64,000 nucleotides of DNA from Flavobacterium sp. H122. GTDB lineage: Bacteria; Bacteroidota; Bacteroidia; Flavobacteriales; Flavobacteriaceae. A model generated the notes under the pieces. That model was given only the letters and a program-made list of their open reading frames with translations. It was not told the origin of the DNA and ran no database searches. The position numbers and the translations under genes were made by a program. Location: positions 1 to 64,000 of the forward strand of contig NZ_SJZD01000012.1 of assembly GCF_004959765.1 (NCBI RefSeq). The letters are read 5' to 3'. Each line of letters opens with the position of its first letter. Position 1 is the first letter of the stretch. This document shows positions 1 through 64,000 of this stretch, in pieces.

Positions 1-1
1 C

Positions 2-430
2 AAGATGATCTTCAATGATGCCCGGGGAAGTATCTTCATAGAAGACCCAAGTGGCAATACATGGTTGATGGACGGACAGGGAAATATCAGTGTGAATGCA
101 CCTAAAAATTTTACACTGACTGCAGGAGATGATGTTGTTATAAATGCCGGAAAAAACATTTCGGTAAGTGCCGGTGAAAATATTTCGAATTCGGCTAATG
201 AAAATATTACATCGGTTGCGGGTACTGATATTGTTCAGACAGCAACAGGTGATATTAAAGAAACTTCAGATAACAGAACAGAGTTAATCGAAAATAATTT
301 CAAAAGACAAGCAACTGTTTCTGATGAAATTGCAGGTGAAGTTTCTATCTTCAGTGAGAAGGAAAACATGACCATGCAAAGTGGAAAAACGGTTGAATTT
401 AATAGTGCCGAAAAATCCAAAATGTTCTAA
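2..430 (+). CDS. vgrG: VgrG spike protein, C-terminal part (5' end outside window)
   Basis: This is the tail of a T6SS spike protein. The frame is open to the window edge, so the gp27/gp5-like body lies upstream. The visible part is a run of short beta repeats with the period typical of the gp5-type needle (VVINAGKNISVSAGENISNSANENITSVAG), preceded by an IFIEDPSGNTWLMDGQGNISV element that is common in VgrG OB/needle regions. The reading frame stops at TAA 428-430, but needle-like sequence resumes in another frame just downstream, so the protein is probably broken by mutation or by a sequencing indel. VgrG assembles as a trimer on the Hcp tube and carries effectors. The following genes (DUF2235, LysM, DUF4280) are the expected cargo and adaptor set. 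Identification is from repeat style and context. Confidence 0.82.
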   Translation, partial: KMIFNDARGSIFIEDPSGNTWLMDGQGNISVNAPKNFTLTAGDDVVINAGKNISVSAGENISNSANENITSVAGTDIVQTATGDIKETSDNRTELIENNFKRQATVSDEIAGEVSIFSEKENMTMQSGKTVEFNSAEKSKMF

Positions 431-431
431 C

Positions 432-605
432 ATGGCAATACTGAAACAAAGTAAAAATATGATTGTAAACGTTAAAAATGATTACAATCTGCAAGTTGGA
501 AAAAAGCTGGAAAAAATAGCATCCAAGCTTAATGTTGAAGCAATGAAAGGCAATTTGGTCTTGGCATCAAATAAAAAAATTGTTTCTGATGGGAATAAAA
601 GCTGA
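432..605 (+). pseudogene. VgrG needle fragment in a shifted frame
   Basis: Frame 3 after the vgrG stop encodes MAILKQSKNMIVNVKNDY, then NLQVGKKLEKIASKLNVEAMKGNLVL, then ASNKKIVSDG. This is the same beta-needle repeat style as the preceding ORF and the usual way a VgrG tail ends. In the first frame, immediately after the stop, the residues HGNTETK also look like needle sequence. The break may therefore be one stop substitution plus a one-base shift near 430-455. It is most simply the detached end of the same vgrG and not an independent gene. No start signal of its own is evident. Confidence 0.6.
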
Positions 606-915
606 TAATTCAAAAAAGTATTTGATTATTAAGCTATTTTTTCTGATAGTACCATTTATTGCCGCAGGATTATATTTTTGGATTCCCAGTGGCAGCTCTT
701 CAGGTATTGGAGGCGGTTACTACGATTTGAGTCTGTTGTATTATTTCTTTTTGATTATTCCCTATATCATTTTATACGGGATTATGATTGGAATAAATTC
801 AGCTTTTTTGAAGTATAAAAAAGGAATAATTAGTAATGAGAATAAGTACATTTTAATCATTGGTTTCATTTTATTGGTTGTCCATATTTTATACTTTTTT
901 ATCGTGTTTAAATAA
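589..915 (+). CDS. small three-helix membrane protein, unknown function
   Basis: This 108-residue protein starts at ATG 589. A TTG at 580 in the same frame is possible but less likely. It has three hydrophobic segments at about residues 12-32, 46-68 and 86-106, with a glycine/serine-rich loop (PSGSSSGIGGGYYD) between the first two. It overlaps the end of the VgrG fragment by 17 bases, so it is translationally coupled to the spike gene. I recognise no family. Its position between vgrG and the DUF2931 lipoprotein suggests an accessory or immunity role in the T6SS module, but that is inference only. Confidence 0.65.
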   Translation: MGIKADNSKKYLIIKLFFLIVPFIAAGLYFWIPSGSSSGIGGGYYDLSLLYYFFLIIPYIILYGIMIGINSAFLKYKKGIISNENKYILIIGFILLVVHILYFFIVFK

Positions 916-981
916 TCTGTTAAAATGGAAAAGGTATAAAATAGATGATTATCAGGTGTTGTTAGTTTAAAAGGAGACATT

Positions 982-2031
982 ATGACAAAATTAAAGATTG
1001 TATTATCCTATTTCCAGTTTTTTATAATGGGTTTAACATTATTAAGTTGTAAACAAAATATGGAAGAAAAAAAATATGAATGGTTAGGAACTGTATCAGC
1101 TCCTGAAGAATATCCCGCAGAGGTTTATGAAGGAGCAATAATTGCTAACGATTTTCAATATACTTTTAGTACTATTTGGGGAACACAAAATACCGGTTGG
1201 GGAAATACCGGAGGTACCATGAGTGTTTCAACAGAAACAATGGAAATCCCCCATGCATTAGAGTTTACATGGTATTCTATAATGGAACGCAAATTTTACA
1301 CAGGAAAATGGAAACTTGATAAAGAAAAAATTTCAGAGTATTTTGAAAAAGGATACCTGGACCAAAATAGCAATAAAAAGGAAACGTATAATACTTTTAT
1401 TGTAGGATTGGCTCCCAAAGGTAGAGTCGTTTTGTGGATATCCGGTGCTGGAAATCAAAAAGAAGTTGGTTCTTTTCAGGCTCATGATACAATAATCACA
1501 AAAAATACAGCTTACGAGGATGCAAAGTATATTTTTAATACAGACATGAAAGAATTTGTATTGAATGATACAATGATTATAAAGCCTGAAATTAAAAAAA
1601 AGATATTAGCTGGTGAGCCTCCCATGAATATATATGATATCTATAGGGAGAAGTATAATTGGAAGCCGGTAGTTATAACTCCGGAAGGAGGTAAGTGGGA
1701 AGATTTTGGGTTTAATTGTTACAACGGAGAACAGGAAAACCTATTTGGGGAAACATTAAAATCTAATGATTATAAAGAGAGGGCTATACCTGAATTTTGT
1801 GGGTTTTATTGGTTTGATAAAGCTGGAAATGAGTATGGAGCCTGGCTTGACCCGTTTGATGAAAAGGAAATTTTATCAGCTTTTAATAAGCTGGGTAAAA
1901 AGGGAAAAATAGATCTTGTGATCCAAACATACGATAACAATTCCAAGCTGAATGTTTTTCTTCAAAACGCTAATGAAAAGTTAGAAATCAAAAACGTGCA
2001 TATACGATTGTCAGATAAAATTGAGAAATAA
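982..2031 (+). CDS. DUF2931-family lipoprotein
   Basis: A 349-residue predicted lipoprotein. The signal peptide ends in the lipobox LLSC (Cys about residue 23), and the mature start contains EKKYEWLGTVSAPEEYPAEV, which is characteristic of DUF2931. A second conserved-looking part lies near IYREKYNWKPVVITPEGGKW and PEFCGFYWFDKAGNEYGAWLDP. The family is repeatedly found beside DUF2235 hydrolases and T6SS spike genes in Bacteroidota. Here it lies directly upstream of the DUF2235 gene (1 base between stop and ATG). A periplasm-facing lipoprotein next to a putative phospholipase effector fits an immunity protein, though this is inference. The start ATG at 982 follows a purine-rich AAAAGGAGAC, an unusually good Shine-Dalgarno for this phylum. 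Confidence 0.8.
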   Translation: MTKLKIVLSYFQFFIMGLTLLSCKQNMEEKKYEWLGTVSAPEEYPAEVYEGAIIANDFQYTFSTIWGTQNTGWGNTGGTMSVSTETMEIPHALEFTWYSIMERKFYTGKWKLDKEKISEYFEKGYLDQNSNKKETYNTFIVGLAPKGRVVLWISGAGNQKEVGSFQAHDTIITKNTAYEDAKYIFNTDMKEFVLNDTMIIKPEIKKKILAGEPPMNIYDIYREKYNWKPVVITPEGGKWEDFGFNCYNGEQENLFGETLKSNDYKERAIPEFCGFYWFDKAGNEYGAWLDPFDEKEILSAFNKLGKKGKIDLVIQTYDNNSKLNVFLQNANEKLEIKNVHIRLSDKIEK

Positions 2032-2032
2032 T

Positions 2033-3424
2033 ATGGCTAATATTCAATTCAATCCATACAGTCCTAAAGAGGAACAAAAAAAAGAAGAACTTATAGATAT
2101 TACATTAGGTGTATTCTTTGACGGAACATTGAACAATAAGAACAATACCGATGAAAGAAAGAAAAATTCGGCTGTTTTTCAAAATGAAGGCAAAGATAAA
2201 GACGAAGACACCAGTTATTATAATGATTGGAGTAATGTAGCAAGGCTTTGGGATAATTATGATAAAGCCAAAAGTATATACATTGAAGGTATTGGAACCG
2301 AAGATAATAAATCAGATACAACACAAGGCTATGCATTTGGTACCGGGACAACAGGAGTAAGAGGTAAAGTAAGAAAAGGATGTGAAAAAGTAGTAACAGC
2401 TGCTAAAGAAGTCGCAAAAAATAAGAAGTCAAAAACGATTAATACTCTTACTTTAGATGTTTTCGGATTTAGTCGTGGTGCTGCCGCAGCTAGAAATTTT
2501 GTTTACGAAATAAATAAAGCAAAATACAAACCTACTCCGGTTAATCATTCAAAAAATGATTTTGCTGAACCGGTTTGGGTTGATAGTGATGGATATTCTA
2601 CAACTTTGCAGGAACTGCCTAAAAGAGGTCATTTAGGATTGAAACTAAAAGAAGCCGGTATAGAAGTTACTAATGTTGTTGTAAGATTTTTAGGGATATT
2701 TGATACTGTTTCTTCTTATGGAGGCAGTTTTAAAAATGATATTGAAGATCTAAGTTTAGATTCAATTCAAAGAGCAAAATCGATTATTCATTTTATTGCA
2801 GAAGATGAACATAGGGAAAATTTTGCATTGACTAATGTGAATACAGGTATAGAAAAAAAATTCCCTGGTGTCCATTCAGATATTGGAGGCGGATATGAGA
2901 GTGGAATTGAAACCATAGAAGAATTAGAGACTGACTGGACTAATAGAAACGATTTAGAACCTTTCCGTAAACAACTTATAGATCAAGGCTGGTACAAGGA
3001 AGATCAGTTGAAATATACAGGTGGAAATTTCTATTTTGCTTTAGAAGGAAAAAGAGATCTGAAAAAAACATACAGTTATGTTCCTCTGCATTTTATGGCC
3101 AAATACGGAGTTCTTAAAGAATTACCAATTAATACCAATAAGATTGAGAATATGAAATATTCGATTTCAAATGACCCTTTATTGGTGAGAGTGAAAAATA
3201 GATTAGAGCCTTATGTAATGGGGGACGGTGCTTATTATAGTTTTAAATGGTTTAAAGATATTCATAAGAAATATGAAAGCAATAAATCCTCACCAAATTA
3301 TCAAAAAGAGCTGAATGAGCAGCAAGATTTAAGAGCGTTGAGAAACGGATATCTTCATTGGTCAGCTAAGAGAGAAGGAATAGGAATGGATCCAACATCA
3401 GATAGAAAAAGAGTTGTTTATTAA
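2033..3424 (+). CDS. DUF2235 alpha/beta-hydrolase, Tle-type T6SS phospholipase effector candidate
   Basis: A 463-residue cytosolic-type protein with no signal peptide. The N-terminal LGVFFDGTLNN (about 25-35), the nucleophile elbow GFSRG (145-149, Ser147) followed by AAAARNF, FLGIFDTVSS (219-228) and FPGVHSDIGGGY (277-288, with His/Asp candidates) are the hallmark motifs of DUF2235, which covers the Tle1-like lipases. Such proteins ride on VgrG/PAAR and hydrolyse membrane phospholipids of target cells. ATG 2033 was preferred over the in-frame TTG 2021, which would overlap the previous gene by 11 bases. The neighbouring LysM and DUF4280 genes support a secreted effector. Lipase activity itself is inferred from motifs. 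Confidence 0.85.
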   Translation: MANIQFNPYSPKEEQKKEELIDITLGVFFDGTLNNKNNTDERKKNSAVFQNEGKDKDEDTSYYNDWSNVARLWDNYDKAKSIYIEGIGTEDNKSDTTQGYAFGTGTTGVRGKVRKGCEKVVTAAKEVAKNKKSKTINTLTLDVFGFSRGAAAARNFVYEINKAKYKPTPVNHSKNDFAEPVWVDSDGYSTTLQELPKRGHLGLKLKEAGIEVTNVVVRFLGIFDTVSSYGGSFKNDIEDLSLDSIQRAKSIIHFIAEDEHRENFALTNVNTGIEKKFPGVHSDIGGGYESGIETIEELETDWTNRNDLEPFRKQLIDQGWYKEDQLKYTGGNFYFALEGKRDLKKTYSYVPLHFMAKYGVLKELPINTNKIENMKYSISNDPLLVRVKNRLEPYVMGDGAYYSFKWFKDIHKKYESNKSSPNYQKELNEQQDLRALRNGYLHWSAKREGIGMDPTSDRKRVVY

Positions 3425-3432
3425 TCTTTCAC

Positions 3433-4590
3433 ATGAATCTTCAATCCAAAAAATATAAAATCCAAAAAGGCGACACCCTAAAAAGTGTTGCTGTAAAATT
3501 CAATATAAATGAATATGATCTAAAATCATTTCATAACACCTATTGTAATATTGAAGATTTAATCGGAATAGATTTTCCAAAACATTTGACAGAATTGATT
3601 GTCCCTTCTTCAGAATTGATAAAAGAAGAAGATCAACTGAATTCACCTAAACCGGTAAGGTTAGGTGTTAAAGAAAAACTGGATTTTTTTCCTGCATCAG
3701 TTAATAAAAATTACGGAGTACTTATTGTTCTGGAAAATGGCAATGATTCACAGACAATTAAATACGAAATCAATCTTCGGTATATCCGTCATGAGGAAAA
3801 GAATAAAATTTTTGAATTGAACCGAATCTCAAAAGTTTTTATAAATGATGAAGAGGCCGATTCAATAGCTGATGTATTGGCAGTGAAAGTGGCTCAGGTA
3901 CTTTATCCGCTTCAAATTTTGATTGATGAATACGGAAGTTTTTCAGGAATTGCCAATTATGAACAAATCAGTGAAAGATGGGGAAATGTCAAGGAAAAAA
4001 TATACGATGAATACGAAGGGGAATGGGTGGAAAAATATATAGAACTCAATGAAGAGGTTTTGAATGAAAAAGAATCAATAGAATTTTCATTGTTAGGCGA
4101 TTATTTTATAAGAACATACTTTAACAGAATCTACTGTGAATATCCTGAAAACAAATCAAAAACCAGTGATATTCAGTTTCCGGTCTTGAACGATGTCAGC
4201 GATATAAATTATACAGTAAAAACTGAAATTGAAGAGTTTTATGATGAATCAAATTTTATAGTACTGAATCAAAACGGAGTAATAAACGACGAACGCTCTA
4301 AAGAAGACTTGGAATCAAAGTTTGATTTTCCCTTTTACGCTAATCCGGATTCAACTTATGTACTGGCTGAAGGAACTTACAGAGGAAAATATTTCCTGAA
4401 TCCTAATGATCGTTCCATAGAAGCTGCTTATGCAGAAGCTTCGGTTGAGCTTGAAATTGCGGAACGTGTCAAAATTTCAATCGCAAACCTCAATCCGAAA
4501 TATAATTTGAATATTCAAGAAACCGATTCTAAAATATTCATAGGAGAAAAGAAAGAATTGCAAAAACAAAATCATTTTTTAATTGATTAA
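3433..4590 (+). CDS. LysM-domain protein, T6SS-associated adaptor or cargo
   Basis: A 385-residue protein without signal peptide. Residues 7-55 (YKIQKGDTLKSVAVKFNINE followed by YDLKSFHN...LIVP) form a LysM domain. The remaining ~330 residues are acidic, alpha/beta-looking and unrecognised. In Bacteroidota T6SS loci a LysM-bearing protein commonly sits between the hydrolase and the DUF4280 tip. A role as loading adaptor or as a peptidoglycan-contacting module is plausible but not proved. It is spaced 8 bases after the DUF2235 gene and 11 bases before the PAAR-like gene, so it is clearly co-transcribed. Confidence 0.75.
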   Translation: MNLQSKKYKIQKGDTLKSVAVKFNINEYDLKSFHNTYCNIEDLIGIDFPKHLTELIVPSSELIKEEDQLNSPKPVRLGVKEKLDFFPASVNKNYGVLIVLENGNDSQTIKYEINLRYIRHEEKNKIFELNRISKVFINDEEADSIADVLAVKVAQVLYPLQILIDEYGSFSGIANYEQISERWGNVKEKIYDEYEGEWVEKYIELNEEVLNEKESIEFSLLGDYFIRTYFNRIYCEYPENKSKTSDIQFPVLNDVSDINYTVKTEIEEFYDESNFIVLNQNGVINDERSKEDLESKFDFPFYANPDSTYVLAEGTYRGKYFLNPNDRSIEAAYAEASVELEIAERVKISIANLNPKYNLNIQETDSKIFIGEKKELQKQNHFLID

Positions 4591-4601
4591 AAGGCCTGCT
4601 C

Positions 4602-5093
4602 ATGAGTGAAAAACATTTAGTGGTACAAGATGCTTTATGCAAATGCCAGTTTGGAAGTGCTCCGGATAAGTTAAAAGTACTTTCACATAAAAAAGAATAT
4701 GCTAACGACAAGGATGCCAGCAAAAAATTAATTGCTACCACGAAAGAAATCGGAGCTGCTACTTTTGAGAAAAATACCTTTGGGAACTGTCCTAAAATGG
4801 GAAATCCGCCACCGCCCTGCAAGCCTAATGTGACTGAATGGAAAGGTTTTTATAAAGATGTTGTCATGAGCAATGGCGGAAATCCGCTGTTGGAAGACAG
4901 TAAAGCCGTTTGTGCTGTAGCCGGTTCCCCCTGCATAGAAATTATCAAACACGGTCAAATGGCCTCTGCGGGTGCGCAAAATTTTAAAAATGCAAATCCA
5001 GCGGTGCAAAAACAGTTGAATCCTATGGTAAGTAATTCAAAAATGACAGAAAGAAAACCCAATCATCAAGGGAGTGAAGATACTTCTAAATAA
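4602..5093 (+). CDS. DUF4280 PAAR-like spike-tip protein
   Basis: A 163-residue protein matching DUF4280. It has MSEKHLVVQDALCKCQFGSA at the start, the conserved FGNCPKMGNPPPPCKPN (about 61-77), and later KAVCAVAGSPCIEIIKHGQ. Several paired cysteines are typical of the metal-binding tip. DUF4280 proteins serve as PAAR equivalents that sharpen VgrG and link effectors in Bacteroidota T6SS. The C-terminal 30 residues (QKQLNPMVSNSKMTERKPNH) are polar and flexible. It lies between the LysM gene and the large OmpA-containing gene, which it may help to load. Confidence 0.88.
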   Translation: MSEKHLVVQDALCKCQFGSAPDKLKVLSHKKEYANDKDASKKLIATTKEIGAATFEKNTFGNCPKMGNPPPPCKPNVTEWKGFYKDVVMSNGGNPLLEDSKAVCAVAGSPCIEIIKHGQMASAGAQNFKNANPAVQKQLNPMVSNSKMTERKPNHQGSEDTSK

Positions 5094-5104
5094 AAGCTGT
5101 GATT

Positions 5105-7969
5105 ATGTCAAAAGGAGTAAAAAAAATAAAATGGAATAGTTCTGAACCAGGAGGTGCGGGTGCTTATTCTAAGCTATCGATGCCAAACAAGCTTTTAACA
5201 ATTGAGCCTGATAAATTTGCTTGGTTTTCAGTTAATGAATGGTATCCAGAAACGACAAAAGCGGAAAAAGAAAAGAATCTTACTTGGATTAGACAAGATC
5301 GTCAGGAAAAGACCATTTTGAACCAAATGACTATTCCCTCTAATAAACTGTATGGTTTTAGAGTAGAAAAAAAGCTTTGTGGTCCTTTTACTTATTATAT
5401 AGAGGCAAGTTTGTCAGGTAAAAGAGATTTAAAAAATGAAACCGGGTTGTATGTACGTGGCTATTGTACACCTAAGATTGTAAATAGTAAATGGTGTACA
5501 AGTAATGACGGAAAAGATGAAAGAAGCCGATTGTTTAGTTATGGTGAAAAATTATATCTAGGAGTTAATACAGAAGGATTAAATGGTAATATACTAACAG
5601 TTGAAATATTTAGATTAATTGAAGGAAGTCGGTTAACTGGAAGAAAGGAAGACAAGCATATTAGAACAATTGCTAATGTATTGGTAATTGATGGTGAAAT
5701 TAATCTTGAAATTAATAACACTTCTTTATGGAAAGCAGATATTGCTGATATTCAGGAGACTGAAAAATTTTATATCAAAATTAAAGATGCTTTTGGTAAC
5801 TATATAAAAGATGATAAAAACGATATCATTCATGGACGTTTTTTAAGAATAAAAAATCAAAGTGTGCCTCAGGTTCCTAAAAAGCCAACAAACAATACAC
5901 CAGTTAAAGTAGGAGAAAATCCGGCAAATAAAAAAAGGGATGAACTTTGTAAATTTTCAGCGATTAGCATAACTGAAACGCAAAAGAAGGATGGTAAAAC
6001 AGAAAGCACTAAAGTAGAAGTCTTTAAAGAAGGTCAGGCTTTAAAAGGTAATAAATCTCCGCAAGAATTAGTAACAAGAACAATTTTCTTTGATTTTGAT
6101 CAGCATGTATTAACTTCTAAAAGTGTTGAGGCATTAGATAATGTGTTGAATTTTTTATTGTCTAATCCTTATTCTATTATAACTATTGATGGTTATGCCT
6201 GTATTATAGGTAAATCACAGTATAATAAAGACCTTTCATTAAAAAGGAGTGAAGCCGTTAAAAATCATCTTATCAATGGTGGCCTTGATTCAAAACGTAT
6301 ACGATGCAATGGTCGAGGTGAAATTCAGTTGAGTGATGGTAAAAAAATTGGTCATGAGACAGATGAGAGAGGAAAAGGAGATAATATTGCTCATAAAGAT
6401 GAAAAAAATTACGTCGAAGCTAGACGCGTAGATATCTCGTTTGTTTTCACAGGGCATGATGCGCAAACAATTGTTTATGAGGTTGTAGCTCCAAGTTCTG
6501 ATAAGAAACTAGCATTTGAAGCAATAGAATATGAAACAAAGGCGTGTATTTCTCAAAAAAAACATACAAAACAAATAAAAGTATTATCTGCAGAGTATAA
6601 AGAAAAAGAAGGGAAAAAGAGTTCTTCAGGTAAAATTGATATACCTGTTCATTCATCATTAGCTTGGGGAAATATAGCCCCAGCACAATATATTTGGCCA
6701 AAATACAATTTACTTAATTGGACAGCAGGTAAGAGTTTAGATGCTGGTCTATTGTATAATGTTTATATAAACTCATGTAGATATTTTTCTAATGAAAAAA
6801 ATGCTACCGTTTTAATTAAAGCGTATCCAGACATTAAATGGGACTTGAAATTCTTTTTGAATCTTACAAATGATTTGAGCGTAAAATGGCAAAATCAGCC
6901 TTCAAATAAAATAAAAGAATTACAACAAAAAGCAGGTAAAATAGGAGCAGAAAGAAGATGGAAACAAAAAGAAGCTTCTTTTGGATTTAGTCTTAAAGGT
7001 GACTGGGATATGAATGATTCTGGTCAGTATAATAGGAGCAAGGAATTTAAAGCCGAATATGAGACAAAGTTTAAAAAGATGTATGATCTTTTTTCTTCTT
7101 TAGGAGCTATGTCTGATGGAATTACTAATAAAACAAAAGGTCAAATTAGAAATATAGGTTTCAAAGGAATGCCTATGACATTTGCAGTTAAACCTCCTAA
7201 TTTAAACCTTAATGGTGTATGGTCTTTAGAAAGAGCTAAAATTAAGGACTCTTCAATTGAAAAAGTAGGAACCAAAGTAGATATTTCTTTTAATGCTGAT
7301 CCATTAATAGGCCTTGAAATAACCATAGATTTGCTTTGTACAGCTGTTGGATTAGTTGCAGGAGCAGTTAGCGGAGGAACAGCAGCACCTGGTGCTGTTA
7401 GACTTTATGGACTGATTAAAGGCAAAATGAATGATGGTGTTGGAGTAGGTGATGATGATTTTGGTGCTAAAGTTTCTTCAGATGTCTATATCGATTTAAT
7501 AATTTCTAGTGTTATAAAAACTGCTTTAGGTTTTTCATTTAATACAGAGAGCGATTCAACGGATTCACAAGCTAAACTAGAATCAAAATGTACTTTAAAA
7601 GTAGAACTGAAAGCTGGGGTTTGGATAAAAGGCGAAGCAAATCTTATTGTTGTGAAAGCTGAAGCTTATTTTGAAATGAGTGGTAAAGGCTCTGCTTCAA
7701 TCACTTTTGGACATGGAGTAAAATATGATTCAAAAGGTTTAATGTATAGACCTGAATTAGGTTTTGATGGTTTAAATGCCGAATATGTTATAAAAGGTAA
7801 AGTAGGACTATCTTCAAAGAAGAAAGTACTTGGAGCCAAGACTGAATCTAGTGATGAAGGAATAATAAAACAAGGTACTTTTAATGAAATTGTGCCTAAA
7901 TTTGATGTAGTTAAAAGTCTTGAAGAATTATTTGGCATTAGCGCCGATATTCCTATAATAAAAAGTTAA
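5105..7969 (+). CDS. 955-residue protein with central OmpA domain and glycine-zipper C-terminal region, candidate T6SS cargo
   Basis: No signal peptide is seen. Residues 1-250 are a beta-rich unknown region. Residues about 325-450 form an OmpA-like peptidoglycan-binding domain, with FFDFDQHVLTSKSVEALD, DGYACIIGKSQYNKDLSLKR and YVEARRVDISF. The last ~500 residues are unrecognised but contain a glycine/alanine-rich hydrophobic stretch (LLCTAVGLVAGAVSGGTAAP, about residue 740) flanked by long beta-like, Ser/Gly-rich segments. This layout (spike neighbour, peptidoglycan binder, membrane-active-looking tail, no export signal) suits a T6SS effector. The toxin assignment is inference. ATG 5105 was chosen; an in-frame GTG at 5099 exists. 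Two lipoprotein/orphan genes follow and are immunity candidates. Confidence 0.72.
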   Translation: MSKGVKKIKWNSSEPGGAGAYSKLSMPNKLLTIEPDKFAWFSVNEWYPETTKAEKEKNLTWIRQDRQEKTILNQMTIPSNKLYGFRVEKKLCGPFTYYIEASLSGKRDLKNETGLYVRGYCTPKIVNSKWCTSNDGKDERSRLFSYGEKLYLGVNTEGLNGNILTVEIFRLIEGSRLTGRKEDKHIRTIANVLVIDGEINLEINNTSLWKADIADIQETEKFYIKIKDAFGNYIKDDKNDIIHGRFLRIKNQSVPQVPKKPTNNTPVKVGENPANKKRDELCKFSAISITETQKKDGKTESTKVEVFKEGQALKGNKSPQELVTRTIFFDFDQHVLTSKSVEALDNVLNFLLSNPYSIITIDGYACIIGKSQYNKDLSLKRSEAVKNHLINGGLDSKRIRCNGRGEIQLSDGKKIGHETDERGKGDNIAHKDEKNYVEARRVDISFVFTGHDAQTIVYEVVAPSSDKKLAFEAIEYETKACISQKKHTKQIKVLSAEYKEKEGKKSSSGKIDIPVHSSLAWGNIAPAQYIWPKYNLLNWTAGKSLDAGLLYNVYINSCRYFSNEKNATVLIKAYPDIKWDLKFFLNLTNDLSVKWQNQPSNKIKELQQKAGKIGAERRWKQKEASFGFSLKGDWDMNDSGQYNRSKEFKAEYETKFKKMYDLFSSLGAMSDGITNKTKGQIRNIGFKGMPMTFAVKPPNLNLNGVWSLERAKIKDSSIEKVGTKVDISFNADPLIGLEITIDLLCTAVGLVAGAVSGGTAAPGAVRLYGLIKGKMNDGVGVGDDDFGAKVSSDVYIDLIISSVIKTALGFSFNTESDSTDSQAKLESKCTLKVELKAGVWIKGEANLIVVKAEAYFEMSGKGSASITFGHGVKYDSKGLMYRPELGFDGLNAEYVIKGKVGLSSKKKVLGAKTESSDEGIIKQGTFNEIVPKFDVVKSLEELFGISADIPIIKS

Positions 7970-7978
7970 TAATTTCAT

Positions 7979-8623
7979 ATGATCATGAAGACAAATTGGA
8001 TTTTTTTTTTAATTATTATGCTATTTTCTAATTCCTGTACTACACAAGAGAAAGATTTAAATAATTTGAGTTATGCTGAAAATTATAAAGATCTTTTTAA
8101 AGACAAAAAAATAATGACGGAGCAATATGACATTGCTGCTAAATTGCCTTTAGCTTATACATATGAAACAAAAGGTTTCAAATTTGGAACTGTAAATATT
8201 CCTGAAAACGCTGAAGATCAAATTGCAATGAATTCAGTGGGAACGTTTCTTAATAATGTAAAAGAACGAAAAATTGTTGGTGTAAAAATTTCAATTGAAG
8301 GTAAAGAAAATTGCAAAAAAGCCCTAGATTATTTACAAAGTCAATATGGAAATCCCAAAGTTTTGAAGCAATTGCCAAATAAAAACAAAGAAGGATGGCT
8401 TGTGGGTAATTCAGCATATTCCTGGGACTTAAAATCAGTCAACAGAAGTATAATAGTTTCTCAAACGTTTGATTTAAATTTTGTTGAATCTAATAAAGGG
8501 AAAAAGTATAGTCAAAATGAAAGTATCATCATTTTTGTGATTGATAACAACATTAAATCTGATGCACAAGGTTATACTGAACTAACAACGAAAGAGCTAT
8601 TAATAAAAACATTTTCTTCATAA
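7979..8623 (+). CDS. lipoprotein of unknown function, immunity candidate
   Basis: A 214-residue predicted lipoprotein. A hydrophobic core (IFFLIIMLFSNSC) ends in a lipobox with Cys about residue 20, followed by TTQEKDLNN. The start could be ATG 7979 or ATG 7985 (MKTNW), and the second gives a more typical signal peptide. The mature part is mixed alpha/beta with no motif I recognise. It sits 9 bases after the large OmpA-containing gene. This is the usual place for a cognate immunity gene, and an envelope location would fit a membrane- or wall-active toxin. That role is inferred from position only. Confidence 0.68.
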   Translation: MIMKTNWIFFLIIMLFSNSCTTQEKDLNNLSYAENYKDLFKDKKIMTEQYDIAAKLPLAYTYETKGFKFGTVNIPENAEDQIAMNSVGTFLNNVKERKIVGVKISIEGKENCKKALDYLQSQYGNPKVLKQLPNKNKEGWLVGNSAYSWDLKSVNRSIIVSQTFDLNFVESNKGKKYSQNESIIIFVIDNNIKSDAQGYTELTTKELLIKTFSS

Positions 8624-8630
8624 AGTTTAA

Positions 8631-9404
8631 ATGACACAACAGCCTTATTATATGATCGATTTTAGTGCTTCAGCATGTATGTTTGAAATACTAATTAATG
8701 ACTATCCGGTAATTTCAATGAATGTGGAAGGGCAAGTTTCTACAAATTTGCCTATTAATTATGCTATTCTGGAGAGTGGAGAACAAACAATTTCACATAA
8801 AATTCTTCCTTTATTAGGAGAAACTTCAATACACGAAAAAGCCGAACTAAAATACGATATAAAGTTATTTGATGTTTCTAATGATTTTGTTTTTAAAGAA
8901 CAATTTGCTGAATATAAATCGGAACCAGTAGAGGATAAAAAGTTGCCAGTAATAGCGTCTGGCAAAAAATTCAATGCTAAAGTGCCATACAAATTGGAAG
9001 CTTGGCAAAATGGAACAGTTATTAAAAATGACGATAATCATAAAGAAAAACTGCATTTGGCATATACTGAAATCATTAATCTAATTAACAAAGGGGATTA
9101 CACTGGTTTTCAAAAAAAGATAACAGCTAGAGAGTATAATATGACGTCCTCTATGTATTTAAGCAAATCAGAATCAGATTCAAGAATTGAAGAACTAATT
9201 GAAGATTTTAAAAACGGATTTAAAACACTTCCTGTCGATAAAAAATCAATATTTCATATTTATGGTTTTGGAAAAGTAGCAATGCTTAAAAAGTTAAATG
9301 GGGAATCAGGATTAACATTGGTTAATGAAAAAACTAAGGAAGAACTAATGCTAGATATTTCGTTTTATTTGCCTCAAGGGAGTGATAAGTTTGAAGTAAT
9401 TTAA
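8631..9404 (+). CDS. unknown protein of the T6SS island
   Basis: A 257-residue soluble protein without signal peptide (MTQQPYYMIDFSASACMFEI at the N-terminus). The first ~120 residues look beta-rich (NDYPVISMNVEGQVSTNLPI; YAILESGEQTISHKILPLLG) and the rest alpha-rich. I do not recognise a family. It starts 7 bases after the preceding lipoprotein gene and is probably co-transcribed. Possible roles are a cytoplasmic immunity protein or an effector chaperone. Nothing in the sequence decides between them. Confidence 0.65.
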   Translation: MTQQPYYMIDFSASACMFEILINDYPVISMNVEGQVSTNLPINYAILESGEQTISHKILPLLGETSIHEKAELKYDIKLFDVSNDFVFKEQFAEYKSEPVEDKKLPVIASGKKFNAKVPYKLEAWQNGTVIKNDDNHKEKLHLAYTEIINLINKGDYTGFQKKITAREYNMTSSMYLSKSESDSRIEELIEDFKNGFKTLPVDKKSIFHIYGFGKVAMLKKLNGESGLTLVNEKTKEELMLDISFYLPQGSDKFEVI

Positions 9405-9433
9405 ATAAAGAATTAGTTGAGATTAAAATATAA

Positions 9434-9579
9434 ATGAACGAATTTCTAAACTCGATCTTAAACCAAGATATTGACACTCTATTAATTATTTTCCTAATGT
9501 TTTTTAGCTTAGGAATTGCCATTTTTCATACAGTCATTGTTTCAGGATTGTTTGAAATTAAAATTAAAGGTTGGTTTTT
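9434..9579 (+). repeat. left copy of 146-bp imperfect direct repeat
   Basis: Aligned by eye with 10542-10687, it has 14 mismatches in 146 positions (about 90% identity). Most mismatches are at third codon positions, so the copy is old enough to have drifted under or after coding constraint. Both copies begin exactly at the ATG and end at the same GGTTGGTTTTT run. Confidence 0.9.
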
Positions 9580-9640
9580 AAAATTTAATTATGAAAAAAG
9601 GAATTGTTTTATTTTCCGTGTTTTTACTTTCCTGTACTAA
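9434..9640 (+). pseudogene. truncated duplicate of the GIDE-protein gene 5' end
   Basis: The first 48 codons (MNEFLNSILNQDIDTLLIIF and onward to KIKGWF) match the N-terminus of the complete gene at 10542 almost residue for residue. After base 9579 the similarity stops abruptly. The frame then runs on through the start of the next lipoprotein gene and ends at 9640. Only the first transmembrane helix survives, so a functional product is unlikely. It is best read as the left copy of a 146-bp direct repeat that brackets the lipoprotein gene 9591-10529. Confidence 0.8.
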
Positions 9641-10529
9641 TCTGGATGTTAAAAATGATTTGCAAAAACTAAAGTTAAATGGTAATGTTAAAACATTGTT
9701 AGTTAATTGCTACACTATAACATTTGAAGATGGCAAAATAATTAAAGAAAAAAATAATATAGATGATTCAGATAATCCTGATGCTGACAATAAATGCACT
9801 TTCAATGAATCAGGCTTCATTTTGTCAAAATCAACTCCATACAAAGACATAGATTATAGTTATGATAAGAATGATAAATTAGTTAAAATAATAACTGAAG
9901 GGGATACGGTTAACTATAAGTATAATTCAAATGGGTATGTCACTACAGAAAGAAAACATGATTTGTATGAAAAATATTTTTTGACAAAGGTTAAGTATTA
10001 TGACTTAAAAGCCAATCTTGTAAAAGAAATTCATTTTAACGAATCAGATAAAAACAATCTGATTATGGATAGTAAATATGAATATGATGAGTTTAATAAT
10101 GTAATTAAAATTGATGATAGAAAAATCTATAAAAATCAATATGATGACAAAGGAAATCTTACAGCTAAAAACCTTTATTATAGAAATGAAAACAATATTT
10201 TGGAAAAGGATTTAATTGAGACCTATCATTTTAAATATGACAACAATAGTAATTTAACAGACGTTAGTAATTTTGATGATAGTAATTATAAGATTCATAA
10301 TAAAGAAAATATTAGGATTACTTATAGATATGACGAAAACTCAAATGTAATTGAAACAAAAAAAAATACATTTTATTTTTTAATCAATGAGAACAGAAAG
10401 GATATATATGAAGATTCAAAGTATACTTTTGAGTATGAATATGATTCACACCAAAATTGGATTGTAAAAAAAATATATTTAAATGACATATTAATTAATT
10501 CCATTGAAAGAAAGATAACTTACTATTAA
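9591..10529 (+). CDS. lipoprotein with YD-repeat-like sequence
   Basis: A 312-residue predicted lipoprotein (MKKGIVLFSVFLLSC, Cys15). The mature part is built from loosely repeated Y-D/N strands, such as IDYSYDKNDKLVKI, VNYKYNSNGYVTTE, YEYDEFNNVIKI, NQYDDKGNLTAK, FKYDNNSNLTDV, YRYDENSNVIET and YEYDSHQNWIVK. They resemble the YD repeats of RHS/WapA shells but lack a toxin tip. It is short and wholly repeat-like, so it is probably an orphan surface lipoprotein or immunity-like module and not an RHS toxin. The gene is bounded on both sides by copies of the 5' end of the downstream gene, so it is a late arrival in this operon. It is very AT-rich. Confidence 0.75.
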   Translation: MKKGIVLFSVFLLSCTNLDVKNDLQKLKLNGNVKTLLVNCYTITFEDGKIIKEKNNIDDSDNPDADNKCTFNESGFILSKSTPYKDIDYSYDKNDKLVKIITEGDTVNYKYNSNGYVTTERKHDLYEKYFLTKVKYYDLKANLVKEIHFNESDKNNLIMDSKYEYDEFNNVIKIDDRKIYKNQYDDKGNLTAKNLYYRNENNILEKDLIETYHFKYDNNSNLTDVSNFDDSNYKIHNKENIRITYRYDENSNVIETKKNTFYFLINENRKDIYEDSKYTFEYEYDSHQNWIVKKIYLNDILINSIERKITYY

Positions 10530-10541
10530 TTTAAATTTTCC

Positions 10542-10687
10542 ATGAACCAATTTCTAAACTCAATCTTAAACCAAGATATTGAAACTCCGTTAATTATTTT
10601 TCTGATGCTTTTTAGTTTGGGAATAGCCATTTTTCATACGGTAATTTTTTCAGGATTGTTTGAAATTAAAATTAAAGGTTGGTTTTT
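10542..10687 (+). repeat. right copy of 146-bp imperfect direct repeat
   Basis: This is the partner of 9434-9579, and here the repeat is the authentic 5' end of the intact GIDE-domain gene. The duplicated block plus the lipoprotein gene it brackets makes a ~1.1 kb unit (9434-10541). Confidence 0.9.
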
Positions 10688-11699
10688 TTTCGTTTTTAAT
10701 CCGTCAGTTATAGGGATAACTGCACTTCTTTACAGAAATGCGGTTTTTTTAGTTTTTATAACAATGTTTCTTTCTGTTTTTGCTTTAGGTATTATAGGCA
10801 TGATATACGGAATGATTAAAGACAGTTTTAAGGAAGCGGAAAAGAACGAAAGATTTTACAGGCAATATAACATCAAACCAGAAACCACTTCAAATAAAAT
10901 ACTCAAATACTTAGGATCTGCACTGCTGATTCTGTTATTTGTATTTAGCGGGTTTTATTTTTTTTTCATCATTTTAGGCTTCATAATTCTTCAACGTTTT
11001 CTGCCAAGCAACAGGAACAGGTTCCTTAAGCTGCAATCTGTACTGCCAACCTCAAAAATCCATACCGTTGCCATGGGACTTGCAGAGGTAAGAGGAAACA
11101 TCAAATATAAAGAAGCACCATTGCTGGCACCAATCAGAGACAGGGAATGTATTGGTTTTACTTACAAAATAGAAAAAATTTCAAGAGACAAAGACGGTAA
11201 AGAAAGTTTTCAAACGATTTTTAATGAAACCAAAATCAACCGTTTTTATATTGAAGATGAAACCGGAAAAATAGAAGTCAATCCGGAACAGCTGGAATTT
11301 ATAAAAACTACAACAGATGATGAATATTCTTCGGGAGGGAAACGTTTTTCACAATATCTGATTGAGCCTGACGACAAAATGCTTTTGGTGGGTAAAGTGG
11401 CTTTGGAGAATAATACGCCGGTTTTTGAATACGAAAGCATAAAGAAAGTTTTTGCCATAATGCCGGTCGCCGCTGTAGAAAAACATAACGAAAACAAGCC
11501 TCTTGTAGATTCGCTTTTTAGACATACCGCTGTTTTTGTTTTTATGATTGCACTCGTCTTAATAACACCGGTTAAAATAAAAAATAATACAATTTATATA
11601 GGAAAACCTGAATTCAAGAATCCGCTTCAAAGTGTTGATAGTTTTGATGATTTTATGAATTTTATGTATCCTGATAAACATAAAGAACCAACTGATTAA
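10542..11699 (+). CDS. GIDE-domain (MUL1-like) multi-pass membrane protein
   Basis: A 385-residue membrane protein. It has hydrophobic helices at about 15-40, 46-64, 68-92 and 121-152, a soluble domain at about 165-315, and a final helix near 325-348. The soluble part (TVAMGLAEVRGNIKYKEAPL, RECIGFTYKIEKI, FYIEDETGKIEVNPEQLEF, YLIEPDDKMLLVGKV) matches the GIDE domain of the mitochondrial E3 ligase MUL1 and its bacterial relatives. Bacterial versions lack the RING finger, as does this one. GIDE proteins are often encoded next to LemA, exactly as here (10 bases downstream). Function in bacteria is not established; membrane stress or membrane remodelling has been proposed. Confidence 0.78.
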   Translation: MNQFLNSILNQDIETPLIIFLMLFSLGIAIFHTVIFSGLFEIKIKGWFFFVFNPSVIGITALLYRNAVFLVFITMFLSVFALGIIGMIYGMIKDSFKEAEKNERFYRQYNIKPETTSNKILKYLGSALLILLFVFSGFYFFFIILGFIILQRFLPSNRNRFLKLQSVLPTSKIHTVAMGLAEVRGNIKYKEAPLLAPIRDRECIGFTYKIEKISRDKDGKESFQTIFNETKINRFYIEDETGKIEVNPEQLEFIKTTTDDEYSSGGKRFSQYLIEPDDKMLLVGKVALENNTPVFEYESIKKVFAIMPVAAVEKHNENKPLVDSLFRHTAVFVFMIALVLITPVKIKNNTIYIGKPEFKNPLQSVDSFDDFMNFMYPDKHKEPTD

Positions 11700-11709
11700 A
11701 TAAAAAAAT

Positions 11710-12270
11710 ATGTCTACAATTATTTCTTATGCCATTATTGCAGTACTGGCCATCGTTATTGTCTCGGCTATCGTATCAATCTATAACAGGCTGGTGATGC
11801 TCAAATTCAATGTCGATAAGGCTTTTGCCAATATTGATGTTATTTTAAAACAGCGTGCCGATGAAATTCCGAATCTGATAAAAGTAGTTAAGGAATCAAT
11901 GAGTTATGAACAAACGCTTTTGGAAAAATTAACAAAGCTTCGTACTGATTTTTTAAATGCAGCTAATGCCGATGCGAAAATCAACCTGACTAATGAAATA
12001 ACTAATGTTTTTAAAAACGTATTTGCAGTCTCTGAAAACTACCCCGACTTAAAAGTGAACAGCAGTTTCTTATCATTACAGTCAAGAGTTTCACAAATTG
12101 AAGATGCTATTTCGGATAGAAGAGAATTTTTTAACGAAAGTATCAATATGTACAACATCGGGATCAATGAATTTCCGAATGTTATACTGGCTAAAATATT
12201 TCTATACAGAGAGAAACCGCTTTTACTTATAACCGAAGAAGAGAAAAAATACGATGGAATTCAGTTCTAG
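11710..12270 (+). CDS. LemA family protein
   Basis: A 186-residue LemA protein. It has one N-terminal transmembrane helix (about 5-26) and then the family signature YNRLVMLKFNVDKAFANIDV followed by ILKQRADEIPNLIKVVK. The helical region ends with INMYNIGINEFPNVILAKIF. LemA proteins are anchored by the N-terminal helix, with a helical bundle on the other side. The coupling with the GIDE gene upstream and the small membrane protein downstream (17-base overlap) suggests one membrane complex. Length agrees with the family (180-200). Confidence 0.92.
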   Translation: MSTIISYAIIAVLAIVIVSAIVSIYNRLVMLKFNVDKAFANIDVILKQRADEIPNLIKVVKESMSYEQTLLEKLTKLRTDFLNAANADAKINLTNEITNVFKNVFAVSENYPDLKVNSSFLSLQSRVSQIEDAISDRREFFNESINMYNIGINEFPNVILAKIFLYREKPLLLITEEEKKYDGIQF

Positions 12271-12610
12271 TTATATAAGTGTTTTGGAGAGGCTGGCTTC
12301 AGACAGGGAACAGCTGATTCTTATTTTTACATTTGGTGCCATGGGAGTAGCCTTTGTAATGTTTATCCTTATGGCTTTATTGAAAAGAATGGGTTTTCAT
12401 CAATTTATTGTCAATGCCGTTTTAATTTTAAGCATAGCGCTCTTAATTAGTATATTAGTTGGGCTTGTATCTCAATTGCTTTTAATGATGAGTGGTGTCT
12501 CCGGGATAAAAATGATACTTATCTGGGTAATTATGTTTATTGTCATCATATTATATCTGACGTATAATTTCTCGGGGATAAATAAGAAAATTAATAAGAA
12601 TATGAAATAA
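12254..12610 (+). CDS. small membrane protein in the GIDE-LemA operon
   Basis: A 118-residue protein with three strong hydrophobic segments, about 22-46, 52-80 and 84-106, and a short basic tail (NKKINKNMK). It starts inside the last codons of lemA (overlap 12254-12270), which implies translational coupling. No family is recognised. The role is probably tied to GIDE/LemA in the membrane; this is inference from gene order. Confidence 0.68.
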   Translation: MEFSSSYISVLERLASDREQLILIFTFGAMGVAFVMFILMALLKRMGFHQFIVNAVLILSIALLISILVGLVSQLLLMMSGVSGIKMILIWVIMFIVIILYLTYNFSGINKKINKNMK

Positions 12611-12666
12611 TTTCCTAGAAAAAAGATAAGGAAGTAAATAGTCAGATAAGCTATTTTTTATCCGGG

Positions 12667-12885
12667 ATGTGTGAATATTATGATGTTTTTGGTAAAAATG
12701 ACACCGATGCTTTTTACGATTATTTTGAAACAGACATAGCAAGGAAAATAAGGCTTTTTAAAAAATATAAAGTGCTTTCTTCCAAACAACTTATTAGTTA
12801 CGAAAAAATACTTAAAAAATATCTTTCACAAAATAATACCAGTAAAATAGATAAGGTAAAAGACTATGTGAAAAGTAAATTGTAA
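12667..12885 (+). CDS. small hypothetical protein
   Basis: This 72-residue ORF encodes a charged, helix-forming peptide (DIARKIRLFKKYKVLSSKQL; KVKDYVKSKL). It follows the LemA operon by 56 bases on the same strand and has codon use like its neighbours. A 13-bp tandem repeat (AAAAGTAAATTGT, two copies) begins in its last codons and runs past the stop at 12885. No homologue is recognised. It could be a real small gene or a remnant. Confidence 0.45.
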   Translation: MCEYYDVFGKNDTDAFYDYFETDIARKIRLFKKYKVLSSKQLISYEKILKKYLSQNNTSKIDKVKDYVKSKL

Positions 12886-12920
12886 AAGTAAATTGTAAAA
12901 GTACTGTATAGCTTTACTTT
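12885..12920. terminator. weak stem between convergent operons
   Basis: An 8-base inverted repeat, AAAGTAAA (12885-12892) and TTTACTTT (12913-12920), lies between the convergent stops at 12885 (+) and 12914 (-). It is AT-only apart from one pair and has no strong T tract. A bidirectional terminator is expected in this place, but the signal is weak. Confidence 0.3.
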
Positions 12921-13321
12921 GTTATTGTTTTACAGTTTATTTTTTCAGTCATTTTATACTTCGAAGCGGAAATCGTACTATAATATATTTTAGAAACCTC
13001 ACATTCACAATCGCCTTTTTTTAGATTCAGGCTGACAATACGTGGTCCAAGCGGATCATAATTGCCACGTCCCCAATCAGTGACTTCAAAACCTTTCGCT
13101 TTCAGTTTCTCAGCAAGGAGCAGTTTCTCTTCGTTATCAGAAGCTATTTCGGTTACAGGCAGATTATAAAGTGATTGGAATTCTATTTCTTTTCCTTCTG
13201 AGGAAGCTATTATCATATCCAATAACTTGTCTTCAAAATCTTTATCGTTACTTTTTTTAACTGTACATGATGCAACAAACGCAACAATCAGAATTAAAAA
13301 GAATTTTATTCTATTTTTCAT
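12914..13321 (-). CDS. small lipoprotein, unknown function
   Basis: A 135-residue predicted lipoprotein. Its signal peptide KFFLILIVAFVASC ends at Cys19, and the mature part is charged with a C-terminal beta portion containing two close cysteines (KKGDCECEVSKIYYS). It is the last gene of the minus-strand run 12914-17272, and its start overlaps the stop of the upstream gene by 4 bases (ATGA type), so it is translationally coupled. I do not recognise the family. Confidence 0.72.
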   Translation of the reverse strand: MKNRIKFFLILIVAFVASCTVKKSNDKDFEDKLLDMIIASSEGKEIEFQSLYNLPVTEIASDNEEKLLLAEKLKAKGFEVTDWGRGNYDPLGPRIVSLNLKKGDCECEVSKIYYSTISASKYKMTEKINCKTITK

Positions 13322-14310
13322 TTTCTATTTGTTTTTTGGTTTAAATATAAAATCACTGCAGCATAAAATAGTAACAATAAAGGAAAGGTAAATATTATTA
13401 AAAGTGATGATCTGTTTCTCATTCCGCTTTGACCTGAATAATATCCGATTAAATGGAAAGAATTATAATAAATTATAAAAAACAATATCGGAATCAATAA
13501 AATCATGCTGAAAAAAATAAAGGAATACCAAAATGTCTGTTTGATTTTTTTTACCCGCATTAATTTTAAATGGAAATAAAAAGCAAGAATTAAAAATAAA
13601 AAGGCAATTCCACTTGGGGATAAAAAAAATAAAAATTCAGAGAGAATACCATATTTTTTAGAAATCACTAATTGTATCGTGTCAATACTTAAGTTGGTTA
13701 TTTTCCACTCGGCAATTCCGTTGGAAATTTTTGGTAAACCAATATTTGAATTTATAAAACGAAATTCATTTTTTAGAGGTATCTGTAAAGTAATTGGTCC
13801 AAATGAACGCCAGAATTTTGAAGGATATAAAGAATATTGCAATTCATATTCTCTTTTAAATTCTTTGTTGGAATACCCAAGGGAGGCATCATAAAAAACT
13901 TCAATTATGTTTATTCCTTTTTTTAGTTTTGCTATAAAATAAATGAGGTGCTCTTTGTCAATATTTAGAACTTCATTTTTTATATACCTTATTTGTGAAT
14001 CGTTGTATGGCAAAATTTTTACCGGCTCATGATTTACAGAAACCGATTTGTTTTCACTTAAGCCGATGCCGATGAATAGTAAAGGAGTGGTTTGATTAAC
14101 GCCGGACTCGATAATGTATTTTATTTTGAAAGTAGGATAAATTTCTTTGTCAAATTCCCCATAATGTAACGTAACAAAAATATTTTCCTTTATCACATCA
14201 CAATTTTTTGTTCCGTACAATACCGAATGTGAAGAACTTTCAATCCATGGATTAGCCATGTTCGCATAAGTCATGATTGGGAAAAGAATACAGTACAGAA
14301 TTAATTTCAT
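13318..14310 (-). CDS. secreted-domain plus C-terminal membrane protein, unknown
   Basis: A 330-residue protein with an N-terminal signal peptide (MKLILYCILFPIMTYANMAN). About 200 extracytoplasmic, beta-rich residues follow (FVTLHYGEFDKEIYPTFKIK; WKITNLSIDTIQLVISKKYG), then three hydrophobic helices at about 225-248, 260-285 and 302-323. The layout is that of a membrane-anchored periplasmic sensor or binding domain, without a recognisable family. It is coupled to the downstream lipoprotein gene by a 4-base overlap and preceded by another membrane protein gene 21 bases away. Confidence 0.68.
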   Translation of the reverse strand: MKLILYCILFPIMTYANMANPWIESSSHSVLYGTKNCDVIKENIFVTLHYGEFDKEIYPTFKIKYIIESGVNQTTPLLFIGIGLSENKSVSVNHEPVKILPYNDSQIRYIKNEVLNIDKEHLIYFIAKLKKGINIIEVFYDASLGYSNKEFKREYELQYSLYPSKFWRSFGPITLQIPLKNEFRFINSNIGLPKISNGIAEWKITNLSIDTIQLVISKKYGILSEFLFFLSPSGIAFLFLILAFYFHLKLMRVKKIKQTFWYSFIFFSMILLIPILFFIIYYNSFHLIGYYSGQSGMRNRSSLLIIFTFPLLLLFYAAVILYLNQKTNRK

Positions 14311-14331
14311 ATGCTTTTTTAAATATAAAAT

Positions 14332-14757
14332 TTATAAGTTATGTGACTTGGCATATATAAAACGATACAGGATACAGTATAATAGTCCTAAACTTATACC
14401 TGGAAACATTGTTAATCCTAACCCTATCTGCCAGACATTGGTAAATGTACTCCATGCTGCCACTCTGTCGACAAAAATATCGGTGTTTATTAGCAACCAC
14501 CAGAGAAACAGTATCCAAAAACTAACGGCAATACGAATACCGTTTCTTGGTTGCACCCAAATAAAAAATAAATACACAAGGGATAAGGTTATACTTGGAA
14601 AGAATGAAAACATGACCAGATCTGAAAATAAGTCACAATCCAGACATGATGATGACATTGCGGTTCTGTAGTCCCACATGGCCCAATGCCCCTGAAGTAT
14701 TGTAAATAAATATGTCAGGATAATTGGAAATATAAAATAAAGGGTTTTTTTAAGCAT
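14332..14757 (-). CDS. four-helix membrane protein, unknown
   Basis: A 141-residue membrane protein with hydrophobic segments near 5-23, 47-68, 75-93 and 108-133, and a CLDC motif in the first loop (SSSCLDCDLFSD). No signal for a known family is seen. It lies within a minus-strand series of envelope genes and is probably co-transcribed with 13318-14310. Confidence 0.65.
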   Translation of the reverse strand: MLKKTLYFIFPIILTYLFTILQGHWAMWDYRTAMSSSCLDCDLFSDLVMFSFFPSITLSLVYLFFIWVQPRNGIRIAVSFWILFLWWLLINTDIFVDRVAAWSTFTNVWQIGLGLTMFPGISLGLLYCILYRFIYAKSHNL

Positions 14758-14808
14758 CTTTTTATAATAAAATTAAAATATAGAAGGAGCCTTCAGCCAC
14801 AAATTCTC

Positions 14809-15369
14809 TCATTTCCGTTTTTTAAAGCTCTGCTTCACAGAAATGCTGTCGACATGTATTTGCAAAAAAATCAAGCTGTCATTCTCGTCATTGTAACTAA
14901 TGTCCTCTATTTCCCATAAATCATAACCGGTACTGTCATTAATCCGTATGCCGTCTCTTTCACTGTAAATTTCTTTTTCCTGTAATCCATGTCTCTCGTC
15001 AATTTCCAGTAAAAGGGTACTCATTACGCCATAGCTGGTAATTTGGACACGGTACTTGTCGTTGATTTTTTTGTTAAATCTCAAGCCGCTTCCGGTTGTA
15101 GAAAGAATAATGGCCAAAAAGGGAATAGCCATTGGGAGTATGCTTAAAACAATCCCTAAAAACAAAATGCCTGCGTATATTTTTGTTGCAAAATATTTCC
15201 AGAAAGTACTACAGAAAATAGCCGTTCCAATAATCCAAATCCAAAACAGGACACGTTCAGACCAGTAACCTGCAATTGTTGTTTTTGACTTGATAAACAA
15301 AAAGAAAATAAGAAACAGCAAAAAAGATATAATCAGATACGATAAAAAAATTATCCGGTTTTTGTTCAT
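14809..15369 (-). CDS. membrane protein, unknown
   Basis: A 186-residue protein with three or four hydrophobic segments in the first ~95 residues (FLSYLIISFLLFLIFFLFIK; VLFWIWIIGTAIFCSTFW; AGILFLGIVLSILPMAIPFL). A soluble C-terminal half follows with a beta pattern (YRVQITSYGVMSTLLLEIDE) and a basic end (SFKKRK). The start ATG at 15369 lies 9 bases from the stop of the upstream lipoprotein gene. I recognise no family. Confidence 0.65.
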   Translation of the reverse strand: MNKNRIIFLSYLIISFLLFLIFFLFIKSKTTIAGYWSERVLFWIWIIGTAIFCSTFWKYFATKIYAGILFLGIVLSILPMAIPFLAIILSTTGSGLRFNKKINDKYRVQITSYGVMSTLLLEIDERHGLQEKEIYSERDGIRINDSTGYDLWEIEDISYNDENDSLIFLQIHVDSISVKQSFKKRK

Positions 15370-15378
15370 TGCAGTTGT

Positions 15379-16422
15379 TTAATTTTTAAAAATAATATCA
15401 GTCAGATTAATAACAGATTTTGCATTGTCATCGGCTGATGCTTCACTAAACTCAACTTCAATGGTATGTTCAGATAAAAAGCTGATTTTTTTGTTGCATC
15501 CGGTTATGCAGCTTTCGATGTAAATGGGAAAATAGAGTTTCTTGGTTTTATCATACCCTAACAGATTGCCTCTGAAGTAGGAAACAATTTTATAGGTGTC
15601 ATTTTCAATAATTTCTTCATAATCACCTGTGAATTTAAAAATGTCTTCTTTGTAGTAAGTGCTATAAATTTCTTCCGGTAAAGGGCTGTAGCCATTGGCC
15701 AAATTGTTGTCGGCATTATTTATCTTTTCCCAATATTTAGAGTAGTTTTTATAGTTTTTGGGGTTTTTCTCTTCTTCTGTCGGGTGGTAAATCCATTTAT
15801 GTTTCGAGGCTTTTTTATAAAGTTCTTTTTTAATGGCAGGATTTGAATTCAGTGATTTTGATTCTGAAAATTCACCGTCAATACATTCTTCGCACCGTAT
15901 GCTGGAAGTGCCATTGTATGGTAGTTCGGTTAAACGTAAATCATTAGTGTTTAAAGCAAGAAAATGTATTGATTTTTCTATTACGGCCTGCCCTTGAAAA
16001 GACTCGGAAAATGTGAATAAAAAATAATTATCCTGACGAATTTTCTTTTCTTCAAAGCTTTCAGGGTCTACATCAATGTAGACATATTCACCATATTGTA
16101 ATGTGTCCTGCTTAATCAGTTTAAAATTATTATTTTCCTTTTTGTATTTCGAAGCCAAAATAAAACTCTTCTCTCCGGAAAGGAGATACTTATTATGCTC
16201 GCTGGCCTCAAAAGCCGAAATCCTTACAAAATCTGAGCTGTCTTTGCTGACAAGTATATACAGATTAGTTTGTTTGTCTGAACTGGTGAATTCTTTAAAA
16301 GCATTCAATATTGATGCCTTTTCATTTGTTTTGTTTTTTGTGATGAACTTTGTTTTCTCTTTTCCGCAGGAAAAGAGTATTAAAAGTGACAAGAGTATAA
16401 TTGATAAATGAGATAATTTCAT
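15379..16422 (-). CDS. lipoprotein, unknown function
   Basis: A 347-residue predicted lipoprotein (lipobox ILFSC, Cys19). The mature protein is alpha/beta with several acidic aromatic strands and a pair of cysteines in each of two spots (SSIRCEECIDGE; YIESCITGCNKKISF), perhaps forming disulfides in the periplasm. No known domain is recognised. It is the second gene of the minus-strand run, 19 bases after the NTF2-like secreted protein gene. Confidence 0.7.
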   Translation of the reverse strand: MKLSHLSIILLSLLILFSCGKEKTKFITKNKTNEKASILNAFKEFTSSDKQTNLYILVSKDSSDFVRISAFEASEHNKYLLSGEKSFILASKYKKENNNFKLIKQDTLQYGEYVYIDVDPESFEEKKIRQDNYFLFTFSESFQGQAVIEKSIHFLALNTNDLRLTELPYNGTSSIRCEECIDGEFSESKSLNSNPAIKKELYKKASKHKWIYHPTEEEKNPKNYKNYSKYWEKINNADNNLANGYSPLPEEIYSTYYKEDIFKFTGDYEEIIENDTYKIVSYFRGNLLGYDKTKKLYFPIYIESCITGCNKKISFLSEHTIEVEFSEASADDNAKSVINLTDIIFKN

Positions 16423-16441
16423 ATAAAGTTCCAGTTGTTTG

Positions 16442-17272
16442 TTATTTGCATAAGGATAGATAATCCTTGATGAGGTTTTTGTTGAAAATAATGGGAATCA
16501 AGCTGTCATTGGCAGTATCATAGCGGTATAATTTTCTCTTTGTGGTGTCAAATACATAATGTTCAAGTGTAGGCATTCGGTCCGGATAGGTTTCATGAAG
16601 ACTTAATTCGAAGTTTTTAGAATATCCCAATGCTTTATCTCTTTCAGGATTAGGACTTCCATTCACCGTTATGCCATGCGACGTGCCTCCGTTTTTAACC
16701 ACTGTTTCATAAAGCCCTTTGGTAGTTTTAATGTATTCAGGGGAAGTTCGCAGAATTTCAAGAACAACGTCCAGACAGGAAGTGAACTTTTTTGATTTCC
16801 TGTCAATGGCTTTTGTGATAACTCTGTCGGTTGAATTATCACTTTCTGAGGTAATCTTCCACAGTGAGCCAATTTGGTCAAAACAGAGATACGCTTCTAC
16901 AATCGCAGATTTGTTATTGAATACGGACAGTTTTTGGAATATACTTTTATACTTCTTATCTGACAGCTTAATTGTTTTTATTGGACCAATTATTTTTTGG
17001 CTAAAGTCACTGTGCTTTTTAAAAAAATCTTTTTTACTCAAAATGATTTTCTCTTTAGTAAGCGGTACCCCATAATGAGTTACCTGGCTGGCGTACAAAT
17101 TGGTCAGCAATTCTGTGTTTTGTTTTGAAATGCAGTCATTCCATTGCAAAGTAAGATTCTTTATAATGTTGACTTCATCAGATGTATTTTTTAAATTTTC
17201 ATTTGAAAAATTGGTTAAAGAAATAAAACATAAAAAAAGGAATAAATAGGAGAAAGCGATATTTTTATTCAT
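16442..17272 (-). CDS. secreted protein with NTF2-like domain
   Basis: A 276-residue protein with an N-terminal signal-like segment (IAFSYLFLFLCFISLTNFSN). Residues about 35-150 resemble an NTF2/SnoaL-like fold: a helix EVNIIKNLTLQWNDCISKQN, then LLTNLYASQVTHYGVPLTKE, and later VEAYLCFDQIGSLWKITSES. A C-terminal part of ~120 residues is unrecognised and carries SHGITVNGSPNPERDKALGY. It is the first gene of the minus-strand run. Its upstream region (17273-17558) is shared with the divergent phosphatase gene. The NTF2 call is by pattern only. Confidence 0.6.
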   Translation of the reverse strand: MNKNIAFSYLFLFLCFISLTNFSNENLKNTSDEVNIIKNLTLQWNDCISKQNTELLTNLYASQVTHYGVPLTKEKIILSKKDFFKKHSDFSQKIIGPIKTIKLSDKKYKSIFQKLSVFNNKSAIVEAYLCFDQIGSLWKITSESDNSTDRVITKAIDRKSKKFTSCLDVVLEILRTSPEYIKTTKGLYETVVKNGGTSHGITVNGSPNPERDKALGYSKNFELSLHETYPDRMPTLEHYVFDTTKRKLYRYDTANDSLIPIIFNKNLIKDYLSLCK

Positions 17273-17406
17273 TTGTTTTTTTGTTGATTTTATCTAAAAA
17301 TGAAAACAGCTTATAGATTATTTCATAATTGCTCAAGAGAGAACTGTCATTGAGAAAGTAATAATGGAAATATTTTCTTTACGACTTTTTCATTATAGTT
17401 ATAATA

Positions 17407-17432
17407 CGAATGTAAGTATTTATTTACATTCG
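17407..17432. promoter_or_regulatory. perfect 9-bp dyad in divergent intergenic region
   Basis: CGAATGTAA (17407-17415) and TTACATTCG (17424-17432) are exact inverted repeats separated by 8 AT-rich bases. They lie in the 286-base gap between the divergent genes 16442-17272 and 17559-18887. The symmetry fits an operator for a dimeric regulator, or an RNA hairpin. There is no T tract, so a terminator is unlikely. Nothing else was recognised in this gap. Confidence 0.4.
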
Positions 17433-17558
17433 GTAAGGTTCTTGGAAAAAATAAAACAGAAGCAATTGTTATTTGTGCAATAATCTGAAAAATCTAACAA
17501 TCTATTAATCTTTAAAAAAACTATTATGCGTTACTTTGCTGTATAAATAATTTTATTG

Positions 17559-18887
17559 ATGAAAAAGATAATTATAATTTTTTGTTTGAGTTTTGTACTA
17601 AACACAGTCGCTCAAAATTCTTTACTGCAGTCGGGACCTATGGTGGGTTACTGTGAAATGACCGAAGCTAAAATTTGGGTGCAGACTACAACAGCGGCCA
17701 ATGTGAAAATCATGTATTCACCTGCTGACAATGTGAAAGAAATTCAGTATTCAAATGAAGTGTTGACCAATAAGGATTCCGGATATACCGCACATTTGGT
17801 TTTAGATGGGTTGTCACCGGGTAAAAAGTACAATTACGTTGTTTATATCAACAATAAAAAAGTCAATTTACCTTACGAAACCACATTCTCTTCTAAAAAA
17901 CTTTGGCAATGGAGAGAAAACGCTCCTGATTTTACAGTGGCATTAGGCAGTTGTACTTATGTTAACCAGCCTGAAGTGGACAGGCCAGGAAAGCCTTATG
18001 GCAGCGAATACGAAATCTTTACAAGCATTGCCGGTAAAAATCCGGATATAATGCTGTGGGGAGGAGATAATATTTATCTGAGAGAAGCGGATTGGGATAG
18101 TAAAACGGGAGTATACCACAGATATACACATACAAGAAGTATAAAAGAAATACAGCCTTTATTAGCTAGAGCTCAAAATTTTGCTATTTGGGACGATCAT
18201 GATTTTGGACCAAATGATGCTGATAGAAGTTATTATTTCAAAAATGTTACTCAAAAAGCATTCAAGGATTTTTGGGCTAATAAATCATACGGATTGGATG
18301 CGGCACAATCGCAAGGTACGTTTTCAACTTTTAATTGGGGTGATGCCCAATTTTTCTTATTGGATGATCGTTTTTTTAAATCTCCTAATGACAGAGTTAC
18401 CGGACAAAGGACATTATTAGGAAAAGAACAATTGGAATGGCTGATAGATGCTCTGTCAGCTTCTAAAGCTTCTTTTAAAATAATTGTAATTGGAGGACAG
18501 GTGCTTAATTCTGCTGCCAAGTATGAAAACTATGAAACCTATCCTGAGGAGAAGGAATATTTGTTAAGTGAAATTGAGAAAAACAAAGTCAGAGGTGTTT
18601 TGTTCATAAGCGGAGACCGTCATTTCTCGGAATTATCCATGCTGCCAAGACCGTCCTCTTATTCGTTATATGACTGGACAGTTTCACCGCTAACTTCCGG
18701 AGCATCAAATTCAGCAGAAAAAGAAGAAAATAAATACCGTGTTGCGGGCAGTTTATTTATGCAGCATAATTTTGGTACTATTTCCTTTTCAGGAGATAAA
18801 GATAACAGACAATTAAAATTATCCCTGTTTGATAAGGATGGTAAGGAGTTATGGAATAAAGTAATTACAAAGAAAGAATTGCAATAA
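17559..18887 (+). CDS. PhoD-family alkaline phosphatase, secreted
   Basis: A 442-residue secreted metallophosphoesterase. The signal peptide (KKIIIIFCLSFVLNTVAQ) is followed by a fibronectin-like N-terminal domain (VGYCEMTEAKIWVQTTTAAN). The catalytic domain then has VALGSCTYVN, MLWGGDNIYLREADWDS, FAIWDDHDFGPNDADRSY and LFISGDRHFSEL, the expected metal-binding Asp/Asn/His series of PhoD-like enzymes. It would release phosphate from phosphodiesters or monoesters in the periplasm or outside the cell. ATG 17559 was chosen over the TTG three bases upstream. It is monocistronic, ending in a strong bidirectional terminator shared with cpsB. Confidence 0.88.
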   Translation: MKKIIIIFCLSFVLNTVAQNSLLQSGPMVGYCEMTEAKIWVQTTTAANVKIMYSPADNVKEIQYSNEVLTNKDSGYTAHLVLDGLSPGKKYNYVVYINNKKVNLPYETTFSSKKLWQWRENAPDFTVALGSCTYVNQPEVDRPGKPYGSEYEIFTSIAGKNPDIMLWGGDNIYLREADWDSKTGVYHRYTHTRSIKEIQPLLARAQNFAIWDDHDFGPNDADRSYYFKNVTQKAFKDFWANKSYGLDAAQSQGTFSTFNWGDAQFFLLDDRFFKSPNDRVTGQRTLLGKEQLEWLIDALSASKASFKIIVIGGQVLNSAAKYENYETYPEEKEYLLSEIEKNKVRGVLFISGDRHFSELSMLPRPSSYSLYDWTVSPLTSGASNSAEKEENKYRVAGSLFMQHNFGTISFSGDKDNRQLKLSLFDKDGKELWNKVITKKELQ

Positions 18888-18922
18888 TGCAAAGCTGAAG
18901 AATAGATGTCGCTGAAAAGGCG

Positions 18923-18960
18923 AAATAGAAAACGGGGCTTCATAACCCCGTTTTCTATTT
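18923..18960. terminator. strong bidirectional terminator
   Basis: AAATAGAAAACGGGG (18923-18937) and its exact complement CCCCGTTTTCTATTT (18946-18960) flank an 8-base loop. The 15-bp stem has a GC core and A/T flanks that give a U tract in either direction. It separates the convergent phoD-like and cpsB-like genes, and the last codons and stop of the minus-strand gene (stop at 18955-18957) lie inside the stem. Confidence 0.93.
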
Positions 18961-19689
18961 AAAAAAAGAATTGTTTTTTATAAGTGCTTCAAGTCCTTTA
19001 TTATCTTTTATCAGCACTTTGCTTTCAAAGGCCTTAATGTGTCTGCTGTGATGAACATCAGACCCTACAAAATCATAAAGACCGGATTCGAGTAATCTTT
19101 TTGCAGTATCTGTTACTTCATTGCCATAATAACCAACAGTGGAAAGTAAATTAAGTTGCAGGTAACAACCGGCATTTTTAAGTTTTTTGTATTCATCAAA
19201 GTTTTTGTGGTAAAATAAATAACGTTCCGGATGGGCTAAAACAGGTTTGTACCCGGCAACCTGTAAATCAAAAAGTAAATCATACAGATGAATAGGAGCA
19301 TTCAGATAGGACATTTCCACTAAAACCAGATTGTCTTTTAGAGTGAGAATTTCTCCTTTTTTAAAGAGTGATGCAAAATGATCGTCCAGTAAATATTCTG
19401 ACGCGGCTTTTAAATCAACAGTTGTATTTTGAGAAGACAATGTTTCCAAAGTATCATTTTCTTTTTTTAAAATTGCTTCTTTGGTATTGTCCCAAAAACC
19501 ACTAAAAGTATGAGGTGTGGTAATGAATTTTTCAAAACCAAAATTTTTTAAACTATTGGTTAAAAAAATAGTGTCTTCAATGGTTTTGGCACCATCATCG
19601 ATTCCGGGTAATAAATGGGAATGTATGTCAATGAAACCTTCCGGGATAAGGTCTTTAAGTATTGTTTTGTTTTTTTTGAAGAAAATCAC
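18955..19689 (-). CDS. CpsB/YwqE-type tyrosine-protein phosphatase (PHP fold)
   Basis: A 244-residue PHP-domain phosphatase. The metal-binding motifs are GFIDIHSHLLPGIDDGA (about 17-33), KFITTPH, PVLAHPERY and FVGSDVHHSRH, the series found in CpsB/CapC/YwqE manganese-dependent tyrosine phosphatases. These enzymes dephosphorylate BY-kinases (Wzc/CapB) and tune capsule or O-antigen chain production. The gene is divergent from the polysaccharide operon that starts at 19980, which fits this role; no kinase gene is in the window. Length is normal for the family (about 240-250). Confidence 0.92.
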   Translation of the reverse strand: MIFFKKNKTILKDLIPEGFIDIHSHLLPGIDDGAKTIEDTIFLTNSLKNFGFEKFITTPHTFSGFWDNTKEAILKKENDTLETLSSQNTTVDLKAASEYLLDDHFASLFKKGEILTLKDNLVLVEMSYLNAPIHLYDLLFDLQVAGYKPVLAHPERYLFYHKNFDEYKKLKNAGCYLQLNLLSTVGYYGNEVTDTAKRLLESGLYDFVGSDVHHSRHIKAFESKVLIKDNKGLEALIKNNSFFK

Positions 19690-19713
19690 GATTTGAGGTT
19701 TTTTTGTGAGTCA

Positions 19714-19721
19714 CAAATTTA
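19714..19721 (-). promoter_or_regulatory. putative -7 box of the cpsB-type gene
   Basis: On the minus strand the sequence is TAAATTTG, an exact match to the Bacteroidota -7 consensus TAnnTTTG, 24 bases upstream of the ATG. The nearest TTG further upstream is 22 bases away, slightly longer than ideal. Confidence 0.5.
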
Positions 19722-19920
19722 AGAAATAAGCACATATTAATTCCAAAATATGATTACCGAATACTAAATCTGGTTTTTTAGAGTTTTTTAATGATTAAAT
19801 TCCGGCGTCAGTTGTAGGTTTGTTGCCTGATAGTTGAATCATTTTTGTAATAGTAAATTGTAAGCTAAATTCTCACGCAGTATTTTTTAGCATTTAGCAT
19901 CGTTAATTTATATCCCCAAA

Positions 19921-19951
19921 TTTGGTTAGTTTTCTAAAAAGTTTAATTTTG
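19921..19951 (+). promoter_or_regulatory. promoter of the polysaccharide operon
   Basis: TTTG at 19921-19924 (the -33 element) is followed after 19 bases by TAATTTTG at 19944-19951, an exact TAnnTTTG -7 element. The ATG of the exporter permease gene is 28 bases further on. Spacing and sequence match the primary sigma-factor consensus of Bacteroidota. From here genes run in the same direction with few gaps over 150 bases up to 56599. Confidence 0.75.
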
Positions 19952-19979
19952 GTCTCTTCTAAAAATAAGTTCGAATTGT

Positions 19980-20837
19980 ATGGAAAATAAATCGGTTGCT
20001 GATGAGGGATGGGATCATGTCATAGAGTCTAAATCGTCTTTGTTTGATTTACGATTAAAAGAAGTCTGGCATTACAGGGACTTGTTGGTACTGTTTGTAC
20101 GCCGCGATTTTGTAACGGTTTATAAGCAAACCATCCTTGGGCCATTATGGTTTTTTATCCAACCGATACTAACTACGGTTACATTTACGATAATCTTTGG
20201 CAATGTAGCTCAATTATCTACAGACGGAGCACCTAAATTAGCTTTTTACATGGCCGGGATTACCTTGTGGAACTACTTTTCTAGCTGTTTAACTTCCGTA
20301 GCCGGTGTGTTTAATGCCAATGCAGGGATTTTCGGTAAAGTCTATTTCCCCAGATTAATCATGCCTTTAACGATAGTGATTTCCAATCTGATGAAATTTG
20401 GAGTCCAATTTTTAATGTTCATTATTTTTGTTTTTTATTTTTACTTTAATGGACAAATTCAACCTAATAGCTGGGTGTTACTAACACCTCTTGTTATTTT
20501 ATTGATGGCTGTAATCTCAATGGGAATCGGACTTATTTTATCTTCGATGATGACCAAGTACAAAGATCTGAGCCAGTTGATTAGCTTTGGTGTTCAACTG
20601 GCTATGTATGGCACGCCGGTAATATATCCAAGTTCATCAGTACCGGAGAAATTTAAAATGATATTACAGCTTAACCCTTTAAACGGTTTGTTTGATTATA
20701 TGCGTTATGCTTATTTGGGAGTGGGTAGTTTTAATTTGAATTCTTTAATTTATCCTTCTGCATTTGCTATTTGTGTATTAGCTATTGGTGTCGTGATATT
20801 TAATAAGGTTCAGAAATCTTTTATGGATACTGTGTAA
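19980..20837 (+). CDS. wzm: polysaccharide ABC exporter permease (Wzm type)
   Basis: A 285-residue ABC-2 type permease of the O-antigen/teichoic acid exporter class. The N-terminal cytosolic helix region contains LKEVWHYRDLLVLFVRRDF, and KQTILGPLWFFIQPILTTVT is a family hallmark. Six hydrophobic helices follow, with LQLNPLNGLFDYMRYAYLG near the end. Together with the ATPase at 21383 it would move an undecaprenol-linked glycan across the inner membrane. It is the first gene after the promoter at 19921-19951. The partner ATPase gene is separated from it by a small four-helix-bundle gene and repeats, an unusual interruption. Confidence 0.93.
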   Translation: MENKSVADEGWDHVIESKSSLFDLRLKEVWHYRDLLVLFVRRDFVTVYKQTILGPLWFFIQPILTTVTFTIIFGNVAQLSTDGAPKLAFYMAGITLWNYFSSCLTSVAGVFNANAGIFGKVYFPRLIMPLTIVISNLMKFGVQFLMFIIFVFYFYFNGQIQPNSWVLLTPLVILLMAVISMGIGLILSSMMTKYKDLSQLISFGVQLAMYGTPVIYPSSSVPEKFKMILQLNPLNGLFDYMRYAYLGVGSFNLNSLIYPSAFAICVLAIGVVIFNKVQKSFMDTV

Positions 20838-20890
20838 TCGTGAAACGATTTTTTATGAAACGTGAAACGAAATTAGAAACCCGAGTAATC
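20836..20890 (+). repeat. left repeat zone of the four-helix-bundle cassette
   Basis: This stretch starts within the wzm stop codon. It carries the small palindrome ATCGTGAAACGAT, a further GTGAAACGA at 20862-20870 and CCGAGTAATC at 20881-20890. GTGAAACGA recurs inverted at 21362-21370 and CCGAGTAATC recurs directly at 21332-21341, on the far side of the small gene. Confidence 0.65.
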
Positions 20891-20920
20891 GAAACCGAAA
20901 TAAAAGATATTAAAAGTAGT

Positions 20921-21271
20921 ATGGAGCATAAAAATCTGGATGTATGGAAAAAAAGCATGGATTTAGTGGAATCAATTTATAAATTGACACAAACTTTTCC
21001 TGAATCAGAGAAATTTGGATTAGTTAGTCAAATGCGTAGATCAGCTGTTTCTATACCATCCAATATTGCTGAGGGTTCTGCCAGAAAAGGAGATAAAGAA
21101 CTGATTCAGTTTTTGTACATTGCGCTAGGATCGATTGCAGAATTAGAAACACAGTATATGATTGCATTACGGTTAAATTTTGTAGAACATGATATGGGTA
21201 TAGAGGAGTTAATGCTTAATGTTAAGAAGATGCTGTTGGGATTCAAGAATTATTTGGGAAGTAAGGCGTGA
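20921..21271 (+). CDS. four-helix-bundle protein (23S rRNA intervening-sequence / S23 family)
   Basis: A 116-residue protein beginning MEHKNLDVWKKSMDLVESIY, with FGLVSQMRRSAVSIPSNIAE (the family signature) and GSARKGDKELIQFLYIALGS followed by IAELETQ. It belongs to the small S23/IVP four-helix-bundle family, related in fold to the Avd accessory protein of diversity-generating retroelements. The in-frame upstream starts (GTG 20840, ATG 20855) would add 22-27 residues encoded by the repeat zone. ATG 20921 gives the usual family length. Function is unknown; nucleic-acid binding has been suggested for relatives. Members often sit inside polysaccharide loci of Bacteroidota as apparent passengers, as here between wzm and wzt. 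Confidence 0.88.
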   Translation: MEHKNLDVWKKSMDLVESIYKLTQTFPESEKFGLVSQMRRSAVSIPSNIAEGSARKGDKELIQFLYIALGSIAELETQYMIALRLNFVEHDMGIEELMLNVKKMLLGFKNYLGSKA

Positions 21272-21284
21272 ATTGATTTTCCGA

Positions 21285-21371
21285 GAATCGAAATTTCGAA
21301 ATTCGTTTCAGGAAACCTGAATAATCGAAATCCGAGTAATCTTTTCACGATTCCCGAAACCTCGTTTCACT
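21285..21371 (+). repeat. right repeat zone of the four-helix-bundle cassette
   Basis: Downstream of the small gene the sequence is full of short symmetric words: GAATCGAAATTTCGAAATTC, CAGGAAACCTG, CCGAGTAATC (direct copy of 20881-20890) and TCGTTTCAC (inverted copy of 20862-20870). It ends 12 bases before the ATG of the ATPase gene. Confidence 0.65.
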
Positions 21372-21382
21372 AAAACATAAAA

Positions 21383-22648
21383 ATGAGCAAAATAGTAATA
21401 AAAGCCGAAAATATTTCCAAACAATACCGCCTTGGATTAGTGGGTACCGGAACCGTACGTGATGATATAAAACGCTGGTGGTATAATATACGTGGTAAAG
21501 AAGACCCATTTTTAAAAATTGGTGAGTCAAATGACCGCTCGGTAAAAGGAGAAAGTGATTATGTATGGTCGCTTAGAGATATTAATTTTGAAATCAACCA
21601 AGGAGATTCGGTAGGAATTATTGGACGTAACGGAGCAGGTAAATCGACGTTGTTAAAAATTTTAAGTCAGGTTACACAGCCTACTACAGGTAAAATTTAT
21701 ACCAAAGGACGTATTGCATCGTTATTGGAAGTAGGGACAGGTTTTCATCCGGAAATGACCGGCCGTGAAAATATTTATCTCAATGGTGCCATTTTAGGGA
21801 TGCGTAAGCATGAAATTACCCGAAAACTAGACGAGATTATTGCTTTTTCCGGTGTGGAACGTTATATAGATACTCCAGTGAAAAGATATTCTTCGGGTAT
21901 GTATGTTCGTTTGGCGTTTGCGGTTGCCGCACATTTAGAATCTGAAATTTTAATAGTTGATGAGGTTCTGGCTGTAGGTGATGCTGAGTTTCAAAAGAAA
22001 TGTTTAGGCAAGATGAACGATGTGAGTAAGGGAGAGGGAAGGACAGTATTGTTTGTGAGTCATAATATGGCAGCGGTGAAGAGTTTGTGTAATAAGGGGA
22101 TTGTTTTAGATAAAGGGAATATAAAATTAATCGGAAATGCTGAAAATGCAGTAAGCCAGTATTTGGGTGGAGATGGAGTTTCTTCAAATAAGAGAATTTT
22201 TGACTCAGTATATAGCAATTCAATATTCAAGTTAAATGAAATAAATCTGTGTTCTTTGGATAAATCAGATAATAATGCTTTAAATGAAAATTTACCAATC
22301 GTTTTAACGACTGAAATAAAATTTTTAGTTCCTGACGCGCATCGTTATCATATTACTTATCATTTGTATAATGAAATGGGTGAACCTCTGTTTTCTTTTT
22401 ATCATACTGAAATTGACGGGAAATTGAAGCAAGGATCTAATACAGTAAAATGCATTTTTCCGGCTAATTTTTTTCAATCCGGTAACTTTTATTTGAGTCT
22501 TTTTATAGTTGAGGATAAAAAGAAATCAATTTTTTCAGAAAAAGATGTTTTGGCCTTTACCGTTACTGATGGAGGAAGAGAATTGGGCGTTTATATGGGG
22601 AGAGAACCAGGTTATGTAAAACCTAAATTTAAATGGGAATTAGAATGA
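21383..22648 (+). CDS. wzt: polysaccharide ABC exporter ATPase (Wzt type) with C-terminal substrate-binding extension
   Basis: A 421-residue protein. Residues 1-250 form the nucleotide-binding domain, with Walker A GRNGAGKS (81-88), signature YSSGM (169-173), Walker B ILIVDE (189-194) and the H-loop FVSHNM. The last ~160 residues are a beta-rich extension like the carbohydrate-recognition domain of Wzt proteins. In characterised systems (O8/O9 type) that domain binds the modified non-reducing end of the glycan and couples chain termination to export. It is partner to the permease at 19980. The stop overlaps the next ATG (ATGA at 22645-22648). Confidence 0.93.
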   Translation: MSKIVIKAENISKQYRLGLVGTGTVRDDIKRWWYNIRGKEDPFLKIGESNDRSVKGESDYVWSLRDINFEINQGDSVGIIGRNGAGKSTLLKILSQVTQPTTGKIYTKGRIASLLEVGTGFHPEMTGRENIYLNGAILGMRKHEITRKLDEIIAFSGVERYIDTPVKRYSSGMYVRLAFAVAAHLESEILIVDEVLAVGDAEFQKKCLGKMNDVSKGEGRTVLFVSHNMAAVKSLCNKGIVLDKGNIKLIGNAENAVSQYLGGDGVSSNKRIFDSVYSNSIFKLNEINLCSLDKSDNNALNENLPIVLTTEIKFLVPDAHRYHITYHLYNEMGEPLFSFYHTEIDGKLKQGSNTVKCIFPANFFQSGNFYLSLFIVEDKKKSIFSEKDVLAFTVTDGGRELGVYMGREPGYVKPKFKWELE

Positions 22649-23721
22649 TCAACGTAACCAAAACTTTTTTCCCGCCTATTGAAGAATATCATGAACAATT
22701 GCAACGCATTTGGTACAACGAGTGGTTAACCAATCGCGGGGAATTGGTGTTGGAATTGGAGGGAAAGTTAAAAGACTATTTGGAAGTTAATCATATTTTG
22801 GTTACTAATAATGGAACTGTGCCTATTCAGATTGCTTTGAAACTGCTTGGGAATGGTGGAGAGATTATTACAACGCCTTTTAGTTATGTGGCTACATCTG
22901 CCGCTATTGTATGGGAAAACTGCACCCCTGTTTTTGTAGATATCCATCCCGAATATTTAACGATTGATGAAACCAAAATTGAAGCGGCTATAACTGATAA
23001 AACGACTTGTATTTTAGCTACTCATGTTTTTGGTAATCCTTGTCATGTGGAAGTTATTGAAGCTATTGCACAAAAGCATAATTTGAAAGTAATTTACGAT
23101 GCAGCACATGCTTTTGGTGTAGTTTATAAAACACAATCTATTTTTAATTATGGAGATGTAAGCACATGTAGTTTTCACGCAACGAAGTTATTTCATACGG
23201 GTGAAGGAGGTGCCTTGTTTGCAAAGGATAACGAATTACAGCATCAATTGTTTTACAGTCATAATTTTGGACACAACGGACCGTTGGACTTTCACGGTTT
23301 GGGAATCAACGGTAAAATATCAGAATTACAGGCTGCTATGGGATTGGCTGTTTTTCCGTACATAAGTGAAATTAGTACCCAGCGTAAAAAAGTAGTGGAA
23401 TTTTATGATACCCATTTGGACTTTTCAAAGCTAAAAAAAATAAGAATCAGGGAGAATACCAATTGGAATTATAGTTATTATCCAGTTATATTTGAAACTG
23501 AAGAAATTTTGTTGAATGTCCAAAAAGCTTTGAATGAGAAACAAATTTTTCCTAGACGTTATTTTTATCCATCGTTAAATACTGTAAATTATGTTCAAAA
23601 GATAAAAATGCCGGTTTCAGAAAGTATCGCTTCCCGAATCTTGTGTTTGCCTTTGTATGTAGGATTAAAAGAAAAGGATTTAGAAAATTGTACAACAATT
23701 ATAAATAAAAATTTATGTTAA
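22645..23721 (+). CDS. DegT/DnrJ/EryC1 sugar aminotransferase, VioA-like
   Basis: A 358-residue PLP-dependent aminotransferase. The N-terminus MINVTKTFFPPIEEYHEQLQ is typical of VioA/FdtB-type enzymes. IYDAAHAFGV holds the PLP-binding Asp, and CSFHATKLFHTGEGG holds the catalytic Lys. Such enzymes convert dTDP-4-keto-6-deoxyhexose to the 4-amino sugar (Qui4N or Fuc4N). ATG 22645, which overlaps the wzt stop by 4 bases, is preferred to ATG 22633. The next two genes are an N-acyltransferase and a Fuc4NAc-transferase-like enzyme, so the three form a plausible amino-sugar making and adding unit. No RmlA or RmlB is in the window. Which epimer is made is not decidable here. Confidence 0.87.
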   Translation: MINVTKTFFPPIEEYHEQLQRIWYNEWLTNRGELVLELEGKLKDYLEVNHILVTNNGTVPIQIALKLLGNGGEIITTPFSYVATSAAIVWENCTPVFVDIHPEYLTIDETKIEAAITDKTTCILATHVFGNPCHVEVIEAIAQKHNLKVIYDAAHAFGVVYKTQSIFNYGDVSTCSFHATKLFHTGEGGALFAKDNELQHQLFYSHNFGHNGPLDFHGLGINGKISELQAAMGLAVFPYISEISTQRKKVVEFYDTHLDFSKLKKIRIRENTNWNYSYYPVIFETEEILLNVQKALNEKQIFPRRYFYPSLNTVNYVQKIKMPVSESIASRILCLPLYVGLKEKDLENCTTIINKNLC

Positions 23722-24362
23722 TAGTTGGTGCAAAGGGATTTGCTAAAGAGGTTCTGGAAATATTATTTCAATTAAATGATATTGAAGATTTAGTTTTTTA
23801 TGATGATGTAAATTTTGATATTCCGGATAGTTTGTATGGTAGATTTCAAGTAATAAAAACAATAGATAAAGCCGGAGAGTATTTAAAAACTATTGATTCC
23901 CGTTTTACCATCGGGATTGGAAATCCGGTATTGCGAAAAAAAATGGCGGATAAATTTACCGCTCTTGGAGGAGTTTTTACCAATACAATTAGTCCTTTAG
24001 CAAGAATTGGACATTTTGGTAATATAATTGAAGATGGATGCAATATTATGACAGGAACAGTTATTACTAATGATGTTAAAATAGGAAAGGGAGTATTGAT
24101 AAATTTAAATTGTACCATTGGTCATGATAGTATAATTGGAGATTTTACTGAAATGTCACCTGGGGTACATATTTCTGGAAATTGTATTGTAGGGTCTTAT
24201 ACAAATATTGGAACAAATGCTACAGTTTTGCCTAAAGTGACCATTGGCAGTAATGTAATCATAGGAGCTGGTTCTGTAGTAACCAAAGATGTTCCTGATA
24301 ATTGTTTGGTTGTGGGAGTGCCGGCAGTTATAAAAAAAGAAATTCCACCTTTAGTAATTTAA
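23715..24362 (+). CDS. NeuD/PglD-type sugar acyltransferase (left-handed beta helix)
   Basis: A 215-residue protein. The N-terminal nucleotide-sugar binding part has MLIVGAKGFAKEVLEILFQL. The C-terminal hexapeptide-repeat beta helix has IGKGVLINLNCTIGHDSIIG with the likely catalytic His of NCTIGHD, and ends VVTKDVPDNCLVVGVPAVI. The family acetylates the amino group of UDP- or dTDP-4-amino sugars (PglD, VioB) or sialic acid (NeuD). Its place just after a VioA-like aminotransferase (7-base overlap) favours N-acetylation of the dTDP-4-amino sugar. It may also replace the lost GNAT at 42605-42728. Confidence 0.88.
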   Translation: MLIVGAKGFAKEVLEILFQLNDIEDLVFYDDVNFDIPDSLYGRFQVIKTIDKAGEYLKTIDSRFTIGIGNPVLRKKMADKFTALGGVFTNTISPLARIGHFGNIIEDGCNIMTGTVITNDVKIGKGVLINLNCTIGHDSIIGDFTEMSPGVHISGNCIVGSYTNIGTNATVLPKVTIGSNVIIGAGSVVTKDVPDNCLVVGVPAVIKKEIPPLVI

Positions 24363-24372
24363 ATTTTTCAAT

Positions 24373-25566
24373 TTGATTAAAAAATATATCCATATTTTTG
24401 ATGATGATAAATTTATTGATCCAGCAATAAAATTGTTTGAGGAGGTAATCCCTGAACAATCTGTTTATTATATAATTCAATCTAAAAATACAGAATTTCG
24501 ATATGTTAAATCATCAAATGTCGCCAAGGTTGATTTATCGATAATTAAAGAAAAAAATGAGTTATTGGATTTTATAAATTCAGACACGAATCATGTTGTT
24601 TTTATACACGCATTAAATTATGAAAAACAGCAGTTGATTTTTGGTATTTTACCTGATATAAAGAAAGTGTGGTTTATTTGGGGGTATGATTTGTATGGAA
24701 GTTGGCCGCTTTTAAAGCAAAATATTTATCTTCCGGTGACAAAATCCATATTAGAAATTAAGACAAATTTCAAGACCAGGCTAATATATAATTCTTTTTC
24801 GTTTTTCCTTTTTCATAAAAGAAAAATCATAAAAAGAATTAATAAAAAAATGTTTACTGTATTAAATAATGCATTTGATACTTCTTTTTATAAAACCGCT
24901 AAACTAGTTGATTTTATTGCGCCTGTAGTTCCTGCTGAATACAGAATTATTAAAAATATGAATCTAAAAGCAGAATATGTTCCATTTACATACGGCTGTA
25001 TAGAAGATTTGTTGGGCTCTAATATTGATAAAAATGTTATGCATCAACCTAATATTTTAGTTGGAAATTCGGCTGACCCCTCTAATAATCATTTAGATAT
25101 TTTTTTGAAATTATCCGATTTAGATTTAAGGGATAGAAAAATATATGTTCCACTAAGCTATAGCGGGAATGATAAATATAAAGAACAAGTTTTAAGAAAA
25201 GGATATGAATTATTTGGTGATAAATTTTGTCCATTAACTCAATTTATGCCGTTGGATGAGTATAATGAAATTTTGTTGAGTTGCGGGACTTTGGTATTTA
25301 GCCATATACGGCAGCAAGGGGTGGGGAATATTATAGTTTCAGCATATTTAGGCGCTAGAATATTTTTGAATGAAAAAAGCCCTGTTTATGAATATTATAG
25401 ATCAGAAGGATTGAAAGTTTTCCCAACAAGAGAACTTTCAAAAAAATTAAACGTTTCATTGAAGGAAAAAGAATTGCAAGGGAATAGAGAAAAAATTTTC
25501 AATCTGTATAATAGAGAAGCAGCGCATGAGAAAATAAAAAAACTAATTCAAATTGTTGAAAAATAA
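24373..25566 (+). CDS. GT56 transferase, WecF-like (TDP-Fuc4NAc : lipid-linked acceptor)
   Basis: A 397-residue protein that resembles E. coli WecF in order and wording of motifs. It has KKVWFIWGYDLYGSW (WecF: HIWGADLY), NILVGNSADPSNNHLDIF (WecF: ILVGNSGDRSNEH), IYVPLSYSGNDKYKEQVLRK, PLDEYNEILLSCGTLVFSHI and RQQGVGNII (WecF: RQQGIGTL). The usual WecF reaction adds Fuc4NAc to a lipid-linked disaccharide on the cytosolic face. The start is taken as TTG 24373, because IHIFDDDK follows at once as in the family and no ATG is near. It follows the aminotransferase-acyltransferase pair that could supply its donor. Base composition is markedly AT-richer than wzm/wzt. Confidence 0.87.
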   Translation: MIKKYIHIFDDDKFIDPAIKLFEEVIPEQSVYYIIQSKNTEFRYVKSSNVAKVDLSIIKEKNELLDFINSDTNHVVFIHALNYEKQQLIFGILPDIKKVWFIWGYDLYGSWPLLKQNIYLPVTKSILEIKTNFKTRLIYNSFSFFLFHKRKIIKRINKKMFTVLNNAFDTSFYKTAKLVDFIAPVVPAEYRIIKNMNLKAEYVPFTYGCIEDLLGSNIDKNVMHQPNILVGNSADPSNNHLDIFLKLSDLDLRDRKIYVPLSYSGNDKYKEQVLRKGYELFGDKFCPLTQFMPLDEYNEILLSCGTLVFSHIRQQGVGNIIVSAYLGARIFLNEKSPVYEYYRSEGLKVFPTRELSKKLNVSLKEKELQGNREKIFNLYNREAAHEKIKKLIQIVEK

Positions 25567-25720
25567 AACGTTGTTTGATATATGCTACATTGCGTTTTTG
25601 GTTAAAACAGTAATCAATTCTTATCTTCGAAACAAGTAACAATACAATTACCGTTTTGTAGTTTAAAGAATTAAATAAATTGCATTTAGTAACCTTGTTG
25701 AAAGAACTGATTTAAAGTAT

Positions 25721-26758
25721 ATGTATAATCCACTTGTTTCCATAATAATTCCAACGTATAACAGAGCCCATTTAATAAGTGAGACTTTAAATAGTGTTTT
25801 GGTACAAACTTATACCAATTGGGAATGTGTCATTGTAGATGATGGATCTATCGATAATACGGAGTCTGTTGTGATGGATTATGTTAACAAAGATGCAAGA
25901 TTTCAATTTCACAAAAGACCTGAAAATTATAAATCAGGAGGAAACGGTGCAAGGAATTATGGAGCTGAAATGACTAGTTCGAATTTTTTAATTTTTTTTG
26001 ATTCTGATGATTTACTTGTTGAATCAGCCTTAGATGAGAGAATGATGTTTGTGAAAAAAAATGAATTTGATTTGTTAATTAACAATACAGCAACTTTTAA
26101 AAGAGAAATAGGAGATAGTGAACTTTTATGGAATATATTCGATACAAAAGACTCAATTACAGATTTGTTAAAAAGATTTCTGAATAATGATATGCCATGG
26201 CAAACTAATGGAGCGACATGGTCAAAAGACTTTTTTAAAAAAACAGGAGGTTGGAATGAGAAGCTGTCTGCTTGGCAAGACTGGGAAATACACATAAGAG
26301 CCTTACTTTTAAATCCTAAAATATTACATCTCAATCCGTTTCCTGACACTTATTATAGGTTAGAAAGTAATAATAGTATAAAAGATGGAATCAAAGAAGT
26401 TAAGTATTACCGCTCTGTAAGATATGCTCTTTTTAGTGTGTGTAAATCCATTAATAGGAACAAATTAATAAAAAATAAAGTAAAGAAAGAATTAAATAAA
26501 TTGACAATACGTATATTAATTAAAATGCCTTTGTATAATAATTTTTATTTTTTTTTATTTAGAAACTTATGTGAAACAGGTCCGGCATTTTGCTTAAATA
26601 AATTTCAATTTCTTAAAATATGTTTTATAGAAGTTTTCGGAAAAAGTACAAAGGTAAAAATGTTTCTCATTAAAAAGATATATATAAGGCATCATGAATA
26701 TATGAAAGTGCCAAGCTATTTTTTAAAATTGACAAAGCAGGATATAAAGCCTTTTTAA
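25721..26758 (+). CDS. GT2-family glycosyltransferase
   Basis: A 345-residue GT-A enzyme with the N-terminal LVSIIIPTYNRAHLISETLN, nucleotide-binding VDDGSIDNT, metal-binding FFDSDDLL and acceptor-side GGWNEKLSAWQDWEIHIRAL (the ED-like position is QDWE). The C-terminal ~120 residues are basic, AT-rich in coding and membrane-proximal in style. It is preceded by a 154-base gap with no recognised signal. The closest relatives in the window are the genes at 27837 and 29772, which share the NWECVIVDDGS-type block, so local duplication is likely. Donor and acceptor are unknown. Confidence 0.9.
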   Translation: MYNPLVSIIIPTYNRAHLISETLNSVLVQTYTNWECVIVDDGSIDNTESVVMDYVNKDARFQFHKRPENYKSGGNGARNYGAEMTSSNFLIFFDSDDLLVESALDERMMFVKKNEFDLLINNTATFKREIGDSELLWNIFDTKDSITDLLKRFLNNDMPWQTNGATWSKDFFKKTGGWNEKLSAWQDWEIHIRALLLNPKILHLNPFPDTYYRLESNNSIKDGIKEVKYYRSVRYALFSVCKSINRNKLIKNKVKKELNKLTIRILIKMPLYNNFYFFLFRNLCETGPAFCLNKFQFLKICFIEVFGKSTKVKMFLIKKIYIRHHEYMKVPSYFLKLTKQDIKPF

Positions 26759-26814
26759 TTTTTAGTTTTAAAATAAATAATCTCAAATTTAATATCGATA
26801 GACAAAAATAGTAT

Positions 26815-27840
26815 ATGAGTTTTAAATACAATTTTTCAATAGTTATTTGCTGTTACAATAGTGAAGAAAGAATTTCAAAAACGCTGCATCATATAGCCAG
26901 ACAAAAGATAAAGGATGATATTAATTGGGAAGTAATTGTTGTTAATAATAATTCAACAGATTTAACAACTGAAAAAGCATTTAAAACTTGGGAAAAAATT
27001 AATTCTTTTATTGATTTTAAAATTATTGATGAAATAAATCCTGGTTTATCATTTGCCAGAAAAAAAGGAACTCTTGAGAGCAGAGGAGAATATATTCTGT
27101 TTTGTGATGATGATAATTGGTTAGATGAAAATTACATTCAAACTGCTTTTGAAATTACACAGAAAGATTCTAAAATTGGTATGTTAGGTGGTATAGGAAC
27201 AGCTTTTACAATTGGTGATACTCCGGAATGGTTTGAAAAGGCAAAAATTGCTTATGCGGTAGGTGCACAAAATGAAACAGAAGGTGATATAACTTACAAA
27301 AAGGGATATGTTTATGGAGCTGGAGCTATTGTTAAGAAAGAATTACTTATATTGTTAGATGAAATAGGATTTGCTCATGTTTTGACAGATAGGATTGGGA
27401 AGAAAATAGTTTCAGGTGGAGATAATGAGATCGGTTATGCAATTGTTTTATTAGGCTACAAAATATATTATTCACAAAAATTAAAATTTCAACATTACAT
27501 TCCTGACAATAGGCTTAATTTAAAATATTTAAAAAAGTTTAAAATTGGTCAGACATATACATACACTGCTATAAAGACTTATGAGGATTATATTTTTAAA
27601 AAGGATACGTTGTATAAGCCTCTTACTTTTAAAAATTGTGTGCTAACTAATTTAAAAGAAATTGTTTTAATTAATATACAGTATTTTAAAGGAGAAACAA
27701 GTTATTCTAATTATTATCTAAATCAGGCTAAATGGATTAGTAATATTAAATATTATTTTTTTAACAAATATCAGGATTATAATATTTATGTCAAGGTTCA
27801 AAATAATATTAAATTAATTGAAAATTATATTAAAAGTTGA
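26815..27840 (+). CDS. GT2-family glycosyltransferase
   Basis: A 341-residue enzyme with FSIVICCYNSEERISKTLHH, VIVVNNNSTDLTTEK, PGLSFARKKG and the metal site ILFCDDDNWLDENYI. The middle has the TPEWFEKAKIAYAVGAQ and GGDNEIGYAIVLLGYKIYY blocks seen in glycan-cluster GT2s of the WcaA/succinoglycan type. Stop and next start overlap (TTGA at 27837-27840). Specificity is unknown. Confidence 0.9.
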   Translation: MSFKYNFSIVICCYNSEERISKTLHHIARQKIKDDINWEVIVVNNNSTDLTTEKAFKTWEKINSFIDFKIIDEINPGLSFARKKGTLESRGEYILFCDDDNWLDENYIQTAFEITQKDSKIGMLGGIGTAFTIGDTPEWFEKAKIAYAVGAQNETEGDITYKKGYVYGAGAIVKKELLILLDEIGFAHVLTDRIGKKIVSGGDNEIGYAIVLLGYKIYYSQKLKFQHYIPDNRLNLKYLKKFKIGQTYTYTAIKTYEDYIFKKDTLYKPLTFKNCVLTNLKEIVLINIQYFKGETSYSNYYLNQAKWISNIKYYFFNKYQDYNIYVKVQNNIKLIENYIKS

Positions 27841-28775
27841 TAATCTCAAATAGTTTAGTTTCGGTAATAATTCCTGTATATAACAGATCTCAAATAGTTT
27901 GTGAAACTCTTAATTCCGTATTATCTCAAACATACAATAATTGGGAATGTATAATTGTTGACGATGGTTCTACAGATACTACTGTTGAAGTTATAAAAAA
28001 TTTCATAATTGAAGAAAGCCGATTTCTATTAATAATTAGATCCGAAGATGAAAAAAAAGGAGCAAGTACTTGCAGAAACATTGGATTAAAGTATGCTAAA
28101 GGAACTTTCATTCAATTTTTAGATTCAGATGATGTTTTGTCACCACATAAAATATTAGAGCAATGTAAATTGTTAGATTCTCAATCTGAAATGTCATTTG
28201 CATTTTGCAAATGGGGTAGATTTACTCATTCAATCAATGATGCCGTTTTATTTGATAAGTTAGCCGTTTATAAGGATTTTAGTAATCCTGTAAAACTTTT
28301 AGATGCTTTAACTTTATCGAAAGGGTATTTACCTTTACATTCATTTTTATTTTCTAAAAGATTAATTGATCAGGCTGGCTTTTGGGATGAAAATATAGGA
28401 TTAAATGATGATGGAGAGTTTTTTAGTAGAATTATTCTTAGTTTTGAAAATGCTTTTTTTGTACCTGATTGTTTTGTATTATATAGGACGCCTTTTAACG
28501 TTGAAGATAATTTAAGTTCATTTAAAAATGATAAAGATGTTTTGTCTGCGATAAAGAGTTGGGAAGTAATTTTTAAACGTTATGACAAAAAATTTAGAGG
28601 CACAGAAAAAAAATATCGAATATTTATAAAGATTGGTGTTCATCAGAATACCAAGAAAATCTCACCAGGTTTATTAATTCATCCTTTTTTTTCGGAATTA
28701 GAATTTTATTTTTTGAAGCAAAAAGTAATTAGATTTCTTCAAAAACTAATAAAAATTATATATGGAAACGGATAA
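27837..28775 (+). CDS. GT2-family glycosyltransferase
   Basis: A 312-residue enzyme. The start is TTG 27837, overlapping the preceding stop, because SLVSVIIPVYNRSQIVCETL begins a few codons later and no ATG is available upstream of the fold. Nucleotide-site IIVDDGSTDTT, metal-site FLDSDDVL and an acceptor-side GLNDDGEFFSRIIL are present. It is a paralogue of 25721 and 29772. It overlaps the next gene by 14 bases. Specificity is unknown. Confidence 0.88.
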   Translation: MIISNSLVSVIIPVYNRSQIVCETLNSVLSQTYNNWECIIVDDGSTDTTVEVIKNFIIEESRFLLIIRSEDEKKGASTCRNIGLKYAKGTFIQFLDSDDVLSPHKILEQCKLLDSQSEMSFAFCKWGRFTHSINDAVLFDKLAVYKDFSNPVKLLDALTLSKGYLPLHSFLFSKRLIDQAGFWDENIGLNDDGEFFSRIILSFENAFFVPDCFVLYRTPFNVEDNLSSFKNDKDVLSAIKSWEVIFKRYDKKFRGTEKKYRIFIKIGVHQNTKKISPGLLIHPFFSELEFYFLKQKVIRFLQKLIKIIYGNG

Positions 28776-29772
28776 ATTAATTTCTATAATATTACCAGTT
28801 TATAATGGTGAAAAACATCTTGCAAAATCAATTGAAAGTTGTTTAAGTCAATCGTATAAAAATATTGAATTGATTATTGTTAATGATTGTTCGACGGATG
28901 CCACTTTAGAAATTATTACTGATTTTGCTTCAAAAGATGATAGAATTAAAATTATTAATAATGACATAAATAAAAAGCTGCCGGCATCACTTAACATAGG
29001 TCACAAGGTTGCCAATGGAGATTTATTTACATGGACAAGTCATGACAATATATATGAACCTTCAGCAATTGAAGAATTAGCAAAACCAATTCTGTTAGGT
29101 CATGCAGATGTCACTTATGCTAATTTATTTTTAATTGATAGTGAAGGGAATTTCAAAAAAGAAACTATACTCCCTGAAATTGAAAATTTGATATTTGGAA
29201 ACTGTGTCGGAGCCTCTTTTTTATACAGAAAAGAAGTTTTTGAAAGAAATAATGGTTATAATGAGCATTTATTTTTAGTTGAAGATTATGATTTTTGGAT
29301 TCGCGCTTTCAATCATAGTAAATTTATTCACATAAATAATTCTTTTTATAATTACCGTACTCATGAAGAAAGTTTGACATACGGAATCAATGAGAATCCG
29401 GAAAAGAATAAATTATGGAAAAATAATTTACTCAAAATGTATGAAGTCTTCTTTTCCGCATATTTGAAAGAATTTTCCAATACAGCTATTATTTTTACCC
29501 AAATGCTTACAGAATATAAATTGGACTTTGATTTGTTGATTAAAGAAAATCAGAATATTTCACTCCTGAAAAAAAAGTTAAGCAATAATAAAAATATTGA
29601 GTCTTCAAAAAATGTAGAAAGAATTTTTTTGAAAAAATATATTGAAATGATTAGTAATACTTTGGATGAGAAAAATACTATATCAAAATCTCTTTATCTT
29701 TTAAAAAATTACTATAAGGTAATGGATAAGAATGATTTCAAAACGTTAATTAAATTCATTTTCTTTAAGTAA
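28762..29772 (+). CDS. GT2-family glycosyltransferase
   Basis: A 336-residue enzyme with LISIILPVYNGEKHLAKSIE, IIVNDCSTDATLEII and, instead of the usual DxD run, FTWTSHDNIYEPSA. This S-H-D form is found in a subset of GT2s. FLVEDYDFWIRAFNHSKF gives the ED motif. The ~110 C-terminal residues are lysine-rich and helical. Stop and next start share TAATG. Specificity is unknown. Confidence 0.9.
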   Translation: METDKLISIILPVYNGEKHLAKSIESCLSQSYKNIELIIVNDCSTDATLEIITDFASKDDRIKIINNDINKKLPASLNIGHKVANGDLFTWTSHDNIYEPSAIEELAKPILLGHADVTYANLFLIDSEGNFKKETILPEIENLIFGNCVGASFLYRKEVFERNNGYNEHLFLVEDYDFWIRAFNHSKFIHINNSFYNYRTHEESLTYGINENPEKNKLWKNNLLKMYEVFFSAYLKEFSNTAIIFTQMLTEYKLDFDLLIKENQNISLLKKKLSNNKNIESSKNVERIFLKKYIEMISNTLDEKNTISKSLYLLKNYYKVMDKNDFKTLIKFIFFK

Positions 29773-30692
29773 TGAATAAACCTAAAATTACAATTATCAT
29801 GGCCACCTACAATAGAGCACATTTTATTGTAGAAACCTTACATTCCATTCAACAACAAACATTTGTTGATTGGGAGTGTTTGATTATTGATGATGGAGGA
29901 ACTGATAATACTAGCCAGGTTATAGCTTCGATACTGGAAAAAGATAAAAGATTTCAATTCTTAAAACGACCTGAAAATTATTTAAAAGGATTACCTGGCT
30001 GCAGAAATTACGGACTTGATTTAGCACAGGGAGATTACATCATCTTTTTTGATGATGATGATATAATCCATCCTGAAAATCTAAAAGTAAATCTTGAAGT
30101 TGTACAGGGGAACAGTGTTGATTTTTGCCATTATCAAAAACAATCATTCGAGAACCGTAAACCTGAAATTCATTTGTCTGAAGCTAAAATTATTCAATCG
30201 ATTTCAATCTCAGACATAGAAGATGTGATAACCCAAAAAATCGGGTTGGCATCATGTACTGTGTTCTGGCATAAAAGATGTTTTGCAGACAACCGTTTTA
30301 ATGAAGAATTAATGTATGCGGAAGAATGGGAATGTTATTCCAGAATTATAAGTGATGGATTTTGTGGTTTGATTATTGACTCTTTTTTATATTTTAATAG
30401 AAAACATCCTAATTCAAATACGGGAGAGTTCTACAATAATAATCCTATTCGCAAGGCTTCAAAAAAAGATGCTGTTCTTTTAGTAATTGATAATTTAAAA
30501 GTGAAAGGACTGTTTTCGGAAAAACTCCTTAGGTATTTTGTTCAAATGGCTTTGCAGTTTAAAGAACATCTCCTTTTTAAACAGATAAAAGAAAAAGCGC
30601 GTTTATCTTTTGTTGAAAGAGTGAAATGGAATATTTTTTATAGCTTGCTGCCCATAAGACTTTTTTTATATCGTATTAAAAAGCAATTGTAA
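29772..30692 (+). CDS. GT2-family glycosyltransferase
   Basis: A 306-residue enzyme with [54 protein letters not shown] (followed by DD) and the acceptor-side [20 protein letters not shown]. It closes the five-gene GT2 series 25721-30692 and is followed 7 bases later by the WecB-type epimerase gene. Specificity is unknown. Confidence 0.9.
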
Positions 30693-30699
30693 AAAAATA

Positions 30700-31818
30700 A
30701 TGAAAGTACTGCTTTGTTTTGGAACAAGACCCGAAGCCATCAAAATGGCACCTCTTTATCATAAGTTGAAAGATACTTCTGTTGAAATCGCTGTTTGTGT
30801 AACTGCTCAACACAGGGAAATGCTGGATCAGGTTCTTGATTTTTTTGAGATAATACCTGACTATGATTTGGATTTGATGCAAAAAGGGCAAAGTTTGAAT
30901 CAGTTGAGTAGCCGTATACTCTCATCAATTGAAGTGATTTTTCAAAATTTTAATCCCGGCTTGGTTTTAGTACACGGCGACACTACAACATCTTCCATGG
31001 TAGCATTAGCAGCATTTCATAATGGTATTAAGGTGGGGCATGTAGAGGCAGGATTGCGGACTTACAACAAACTTTCACCTTATCCTGAGGAAATGAACCG
31101 GCAAATTACCGGCAAAATTGCCGACTATCATTTTGCCCCCACATCTTGGGCAGAAAAAAATCTTTTACAGGAAAAAGTCACTAAAGAAAATATTGTAGTT
31201 TCAGGAAATACTGTAATAGATGCTTTACAATTGGGTGTTCATAAGTTGGAAAAAGGCTATCATTGTGATGATTTGAATTTAGTGAGGCAGCTTCTGCAAC
31301 CGGATAAAAAATTGATTTTGGTTACCGGACATCGCAGGGAAAATTTTGGTGAAGGATTTGAAAATTTATGTTTGGCAATAAGAAAAATCGCCACAGCAAG
31401 ACCAGATGTTCAAATTGTTTATCCTGTTCATTTAAATCCGAATGTACAAGAACCTGTACAACGTATTCTAAGTGCAATTTCTAATGTGTATTTAATTTCT
31501 CCGGTAGATTATCCTGCTTTTTTATATTTAATGCAGCACTCATATTTTATTGTAACCGATTCCGGAGGTGTTCAGGAAGAAGCTCCTTCTTTAGGAAAAC
31601 CTGTTTTGGTAATGCGTGATACAACTGAACGGCCGGAAGCTTTGGAAGCTGGAACGGTACAATTGGTAGGTACTGATACCGGGACCATAGTGAATGCTTG
31701 TTTGGAATTGCTGGACAATGAAGTTTTATATAAAAAAATGAGTCAGGCGCATAATCCGTATGGAGATGGAAAAGCTTCGGAACGAATTTGTACCTTTATT
31801 ACCCAATTGCCATTTTAG
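30700..31818 (+). CDS. wecB: UDP-N-acetylglucosamine 2-epimerase (non-hydrolysing)
   Basis: A 372-residue WecB/MnaA-type epimerase that interconverts UDP-GlcNAc and UDP-ManNAc. Visible motifs are [28 protein letters not shown]-like [40 protein letters not shown] and [18 protein letters not shown], and [20 protein letters not shown] with RDTTERPEA. All substrate-contacting blocks are intact and length is normal. UDP-ManNAc could go to ManNAcA (a WecC-type dehydrogenase is not in the window) or be used directly by one of the transferases. Confidence 0.95.
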
Positions 31819-31819
31819 A

Positions 31820-33073
31820 ATGAAGATTTTAGTTGTAGTTGACTCCATAGATGTTAATGATAGTAGTGGTTCCAAAGCTAATGTAGCTTTGATTCAAAAC
31901 CTGGCTGCTTGCGGATTTGAAGTCTGCGTTTTACATTATACCCAAAAGAATATAATATTAGATGCTGTTACCTGTGTTGCGGTTCCTGAAAAAAAATGGA
32001 ATTACCTTTACGTATTAAGCAGAACTGAGCGTTTATTTACCAGATTGACAAAAATAAGCTTAAATAAGTATTTAGAACAATGGTTTGGTTTTTCATTTAC
32101 TTTTTTCAATGATTCCTACAGTATAGCCACTGCTGTTAAAAAACATAAAGATTTTCAGCCTGACTTGATTTTGACATTAAGTAAAGGAGCCAGTTTCCGC
32201 CCGCATCATGCTCTTTTGAAAGTGCCTGAATTTCATAATAAATGGATGGCTTATGTTCATGATCCTTATCCGTTTCATTTTTATCCAAGACCATATAATT
32301 GGATTCAGCCAGGTTATGCTCAAAAGGAGAGGTTTTTTAGAACAGTTTCCGGGAAGGCTGAATACAGTGCTTTCCCAAGTCAATTACTAAAAGAATGGAT
32401 GGGGAGCTATTTTGATAATTTTTTGAAAACAGGAATTATCATCCCGCATCAAGTGGAAAAAAATACTATAAACGATATTCCGGCTCCTGATTATTTCGAT
32501 AGTACAAAGTTTAACTTATTGCATGCAGGAAATTTGATGAAGCAAAGGAGCCCAATCCCATTAATAAAAGCGTATAAAAAATTTTTAGAAGCTTTTCCTG
32601 ATGCTGAAAAACAATCACAGTTATTACTTTTAGGACCAGCTGATTTTTATGAAGAAGAATTGATCAATTTTCAAAAAGAAATAACTTCATTGCATGTAGA
32701 AAATAGAAATGTCCCTTTTAAAGAGGTTTTGGCTTTACAAGAAAAGGTTTCCGTTAATATTATACTGGAATCCAAATCTGAAATCAGTCCCTTTTTGCCT
32801 GGTAAATTCCCTCATTGTATAGCTGCAGATAAGCCTATTCTTCTGTTAAGCCCATATTACAGTGAAACCAGAAGATTGTTAGGGGAAAATTATTCATACT
32901 GGGCTGAAGCAGATGATGTAGTGAAAATTAAAACGAAAATTGAGAAATTATATCTTAATTGGAAAGAGAATTCCAATCAGTTTTTAAATAGAAAAGATTT
33001 AGAAAAATATTGCAGTAACGAGCATGTTAAGAAAGAATTGTTTAAATTGTTTAATAATACCCAAAATTTATGA
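31820..33073 (+). CDS. GT-B glycosyltransferase (GT4-like)
   Basis: A 417-residue protein starting MKILVVVDSIDVNDSSGSKA. It shows the two Rossmann halves of a GT-B enzyme: LLHAGNLMKQRSPIPLIKAY opens the C-terminal half, then LLLLGPADFYEEELINFQKE and a weak GT4-type donor site (ESKSEISPFLPGKFPHCIAA, DKPILLL). ATG 31820 immediately after the wecB stop was preferred to the upstream in-frame ATG 31760, which would lie inside wecB. Stop and next start overlap as ATGA. Donor unknown. Confidence 0.8.
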   Translation: MKILVVVDSIDVNDSSGSKANVALIQNLAACGFEVCVLHYTQKNIILDAVTCVAVPEKKWNYLYVLSRTERLFTRLTKISLNKYLEQWFGFSFTFFNDSYSIATAVKKHKDFQPDLILTLSKGASFRPHHALLKVPEFHNKWMAYVHDPYPFHFYPRPYNWIQPGYAQKERFFRTVSGKAEYSAFPSQLLKEWMGSYFDNFLKTGIIIPHQVEKNTINDIPAPDYFDSTKFNLLHAGNLMKQRSPIPLIKAYKKFLEAFPDAEKQSQLLLLGPADFYEEELINFQKEITSLHVENRNVPFKEVLALQEKVSVNIILESKSEISPFLPGKFPHCIAADKPILLLSPYYSETRRLLGENYSYWAEADDVVKIKTKIEKLYLNWKENSNQFLNRKDLEKYCSNEHVKKELFKLFNNTQNL

Positions 33074-34062
33074 GAGAGGGAATTAATCCGCAAAAATTAG
33101 AGAAAAAACTGGAATTGGATAAAATCCATCGAATTGTAGTTGTGGTATACATACCCGAATTGACCGGGTTTTATAAAAATTCTTTTGAGGTTTTTAAATT
33201 ATGCATTGATTCGTTAATTTCCACAATCGACAAACATGCTGCTGTAACGGTTGTAAATAATGGTTCTTGTGCTGAGGTATATGCATTTTTGAATGATTAT
33301 CTGCATTTAGGGAAAATCGATTCTGTAATCCACCATAGAACCAATATAGGAAAAATTGATGCCCAGATAGGGGCAGCAAGGGGCGTAAGGGAAAAACTGA
33401 TAACATTGACAGATTCGGATATACTTTTTAAGGCAGGATGGCAGATGAATGTTGAAAAAGTTTTTCATTCTTTTAACGGAGTGGGCTCTGTGTCTCCAAT
33501 TCCTGTGAAAGATGGCCTTTTTTATGGAACAACATCAGTCTTAAAAGCAGTTCTGTTGCGAAAAGTCCGATTTAAAAGAGAATCAATTCCTGGAAATTTC
33601 GATGATTACAATAAATATTTGAACAGTATTAATTGGGATTTGGAAACTGATAAAGATAAAAAATGGACAATTATATATTCAGGAAATACAAAAGCAGTTA
33701 TAGGGAGCGGTCATCAGGTGTTAACAGTTGACAGGGATATTCTCTTTAAAACTGTTCCCACAAAGCCTTCATTGACTCTGGTTGGAGGGGATTCAGAATT
33801 CAGTTATGTCGACGCTCCTATCGATAAGGCAGGAAAGATGAGGTTGTCAACTTATAATAATTATGCTTTTCATATGGGGAATAATTTAGAACCATGGATG
33901 ATTGATGTTCAAAAAGATAATGAAAAAAGCAGGGTTGAAGATTCAAATTTGGATATGAGAAATACTGTATCAGTGGATTTGCTGAATACGAGGTTTAAAG
34001 ATAAATTCTTTGGATTGAAAAAAAGAATCGTAAAAAAAATATTTGCTCTTTTTTATAATTAA
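33070..34062 (+). CDS. GT2-like glycosyltransferase
   Basis: A 330-residue protein with a GT-A like N-terminal half: RIVVVVYIPELTGFYKNSFE, AVTVVNNGSCAEVYAF, and ITLTDSDILFKAGW, which has the DxD (DSD) motif. The C-terminal half has GSGHQVLTVDRDILFKTVP and GGDSEFSYVDAPIDKAG, and is not typical. It probably transfers a sugar in the O-unit; family placement is by the DSD site and overall layout. It overlaps the previous gene by 4 bases. Confidence 0.72.
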   Translation: MREGINPQKLEKKLELDKIHRIVVVVYIPELTGFYKNSFEVFKLCIDSLISTIDKHAAVTVVNNGSCAEVYAFLNDYLHLGKIDSVIHHRTNIGKIDAQIGAARGVREKLITLTDSDILFKAGWQMNVEKVFHSFNGVGSVSPIPVKDGLFYGTTSVLKAVLLRKVRFKRESIPGNFDDYNKYLNSINWDLETDKDKKWTIIYSGNTKAVIGSGHQVLTVDRDILFKTVPTKPSLTLVGGDSEFSYVDAPIDKAGKMRLSTYNNYAFHMGNNLEPWMIDVQKDNEKSRVEDSNLDMRNTVSVDLLNTRFKDKFFGLKKRIVKKIFALFYN

Positions 34063-34079
34063 AAAGAAGAACTTTTGTT

Positions 34080-35015
34080 ATGACAAATTTGAAACACAAA
34101 TTCTCTATACAGATAACTACAAAAAACAGAATTCAGGATTTGTTGTTTACACTTTCCCAAATACAAGAAATTACTGAGCGAAAAGATGTTGAGTGTGTAA
34201 TCTATGACGACGGATCTGTTGACGGGACTTTTGATATAATAAAGAAAAAATTTCCGTTGATTAAACTTTTTAGGAATGATAAAAGTAAGGGGCTTATTTT
34301 CTGTAGAAACAGGATGTTGAATACAAGTGAGTCTGATTATGTCATTTCGCTGGATGATGATGCTCATTTTTTGTCAGAGAATGTTTTGGAAAACATTGAA
34401 AATTATTTTAATGAAAATTCTGCCTGTGGTGTTATAGCTACCCGGATTTTTTGGGGAATAAGCCCGCCAATTTCTACTTTCTCAGATGAAAAACCATTAA
34501 GAGTAAGAGGATTTGTTGGGTGTGGCCATGTATGGAATATGAAAGCATGGGCTTCAGTTCCTGATTATCCTGACTGGTTTGTGTTTTATGGCGAAGAAGA
34601 GTTCGCAGGTTATCAGTTGTTCAAGAAGAAATGGGAGATTCATTATGTGCCAAAAATATTGATTCATCACAGAGTAGATGTCAAGGGAAGAAAGAAGAAT
34701 GATGATTATTCTATACGGTTACGACGTTCGCTACGTTCAGGTTGGTATTTGTATTTTCTTTTTATTCCGGTAAAAATGATTCCGGCAAAAATGATGTATT
34801 CACTTTGGATTCAGATTAATAAAAAAGTATTTAGGGGAGATTTGAGGGCTTTAAAAGCAATAGTTTTGGCAATTATAGATTTATTTGTGAATTTGTTTCG
34901 TTTGTTCAAAAATAGAGAAGGCTTTACGGTTGATGAGTATAAAGTTTTTTGTAATTTGCCCCAAACTAAGATTTATTGGACTCCAAAAAATGAAACAAGT
35001 AATTCCACAATATAA
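34080..35015 (+). CDS. GT2-family glycosyltransferase
   Basis: A 311-residue enzyme with FSIQITTKNRIQDLLFTLSQ, VIYDDGSVDGTFDII, LIFCRNRMLNTSESDYVISL with the metal site DDDAHF, and the acceptor-side PDWFVFYGEEEFAGYQLFKK. The style is that of rhamnosyltransferase-like GT2s. Its end overlaps the following methyltransferase start (34990-35015). Confidence 0.88.
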   Translation: MTNLKHKFSIQITTKNRIQDLLFTLSQIQEITERKDVECVIYDDGSVDGTFDIIKKKFPLIKLFRNDKSKGLIFCRNRMLNTSESDYVISLDDDAHFLSENVLENIENYFNENSACGVIATRIFWGISPPISTFSDEKPLRVRGFVGCGHVWNMKAWASVPDYPDWFVFYGEEEFAGYQLFKKKWEIHYVPKILIHHRVDVKGRKKNDDYSIRLRRSLRSGWYLYFLFIPVKMIPAKMMYSLWIQINKKVFRGDLRALKAIVLAIIDLFVNLFRLFKNREGFTVDEYKVFCNLPQTKIYWTPKNETSNSTI

Positions 35016-35640
35016 AACAAGAGGCGATTTTGCTCATGAGATGATTGATAAATATTTTAAATCATCACCAAATAAGACGGTTAGCGATATTGGAGCCGGA
35101 TTTGGTTTTATGGGTGAAAAAATTAAAAACTCCGGTGGTGATTGGCAGCCTTTTGATTATGTTCGGAAAATTGAGGAATCAATTATATGGGATTTGAATT
35201 GTTCTGAACCTGAAAATGTTAAAAAAGCCGGTATGGTTATTTTTCTTGAAGTACTGGAACATTTGGCCAACCCGCTATTGGCAATACAAAATATTTCTGA
35301 CCATATAGAAAAAGGAGGCTTTTTGGTGTTAACCACCCCAAATCCACAATCCAGTAAAAACAGAATTAATTTGATGGTAAAAGGTACTTTGTACGCTTTT
35401 CAGGAAAAACACTTGCAGGAACATCATGTTTTTACACCTTGGGAACATATAGTTAAAATGTTTTTGGAACAAACTGGTTTCGAAATATTGGAGTATGCCA
35501 TTGTAGATACCGCATACCAGGGAGAGAAGCCTAAAACTGTCAAGGCATATCTGAAAAAAGTTATCGAAAGATCGATTGAAAAATATAATCCTAAATCGGT
35601 TGGGATGAGTTATGGAATTGTAGCAAAAAAATCGAAATGA
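34990..35640 (+). CDS. class I SAM-dependent methyltransferase
   Basis: A 216-residue protein with the SAM-binding motif TVSDIGAGFGFMGEKI, an acidic loop IIWDLNCSEPE, post-motif VIFLEVLEHLANPLLAIQNI, and LVLTTPNPQSSKNR. It is of the UbiE/Coq3-like type common in glycan clusters. ATG 34990 is chosen because the earlier in-frame ATG 34930 is inside the preceding gene. It could O-methylate a sugar, possibly the chain end recognised by the Wzt extension; that link is inference. It overlaps the neuB-type gene by 4 bases. Confidence 0.85.
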   Translation: MKQVIPQYKTRGDFAHEMIDKYFKSSPNKTVSDIGAGFGFMGEKIKNSGGDWQPFDYVRKIEESIIWDLNCSEPENVKKAGMVIFLEVLEHLANPLLAIQNISDHIEKGGFLVLTTPNPQSSKNRINLMVKGTLYAFQEKHLQEHHVFTPWEHIVKMFLEQTGFEILEYAIVDTAYQGEKPKTVKAYLKKVIERSIEKYNPKSVGMSYGIVAKKSK

Positions 35641-36656
35641 GCGTAAAGAATGAAGTTTATCTCATCGCCGAAATAGGTCAGGCTCATGAAGGCAGTCTGG
35701 GAATACTGCATTCTTATATTGATGCCGTAGCATCAACAGGTGTACAGGCAATAAAATTTCAGATGCATATTGCAGAAGCAGAAAGTAGTTTGTATGAGCC
35801 ATTTCGTGTGAAATTCTCCTTGGAAGACCAAACCCGATACGATTATTGGCAGAGAATGGGCTTTACCTTGGAACAGTGGAAAGAAATTAAAAAACATTGT
35901 GATGAAGTTGGCCTGGATTTTATTTGTTCACCATTTAGTAATCAGGCAGTAGATTGGCTGGAAGAGATTGGAGTTAAATATTATAAAGTCGGCTCCGGTG
36001 AAGTGAACAACCTGTTGTTGCTTGAAAAAATTACAGGAACCAAAAAGCCGGTTATTATTTCTTCGGGTATGAGTTCTTATGAAGAATTGGATTGTACCGT
36101 TGCTTTTTTAAAAGAAAGAAATGTGGCTTTTTCAATTTTGCAATGCACAACTTCTTATCCTACACAACCCGAACAATTTGGTTTTAATGTAATCCGTGAA
36201 TTGAAAGAAAAGTATGGTGTTCCAGTAGGTTTTTCTGATCATTCCGCAAAAGTGTCCACGAATATTGCTGCTGTGGCACTGGGCGCAGAAATACTGGAGT
36301 TTCATGTGGTTTTCGATAGGAGAATGTTTGGCCCGGATACAAAATCCTCATTATTAATCGATGAGGTTTCACAATTGGTGGAGGACGTTAATGCTGTTTA
36401 CAAAGCTATTCAGCACCCGATTGATAAAAGTAATAACAAACAATTCTCTGAATTGAAATCTATTTTTGAAAAATCATTAGCCATAAACAAAGATTTGCCG
36501 AAAGGGCATTGTTTGACTTTTGAAGATTTAGAGGCAAAGAAACCTAAAGGACACGGAATAGAAGCATTAAAGTTTCAAGACGTTATTGGAATGAAGTTAA
36601 AGCATGATATGAAACAATGGAATTTCATTAATGAAAATGATTTAATAAATGATTAG
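35637..36656 (+). CDS. neuB: nonulosonic (sialic-type) acid synthase
   Basis: A 339-residue NeuB-family TIM-barrel enzyme with a C-terminal SAF (antifreeze-like) domain. Visible are YLIAEIGQAHEGSLGILHSY, AIKFQMH, FICSPFSNQAVDWLEEIGVK, YYKVGSGEVNN, IISSGMSS, QCTTSYPTQP, GFSDHSAKV and EFHVVFDRRMFGPD. The SAF part is KSLAINKDLPKGHCLTFEDL and onward. It condenses ManNAc (or a 2,4-diamino hexose in legionaminate/pseudaminate paths) with phosphoenolpyruvate. It is first of neuB-neuC-neuA, all overlapping, so the product is made as a unit and used as a CMP sugar. Confidence 0.93.
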   Translation: MSVKNEVYLIAEIGQAHEGSLGILHSYIDAVASTGVQAIKFQMHIAEAESSLYEPFRVKFSLEDQTRYDYWQRMGFTLEQWKEIKKHCDEVGLDFICSPFSNQAVDWLEEIGVKYYKVGSGEVNNLLLLEKITGTKKPVIISSGMSSYEELDCTVAFLKERNVAFSILQCTTSYPTQPEQFGFNVIRELKEKYGVPVGFSDHSAKVSTNIAAVALGAEILEFHVVFDRRMFGPDTKSSLLIDEVSQLVEDVNAVYKAIQHPIDKSNNKQFSELKSIFEKSLAINKDLPKGHCLTFEDLEAKKPKGHGIEALKFQDVIGMKLKHDMKQWNFINENDLIND

Positions 36657-37812
36657 TAAAAGAAAAATAGCTGTTGTTATTACCGCCCGTCCATCCTACA
36701 GCAGAGTAAAAACTGTTTTGGAGGCCATACAAAACCATTCGGAATTAGAACTTCAGCTGGTGGTTGCCGCTTCAGCACTTTTAGACCGATATGGTTCAGC
36801 AGTGAATTATATTGAGAAAGATGGCTTTACCATTGCTGCTCGGGTTTTTAATGTTCTGGAAGGAGAAAATCTTACAGCTGCAGCAAAAACAACAGGCATC
36901 GGTATTTTGGAATTATCTACTGTTTTTGATAATTTAAAACCGGATGTTGTGGTAACTGTAGCTGATCGTTTTGAAACCATGGCTACAGCCATCGCGGCTT
37001 CCTATATGAATATTCCACTGGCACACATACAAGGAGGAGAAGTTACCGGAAACATAGATGAAAAGGTAAGGCATTCAATCACCAAATTAGCTGATTATCA
37101 TTTTGTAGCTTCTGAAAGTGCAAAAGAACGCGTATTGAAATTGGGAGAAAACCCGGATTTCGTTTTCAATACAGGATGTCCTTCAATAGATTTGGCTAAA
37201 CAGGTAAAAGAAAACAGTGCTGTTTTACCTTTTGATCCTTACGAAAAGTATGGAGGTGTTGGTGCAAAACCGGATTTATCAAAAGGTTATTTAGTAGTCA
37301 TGCAGCATCCGGTTACAAATGAATACCAGGATTCCAGAAAACATATTGAAGCAACGCTTCAGGCTGTTTATAAATTAAATAGACCTACACTGTGGTTTTG
37401 GCCCAATGTAGATGCCGGTGCAGACGGTACTTCAACAGGTATCAGGGCTTTTAGGGAGACCCATCTTTTACCGAATGTCCATTTCTTTAAAAATATGGAA
37501 GGCAAAGATTTTCTGCATTTGCTCAATCACACAGACTGCCTGATTGGAAATTCCAGTGTAGGGATTCGGGAATGTGCTTATCTGGGTGTTCCGGTTGTTA
37601 ATATCGGATCCCGTCAGAACAGAAGGGATCGCGGAGTTAATGTAATAGATGTGGACTATGATGAAGCCAATATTAAAAAAGCTATAGAAGAGCGGATTTT
37701 AAATAAAAATAAAATTGCTTCCAATGTATACGGAGGCGGGAATGCGGGTGAACAGATTGCCGATTTGTTAGAAAAATTGCCAATCCAATTTCATAAAACA
37801 ATCATGTATTAA
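36649..37812 (+). CDS. neuC: hydrolysing UDP-sugar 2-epimerase (NeuC type)
   Basis: A 387-residue epimerase with KIAVVITARPSYSRVKTVLE, VVTVADRFETMATAIAASYM, PLAHIQGGEVTGNIDEKVRH, FNTGCPSIDLA and NSSVGIRECAYLGVPVVNIG. It belongs to the hydrolysing branch (NeuC/LegG/NnaA) and differs from the WecB at 30700. It releases UDP and gives free ManNAc (or the diacetamido analogue) for NeuB. It overlaps neuB by 8 bases and the CMP-synthetase gene by one base. The substrate cannot be settled from sequence alone: no 4,6-dehydratase of a legionaminate path is in the window, which favours the UDP-GlcNAc to ManNAc reading. Confidence 0.9.
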   Translation: MISKRKIAVVITARPSYSRVKTVLEAIQNHSELELQLVVAASALLDRYGSAVNYIEKDGFTIAARVFNVLEGENLTAAAKTTGIGILELSTVFDNLKPDVVVTVADRFETMATAIAASYMNIPLAHIQGGEVTGNIDEKVRHSITKLADYHFVASESAKERVLKLGENPDFVFNTGCPSIDLAKQVKENSAVLPFDPYEKYGGVGAKPDLSKGYLVVMQHPVTNEYQDSRKHIEATLQAVYKLNRPTLWFWPNVDAGADGTSTGIRAFRETHLLPNVHFFKNMEGKDFLHLLNHTDCLIGNSSVGIRECAYLGVPVVNIGSRQNRRDRGVNVIDVDYDEANIKKAIEERILNKNKIASNVYGGGNAGEQIADLLEKLPIQFHKTIMY

Positions 37813-38513
37813 TGAAAATTTTAGGTATTATTCCAGCACGTGGCGGTTCAAAAGGTGTGCCAGGCAAAAATATTAAAATGCTTGGGGATAAGCCTTTATT
37901 AGCCTATAGTGGTGAAGCTGCTTCACAAGCAGCGTTTTTAACAAAAACAATTCTTTCTTCTGATAATGGGGCTATTCAGGCTGTTGCAATAGAATACGGG
38001 CTTGAGGTTCCCTTTACAAGACCTGAAACTTTAGCGACTGATACAGCTTCAAGCATTGATGTGGTGAAGCACGCAGTTGAATATTTGGAAAGACAAGGTG
38101 AATATTTTGATGCGGTTTGCTTACTGCAGCCCACTTCCCCTTTTCGGGAACAAGGATTTATCGATAAAGCCATTCAAAAATTCATAGTTGATGGAACTGA
38201 TGCTTTAGTAAGTGTACTTCCTGTACCGCATGAGTACAATCCACATTGGGTTTTCGAAGTGGATAATAAAGGATTACTGCGGATAGCTACCGGAGAAAAG
38301 GAAATTATTAAAAGAAGACAGGAACTGCCTCAGGCTTATTTTAGAGACGGCTCACTATATATAACAAAAGTTTCGGTTATTAAACAGGGAAGTTTTTATG
38401 GAGAAAAATTAAGTTATATAGAAAGCAATCCTGATTTTTATGTAAATATTGATACATTCCAAGACTGGATTAAAGCCGAAGAGAATTTAAAATTGATTAA
38501 AGATAGATTGTAA
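37812..38513 (+). CDS. neuA: CMP-nonulosonate (N-acylneuraminate) cytidylyltransferase
   Basis: A 233-residue nucleotidyltransferase. MKILGIIPARGGSKGVPGKN is the CMP-sialate synthetase signature, followed by KPLLAYSGEAASQAA, RPETLATDTASSIDVVKHAV, LLQPTSPFREQGFIDKA and FVNID-like FYVNIDTFQDWIKAE. It activates the NeuB product with CTP to the CMP sugar. It overlaps neuC and the amidotransferase gene by one base each. Single-domain length (no esterase extension) is as for bacterial enzymes of this branch. Confidence 0.93.
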   Translation: MKILGIIPARGGSKGVPGKNIKMLGDKPLLAYSGEAASQAAFLTKTILSSDNGAIQAVAIEYGLEVPFTRPETLATDTASSIDVVKHAVEYLERQGEYFDAVCLLQPTSPFREQGFIDKAIQKFIVDGTDALVSVLPVPHEYNPHWVFEVDNKGLLRIATGEKEIIKRRQELPQAYFRDGSLYITKVSVIKQGSFYGEKLSYIESNPDFYVNIDTFQDWIKAEENLKLIKDRL

Positions 38514-40228
38514 TGTGCGGGATTGCAGGAATAGTTTCTTCTTCACTTTCATTGCTTGAAAGAGAAAACCTATTGCATAGGATGCTTGATGCACAGGAAC
38601 ACCGCGGTCCTGATGCCAAACAGGAATGGCATGATCAATGCTGTAGTTTAGGGCATAACCGATTAAGTATTATTGATCTCTCGACAGCAGCCAATCAGCC
38701 CATGCAAAGCAGTTGTGGAAGGTACAGGATAGTTTTTAACGGGGAGATTTATAATTATATTGAAATACGGAATGAACTTCAGCCGTATTTCAATTTTCAT
38801 ACCCAATCAGATACTGAGGTTTTGTTGAATGGGTATATTCATTGGGGGAAAGATTTCCTGCACCGTCTTAACGGAATGTTTTCCATAGCAATATGGGATA
38901 CAAAAGACAGGAAAATGTTCATAGCAAGAGACCGGTTTGGAGTGAAACCATTCTATTATTGCACCGATGCTGCACGTTTCGTTTTTGCAAGTGAGATAAA
39001 AACCATTTGGGGAGCGGGAATCCCTAAAATACCGAACAATAAAATCTGGGCAAATTATTTAAGTTTTGGTACTTACGGACTGCCTCATGAAACGTTTTGG
39101 ACTGGGATTCATCAGTTGCCTGCCGGGCATTATGCTGAAATCAAAAGTAATTCTTTAAATGCAGTACAGCCTGAACTTTGGTATGATTTTGTTTCAAGAG
39201 TTAATGGAATTGAGCCTTTGACAATTAGTCAGTTGCAAAAACAATATACTGATTTACTCAATGATTCCATTCAACTTCGATTTAGAGCTGATGTACCTCT
39301 TGGTATGAATGTGAGCGGTGGTTTGGATTCTTCAACATTAATAGCCCTGATTCATAAAAATTTACCTTTCAGTAAAAAAATGGAAGCTTTTACATTTTAT
39401 TGTAATGATGTGAATTATGATGAATTGCCGTGGGTAGAAGCCTTACTTAAAGATAAGCCCTATTCCTTAAATAAAGTCCTTTTGCAAGCTGAAAACATCC
39501 CGCAATTAATAACTGAAATTGCCGAAAATCAGGATGAGCCTTTTGGAGGTTTTCCAACATTGGCTTACAGTTTATTGTTTCAGGAAGCTGGGAAAAAAGG
39601 AATTAAAGTACTGTTGGATGGTCAGGGGATGGATGAGGCCTGGGCAGGCTACGATTATTATCATAACGAGACAGGAGGTGTTATTCAAGGAGTGACCTCA
39701 AGTCCGGTAAGACCGGAAGTGTTATTGCCTGAGTTTACTCAATTTGCTGATAAAGAAAACTATGTTCAGCCGTTTGCTTCTAAAATGCAGAATATGCAGT
39801 ATAGAGATATCTTTTATACCAAAATACCCAGAGCTTTACGATTTAACGATCGAATCAGTATGATGCACGGAACAGAGTTACGGGAACCTTTTTTAGATTA
39901 CCGCTTAATGGAAATGGCATTTGCTCAAAGTGATGATGTGAAATTTAAAGGAGGCAATACAAAATGGATGTTACGTCAAATCAGTCAGAAATTAATTTCG
40001 GATAAAGTCGCTTTGGCACCAAAAAGACCTTTGCAAACGCCACAACGTGAGTGGATTGCCGGTGAATTGAATGCATATGTCTCTGAAAATATCGGGAAGT
40101 TCTCACAGTTCGATTTTGTCAATAAAATCAAAGTGGAAAAGATTTGGCAGGAATATATTAAGGGAAATCAGGATAATAGTTTTTATATTTGGCAATGGAT
40201 TAATACAGTTGTCTTATTAGAAAATTAA
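38513..40228 (+). CDS. asparagine-synthase-like glutamine amidotransferase
   Basis: A 571-residue AsnB-family enzyme. Cys2 of MCGIAGIVSS is the glutaminase nucleophile, with EHRGPDAKQEW, GHNRLSIIDLS, FNGEIYNY and FIARDRFGVKPFYY completing the N-terminal domain. The synthetase domain has NVSGGLDSSTLIALI (PPi loop), LLDGQGMDEAWAGYDYYHNE and EPFLDYRLMEMA. It lies between the CMP-nonulosonate synthetase and a GT-B gene in a tight operon, so it more likely amidates a sugar carboxylate in the glycan than makes asparagine. WbpS-like enzymes are precedents; this is inference from position. Confidence 0.88.
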   Translation: MCGIAGIVSSSLSLLERENLLHRMLDAQEHRGPDAKQEWHDQCCSLGHNRLSIIDLSTAANQPMQSSCGRYRIVFNGEIYNYIEIRNELQPYFNFHTQSDTEVLLNGYIHWGKDFLHRLNGMFSIAIWDTKDRKMFIARDRFGVKPFYYCTDAARFVFASEIKTIWGAGIPKIPNNKIWANYLSFGTYGLPHETFWTGIHQLPAGHYAEIKSNSLNAVQPELWYDFVSRVNGIEPLTISQLQKQYTDLLNDSIQLRFRADVPLGMNVSGGLDSSTLIALIHKNLPFSKKMEAFTFYCNDVNYDELPWVEALLKDKPYSLNKVLLQAENIPQLITEIAENQDEPFGGFPTLAYSLLFQEAGKKGIKVLLDGQGMDEAWAGYDYYHNETGGVIQGVTSSPVRPEVLLPEFTQFADKENYVQPFASKMQNMQYRDIFYTKIPRALRFNDRISMMHGTELREPFLDYRLMEMAFAQSDDVKFKGGNTKWMLRQISQKLISDKVALAPKRPLQTPQREWIAGELNAYVSENIGKFSQFDFVNKIKVEKIWQEYIKGNQDNSFYIWQWINTVVLLEN

Positions 40229-40230
40229 TA

Positions 40231-41622
40231 ATGAAAAAAATTGGTGTAGTAATTACTGATGGAGTAGGGTTTCGCAATTTTGTATTAAGTGATTTTTTAA
40301 TAAAATCTCAAGAGCAATTTGAAGAAGTTATCGTATTTTCTTGTTTGCCCGAATCAGTCTATCAAAACTTAAATTTTAAAGTTAAAATAGTTGAATTAGA
40401 AGTTTTTGAAGAATCTTTTTATACATGGTTTTTTAGAAAGGCAAAAGAACTTGCGCATTTGCAAAAACACAAAAAAGACAATTTTGGGATTACCGACAAT
40501 CTAAATGCAAATTATTCAAAGGCAAAAACTCCCAGAGGATGGACTACTAGATTTTTGTTCCCAATAACCAGTATCTGTAATTCTGAAAATTGGATTTTAC
40601 GATGGGAAAAATGGCAGCAACTAACCTTTGCCAAAAAAAACATCACAAAAAAATATAGAAAAATTCTAAAAGATTTTGGTCCGGATGTACTCTTTTTTAC
40701 ACATCAACGTCCGCCATTTATAGCACCTTTAATTCACGCCGCTCAAAAACAAAAGATAAAAACAGCCAGTTTTATTTTTAGTTGGGATAATCTGGCATCT
40801 AAAGGAAGAATGGCTGGAAGTTTCGATCATTATTTAGTATGGAGTGAGCTAATGAAAAAAGAATTGCTTCATTTTTATACTTCAATAAAGGAAAACCAAG
40901 TGGGTGTTGTTGGAACACCACAGTTTGAACCTTATATTTTAAATCGATATGGTTTAGATAAGCTGACTTTTTGTAGTAAATTCAATTTAGATTTAAATAA
41001 AAAAACAATTTTATTCAGTTGTGGAGATGTTTCCACAAGCCCTAATGATACAAGATATATAGAGGCTATTGCAGAAATTATTGCTGACGGGAAATTAGAT
41101 GAAGAAGTGAATTTTTTAGTAAGAACTTCACCTGCCGAGACACCTGAACGGTTTAATGAATTAGCCGTTAAGTATCCATGGATTAGCTGGAATTACCCTA
41201 AATGGACTCAAGCCCGATCTAATCATCAGGAAAATTGGTCACAACGTATTCCAACAGTTGAAGATGTCTCCGATTTAAAATCGGTTTTACAGTATTGTGA
41301 TCTATGTGTAAATATGCTTTCGACTATGAGTCTGGATGCTATGTTGTTTGATAAGCCGGTGATTAATACCGTTTTCGGAAATGGCATTAACGGATTGGTT
41401 AATGACCAGAGGTTTTTAAATTATGCACACATAAAAAAAGTGCTTGATAGTGGAGCAGTTACCATTGCTGAAAACGAGGAAGAATTAATTTCGGCAATCA
41501 ATCAATGTTTGTTCACGCCAGATTATAAATTAAATGAGCAAAAAGGACTATTGGAGTTGCAAATTGGCAAACCATTAGAACAAACCAGTAAAAGAATTGC
41601 TCAAGCATTGAGGAATTGCTGA
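40231..41622 (+). CDS. putative GT-B glycosyltransferase of unknown family
   Basis: A 463-residue soluble protein starting KKIGVVITDGVGFRNFVLSD. Two Rossmann-like halves can be seen: DVLFFTHQRPPFIAPLIHAA with TASFIFSWDNLASKGRMAGS in the first, and KKTILFSCGDVSTSPNDTRY plus LQYCDLCVNMLSTMSLDAML then FDKPVINTVFG in the second. The latter is reminiscent of the donor site in CDP-glycerol-transferase or Kdo/sialyl-type GT-B enzymes. Its place right after neuBCA and the amidotransferase makes it a candidate nonulosonate transferase. I cannot assign a CAZy family. The gene ends 53 bases before the GtrB-like gene. Confidence 0.65.
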   Translation: MKKIGVVITDGVGFRNFVLSDFLIKSQEQFEEVIVFSCLPESVYQNLNFKVKIVELEVFEESFYTWFFRKAKELAHLQKHKKDNFGITDNLNANYSKAKTPRGWTTRFLFPITSICNSENWILRWEKWQQLTFAKKNITKKYRKILKDFGPDVLFFTHQRPPFIAPLIHAAQKQKIKTASFIFSWDNLASKGRMAGSFDHYLVWSELMKKELLHFYTSIKENQVGVVGTPQFEPYILNRYGLDKLTFCSKFNLDLNKKTILFSCGDVSTSPNDTRYIEAIAEIIADGKLDEEVNFLVRTSPAETPERFNELAVKYPWISWNYPKWTQARSNHQENWSQRIPTVEDVSDLKSVLQYCDLCVNMLSTMSLDAMLFDKPVINTVFGNGINGLVNDQRFLNYAHIKKVLDSGAVTIAENEEELISAINQCLFTPDYKLNEQKGLLELQIGKPLEQTSKRIAQALRNC

Positions 41623-41675
41623 CAGGTTAATTGGTTTGAAATGCTTTTGAACTTTCCCTTAGTTAAATTATAAAT

Positions 41676-42608
41676 ATGAAAGAAGAATTTAGTCCTGAAA
41701 TTTCATTTGTAAGCCCTGTTTACAAAGCAGAAAGAATACTTGATAAATTAGTTTCGGAAATTCAGAAGGTGATGGACGAAATCAATCAACCCTATGAAGT
41801 TATTTTAGTTGATGATAGAAGTCCTGATGGAAGCTGGCAGGTTATGAGAAAAATTTCAAGCAAATTTCCCGAGGTGAAAAGCATCAGATTGAGCAGAAAT
41901 TTTGGACAGCATCCGGCAATTATGGCTGGATTGTCTATGGCAAAAGGGGAGTGGGTTGTTGTAATGGATTGTGATTTACAAGACCAGCCAAAAGAGGTAT
42001 TGAAATTATACAATAAAGCCAAGGAAGGGTTTGATATAGTTTTCGCGAAACGAAAACACAGAAAAGATGGGTTTTTAAAAAAAATGTCATCTGCCATTTT
42101 TTCTAAAGTGTATAGCTTTTTTACTGATACAAAGTATGACAATGAAATTGCTAATTTTGGGATTTACAATAAAAAAACAATAAAGTCAATCCTTGAAATT
42201 ACTGATGCAATAAAATTTTTTCCTCTTTTCGTTAAACTTGTAGGATTTAATTTTACTTCAGTTGTGGTGGAACACGCTGAAAGAGAAGAAGGCGAATCTA
42301 GTTATAGTTTTTCAAAATTAATTAGTCTGGCATTTAATACTATTATTTCATTCTCAAATAAACCGTTGAAGCTCTTCGTGAAGTTTGGAATTACTATGTC
42401 AATGATTTCATTTCTTTTTGGAATTTATAACATATATCTCGCAATGACAAATCAAATTGAAGTTTTAGGTTATAGTTCTATCATTGTTTCTGTTTGGTTT
42501 TTATCTGGAATAATTATTACAACTATTGGTGTAACAGGTATTTATATCGGTAAAATATTCGATCAGACTAAAAATAGACCCACCTTTATAATTGATGAAA
42601 TAGTATGA
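41676..42608 (+). CDS. GtrB/DPM1-type polyprenyl-phosphate glycosyltransferase
   Basis: A 310-residue GT2 enzyme with EISFVSPVYKAERILDKLVS, VILVDDRSPDGSW, RLSRNFGQHPAIMAGLSMAK and VVMDCDLQDQPKE (metal site). Two C-terminal transmembrane helices lie at about 233-255 and 268-292. This is the class that makes undecaprenyl-phosphate sugars (GtrB, ArnC, DPM1 relatives) for use outside the inner membrane. A GT-C-type enzyme at 43836 may use its product. The stop TGA overlaps the start of the decayed acetyltransferase (ATGA at 42605). Confidence 0.88.
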   Translation: MKEEFSPEISFVSPVYKAERILDKLVSEIQKVMDEINQPYEVILVDDRSPDGSWQVMRKISSKFPEVKSIRLSRNFGQHPAIMAGLSMAKGEWVVVMDCDLQDQPKEVLKLYNKAKEGFDIVFAKRKHRKDGFLKKMSSAIFSKVYSFFTDTKYDNEIANFGIYNKKTIKSILEITDAIKFFPLFVKLVGFNFTSVVVEHAEREEGESSYSFSKLISLAFNTIISFSNKPLKLFVKFGITMSMISFLFGIYNIYLAMTNQIEVLGYSSIIVSVWFLSGIIITTIGVTGIYIGKIFDQTKNRPTFIIDEIV

Positions 42609-42728
42609 TAAAAAAGCTTGATTGGGATTCGGATGCAGAGATCCAATATAGGCGCTTGCTATATATATGAGAAACTCGGGTACAAGGTTTTAGAAGAAAA
42701 GTACATTAAACATTATTGGAGAATATGA
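42605..42728 (+). pseudogene. scar of a GNAT acetyltransferase (WecD/RffC-like), internally deleted
   Basis: ATG 42605 overlaps the previous stop as ATGA and opens MIKKLDWDSD, an N-terminus typical of WecD-like GNATs. After codon 10 the frame degenerates and stops at 42670. In another frame 42633-42728 encodes QRSNIGACYIYEKLGYKVLE followed by EKYIKHYWRI and a TGA. This is a classic GNAT C-terminus (N-x-x-A-C-x-x-Y-E-K-L-G-Y). That TGA overlaps the WecE-type gene start as ATGA (42725-42728). Both original junctions are kept while the ~150-200 middle codons are gone. A GNAT next to wecE would acetylate dTDP-Fuc4N. Confidence 0.82.
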
Positions 42729-43843
42729 TTCCATTCAACAAGCCTTATTTAACAGGTAAGGAAACACAATATATCGAAGAAGCTGTAAAGTCTGGGAAAA
42801 TTTCAGGCAATGGAATTTTTACACAAAAGTGTCAAACATTCTTCGAAAATAAATACAGTTTTAAAAAAGTATTGTTAACAACTTCTTGTACAGATGCTCT
42901 TGAAATGTGTGCGATTTTAGCAGATATTAAATCTGGAGATGAGGTAATAATTCCAAGTTATACTTTTGTTTCCACCGCATTAGCTTTTGTGAGACAAGGA
43001 GCCAAAGTAATATTTGCTGATTCTTGCAAGAATACTCCTAATATTGATGTTAAAAAAATTGAATCACTTATCACTGATAAAACAAGAGCAATTGTACCGG
43101 TTCATTATGCAGGTATGGCCTGCGAAATGGATGAGATAATGGAAATTGCTAATCGATACAATCTAATTGTAATTGAAGATGCTGCACAAGCTATTGATGC
43201 TTATTATAAAGGAAAACCTTTAGGTTCTATAGGGCATTTAGCTGCTTTTTCATTCCATGAAACTAAAAATATAATAGCTGGCGAAGGAGGTATGATAGTG
43301 GTTAATGATGAACGTTTTATACATCGTACCGAAATAATCTGGGAAAAAGGGACAAATAGAGCAGAGTTTTTCAGAGGCGAAGTAAATAAATATGGATGGG
43401 TGGACACAGGCTCGTCTTTTTTGCCTTCAGAAGTGATTGCTGCTTTTTTATGGGCACAGATTGAAAATATAGATAAAATTCAACAAAGGAGACTGCAGAT
43501 ATGGAAGTTTTACGAGACTGAATTGAAAGATTGGGCTGATTTAAATGATATAGAATTAATCAAAGAAATAGAAGGAGCTTCAAATAATGCACATATGTTT
43601 TATTTAGTTTGTAAATCTATTGGACAAAGAACACAGCTGATAAATCATCTTAAAGAAAATAATATTCATGCCGTTTTTCATTATATAAGTTTGCATTCAA
43701 GTCCGTTTTATATTGAAAAGCATGATGGAAGAATGTTGGTAAATAGTGATAAGTTTACGGATAGATTACTTCGTTTACCTATGTTTTATGAACTGGAAGA
43801 AAAAACTGTTGTTCAAATTATTAAGGAATTTAGAAATGTTTAA
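42725..43843 (+). CDS. wecE: dTDP-4-amino-4,6-dideoxygalactose transaminase (WecE/RffA)
   Basis: A 372-residue DegT-family enzyme matching E. coli WecE block by block: MIPFNKPYLTGKETQYIEEA, LLTTSCTDALEMCAILADIK, GDEVIIPSYTFVSTALAFV, PVHYAGMACEMDEIM, IEDAAQAID, FSFHETKNIIAGEGG (catalytic Lys), WEKGTNRAEFFRGEVNKYGW, and HAVFHYISLHSSP. It makes dTDP-Fuc4N from dTDP-4-keto-6-deoxyglucose and glutamate. ATG 42725 (ATGA overlap with the GNAT scar) is preferred to TTG 42716. The acetyltransferase expected beside it is destroyed, while a WecF-like transferase and another acyltransferase lie 18 kb upstream in the same operon. Confidence 0.93.
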   Translation: MIPFNKPYLTGKETQYIEEAVKSGKISGNGIFTQKCQTFFENKYSFKKVLLTTSCTDALEMCAILADIKSGDEVIIPSYTFVSTALAFVRQGAKVIFADSCKNTPNIDVKKIESLITDKTRAIVPVHYAGMACEMDEIMEIANRYNLIVIEDAAQAIDAYYKGKPLGSIGHLAAFSFHETKNIIAGEGGMIVVNDERFIHRTEIIWEKGTNRAEFFRGEVNKYGWVDTGSSFLPSEVIAAFLWAQIENIDKIQQRRLQIWKFYETELKDWADLNDIELIKEIEGASNNAHMFYLVCKSIGQRTQLINHLKENNIHAVFHYISLHSSPFYIEKHDGRMLVNSDKFTDRLLRLPMFYELEEKTVVQIIKEFRNV

Positions 43844-45116
43844 AATTAGAAAAATAAGATTGCCGTTTTTGCTTTTAATGTTTGGGTTGTTTACAATTTG
43901 TAACTTGATTTATTTAGTTCAAAGTATTAGATTACAGTTGTTAAATAAAGAATGTAATGGAGATGAATATTATTACGAGAATTTATACAGATTAGATCAG
44001 ATAAGTTTGGAAAAGATTACTTCAATACCATCTCAGATCTATGTGTTTATTTCTTCAATATTTAATTTTTTTATTAATGACAGCATTTTATCCACAAGAA
44101 TAGTTTCTGTTGTTAGCGCAGTTTTATTTTTATTTTTCGTCTATAATTTCTTTTTCAAAAGGTTATTAATAGATTCAGTAGAAAAAAGTATTCTTTTTAT
44201 TTTTTTTGGGTCAATTATATTCATAACAAGAAATTGTTTTATAGGAACTTCTGATTTTATGTCAATATGTCTTTTGTTCATTACTTTATGGCAACTAATA
44301 GAGTTTTTTGAAAATGAAAAAGCATTTAACTCCAAAAAGATGCTTTTGATAGGAGCGATATTAGGAATTTCAATTACAGTTAGACCAACCGTATTGTTGG
44401 TTTATCTGGTTTTTTCAATATCACTTTTGTTTTTTAAAAAATATAGATTGGTTATAACTTACAAATTAAAAGAGTTGTTTCTCATAGCTTTCAGTTCACT
44501 TTTTTTAATAATATTAATTAATTTATACCCCGTTATTCATGAACACAAAATTGTTTTAGATGTGAAAGAAATACCTAAAGAAACAGGTGTGAATTGGTTA
44601 CAGAGAAATTATTTGATGGCAAAATTTTGGGATAATGGAAGTTTAGATAAAGGAAATTGGCTGTCTACTCAAGATGTTATTGATTATAAAATGAAAAATC
44701 CAAATGCTTTTATACCAAAGGATAATTTTGAAATTCTAATGCAGGAGCCGGGTTTGTATGCACGGCAAATGACTAGAATGTTTGTAAAGGCAAATTATAC
44801 ATATTTCCGCTTTATGTATCTTTTTTTTCCAATTTTATGGCTTATTTTTTTCCCAGTATTTAAAAAAAATAATTTGTCAAAAGAAACAGATAAATATAAG
44901 TTAATAATTTTAACATTGTTTTTGAGTACTTTATTTTTTTCTTTTATGGCTATAAAAATGTTTGAACCTAGATGGGTAGTTGCCATACTTTTAGTGTATG
45001 CTTTATTTTCCATAGAGTATTTGATAAAATTTAAACAAGAAAAAAGGTATTTAGTGTATTCTATATCTTCTGTTTTAGGTATTATTATGTTTTTAAATAC
45101 TTTTTTAGGAAATTAG
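43836..45116 (+). CDS. GT-C-type membrane glycosyltransferase
   Basis: A 426-residue polytopic protein with about ten hydrophobic helices. A short periplasmic loop after the first helix contains CNGDEYYYENLYRL, with the acidic D-E pair expected for a GT39/ArnT-like GT-C catalytic loop. A soluble part at about 250-330 (WLQRNYLMAKFWDNGSLDKG; LMQEPGLYARQMTRMFVKAN) precedes the last helices. ATG 43836 overlaps the wecE end by 8 bases and is preferred to the upstream ATG 43746 inside wecE. It could use the polyprenyl-phosphate sugar made by the GtrB-type enzyme at 41676 for periplasmic decoration. Confidence 0.72.
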   Translation: MFKIRKIRLPFLLLMFGLFTICNLIYLVQSIRLQLLNKECNGDEYYYENLYRLDQISLEKITSIPSQIYVFISSIFNFFINDSILSTRIVSVVSAVLFLFFVYNFFFKRLLIDSVEKSILFIFFGSIIFITRNCFIGTSDFMSICLLFITLWQLIEFFENEKAFNSKKMLLIGAILGISITVRPTVLLVYLVFSISLLFFKKYRLVITYKLKELFLIAFSSLFLIILINLYPVIHEHKIVLDVKEIPKETGVNWLQRNYLMAKFWDNGSLDKGNWLSTQDVIDYKMKNPNAFIPKDNFEILMQEPGLYARQMTRMFVKANYTYFRFMYLFFPILWLIFFPVFKKNNLSKETDKYKLIILTLFLSTLFFSFMAIKMFEPRWVVAILLVYALFSIEYLIKFKQEKRYLVYSISSVLGIIMFLNTFLGN

Positions 45117-45119
45117 TTA

Positions 45120-46175
45120 ATGAAAAAAATAGCCATAGTTTGCCAATATGAATTGTTGCCCACCCGTATAGGGGGTATGGATTATTTTTTCTGGGCATTT
45201 CAAAAGGAATGTAACCGTTTAGGAATTGTGATTGATTGGTACTTTCCTAATCAGGCTAATTTTGGTGAATATGCTGGTTTCAATATAATTGCAGGTAAAA
45301 ATCCAGAGTTAAAAATTATTGAGAATTGTAAAAAGAATGAGTATGAGATCATCATGACTCATTTTGTTGAATTGTGTACTTCTTTTTTCAAAGAATTAAA
45401 GAAATGTTCAAATGCTCAGATTATTGCTGTAGATCATAACCCCAGACCGTTAAATGGATATCCTTTTAAAAAGAAAATGATAAAAAAAATAAAAGGTATT
45501 TTATATAGTAAATATATTGATCTTTTTATAGGTGTTTCTGAATATACTAAAAAGGAGATTCTCAATGACTTTGGGAAGCACATACTTAATAAGACTAAAG
45601 TTATTTACAATGGTGTTGTTACAACTGATATAACAAAAAGGGAATTCAGGAATTATACCAATCCTTCTTTTTTAGTGGTGTCACATCTCAGAGAATCGAA
45701 AGGAATTCAAGATTTAATAAAAGCCGTTACTGCCTTGTCAGTTGAAACTAAAAAAGATTTGAAAATAGATGTTTATGGTGATGGCCCCTATAAAGATTAC
45801 TTGTTGGATTTGTGCGGTAAACTAAATGTAAAGGATAATTTTAATTTTAAAGGAAGTTCTGGTGATATAAAAAGAGTTTTGGCTGATTATGATTATTTGT
45901 TGCACCCAACACATATGGAATGCTTTAGTCTGACCATTTTGGAAAGTTTAACTGCAAATGTTCCGGTAATTACCACTCCAGTAGGTGGAAACGAAGAAGT
46001 AATTTCAAATACCGGGAATGGCTTAATATTTCCTGTGCAGAATAGTCAGGTATTAAGTGAAATTATTGAAAAACTTTATAAAGGTCAAATCCAAATAAAA
46101 GAAGATACCAGAGAGCTGATTGAAAAACAATTTTCAATCGAAAAAATGGTTCAAAACTATATTGATTTATTATGA
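45120..46175 (+). CDS. GT4-family glycosyltransferase
   Basis: A 351-residue GT-B enzyme with the N-terminal glycine-rich loop ELLPTRIGGMDYFFWAFQKE, the mid-protein IGVSEYTKKEIL and VIYNGV (the usual hinge), C-terminal VVSHLRESKGIQDLIKAVTA, and donor-site HPTHMECFSLTILESLTANV then PVITTPVGGNEEVI (the E-x7-E motif of GT4). Retaining transferase; sugar unknown. Stop and next start overlap (ATGA). Confidence 0.9.
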   Translation: MKKIAIVCQYELLPTRIGGMDYFFWAFQKECNRLGIVIDWYFPNQANFGEYAGFNIIAGKNPELKIIENCKKNEYEIIMTHFVELCTSFFKELKKCSNAQIIAVDHNPRPLNGYPFKKKMIKKIKGILYSKYIDLFIGVSEYTKKEILNDFGKHILNKTKVIYNGVVTTDITKREFRNYTNPSFLVVSHLRESKGIQDLIKAVTALSVETKKDLKIDVYGDGPYKDYLLDLCGKLNVKDNFNFKGSSGDIKRVLADYDYLLHPTHMECFSLTILESLTANVPVITTPVGGNEEVISNTGNGLIFPVQNSQVLSEIIEKLYKGQIQIKEDTRELIEKQFSIEKMVQNYIDLL

Positions 46176-47323
46176 AAATTGGATTTTTAACGCCGGAATA
46201 TCCATCGGTCAAATTTGGGGCATCAGGAGGGATAGGTACCAGTATATACGGATTATGTCAGGGATTATTGATTACAGGTCATACACCTGTCGTAATTATT
46301 TACGGACAGCCTGAAGATAAAGTGTTTCAAGATCAGGGAATTACTTTTTATTGTGTTAAAAATGTAAAGTTTAAAGGTCTGTCATGGTGGTTCTCACGAA
46401 AAAAAATAGAAAAACTAATCAATCGGTTATATGACGAAAATATAATTGATTTAATTGAAGCTCCGGATTGGACAGGAATTACTTCTTTTATCCAGCCTAA
46501 AAAATGTCCGATTTTAATCCGTTTAAATGGTAGTGATACCTATTTCTGTCATTTAGATAAAAGACCAGTTAAGTTTTGGAATAAATTTCATGAAAAAAGG
46601 GCCTTAAAAATGGCTGATAAACATGCTTCGGTAAGTAAATTTACTGCAGACCTGACAAATGAGCTTTTTCGTTTAAATATTGATTTTGAAATTGTTCCAA
46701 ACGGTGTAAATGTGAAAGATTTCAGTAATCCGGATAAGAGTTTGAAAAAAGCTTTATCGATTCTTTATTTTGGTACTCTGATCCGAAAAAAAGGATTGTT
46801 GGAATTACCTTTGATTTTTAATGAAGTTATAAAAGAATTACCAGAGGCAAAATTGATTTTAGTTGGAAGAGATTCGCCTGATATCAGTACTAAAAATACT
46901 TCAACATGGAAAATGATGGAAGGTTTGTTTTCTAAAGAAGCAAAAGAAAAAGTTGAATATGCTGGAGGTGTATCTTATGACAAAGTAAAGCAATATATAG
47001 ATGAAGCTTCCGTTTGTGTTTTTCCGTCTTTTGCTGAAGCACTGCCAGTTTCATGGTTGGAAGCAATGACTATGAAAAAAGCGATTGTAGCCTCAAATAT
47101 AGGCTGGGCAAAAGAAATGATTGAAGATGAAAAAGAAGGTTTCTTGGTAAATCCCAAAGAACATAATTTATATGCACAAAAAATTCTAAAATTATTTCTG
47201 GATGAAGAGTTGAATGCTTCTTTTGGTGAAAAAGCTTTAGAAAAAGTAAAATCAACTTTTGACAGTACAAGAGTCATTGAGAAAAATTTGTCGATTTATA
47301 AGAGTATTATCAGGAAAAATTGA
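46172..47323 (+). CDS. GT4-family glycosyltransferase
   Basis: A 383-residue GT-B enzyme with KIGFLTPEYPSVKFGASGGI and GTSIYGLCQGLLITGH (acceptor-side loop), VSKFTADLT, IVPNGVNVKDF, ILYFGTLIRKKGLLELPLIF, LILVGRDSP, and donor-site VFPSFAEALPVSWLEAMTMK. The following 101 bases hold a small GACAA/TTGTC stem (47344-47362) but no convincing terminator or promoter. Confidence 0.9.
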   Translation: MKIGFLTPEYPSVKFGASGGIGTSIYGLCQGLLITGHTPVVIIYGQPEDKVFQDQGITFYCVKNVKFKGLSWWFSRKKIEKLINRLYDENIIDLIEAPDWTGITSFIQPKKCPILIRLNGSDTYFCHLDKRPVKFWNKFHEKRALKMADKHASVSKFTADLTNELFRLNIDFEIVPNGVNVKDFSNPDKSLKKALSILYFGTLIRKKGLLELPLIFNEVIKELPEAKLILVGRDSPDISTKNTSTWKMMEGLFSKEAKEKVEYAGGVSYDKVKQYIDEASVCVFPSFAEALPVSWLEAMTMKKAIVASNIGWAKEMIEDEKEGFLVNPKEHNLYAQKILKLFLDEELNASFGEKALEKVKSTFDSTRVIEKNLSIYKSIIRKN

Positions 47324-47424
47324 GAGGGATTTAATTTAAAATTAGACAATTTTTTATTTTGTCCAAGTTGTTTACAAAACTATAATGGTTATTACCGTTG
47401 TATAGCCTCAAATAATTTACATTT

Positions 47425-48951
47425 ATGAAAACATATACCACATCTAAAGGTGAGATACTATATTATTTCGGAGAACCTGATGTTACTGTTCTTGAAGATT
47501 TAACGAATGGTGTTGGGGATTTATGGCACAGTGGTTTAGAAATGGGTTATGCCGGTTTATTCCCTGAGTTAATTTACCAAACAGCAACTTTTTGGTGGTA
47601 TTTGAATGATTTTTTTAATAATAAAAAAACAATCAGTTGGAGAGTGCCTTCAAATGCATTTGTTATTAAAAAGTCTTTATGGGATTTGTTGGGAGGTTTT
47701 GATTCTGATTATCAAACGAATACAATGAAAGGGGTCGATTTGGGTTACAGAGCTTTGAGAGAGTCTCATGCTGTGCCATTGTACATAAAAGGTCTTTTTA
47801 AAGAAGAGAATTCTTTAGTAGAAAAGATTAGTAATCTTGATAGGTATTTGTTTTTTAAAAAGCATTTTAAAAAAGAGCATAGTTTATACATGCTTTTCTG
47901 TAAAGGTTTTTGGAAATTCAGCGAATGGGATGCCTATAGAAAAGCTGGTAAGTATAATCGTATAACAACAAATACGTTTGGTGTTAGAGCATTGAATCCA
48001 TTAGAAGGAAGACCAACTGTAAGTTATATTATTCCAACAATGTTACGACAGGATTTTACCTGTCAATTATTAAATACATTGGCGAAACAAACATATCCGC
48101 CATCACAGGTGGTAATTGTTGATGCAACTCCTGAGGATAAAAGAACTGAAAATGTTTATAATCAGGAAAAATATCCTTTTGAATTAGTGGTGGAATGGCA
48201 ACAAACCAAGGGAAGTTGCAGAGCCCGGAATGAGGCAATTCAATTGTGTAACGGAGACTATTTTGTTTTTGGAGATGATGATATTTTGATTCCTCAGGAT
48301 TTTATCGAAAATCATATCCGTTTTTTACAGACTTACAAAGTGGAAGCTTGCAATGGTTTGGATATTAGAGCCGATCATCCGCAACAGACATTAAAGGATT
48401 TAGAAAGTAAATTGAAAATCCTAGGGAAAGATAGATGGAAAGCCGGTGCAACAGCTAGTTTTAGTAATGCAAACTCTTGTGTGAAAAAAGAATGGGTGGA
48501 AAAACTGATAGGGAACGATATTAATTTTGACGGAGGATATGGTGAAGATTCAGATTTTGGTTTTAGATTGATAAAAGAAGGGGCTATAGTAATGCATAAT
48601 CCCTTTGCTGTTAATCTACACCTAAAACCTGCAACCGGAGGATATCGTTGGTGGGGGGCACAGGCAAAAATAACGGGAAAAAAAAGAAAGAAACAGCCTT
48701 GGGAATTGGATGTCCCGGTTGGGTGGATAAGACCGGTTCCCAGTCCAACGGTTTTATATGGTATTTACAAGCATTTTCCTTTAAATCAGGTCATGGAATA
48801 CCGTAATAAATATTTCTTTTTATACCTTTTCAAAGGAAGTAAGTTGGGTTTTATTACCAGATTAATGAAATTACCGCATCGATTATGGCAATTCAAAAAA
48901 GCACAATTTTATGTTGAAAAATTAATAAATCTAGGGCCTAGATATAATTAA
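47425..48951 (+). CDS. two-part GT2 glycosyltransferase with N-terminal half-domain
   Basis: A 508-residue protein. The C-terminal ~310 residues are a full GT2 catalytic domain with TVSYIIPTMLRQDFTCQLLN, VVIVDATPEDKRTENV, GSCRARNEAIQLCNGDYFVF then GDDDIL (metal site), and FDGGYGEDSDFGFRLIKEGA. The N-terminal ~190 residues look like the acceptor half of a second GT2 without its donor half: WRVPSNAFVIKKSLWDLLGG then FDSDYQTNTMKGVDLGYRAL. This is longer than a usual single-domain GT2. The gene may be a truncated bifunctional transferase, or the N-terminal piece may help substrate binding. Confidence 0.83.
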   Translation: MKTYTTSKGEILYYFGEPDVTVLEDLTNGVGDLWHSGLEMGYAGLFPELIYQTATFWWYLNDFFNNKKTISWRVPSNAFVIKKSLWDLLGGFDSDYQTNTMKGVDLGYRALRESHAVPLYIKGLFKEENSLVEKISNLDRYLFFKKHFKKEHSLYMLFCKGFWKFSEWDAYRKAGKYNRITTNTFGVRALNPLEGRPTVSYIIPTMLRQDFTCQLLNTLAKQTYPPSQVVIVDATPEDKRTENVYNQEKYPFELVVEWQQTKGSCRARNEAIQLCNGDYFVFGDDDILIPQDFIENHIRFLQTYKVEACNGLDIRADHPQQTLKDLESKLKILGKDRWKAGATASFSNANSCVKKEWVEKLIGNDINFDGGYGEDSDFGFRLIKEGAIVMHNPFAVNLHLKPATGGYRWWGAQAKITGKKRKKQPWELDVPVGWIRPVPSPTVLYGIYKHFPLNQVMEYRNKYFFLYLFKGSKLGFITRLMKLPHRLWQFKKAQFYVEKLINLGPRYN

Positions 48952-48955
48952 CAAT

Positions 48956-49948
48956 ATGAGAATTTCATTAATAATATGTACATATCAAAGACCGGATTCT
49001 TTGTTTCAGTTACTGCAGTCGATAGTTCTTCAATCAGTTTATCCGGATGAGATTTTAATCGTAGACGGTTCTGTAGATGATAAGACTTCGGTGATGATTT
49101 CTGAAAAACATTGGGATAATTTACAGTATCATAAAGTTCCTGTTGAGCACAGAGGATTGACAAAACAAAGAAATTATGGAATTGAAAGAGTTTCTTCACA
49201 AACAGATGTAGTTTGTTTTTTGGATGATGATACCATTTTATCAAAAAATTACTTTGAAGAAATTATAAAGACATATGATCAATTCCCCAATGCTCTGGGT
49301 GTAGGTGGATATATAACAAATGAAGTGAATTGGGAATTTAAAGGAACAGATTTTGTGCCCGCTGTTAATCAATTCAAATTTGAAGGCTGGGTAAGAAAAG
49401 ATGGGTCTAGGTTTGTTTTTAGAAAAAAACTTGGATTGGATGCTGATAAGCAACCTGGCTATCTGCCTGAATTTTCTCACGGTCGCAGTATTAGTTTTTT
49501 ACCTCCTTCAGGAAAAATTTATCAAGTTGAACAGTTAATGGGAGGTGTGTCTTCGTTTAGGAAAGAAGTGTTTGAAAAATTAAAGTTTTCGACTTATTTC
49601 GAAGGATATGGATTGTATGAAGATGCCGATTTTACCTTGAGACTTTCAAAGCATGGTGATTTATATGTTAATACAGCAGCTCAATTAGAACACCATCATC
49701 ATCCTTCAGGAAGGCCCAATCAGTATCATTATGGTAAAATGGTGGTTTGTAATGGTTGGTATGTATGGAGAGTAAAGTATTCTTGTCCTTCATTAAAAGC
49801 AAAATTAAAATGGCATGCTATTACTATTTTATTGACTTTAATCAGAGCTACTAATGTTGTAACAGGTAAACAAAAAAAAGCTGCTTTTACTGAAACTTTA
49901 GGAAGAATTGTGGGGTGGTTTAGTATATTTGTAAAAAAGCCTCAATAG
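48956..49948 (+). CDS. GT2-family glycosyltransferase
   Basis: A 330-residue enzyme with RISLIICTYQRPDSLFQLLQ, ILIVDGSVDDKTSVMI, HRGLTKQRNYGIERVSSQTD, VVCFLDDDTILS (metal site), and acceptor-side FEGYGLYEDADFTLRLSKHG with a His-rich strand QLEHHHHPSGRPNQYHYGKM. It is 4 bases from the previous stop and 1 base from the next start. Specificity is unknown. Confidence 0.9.
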   Translation: MRISLIICTYQRPDSLFQLLQSIVLQSVYPDEILIVDGSVDDKTSVMISEKHWDNLQYHKVPVEHRGLTKQRNYGIERVSSQTDVVCFLDDDTILSKNYFEEIIKTYDQFPNALGVGGYITNEVNWEFKGTDFVPAVNQFKFEGWVRKDGSRFVFRKKLGLDADKQPGYLPEFSHGRSISFLPPSGKIYQVEQLMGGVSSFRKEVFEKLKFSTYFEGYGLYEDADFTLRLSKHGDLYVNTAAQLEHHHHPSGRPNQYHYGKMVVCNGWYVWRVKYSCPSLKAKLKWHAITILLTLIRATNVVTGKQKKAAFTETLGRIVGWFSIFVKKPQ

Positions 49949-49949
49949 G

Positions 49950-50504
49950 ATGTCACTTCTGAAAATAATAGAATCGGATTTTAGAAAATATAAAAAATAC
50001 GGAGGTAATTTTTTTGCGATAGTATTTTTTACACAGGGTTTTTGGGCTGTTTTTCAATTTAGAATTGCTAGTGGTGTTTATAAAAATGTCAAAGTCCCTA
50101 TACTTCGTCAGATATTACTTTTCTTTTGTCTATTATGGCAAAAACTTGTAGAAATTACTACCGGTATTTCAATACCGGCTTCCTCTAAAATTGGCGATTC
50201 TTTTTATATTGGACATTTTGGAGGTATAATTTTAAATTCAAAAACAATTATTGGAAATAATTGTAATATCTCTCAGGGAGTCACTATAGGAGTTTCAGGA
50301 CAAGGGGAAAACAGAGGAGTTCCTATTATTAAAGATAATGTATATATAGGAGCCAACTCAGTTGTAGCAGGCAATATTGTCGTTGGGAATAATGCTTTGA
50401 TAGGTGCATGTTCATTGATAAACAATGATGTTGAGGATAATAGTGTTATGGTTGGGGTGCCGGCAGTTAAAATTTCCGAAAAAGGTTCTAAAGGATATAT
50501 CTAA
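49950..50504 (+). CDS. CysE-like O-acetyltransferase (hexapeptide repeat)
   Basis: A 184-residue left-handed beta-helix acyltransferase with ISIPASSKIGDSFYIGHFGG (catalytic His), NCNISQGVTIGVSGQGENRG, VPIIKDNVYIGANSVVAGNI and VMVGVPAVKI. The N-terminal ~60 residues are hydrophobic (FAIVFFTQGFWAVFQFRIAS), unlike true serine acetyltransferases of cysteine synthesis. It is more likely a glycan O-acetyltransferase (WbbJ/NeuO-like). It is embedded in the transferase operon with a one-base overlap downstream. Confidence 0.85.
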   Translation: MSLLKIIESDFRKYKKYGGNFFAIVFFTQGFWAVFQFRIASGVYKNVKVPILRQILLFFCLLWQKLVEITTGISIPASSKIGDSFYIGHFGGIILNSKTIIGNNCNISQGVTIGVSGQGENRGVPIIKDNVYIGANSVVAGNIVVGNNALIGACSLINNDVEDNSVMVGVPAVKISEKGSKGYI

Positions 50505-51622
50505 TGAAGTTCTTGATTGTTACTAATGCACCAATTATTCAAAAGCACAATGAAAATTTTGCCTATAGTCCTTATGTAAATGAAATGATAATATGGGCAA
50601 AACACATTGAAAAGATTGCTTTCTGTTGTCCTCGATGGAAAAATGAAAAGGGATTACTAATATCGAAAATTCCTTTTCAAGTAAATAATTTTTTCTGGCT
50701 TTCTGATTTTGATATTAAATCTTTTAAATCCATTATAAAGGCTATTGTTGGTATTCCAGTAAATTTCTTAATTATTTTTAGAGCAATGTTGTGGGCAGAT
50801 CATATTCATCTTAGGTGTCCTGGGAATATTGGTCTTCTAGCTTGTTTTGTGCAAATTCTTTTTCCTTTTAAGAAAAAAACAGCCAAATATGCCGGTAATT
50901 GGGATCCAAAAGCAAAACAGCCGTGGACGTATCGTCTTCAAAAGTGGATTTTATCTAATACATTTTTAACAAGAAATATGCAGGTGCTTGTATATGGAGA
51001 ATGGCCATGCCAAACAAAAAACATTAAACCTTTTTTTACAGCAAGTTATAGTATAAAAGATTTGAAGGAAACTGTTCAAGAAAGAAAGTTAGATAGTAAA
51101 ATCAATTTTTTATTTGTTGGTACTTTATCCCCCGGGAAAAGACCCATTTATGCAATAAAATTGATTCAAAAACTTAAAAATGAAGGTTTTGATATTCATT
51201 TGAGTGTTTTAGGAGACGGAAAGGAAAAAGGCAAAATTGTACGTTATATCGAAGAAAATAATTTGAAGGAATCAATCACATTGCATGGAAATAAGACTTC
51301 TGAAGAAGTGAAAATCTGGTATTTGAAAAGTGATTTTCTTATTTTGCCTTCTAAAAGTGAAGGTTGGCCAAAAGTAGTAGCTGAGGCCATGTTTTGGGGT
51401 TGTGTGCCGTTGGCAACATCTATTTCCTGTGTTCCATATATGTTGGATTATGGTAAAAGAGGAGGTTTGCTAAGATTAGAACTGGATAATGATGTCAAAA
51501 TGATTCTTGAACTAATGAAAAATCATGAAAAATATGACGAAATGAGCAAAAATGCTCTGGGATGGTCCAGGAAGTATACCACTGAATATTTTGAAAGTGA
51601 AATTGTTAATTTGGTACGGTAG
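50504..51622 (+). CDS. GT4-like glycosyltransferase
   Basis: A 372-residue GT-B enzyme. The N-terminal half has HIEKIAFCCPRWKNEKGLLI and ADHIHLRCPGNIGLLACFVQ. The C-terminal half has INFLFVGTLSPGKRPIYAIK, LSVLGDGKEKGKIVRYIEEN, NKTSEEVKIWYLKSDFLILP and SKSEGWPKVVAEAMFWGCVP (the donor-binding E-x7-E block). Retaining type; sugar unknown. Confidence 0.88.
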   Translation: MKFLIVTNAPIIQKHNENFAYSPYVNEMIIWAKHIEKIAFCCPRWKNEKGLLISKIPFQVNNFFWLSDFDIKSFKSIIKAIVGIPVNFLIIFRAMLWADHIHLRCPGNIGLLACFVQILFPFKKKTAKYAGNWDPKAKQPWTYRLQKWILSNTFLTRNMQVLVYGEWPCQTKNIKPFFTASYSIKDLKETVQERKLDSKINFLFVGTLSPGKRPIYAIKLIQKLKNEGFDIHLSVLGDGKEKGKIVRYIEENNLKESITLHGNKTSEEVKIWYLKSDFLILPSKSEGWPKVVAEAMFWGCVPLATSISCVPYMLDYGKRGGLLRLELDNDVKMILELMKNHEKYDEMSKNALGWSRKYTTEYFESEIVNLVR

Positions 51623-51627
51623 ATAAA

Positions 51628-52710
51628 ATGAGAATTGTACAGTTGATAGATAGCTTAGAAGCGGGTGGTGCTGAACGTATGGCTGTGAATTATGCTAATA
51701 CACTGCTGTCTTATACCAAATTTTCCGGTTTAGTAGTGACTAGAAAGGAAGGTTTGCTGAAGGATAAGGTAAAATCTGATGTAGGTTATTTGTTTTTAAA
51801 TCGAAAAAAAACATTGGATTTTAAAGCAATACTCTCATTAAGAAATTTTTTGATTGCTAACAAAGTTACACATATACAGGCGCATAGTTCTTCTTTTTTT
51901 ATGGCTGTTATTGCTAAAATATTCATTCCTGATTTAAAGATTATTTGGCATGATCATTATGGTAAGGCAGAACAGTTAAATGATAGAAGTTACTTTTTAT
52001 TAAAACTGTTTTCTTTGTTTTTTTACCGAATAATTTCAGTAAATCAGATATTGAAGAATTGGGCTGAACAAAAACTTTGGTGTTCTAAAGTGACGTATCT
52101 GCCAAATTTTGTAATGTTCGAAAAGGAAATTGAGGATCCATTCGAATTGAAAGGTGTTGAAGGGAAAAGAATTATCTGTTTGGCTAATCTCCGGCCTCAA
52201 AAAAATCATGATATGTTAATTGATATAGCCTATGAAATAGCACAAGAATTTCCTGAGTGGTCATTTCATTTCGTGGGACAGGATAATAATGATGATTGTT
52301 CTCAAAAGATAAGGGATAAGATAAGAGAATTTGAATTAGAAGACAATGTCTTTATTTATGGTAGTGTTTCTTCGGTTCAAACCGTAGTAGAGCAATGTCA
52401 GATTGGAGTTTTGTCTTCCGTTTCGGAAGGACTTCCATTAACACTTTTAGAGTATGGAAAAGCGTCGTTGCCTGTTGTGGTTACAGCAGTAGGAGAAATA
52501 CCTTCAATTATAAACGAGAATAATGGATTTTGTGTTTCGAGTGGTGATAAATATGCTTTTTCTCAAGGTCTGAAACAATTGATAAATGACGAAATTCTCA
52601 GAAGAAAATTAGGAGAGCATTTAAAAAATAAAGTAGAAACAGAATTTGGAGTGAAAAATATAATGGCCAATTTTATTAGTTTTGTAAATCATGGAAGAAC
52701 AAGCATATAA
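51628..52710 (+). CDS. GT4-family glycosyltransferase
   Basis: A 360-residue GT-B enzyme with MRIVQLIDSLEAGGAERMAV (the classical glycine-rich start), IIWHDHYGKAEQLN, YLPNFV, IICLANLRPQKNHDMLIDIA, WSFHFVGQDNNDDCSQKI, and ILSSVSEGLPLTLLEYGKAS then LPVVVTAVGEIPSII. It overlaps the ligase gene by 20 bases. Sugar unknown. Confidence 0.92.
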   Translation: MRIVQLIDSLEAGGAERMAVNYANTLLSYTKFSGLVVTRKEGLLKDKVKSDVGYLFLNRKKTLDFKAILSLRNFLIANKVTHIQAHSSSFFMAVIAKIFIPDLKIIWHDHYGKAEQLNDRSYFLLKLFSLFFYRIISVNQILKNWAEQKLWCSKVTYLPNFVMFEKEIEDPFELKGVEGKRIICLANLRPQKNHDMLIDIAYEIAQEFPEWSFHFVGQDNNDDCSQKIRDKIREFELEDNVFIYGSVSSVQTVVEQCQIGVLSSVSEGLPLTLLEYGKASLPVVVTAVGEIPSIINENNGFCVSSGDKYAFSQGLKQLINDEILRRKLGEHLKNKVETEFGVKNIMANFISFVNHGRTSI

Positions 52711-54055
52711 AGGCTATTTAAAATATTACTTTTTCCACTTTATCATAGGAGTTATAATTTTTGTCATGCCTTTTTTGTCAAAAATATATAGTCCATTGAT
52801 TTTTTTGTTTGGGATTTACGCAATCCATAAAAAGCAAAATAAAAATCACGAAGCTTTACTGATATCTGCCTATGTTGTGGGGGCTGAGGTATTGTTAAGA
52901 ATGACCGGAGGAATGTATTTTAATGAGTATGGAAAGTATTCAATAATTATATTCATGTTATTAGGAATGTATTATAAAGGTATTTCGAAAAGCGCATTCT
53001 GGTACCTTATTTTTATCGGATTGTTAATTCCTTCTATCATCAACGCTCCTTCAGTGCTTAATTATCGTACAGATGTCAGGAAAGCTATTGCATTTAACAT
53101 CTCAGGACCTGTATGTCTGGCAATTTCAGCTTTGTACTGCTATAAATCAAAAATAACTTTTGATGGAATGAAAAGGGTAATTCTTTATATAGGATATCCA
53201 TTGTTGGCCATTTTGACATATGTAGTTTTATACAATCCAAGTATTAAGGAAGTAGTAACGAGTACCCAATCTAATTTTGAAACTTCCGGGGGGTTTGGTC
53301 CTAATCAAATGTCTACTGTTTTAGGGTTAGGGATGTTTGTCTTTTTTGTTCAATTTTTATTGAACTCAAAAAATAAGTTAGAACTTCTGATAAACGGAGG
53401 TATAATGATAATTTTTGCTTACCGGTGTCTGGTTACTTTTTCAAGAGGCGGAATGTTATGTGCATTAGTAATGATTGGTATATTGGTCTTTATTACTTTT
53501 TTTAAAACTAATAGAGGAGGCAAATTAAAAATTGGAATTATTGGAATATTAGTTTTTTTTGCCGGAACTTTAATCTGGGGATATAGTTTAATACAAACGA
53601 ACGGTTTAATTGAAAAACGCTATGCTAATCAGGATGCAAGAGGAAGAGTCAAAGAATCTCAATTGAGCGGGAGAGAAGAAATCGCTAAGACTGAATTGAA
53701 GATGTTTCTGGATAATCCAATTTTTGGAGTTGGAGTTGGTAAGAATAAAGAATACAGAGAAGAAGTTACGGGAATTGTTGCTGCATCACATAATGAAATT
53801 ACACGTATGCTGGCAGAACACGGAATGTTAGGAGTAATGGGGTTGGCTATTCTTTTTTTTATACCGGTTTTTAATTTATTAGGCAATAAACAACACATTT
53901 TTTTACTGTCTTTTTTTGTTTTTTGGCTTTTAACTATTAACCATGCCGCAATGCGTATTGCTGCCCCGGCTTTTATTTATGCACTTAGTCTTTTAAAAGT
54001 TAATTTTGATATTGGGAAAGAAGATACTTTACATAGGGAATCAACTATCGGGTAA
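52691..54055 (+). CDS. O-antigen ligase/polymerase family protein (Wzy_C)
   Basis: A 454-residue polytopic membrane protein with about ten helices and the Wzy_C/WaaL periplasmic loop signature LDNPIFGVGVGKNKEYREEV followed by ASHNEITRMLAEHGMLGVMG (N-P-x-x-G-x-G and H-N-x-x-x-x-x-x-x-E-x-G). GGFGPNQMSTVLGLGMFVFF and VTFSRGGMLCALVMIG are also family-like. In a locus with an ABC exporter no Wzy polymerase is needed, so ligation of the exported glycan to lipid A core or another lipid is the likelier job. A polymerase role cannot be excluded. Confidence 0.87.
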   Translation: MEEQAYKGYLKYYFFHFIIGVIIFVMPFLSKIYSPLIFLFGIYAIHKKQNKNHEALLISAYVVGAEVLLRMTGGMYFNEYGKYSIIIFMLLGMYYKGISKSAFWYLIFIGLLIPSIINAPSVLNYRTDVRKAIAFNISGPVCLAISALYCYKSKITFDGMKRVILYIGYPLLAILTYVVLYNPSIKEVVTSTQSNFETSGGFGPNQMSTVLGLGMFVFFVQFLLNSKNKLELLINGGIMIIFAYRCLVTFSRGGMLCALVMIGILVFITFFKTNRGGKLKIGIIGILVFFAGTLIWGYSLIQTNGLIEKRYANQDARGRVKESQLSGREEIAKTELKMFLDNPIFGVGVGKNKEYREEVTGIVAASHNEITRMLAEHGMLGVMGLAILFFIPVFNLLGNKQHIFLLSFFVFWLLTINHAAMRIAAPAFIYALSLLKVNFDIGKEDTLHRESTIG

Positions 54056-55034
54056 AGGACGTAATGTGTCAACGATTGATACATTGGGTTCGCAATTAAG
54101 AGAGGAAGGCTTTCGAATGGTCACTGCATCCTCAAAACAGAATATGATGTGGAGAATGCTGGATATGTTGTATGCGGTAGTACAATATAGAAAAGAAGCT
54201 TCTTTTGTTTTAATTGACACCTATAGTACATCGGCATTTTGGTATGCTTTTTTTACAAGCCAGCTATGCAGGTTGTTTGGCTTAAAATATATTCCTATTC
54301 TGCATGGGGGTAATTTACCTTATAGAGTTAAAAATAATCCCTGGTTATCCCGATTGATCTTTAAAAACGCGTATCGCAGCGTAGCACCTTCAAATTATTT
54401 GAAATATGAATTTGAAAGCGCAGGATATAATAATATAGTACATATTCCAAATACAATTGAACTTCAAAATTACCTTTATAAAGAACGAAAAGATATACAG
54501 CCCAAATTATTGTGGGTCCGTGCATTTGCAGGTATTTACAATCCCAAAATGGCAATTGATGTTCTCAATAAGCTGAGAAAAAATTATCCTGAGGCTGAAT
54601 TATGTATGGTGGGGCCTGATAAAGACGGTTCGCTTGAAAAAACAAAAAATTATGCGCAATCGCTTGATTTGAAGGTTACTTTCACAGGAGGTTTAAGTAA
54701 ACAGGAATGGATTTTACTGTCCCAAAAATATGATGTCTTTATTAATACAACACATTTTGACAATACACCCGTAAGTGTTATTGAAGCAATGGCTCTGGGA
54801 CTGCCTGTAGTCAGTACAAATGTAGGTGGCATTCCTTTTCTGCTCGATGTGGGAAATGATTCGTTTTTGGTTAATGATAATGATTTAGAAATGATGGTTG
54901 TTAAAATTGAATTTTTAATGAAAAACCCTGACGAAGTTTCGCGCTTGACCGGAAATGCATTACAAAAAGCCAAGCATTTTGATTGGCACCATGTAAAAAA
55001 GGATTGGCTTGCTTTATTAAACGAATCAAAATAA
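54012..55034 (+). CDS. GT4-family glycosyltransferase
   Basis: A 340-residue GT-B enzyme with GKKILYIGNQLSGKGRNVST, FVLIDTYSTSAFWYAFFTSQ, YIPILHGGNLPYRVKNNPWL, RSVAPSNYLKYEFESAGYNN, VHIPNTIEL, LLWVRAFAGIYNPKMAIDVL and DNTPVSVIEAMALGLPVVST. The start must be a TTG (54012 gives MGKKILY; 54006 is possible), lying inside the ligase gene; no suitable ATG exists. It is the last transferase before the initiating enzyme gene, with a 170-base gap in between. Confidence 0.87.
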   Translation: MGKKILYIGNQLSGKGRNVSTIDTLGSQLREEGFRMVTASSKQNMMWRMLDMLYAVVQYRKEASFVLIDTYSTSAFWYAFFTSQLCRLFGLKYIPILHGGNLPYRVKNNPWLSRLIFKNAYRSVAPSNYLKYEFESAGYNNIVHIPNTIELQNYLYKERKDIQPKLLWVRAFAGIYNPKMAIDVLNKLRKNYPEAELCMVGPDKDGSLEKTKNYAQSLDLKVTFTGGLSKQEWILLSQKYDVFINTTHFDNTPVSVIEAMALGLPVVSTNVGGIPFLLDVGNDSFLVNDNDLEMMVVKIEFLMKNPDEVSRLTGNALQKAKHFDWHHVKKDWLALLNESK

Positions 55035-55204
55035 TATTAAGGGATTTTTTGAAATTTTGTAAATTACTGTTTTTTAGTTAGTTATGGAGATAAAAAAACC
55101 ATGGTTAACTTATAATCTGATTAATGACAAGTCACGTAAACGAAAACAAAAAAAACTTCGTTATTCTTAAAAAAAAGTTAATTTGCGTTAGTAGTTTTTA
55201 ATGT

Positions 55205-56599
55205 ATGACCAAAAGTAAAAAAATCCATTTCGAAATTTCTGAACGTAAGATATTATTGCGGATTTTTGACATACTTTTAGTTTTGCTGTTATTGTATTTT
55301 GTAGGGGTTTATACCGATTTTAATTATTTTAAAATTTCAGCCGAAAACTTCTATTGGACAATTGTATTGTCATTGTACCTGCTTTTTTTTGGAACAGTTT
55401 TCGAAATGTACCACTTGCCCACGGCAAGTAATCAGTATGCAATTATAAAGAGTATTGTGTTGACCAGTTCGGTAACGGTTCTAACGTATCTGCTGACTCC
55501 TTTTTATACGCCGTCACTTCCTGAAAACAGACTGCAGATTATTTTGTTTTATCTCACTATTGGGTTTGCACTCTTGGGTTGGCGTTTATTGTATGTTAAG
55601 TTTCTGGCATCAACAAGATTTACAAAAAGAGCTGTAATTGTTTGTGCTGACAGTGAGTTGGTTGAGCTTGTAAACGGATTGCAGAGAAATGACCCTCATT
55701 ATCATATAACAGGTTTTTTAAATCTTAAACCAAGTCAAAATAGATTTCAGAAAATTGCTAAAATCGATTCGGTTACGATTGAGGATTTGGTATCTTATAT
55801 AGAAGAAAATCATATATCCGAAATTGTTATTGCATCACAAAATACCGAAGGAATAACAGTGGAATTGTACAATAAGCTTTTGTATTTGTTGGAACAGGGC
55901 TTTTTGATCAGAGAATATACCCAGGTTTATGAAAGCATAACCAGACGTATCCCTGTGCAATTTGTAGCAAGGGATTTTTACCGTTATTTCCCTTTTTCAC
56001 GAAGTAACCAAAATCAATTGTATTTAATGTCTGTTCGTTTAGGGGAGATCATAGTTTCCCTTGTTGGTTTGTTGTGTGGGTTACTGATTCTTCCTTTAGT
56101 GTTGGTTGGAAACTTGATGGCTAATAGAGGACCCTTGTTTTATATGCAGGAACGTGTAGGTAAAAACGGTGAAATTTTTAAAATAGTAAAACTCCGTTCT
56201 ATGGTTATCAACGCCGAAAGCAACGGGGCAGTTTTTGCAAAAGCAAATGATGTCAGGATAACTGGTTTCGGAAAGTTTTTAAGAAAAACAAGATTAGATG
56301 AAGTGCCTCAGTTTATAAATGTATTGAAAGGCGATATGGCAATAATTGGTCCCCGACCGGAACGCCCTGTTTTTGTGAAGGAAATTGCTAAAATGATGCC
56401 TTTTTACGAAACCCGTCATATTATTAAACCTGGATTGACTGGTTGGGCACAAGTAAATTATTCATATGGTGAGACTTTGCAGGATAGCCTGATAAAACTG
56501 CAATACGATTTATATTACATCAAACACAGAAGCGTATTCTTGGATGTAAGTATTGTTGTGAAAACAATCAGTACTGTACTTTTTTACAGAGGACAGTAA
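55205..56599 (+). CDS. undecaprenyl-phosphate sugar-phosphate transferase (WcaJ/polyisoprenyl-PGT)
   Basis: A 464-residue initiating enzyme. Four N-terminal helices (about 15-115) and a CoA-binding-like middle (TKRAVIVCADSELVELVNGL; LVSYIEENHISEIVIASQNT) precede the C-terminal PGT domain. That domain has a re-entrant helix, RGPLFYMQERVGKNGEIFKI, VKLRSM, FLRKTRLDEVPQFINVLKGD (catalytic D-E) and MAIIGPRPERP, KPGLTGWAQVNYSYG. It links the first sugar phosphate to undecaprenyl phosphate and starts the glycan whose export needs Wzm/Wzt. It closes the operon; a convergent gene begins 78 bases on. Confidence 0.93.
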   Translation: MTKSKKIHFEISERKILLRIFDILLVLLLLYFVGVYTDFNYFKISAENFYWTIVLSLYLLFFGTVFEMYHLPTASNQYAIIKSIVLTSSVTVLTYLLTPFYTPSLPENRLQIILFYLTIGFALLGWRLLYVKFLASTRFTKRAVIVCADSELVELVNGLQRNDPHYHITGFLNLKPSQNRFQKIAKIDSVTIEDLVSYIEENHISEIVIASQNTEGITVELYNKLLYLLEQGFLIREYTQVYESITRRIPVQFVARDFYRYFPFSRSNQNQLYLMSVRLGEIIVSLVGLLCGLLILPLVLVGNLMANRGPLFYMQERVGKNGEIFKIVKLRSMVINAESNGAVFAKANDVRITGFGKFLRKTRLDEVPQFINVLKGDMAIIGPRPERPVFVKEIAKMMPFYETRHIIKPGLTGWAQVNYSYGETLQDSLIKLQYDLYYIKHRSVFLDVSIVVKTISTVLFYRGQ

Positions 56600-56677
56600 T
56601 GTAATTGTTCATTGTTCAAAGCAAAATTTTCAATATATCGATATATAAAATCATGCATTGAAGGTCTTTGAGGATTT

Positions 56678-57802
56678 TTAAAGATTATGTGGTTGTATTT
56701 TTTTCTGAAGAAACTTTCTAAGTAAAATAATTCCGGTTGCTATCAGAATCGGACTTACAATAGCAAGATGAATCTTGGTAAACATATATAAAGCATATAC
56801 TGCCAGGAATAATAAGCATACCAGACTCCATTTTTTTAGTGAAGCAGTGTTATTCTTTATGCTGTGATAAACAAAAACCAAATACAATGGATTAAACAAT
56901 AAAATGTTGTAATTCCAAAGTACTTCACGATGCTCTGAATATAAACTGACAGTAAAAAGAAACAGTCCGGTTAACGAAAGTACCGATAAATAAATGTTGG
57001 TCAGCCATTTTTTATTCAATACGATAATAAGAAGCAACAAAATACTCAATGGAAATACACTGTTCAAAAAAGAAAAACTTTTTTCAGGCCTTTGAGCTGT
57101 AAATAATGCTTCCGGATTTCCGGCTAATGGCTTTCCATTGTGTTTGCATGTTTCTAAAACTTTCATCAAGTCCAGTGGTAAGAACAATGCCTTTGCCTGT
57201 TTGTCAGGTCTGTGGCCAAAAATAATATTAATGCCAAAGTTCAGATAAAACAGGTTTTTTTGGTAGCCGTATAAAACCTCACGATAGCTCTCGTTTTTAT
57301 GAAGTGTATTTTGGATAGGTTTGTCCTTCAATACTTCATTGACAATATCAATTACTTTTGTGGTACAATTCCTGTCTATAAATTTATAAGTGTAGAATTT
57401 TTCTTCACTAAAAACAGAATGATTTAATTTCTCAAACAGCTGTTGTTTTTCTGTTTGTGTTAAATGCAGCTTTTGTTCGTAAATAGATCTGTTTTCATCC
57501 TGATAACTGTATTCAAACTGACTGTAAGGATAAACAGCGGCATAATATTGCAAATCGCCTTTGGTGAATTTTAATAAAAAATTAGGTGTGGTAAAATCAA
57601 ACATTCCATAATTGTAAACCACATCAAATCCTGATATTGAGTCTTTCACCCGCAAAGCTGTGTGTCCGTAAAGTGTATGGGATTCTTCCGCTGTACCCAC
57701 AGTAAGTATGCTTAAAACAGCTTTTTCAGATAAATTGGGGATTTGTGAAAAACTATAAAACGACTGAAGTAAAACTAGTATGGAAATTAATTTTTTAATC
57801 AT
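56678..57802 (-). CDS. DUF4105 family membrane protein
   Basis: A 374-residue protein with a signal peptide (LISILVLLQSFYSFSQ) and a ~220-residue periplasmic domain of the DUF4105 type: LTVGTAEESHTLYGHTALRV, NYGMFDFTTPNFLLKFTKGD, LQYYAAVYPYSQF, QENRSIYEQ-like DENRSIYEQKLHLT, and FIDRNCTTKVIDIVNEVL. Four C-terminal helices follow. Enzymatic activity is unknown; the H and C residues (YGHTALR, RNCTT) resemble a papain/NlpC-like arrangement, which is speculation. It is co-directional with, and 23 bases after, the PorV/PorQ-family gene. Confidence 0.85.
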   Translation of the reverse strand: MIKKLISILVLLQSFYSFSQIPNLSEKAVLSILTVGTAEESHTLYGHTALRVKDSISGFDVVYNYGMFDFTTPNFLLKFTKGDLQYYAAVYPYSQFEYSYQDENRSIYEQKLHLTQTEKQQLFEKLNHSVFSEEKFYTYKFIDRNCTTKVIDIVNEVLKDKPIQNTLHKNESYREVLYGYQKNLFYLNFGINIIFGHRPDKQAKALFLPLDLMKVLETCKHNGKPLAGNPEALFTAQRPEKSFSFLNSVFPLSILLLLIIVLNKKWLTNIYLSVLSLTGLFLFTVSLYSEHREVLWNYNILLFNPLYLVFVYHSIKNNTASLKKWSLVCLLFLAVYALYMFTKIHLAIVSPILIATGIILLRKFLQKKIQPHNL

Positions 57803-57825
57803 CTTTAATGTCTTTTGTCCTTTCT

Positions 57826-58902
57826 TTATCTGAAGATTGATAAATCTATTTTTACCGAAAAGACATTGGAATACAATGCGGCACTTTGGTTTCCTAAATC
57901 TGTTAAGGCATAATCAACCGAGATACCTTTGTAATGAAATCCAAGGCCAATATTGGGCTGGAAACTGACTTTTTCACTTCCGTCAAGCTGTAAAGAATTT
58001 TGAAAATTTCCGGCACCGGCTCTGACAAATGCTAAATTATTATAACCAAACTCAAATCCTATTGCCGGGGCTATACTTACAGCACTGGTTGAAATAATGT
58101 CATTTGTCTGTTGGAATTCCATGTTCAGATTTGTCGCTGCAAGAAGACTCATATCGTTATGGAAATCAAATTTTTTAGAAAGGCCAAATTGTGCTTTCGG
58201 CAAAGTAATTTCATTTGTTTCAGGTAAGTCCTGATTTTGAAACTGATTTTGAGTCTGGGCGTCCTGAATTTTTTTAAATTCTTCCTCGTTGATATTCCAA
58301 ATGTTGTATGTAGTTGTGATATCACGAAGCATTACTCCGAATTTCCAGTCGTTTTTTTCGAACTGCATTCCAAAATCAAAACCAAACCCCCATGAACTGG
58401 CAAAATCACCTATGATACGGCGAATCACTTTGGCATTTACACCATATTGAAGTCCTTGTATAGGAAGTTTGCGCGCATAGGAAAAAGTAACTCCGTAATC
58501 AGCTGCGGAAAACAAACTGATCCGGTTATAATCTATGTTGCCGTTTGAATCGATTAATTGTGTGGTGTTTAGGATGTCATCAACCCCAAAACGTATCATC
58601 GAAGCACCCCAGGCACTTCTGTCGTCTATCTTTTTTGCATAAGCGGCATAATCGTATTGTGCAATGTTGGCAAAATAACTGGCATGCATTAATGAAAGTT
58701 CACTGTCTTCAATTTGTAAAAGCCCGGTAGGATTCCAGTAGCCTGAATTTACATCACCTGTATGCGAAACCATAGCATTGGCCATACCAAATGCACGCGC
58801 ATCGACTCCTATATTCATAAACTCGTTAGAATATTTACGGGCCGTTTGTGAATTTGTTAATTCAAATACTAAAATAAATACAAATAATAGTAACTTTTTC
58901 AA
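57826..58902 (-). CDS. PorV/PorQ-family outer-membrane beta-barrel protein
   Basis: A 358-residue protein with a signal peptide (LLLFVFILVFELTNSQ) and the family opening YSNEFMNIGVDARAFGMANA followed by MVSHTGDVNSGYWNPTGLLQ. The remainder alternates amphipathic strands typical of a barrel (YGVTFSYARKLPIQGLQYGV; WKFGVMLRDITTTYNIWNIN) and ends in a basic aromatic residue pair. It belongs to the UPF0164/PorV-like group related to FadL barrels. True PorV of the type IX system has a different N-terminal block, so this is a paralogue and not called porV. Confidence 0.85.
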   Translation of the reverse strand: MKKLLLFVFILVFELTNSQTARKYSNEFMNIGVDARAFGMANAMVSHTGDVNSGYWNPTGLLQIEDSELSLMHASYFANIAQYDYAAYAKKIDDRSAWGASMIRFGVDDILNTTQLIDSNGNIDYNRISLFSAADYGVTFSYARKLPIQGLQYGVNAKVIRRIIGDFASSWGFGFDFGMQFEKNDWKFGVMLRDITTTYNIWNINEEEFKKIQDAQTQNQFQNQDLPETNEITLPKAQFGLSKKFDFHNDMSLLAATNLNMEFQQTNDIISTSAVSIAPAIGFEFGYNNLAFVRAGAGNFQNSLQLDGSEKVSFQPNIGLGFHYKGISVDYALTDLGNQSAALYSNVFSVKIDLSIFR

Positions 58903-58975
58903 TGCATTGAAATTTTAGCAAAGATGATATAAAAATCTGATATAATAAACTCTGTAACTTATAAACTTATTGTGT

Positions 58976-58983
58976 TACATTTG
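58976..58983 (+). promoter_or_regulatory. putative -7 box of the pssA operon
   Basis: TACATTTG is an exact TAnnTTTG match 33 bases upstream of the ATG at 59017, in the divergent gap. The -33 position shows only CTG, a partial match to TTG. Confidence 0.5.
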
Positions 58984-59016
58984 TAAGATTAAAATTAAGG
59001 ATACAAACTCATATTT

Positions 59017-59757
59017 ATGTCAGTAAAATCACAAATCCCCAACATTATTACGCTTTTAAATTTATTTTCCGGTTGTGTTGCTATTGTTTTTGCTTCTCAG
59101 GCACATTTTGAACTTGCTTTTTTATTTGTGTGTTTAGGAATCTTTCTTGATTTTTTTGATGGATTTTTTGCCCGAATGTTTAAAGTACAAAGTGAACTAG
59201 GATTGCAGTTGGATTCACTGGCCGATATGGTTACAAGTGGAGTGACACCTGGTTTTGTGATGTTCCAAATGCTTTTGAAAACTTCGGGTGAGGAAAGCGT
59301 AATCAATATTCATTCATGGGATAATTCGGTGATGTTATTGCCTTTTTTAGGGTTTATTATAACTCTCGGAGCTTGTTTTCGATTGGCTAATTTTAATATA
59401 GACACTCGTCAAACCGATTCGTTTATTGGGTTGCCAACTCCGGCAAATACTTTGTTTATCATGAGTTTGCCATTAGTAATTCAGTATGGAACTATTGAAG
59501 TTATCCATTCACTTTTACATAATCCTTATGTGTTATTGGTAATTACTTTGTTGAGCGCCTATATTATGAATGCTGAAATTCCTTTATTTTCACTAAAAAT
59601 CAAGCAATTCAATTGGTCAAAAAATGCACTGCAGATTTTCTTTTTAGTATTTTCATTGATTTTGTTGATTTTCTTGCGTTATTCAGGAATTCCATTGATT
59701 ATCTTGGGCTATGTACTTTTATCAGTAATCAATAATTTGTTTTTGCAGAAGAAATAA
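59017..59757 (+). CDS. pssA: CDP-diacylglycerol-serine O-phosphatidyltransferase
   Basis: A 246-residue integral membrane enzyme with a perfect CDP-alcohol phosphatidyltransferase motif. DGFFARMFKVQSELGLQLDS plus LAD reads D-G-x2-A-R-x8-G-x3-D-x3-D at about residues 48-70. The N-terminus SVKSQIPNIITLLNLFSGCV is typical of PssA. About eight hydrophobic helices are present. It makes phosphatidylserine, the precursor of phosphatidylethanolamine, the main phospholipid in this phylum. Its stop is immediately followed by the ATG of the lysozyme gene, with no spacer. Confidence 0.95.
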   Translation: MSVKSQIPNIITLLNLFSGCVAIVFASQAHFELAFLFVCLGIFLDFFDGFFARMFKVQSELGLQLDSLADMVTSGVTPGFVMFQMLLKTSGEESVINIHSWDNSVMLLPFLGFIITLGACFRLANFNIDTRQTDSFIGLPTPANTLFIMSLPLVIQYGTIEVIHSLLHNPYVLLVITLLSAYIMNAEIPLFSLKIKQFNWSKNALQIFFLVFSLILLIFLRYSGIPLIILGYVLLSVINNLFLQKK

Positions 59758-60615
59758 ATGGCGCCAAAAGGTACTTCTAAAACTACCCGGAGAAAACCAC
59801 AGTCCAGACCTCAAAAAAAACAAGCACAGAAGACCTCTTTTTTTTCGAGTTCCCTTTTTTTTAAGTTGGTCATGCTGTTTGGTGTTGCAGTTGTTCTGTA
59901 TAGTCAAAAAAGTGTTTTTTCACGTTATTTAGGGTTTACTACTGATAAGATTATCTTTTCAGAAGCACGTTCCATGCCTATAGATAAAGTATTGGATGCA
60001 CATATTTCAAAATCTTTTGGAATTGATGTTTCTGAATATCAGGATAAAGTGGATTGGGATAAAGTGAAAGAAATTGAAGGTGGCTATCCTATTGAATTTG
60101 TCTTTTTGAGGGCAACGGTTGGAAATGAAAGAGCCGATAGAAAATTTAAAAAGTATTTTAAAAAGGCCAAAGAGAAAGGGTTTATTTGTGGTGCATATCA
60201 TTATTATCGCCCCAATGAAAATTCTATTGAACAGGCTGATAATTTTATAAAAAATGTGACTTTAGTTGAAGGTGACTTTCCTCCCGTATTAGATATTGAA
60301 AAATTGCCCAAAACACAATCAATAGAAAGACTTAAAGTGGGTTTGAAACGATGGTTGGAAAGGGTGGAAGCTCACTACGGTGTGAAACCTATTGTTTATA
60401 GCGGCGAAAGTTATTATGAAGACTTTTTAAGAGATGATTTTGAAGATTATCCTTTTTGGATAGCAAATTATACTGCTTTTTATAAAGATATTGAAGACGA
60501 ATGGTCTATCTGGCAATTTACAGAAACGGGAAAAGTAGCTGGAATTAAAGGCCCGGTTGATATCAATATCTACAACGGAAACTCTGTTGAAATGAAAGAA
60601 TTGTTGATTAGATGA
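59758..60615 (+). CDS. GH25 lysozyme/muramidase, membrane anchored
   Basis: A 285-residue protein. The basic N-terminus (TSKTTRRKPQSRPQKKQAQK) is followed by one transmembrane helix (about 35-57) and a GH25 domain: FGIDVSEYQDKVDWDKVK (first catalytic-site Asp), FVFLRATVG, ICGAYHYYRPNENSIEQADN, PPVLDIEKLP (the D-x-E catalytic pair), PIVYSGESYYEDFL, FWIANYT and EWSIWQFTETGKVAGIKGPV. It should cleave the MurNAc-GlcNAc bond of peptidoglycan from the periplasmic face. The start directly abuts pssA, so the two are co-transcribed. Confidence 0.93.
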   Translation: MAPKGTSKTTRRKPQSRPQKKQAQKTSFFSSSLFFKLVMLFGVAVVLYSQKSVFSRYLGFTTDKIIFSEARSMPIDKVLDAHISKSFGIDVSEYQDKVDWDKVKEIEGGYPIEFVFLRATVGNERADRKFKKYFKKAKEKGFICGAYHYYRPNENSIEQADNFIKNVTLVEGDFPPVLDIEKLPKTQSIERLKVGLKRWLERVEAHYGVKPIVYSGESYYEDFLRDDFEDYPFWIANYTAFYKDIEDEWSIWQFTETGKVAGIKGPVDINIYNGNSVEMKELLIR

Positions 60616-60735
60616 TTTAAAATAAACTGAAAATCAGTCACTTGTTAAAATGTCGTAAGAATGTCATATCTAATTCAAACATAAATTTTGGTGTTTTTTT
60701 GAGAAGCCATTATCCTTGCATTACAAATTTGAATT

Positions 60736-61587
60736 ATGAATCAACCAGAGTTAGGAAAGAAAATTTCAGAGTTAAGACTTTTGAAGGGGCTTACCCAAAA
60801 TGAATTGGCAGAATTATGTAATGTCAGTTTGAGAACTATTCAGCGCATTGAATTAGCTGAAGTTACTCCTCGCAGTTTTACCATTAAAACTATTTTTTCT
60901 GTTTTGGACTATGATTTCTACAATTCAAATGCTCCAATTGTAAATGGGAAGACGTCCTCATCTGTATATTGGATAAAAGACTTGTTTAATTTAAAGAAAA
61001 ACACAATGAAAAAGTTATCATTTTTATCAATTATCCTATTGTTTGCGACAGTGTTACTTACAAGAAACGAGAGTCAGGCGCAAAATATTAACGGCTGGTT
61101 TAAAACGGGAAGTAAAGCTAAAAGTTATGAAATTGGTCTTAATAGTTCGGAAAGCAAAACTGGTAAAAAATGTGCCTACATTAAATCTATAAAGAGAAAA
61201 ATTAAAGGTTTTGGAACCATTATGCAAACCTGTGATGCTAAAAATTATTTAGGCAAGCAAATTAAAATGACAGGCTATGTAAAGACTGAAAATGTTGAAA
61301 ACTGGAGTGGCATGTGGCTGCGTGTCGATTCTAAATATGGAGGAAAATACCTTAGTTTTGATAATATGCATGATCGTCCTATTAAAGGAGATACTGATTG
61401 GATGAAATGCGAAATCATTTTAAATGTTCCCAAAGAAAGCAGTACTTTGAATTTTGGGATTTTATTAAATGGTACTGGAGAAGTATATTTTGATAGAATA
61501 TCCTTTGAAATTCTTGGTGATATTACAGAGACTACTGTGAGAAGAAAAATACCTGAAAAACCAGCGAACATTGATTTTGAAGAATAA
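60736..61587 (+). CDS. XRE-type HTH protein fused to a secreted-type domain
   Basis: A 283-residue protein. Residues 6-60 are a helix-turn-helix of the Cro/CI type (GKKISELRLLKGLTQNELAE; VSLRTIQRIELAEVTPRSFT). Residues 91-117 read exactly like an independent signal peptide (MKKLSFLSIILLFATVLLTR then NESQAQ), and residues 118-265 form a beta-rich, carbohydrate-binding-like domain (MTGYVKTENVENWSGMWLRV; ILLNGTGEVYFDRISFEILG). In one piece it would be a membrane-anchored regulator with an outside sensor. Alternatively the internal ATG 61006 starts a second, secreted product. It stands alone between the lysozyme gene and lptB. Confidence 0.8.
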   Translation: MNQPELGKKISELRLLKGLTQNELAELCNVSLRTIQRIELAEVTPRSFTIKTIFSVLDYDFYNSNAPIVNGKTSSSVYWIKDLFNLKKNTMKKLSFLSIILLFATVLLTRNESQAQNINGWFKTGSKAKSYEIGLNSSESKTGKKCAYIKSIKRKIKGFGTIMQTCDAKNYLGKQIKMTGYVKTENVENWSGMWLRVDSKYGGKYLSFDNMHDRPIKGDTDWMKCEIILNVPKESSTLNFGILLNGTGEVYFDRISFEILGDITETTVRRKIPEKPANIDFEE

Positions 61588-61593
61588 TTTTTT

Positions 61594-61696
61594 AACCGCA
61601 AAGAGCGCAAAGATTTAAAGCTAAGTCCGCAATGTAAAACTCCTTTTTTGACTTTATTTTGTGTTCTTTGTGATTTTCTTAGCGTACTTTGCGGTT
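61594..61696. repeat. imperfect inverted repeat, CGCAAAG family
   Basis: AACCGCAAAG (61594-61603) and CTTTGCGGTT (61687-61696) are exact inverted repeats. The similarity continues inward in imperfect form (CGCAAAGA / CTTAGCG, CACAAAG-type words). It fills the whole convergent gap between the HTH gene and lptB. The CGCAAAG word is a common intergenic repeat in flavobacterial genomes, and the element could act as a bidirectional terminator. Confidence 0.7.
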
Positions 61697-61706
61697 TTCT
61701 TTCCGA

Positions 61707-62447
61707 TTAAAACTCAATCTTTTTTCTTCTTAATTCGAAGTTTTGACCTAAATACACACGGCGTACCATTTCGTCTTCAACCAATTCTTCAGGGACTCCG
61801 GCTTTAAGGATTCCACCTTCAAACATTAAGTAGGTTTTATCTGTAATGGCAAGTGTTTCCTGTACGTTATGGTCTGTGATTAAGATGCCAATATTTTTGT
61901 TTTTCAACTTCGCAACAATGCGCTGGATGTCTTCAACCGCAACGGGGTCAACTCCTGCAAAAGGTTCGTCTAAAAGAATGAATTTTGGGTCGGTTGCTAA
62001 GCATCGTGCAATTTCGGTACGGCGACGCTCACCACCGGATAATAAGTCACCTCGATTGGTACGTATATGATTTAACGAAAACTCATCAATTAAAGCTTCC
62101 ATTTTTTCTTCCTGCTGTTCTTTGGTTAAATCAGTCAATTGCAGTACGCTCATGATATTGTCTTCAATACTCATTTTTCGGAATACAGAAGCTTCCTGAG
62201 CAAGATAACCTATCCCGTTTTGTGCACGTTTGTACATAGGGAAATCAGTAATATTCATATCGTCAAGGTAAATATTACCCGAGTTAGGTTTTACTAATCC
62301 TACAATCATGTAGAAAGATGTTGTTTTTCCGGCACCGTTAGGTCCTAATAGTCCCACGATCTCACCTTGATTTACTTCAACCGAAATTCCTTTTACAACT
62401 GATCTTCTTTTATAGGTTTTAACTAGATTATCTGCTCTTAATATCAT
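61707..62447 (-). CDS. lptB: LPS export ABC transporter ATPase
   Basis: A 246-residue ATPase with Walker A GLLGPNGAGKTT, Q-loop GYLAQEASVFRKMSIEDNIM, signature LLSGGERRRTEIARCLA, Walker B FILLDEPFAGVDPVAVEDIQ and the switch ILITDHNVQETL. The AQEASVFRKMS and FAGVDP wording is diagnostic of LptB. With LptFGC (not in window) it drives lipopolysaccharide from the inner membrane to the cell surface, and so completes delivery of the glycan made by the large operon. It lies 112 bases after the CMD gene; possibly the same transcript. Confidence 0.95.
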   Translation of the reverse strand: MILRADNLVKTYKRRSVVKGISVEVNQGEIVGLLGPNGAGKTTSFYMIVGLVKPNSGNIYLDDMNITDFPMYKRAQNGIGYLAQEASVFRKMSIEDNIMSVLQLTDLTKEQQEEKMEALIDEFSLNHIRTNRGDLLSGGERRRTEIARCLATDPKFILLDEPFAGVDPVAVEDIQRIVAKLKNKNIGILITDHNVQETLAITDKTYLMFEGGILKAGVPEELVEDEMVRRVYLGQNFELRRKKIEF

Positions 62448-62559
62448 TGTTTTTTGTTTATTCGGTTATTGTCATTTGATTATTCGCAAAGTAACAAATA
62501 AACAAATCAACGTATAACCCTATTAACAATTATTTAGTTTAACTTACGTTCTGTTCGTC

Positions 62560-62910
62560 TTACAGACTCGAGTCTTCAAGTGCTTCCCAGAATTCGTAAG
62601 CTCTTCTTAAATGCGGAATAACGATTGTACCGCCAACTAAAGTTGCAACACTCATTGCTTCCATCATTTCGGCTTTATTTATACCTAACTTATAGCAAGT
62701 TTCCAAGTGGTATTTAATGCAGTCATCACAGCGCAATACTGCCGATGCTACCAAGCCCATTAATTCTTTAGTTTTAGTATCTAAAGCACCTTCGGCATAA
62801 GTGTTGGTGTCTAAGTTATATATTCGTTTGATAACTTTGTTATCATCAGATAATATTTTTTCGTTCATTTTAGAACGGTAATCGTTGAAATCTTTAACTA
62901 AATCAGCCAT
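62560..62910 (-). CDS. carboxymuconolactone decarboxylase (AhpD-like) family protein
   Basis: A 116-residue all-helical protein with the CxxC-x3-H motif of the AhpD/CMD fold (LRCDDCIKYHLETCYKLG, about 78-95) and EMMEAMSVATLVGGTIVIPH. It is probably a thiol-disulfide or peroxide-related protein and not a true decarboxylase. It overlaps tatC by 8 bases, and the arrangement kpsF-tatC-CMD-lptB is commonly kept in flavobacteria. Physiological substrate unknown. Confidence 0.9.
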   Translation of the reverse strand: MADLVKDFNDYRSKMNEKILSDDNKVIKRIYNLDTNTYAEGALDTKTKELMGLVASAVLRCDDCIKYHLETCYKLGINKAEMMEAMSVATLVGGTIVIPHLRRAYEFWEALEDSSL

Positions 62911-63721
62911 TTTGTTCTTTTAATTGGTTTTTATAAACGATTTTCGAAATCAAAATACTGATTTCATATATCAATAACATGGGGACTGCCACAGTAATTT
63001 GGCTTACTACATCAGGGGGAGTAACTATAGCTGAAATAATAAGTACTATTATAACAGCATACTTTCTAGTATTTTGTAAAAATGTAGGTGAAACCAAGCC
63101 TATTTTAGTAAGTAAATAAATGATGACAGGCATTTCAAAAAAGATACCGCCTGCTAAAACGGATGTTTTTACCATACTGATGTATGAGCCTAAATCGATG
63201 TCGTTTTTAACAACATCACTTATCGAAAATGAGGCAAGGAAGTTTACTGACATGGGTACGATTACAAAATAACCGAATAAAACTCCCGTGAAAAATAATA
63301 CTGATGCTGAAAATATAAAAACTTTAGCATACTTGCGTTCGTGTTCATACAAAGCAGGACTTATAAAACGCCATATTTCGTAAAGTATGTAGGGGAAACC
63401 CAGGATAAATCCAGCAGTGATACACATCCATACAAATACGTTTACCTGACCTTCCATACTTGTGTTTTGGATAGTGAAAGGTAATTCTTCGATACAAATT
63501 GTATCGGCAAAACCTAAATAATGTGACGCATCACAAAAAAAACGATAGGTGACAAAATCAACCCGGGTTGGACCAAAAACTATTTGGTCAAAAATAAAAT
63601 CGGCCACAAAAAATATAGCAATGGCTAATATAACTACTGCTATTGTACTTCTGACCAACAACCATCTTAACTCCTCAAGATGGTCTAAAAATGACATTTC
63701 TGATAAGGTTTTTTTTGCCAT
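62903..63721 (-). CDS. tatC: twin-arginine translocase subunit TatC
   Basis: A 272-residue protein with the TatC opening MSFLDHLEELRWLLVRSTIA and six hydrophobic helices. It has FVWMCITAGFILGFPYILYE then IWRFISPALYEHERKY and FGYFVIVPMSVNFLASFSIS, all conserved in the family. TatC recognises the twin-arginine signal of folded proteins. The first periplasmic loop is longer than in E. coli (THIS-type insert CDASHYLGFADTICIEELPF). The start codon abuts the stop of the sugar-phosphate isomerase gene. Confidence 0.95.
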   Translation of the reverse strand: MAKKTLSEMSFLDHLEELRWLLVRSTIAVVILAIAIFFVADFIFDQIVFGPTRVDFVTYRFFCDASHYLGFADTICIEELPFTIQNTSMEGQVNVFVWMCITAGFILGFPYILYEIWRFISPALYEHERKYAKVFIFSASVLFFTGVLFGYFVIVPMSVNFLASFSISDVVKNDIDLGSYISMVKTSVLAGGIFFEMPVIIYLLTKIGLVSPTFLQNTRKYAVIIVLIISAIVTPPDVVSQITVAVPMLLIYEISILISKIVYKNQLKEQNG

Positions 63722-64000
63722 TTATATAATTCCTTCTTTTAATATATCGTGAATATGAATAATTCCAGCATATTTGTTGTTTTCCTCTACTACCATTTGA
63801 GTAATCGAAAAATCTTCCATAATGTTGAAAGCATCAATTACCATTGAGTTTAATTGAATGGTTTTCGGATTAACTGTCATGATATCTTTAGCAACTAAAC
63901 CGGAAATAGTTTCCGTTTTGTTGAGCATACGGCGAATATCACCATCAGTGATAATACCGACTAATTTATTCCCATCAATTACAGCAGTTACCCCTAAACG
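63722..64000 (-). CDS. KpsF/GutQ-type arabinose-5-phosphate isomerase, C-terminal CBS part (5' end outside window)
   Basis: The last 92 codons of a gene that continues past the window edge. RLGVTAVIDGNKLVGIITDG followed by DIRRML is the first CBS motif, and VAKDIMTVNPKTIQLNSMVI plus NNKYAGIIHIHDILKEGII is the second. This is the typical CBS pair at the end of KpsF/GutQ/KdsD isomerases, which convert ribulose-5-phosphate to arabinose-5-phosphate for Kdo synthesis. The catalytic SIS domain lies outside. The tatC neighbour supports the assignment. Confidence 0.88.
   Translation of the reverse strand, partial: RLGVTAVIDGNKLVGIITDGDIRRMLNKTETISGLVAKDIMTVNPKTIQLNSMVIDAFNIMEDFSITQMVVEENNKYAGIIHIHDILKEGII

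Follow-up and report, generated by a model that had tools for sequence, protein, structure and literature searches.

The 124 bases at 42605-42728 of the window, the whole stretch of 64,000 nucleotides of Flavobacterium sp. H122 DNA that was analysed, are the two ends of a WecD-like GNAT, out of frame with each other. The window copy of wecD is a pseudogene and not a functional member of the WecD-like GNAT family. The explanation we lean towards, with somewhat better than even confidence, is an internal deletion of wecD with acylation supplied in trans by a hexapeptide acyltransferase encoded on contig C46 of the same genome. The features of the site are as follows.

41676-42608, + strand: gene for a gtrB-like polyprenyl-phosphate sugar transferase (GT2), 310 aa, intact (Pfam Glycos_transf_2, E 3.2e-28)
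42605-42634, + strand: N-terminal remnant of wecD, MIKKLDWDSD, codons 1-10 (matrix score and the L003 homologue)
42605-42670, + strand: 21-codon ORF in the old wecD start frame (ORF reading)
42633-42728, + strand: 31-codon ORF with its ATG (42633) at the junction, in frame with the C-terminal remnant
42635-42635, + strand: deletion junction, a single base assignable to neither side (comparison with alignment A1 and L003)
42636-42728, + strand: C-terminal remnant of wecD, QRSNIGACYIYEKLGYKVLEEKYIKHYWRI with its stop, overlapping the wecE start (profile E 1.5e-7, matrix score)
42725-43843, + strand: wecE, for a dTDP-4-keto-6-deoxyglucose C4-aminotransferase, 372 aa, intact (NCBIfam)

At the left, the wecD ATG at 42605 overlaps the gtrB stop (TGA, 42606-42608) and at the right the stop of the remnant (TGA, 42726-42728) overlaps the wecE ATG at 42725, each overlap being an ATGA. 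The old wecD frame reads MIKKLDWDSD, then AEIQYRRLLYI, and stops at 42668-42670; QRSNIGACYIYEKLGYKVLEEKYIKHYWRI, the last 30 codons, is coded by 42636-42725 in a different frame. The LDWDSDFF-type motif that follows the start is kept as far as LDWDSD, and from the C-terminal motif TQxxNxxACxFYxKxGY ... IKHYW the stub keeps Q, N, AC, Y, K, GY and IKHYW, the T being lost at the junction and F changed once to I. The middle domain is absent, and the loop QGKGIG, whose three glycines are invariant in A1 (first row, positions 168-173), went with it. The glycine loop of GNAT enzymes binds acetyl-CoA; since the middle that holds it is gone, the WecD-like enzyme is dead. The flanking genes are complete. 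WecE passes both of its NCBIfam models, PRK11706 (NF008687) with 566.4 bits (cut-off 375) and TIGR02379 with 507.1 bits (cut-off 434.85), and the gtrB product reaches 203.2 bits with PgfS and 184.9 bits with PRK10714, both scores being under the cut-off. Upstream, at 35637-40228, lie nonulosonic acid genes of the neuB, neuC and neuA type and, behind them, a gene for an asparagine synthase (38513-40228); further off, at 20840-21271, the window carries a gene for a 23S rRNA intervening-sequence protein between those for an ABC-2 permease and an ABC ATPase.

The likeness of the two stubs to the ends of WecD-like proteins is not due to chance. With a scoring matrix made from 14 intact WecD-like proteins of other genomes (alignment A1), the window being excluded, the N-terminal stub scores 28.8 bits and the next of 128,227 six-frame window positions 13.1, a margin of 15.7, while the C-terminal stub scores 56.6 bits and the next of 128,206 positions -4.7. 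Both stubs are placed where the ends of wecD should be. A profile of the same 14 proteins found the C-terminal remnant in the whole genome (E 1.5e-7), with one generic GNAT, at C34:287484, ranked above it.

Among 499 relatives of wecE from public genomes, the best 80 supplied the loci for comparison; the intact WecD-like genes in relatives have about 226-240 codons. In L002, L003 (Flavobacterium swingsii) and L005 (F. frigoris), an intact gene with similar ends lies between the same two genes, the ORF there having 230-241 residues from stop to stop and the gene 684-708 bp. In all three the end of the gene overlaps the wecE start as ATGA, as in the window; its start forms an ATGA with the gtrB stop in L003 and L005 and lies 13 nt behind this stop in L002. 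The homologue in L003 (L003:5321-6004) starts with MNVKKLDWDSD and ends with IIKHYWRI, and the DNA CATTATTGGAGAATATGATTCCATTCAACAAGCC is identical in L003 and the window. A preliminary description of the site had given both ATGA junctions and the two terminal peptides in different frames, exactly in coordinates and peptides. Its reading, that a WecD-like GNAT gene between gtrB and wecE lost its middle out of frame, is borne out by relatives with an intact gene and the predicted termini; the intact gene of 550-750 bp that it expected at this locus is found in L002, L003 and L005, and the objection it raised against itself, that no relative might carry such a GNAT between both genes, clearly falls with the same three loci. 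L002 is the closest wecE relative among the best 80 of 499 (79% identity) and has the same 40231-gtrB-wecD-wecE order. It is filed as a metagenome bin of Limnohabitans, a proteobacterium, and the contig may have been misbinned from a Flavobacterium.

All three intact relatives that were tested hit GNAT models in Pfam. Their best NCBIfam model is PRK10975 (NF008212), dTDP-4-amino-4,6-dideoxy-D-galactose acyltransferase, with 103.6, 87.4 and 95.0 bits, short of the cut-off of 219, and TIGR02382 gives 42-57 bits, short of 195.1. By these model scores, the tested proteins are relatives of WecD and not certified equivalogs. The 14-protein profile matched 42 sequences in the Protein Data Bank. The best-scoring, the putative streptothricin acetyltransferase 3pp9, spans profile positions 137-218 only, and 41 of the 42 are matched by the C-terminal half of the profile only, unlike E. 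coli WecD (RffC), TDP-fucosamine acetyltransferase (2fs5 / 2ft0), with which positions 2-221 of 230 align to residues 17-229. This near full-length match places the lost gene in the WecD-like family.

The spacing between gtrB stop and wecE start is 116 nt in the window, against 659-844 nt in 21 loci with WecD. Computed against 17 distances picked by hand from WecD loci, the shortfall is 543-601 nt (560 against L003, 563 against L005, 601 against L002), the size of an internal deletion of about 540-600 nt that removed wecD codons 11 to about 197 and left the ends out of frame, presumably in a single and recent event. The C-terminal remnant has no internal stop codon, and leave-one-out scores of the C-terminal part are 54.3-57.7 for the window and 42.6-77.4 for the 14 intact proteins. 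This suggests that wecD was lost recently, on a stretch of 30 codons that is too short for dating, and recency is unproven because the three nearest intact relatives (67.7-77.4) all outscore the remnant.

That the middle of an intact wecD was merely dropped in assembly is very improbable. The genome is a draft of 47 contigs, which leaves some room for such an error, but the scar lies well inside an 88-kb contig, the profile search of the genome found no misplaced middle on another contig, and the genome is rated 100% complete and 0.08% contaminated. A rearranged or invertible gene was also considered and is not supported, as the profile search gave no full-length or middle WecD piece anywhere in the genome.

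The scar was sought in 398 genomes of the genus (own genome included) with window:42400-43000 as query. Matches at E 1e-15 occur in 91 of the 398, two candidates per genome being scored, and the best relatives are about 80% identical over the query; among the matches listed, only the own genome spans the scar. No closer relative was found among the matches listed for a gtrB-to-wecE query in 150 genus genomes (113 match, most only by a short wecE piece), nor with 40231-42608 as query in 60 relatives (12 match, the best other one 75% identical). These searches bear on the 31-codon ORF, which runs open from the ATG at the junction to a TGA that still overlaps the wecE start and perhaps keeps translational coupling to wecE. 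It is quite unlikely that this ORF is a leader kept for coupling gtrB translation to wecE: no sampled relative among the matches listed has the scar, and the frame is open by descent from wecD, which may have been lost only a short time ago.

The gene slot before wecE was followed through 140 loci: 80 from the best 80 of the 499 wecE relatives, 20 that include the own C46 stretch, and 40 more. Identical WecE sequences being counted once, these give 127 distinct WecE loci (at least 450 bits), 37 of which have a GtrB of more than 300 bits within 1.2 kb upstream of WecE; the window itself stands outside this set, and loci with other GtrB types or ended by a contig or stretch end were excluded. 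The genome regions behind these counts are a nonrandom choice from the better matches to the gtrB-wecE and 42400-43000 queries. Among the 37, WecD fills the slot 21 times, a hexapeptide acyltransferase of ~265 aa 11 times and a formyltransferase twice, while one locus each has a long GNAT, an unclassified 240-aa protein (no Pfam match at E 1e-4) and a WecD-WecE fusion. These counts are biased frequencies, the loci having been selected by similarity to the window wecE. An empty slot occurs in none of these 37 other gtrB-wecE loci (a separate gene in 36, the fusion in one). The WecDs of the 21 slots score 228-314 bits with the profile, their loci are almost all from Bacteroidota by title or genus, and in eight wecD-bearing loci rmlA lies in the same stretch. 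The fusion (L184:1957-3774, G152:C14) joins WecD and WecE in one reading frame (...IKHYWKMIPFNKPYL...), a natural acetyltransferase-aminotransferase fusion where other loci have the ATGA overlap. A second, independent ruin of WecD before wecE, in two frames with internal stops, is seen in a Bacteroidetes metagenome bin (L032:3300-4420), where a sequencing error may also be at work.

Outside the set of 37, NeuD/PglD-type enzymes lie directly before wecE (L004, L006, L008, L010 and others), as does a second formyltransferase type in L058 and L136, and many of the 127 loci have another gene there, such as one for a membrane protein or an acyltransferase-3-like protein. The NeuD/PglD, hexapeptide and formyl transferases (L004, L013, L018, L058) fill the position before wecE as wecD does but belong to protein families other than that of WecD, and the formyltransferases probably add a different acyl group. 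Because acyl-modifying enzymes from more than one family occupy the slot in Flavobacterium and other Bacteroidota, the N-substituent of Fuc4N may be variable and predictable from the genome. A wider reading would make the slot an exchangeable N-acyl cassette, with acetyl added by a GNAT or a hexapeptide enzyme, with formyl instead, or with the enzyme fused to WecE. This cassette would set both the charge and the antigenicity of Bacteroidota surface glycans, and this strain would be a natural null showing free-amine, positively charged Fuc4N; taken whole, the reading is rather improbable. In the literature on Wec or Fuc4N in Flavobacterium or Bacteroidetes no title on the slot before wecE was found, which is no proof of absence. 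A pathway survey states that Fuc4NAc is found only in Gammaproteobacteria (PMC7725333), and the 21 gtrB-wecD-wecE loci, mostly from Bacteroidota, stand against that statement. The sub-cut-off scores of the three WecD proteins tested may explain why such genes were missed. The loss of wecD in this strain is an ordinary single gene loss in a variable polysaccharide locus, and the results of more use are the slot with its exchangeable genes and the pairing of wecD with wecE in Bacteroidota.

A second WecD was not found: of 11 matches to the profile in the genome at E 0.01, one is the C-terminal remnant and ten are partial, lying within profile positions 101-226 of 230 and reaching 37.5 bits at best. 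The best, the 195-codon ORF at C34:287484 (E 2.8e-9), was rejected as a second WecD, as it covers positions 125-222 only. The ~265-aa hexapeptide type seen in other slots has no match in the genome at E 1e-5. The formyltransferases of the genome are fmt (C45) and an fmt-like gene at C46:165456 (125.5 bits, cut-off 201.5). At 23715 in the window (contig C4) lies a true NeuD-type gene (TIGR03570, 194.2 bits, cut-off 160.8), which overlaps a DegT aminotransferase gene (22633-23721) whose product is 28% identical to WecE. The NeuD-type enzyme probably serves this aminotransferase, and it is 31-32% identical to the NeuD-type wecE neighbours of L004 and L008. Another NeuD-type gene, at C46:154476, has its own partner too, because it overlaps a gene for a LegC-type aminotransferase (390 bits, cut-off 420).

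One outcome would be that the glycan of this locus goes without the acyl step, unacylated Fuc4N carrying a free amine into the surface polysaccharide. The destroyed wecD beside an intact wecE, the failure to find another WecD in the genome and the filled slot in 37 of 37 other such loci, which makes an empty one unusual, speak for this reading. We consider it unlikely, however: a transferase evolved for an acylated sugar would need to accept the free amine, and a Fuc4N-type locus on C46, with the only rmlA found, has an acyltransferase at the wecD position. The preliminary description had the acyl step lost or replaced, or the surface glycan changed. This consequence is only partly supported: no second WecD was found, but loss of the step itself is not established, given the C46 enzyme, and the substitute it had named, the NeuD-type enzyme at 23715, is a weaker candidate, disfavoured by the overlap with its own aminotransferase gene and the low identity to NeuDs that partner wecE.

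The locus on C46 (L120:3315-8154, G000:C46) has the gene order rmlB, rmlA, hexapeptide acyltransferase (147 aa), wecE and a wzxE-like flippase gene, the start of this second wecE overlapping the hexapeptide gene. Its WecE reaches 578.9 bits with PRK11706 and has 64% identity with the window WecE; the flippase scores 215 bits with the WzxE model, below the cut-off of 325. The rmlA here is the only one in the whole genome at E 1e-30, and no match to RmlA or RmlB was found in the window, so the substrate of the window WecE, if it is the usual one, comes from C46. Both WecE enzymes probably share one dTDP-sugar pool. The gene position, rmlB-rmlA-X-wecE-wzxE-like, makes the hexapeptide enzyme a candidate dTDP-Fuc4N N-acyltransferase, and it is the best candidate for acylation in trans, ahead of the NeuD-type enzyme at 23715. 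Its best solved relative is 8vr6 (66 bits), named 'Acetyltransferase, putative', on which nothing relevant was found in the literature, and a search of NCBIfam at E 1e-20 gave no model for the C46 enzyme. Searches of 198 other genomes of the genus at E 1e-35 and of 298 other genomes of a family sample at E 1e-20 gave no match to it, so that its linkage to wecE is seen in one genome.

The order on C46, the only rmlA and the shared pool together make supply in trans likely. The preferred explanation would run as follows. The lost gene would be wecD, for a GNAT-type dTDP-Fuc4N N-acetyltransferase that is now dead, beside a wecE that is intact and presumably active. The loss would be tolerated through a shared cytoplasmic pool of nucleotide sugars, in which dTDP-Fuc4N from either WecE could be N-acylated by the C46 enzyme, and its consequence is probably buffered. 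What speaks against supply from C46 is that the two WecE enzymes, 64% identical, may make different products, that the flippase is under the WzxE cut-off, and that the hexapeptide enzyme was found in one genome, its best solved relative being named as a putative acetyltransferase. Rival sources of the acyl group are the NeuD-type enzymes (C4:23715 and C46:154476), the formyltransferase-like enzyme of C46 and the GNAT at C34:287484.

In Salmonella, a mutation in wecD abolishes enterobacterial common antigen and does more harm than one in wecA, the gene of the first step, probably through a lipid-linked precursor that stays trapped (PMC7439462). By this account, a strain with wecE and gtrB but no wecD must replace the enzyme, tolerate the free amine or have a dead branch. 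The last of these, in which the window branch is being abandoned, the sugar stays untransferred without an acyl donor and wecE is next to decay, draws on the greater harm in the wecD mutant and its lack of the antigen (PMC7439462), but wecE and gtrB are intact and full length and the shared pool may compensate, which makes it an unlikely course.

The locus on C46 shares the order rmlB-rmlA-acyltransferase-wecE-wzxE-like with the wec operon of enterobacterial common antigen, whose order in E. coli is that of C46 with wecD at the hexapeptide position, but it carries an unrelated 147-aa hexapeptide enzyme at the place of wecD. The window locus departs from the wec operon in its gtrB-like transferase before wecE and in having no rmlA or rmlB. 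In the enterobacterial operon wecD stands directly before wecE, a placement that the intact relatives share; the copy in the window is a ruin.
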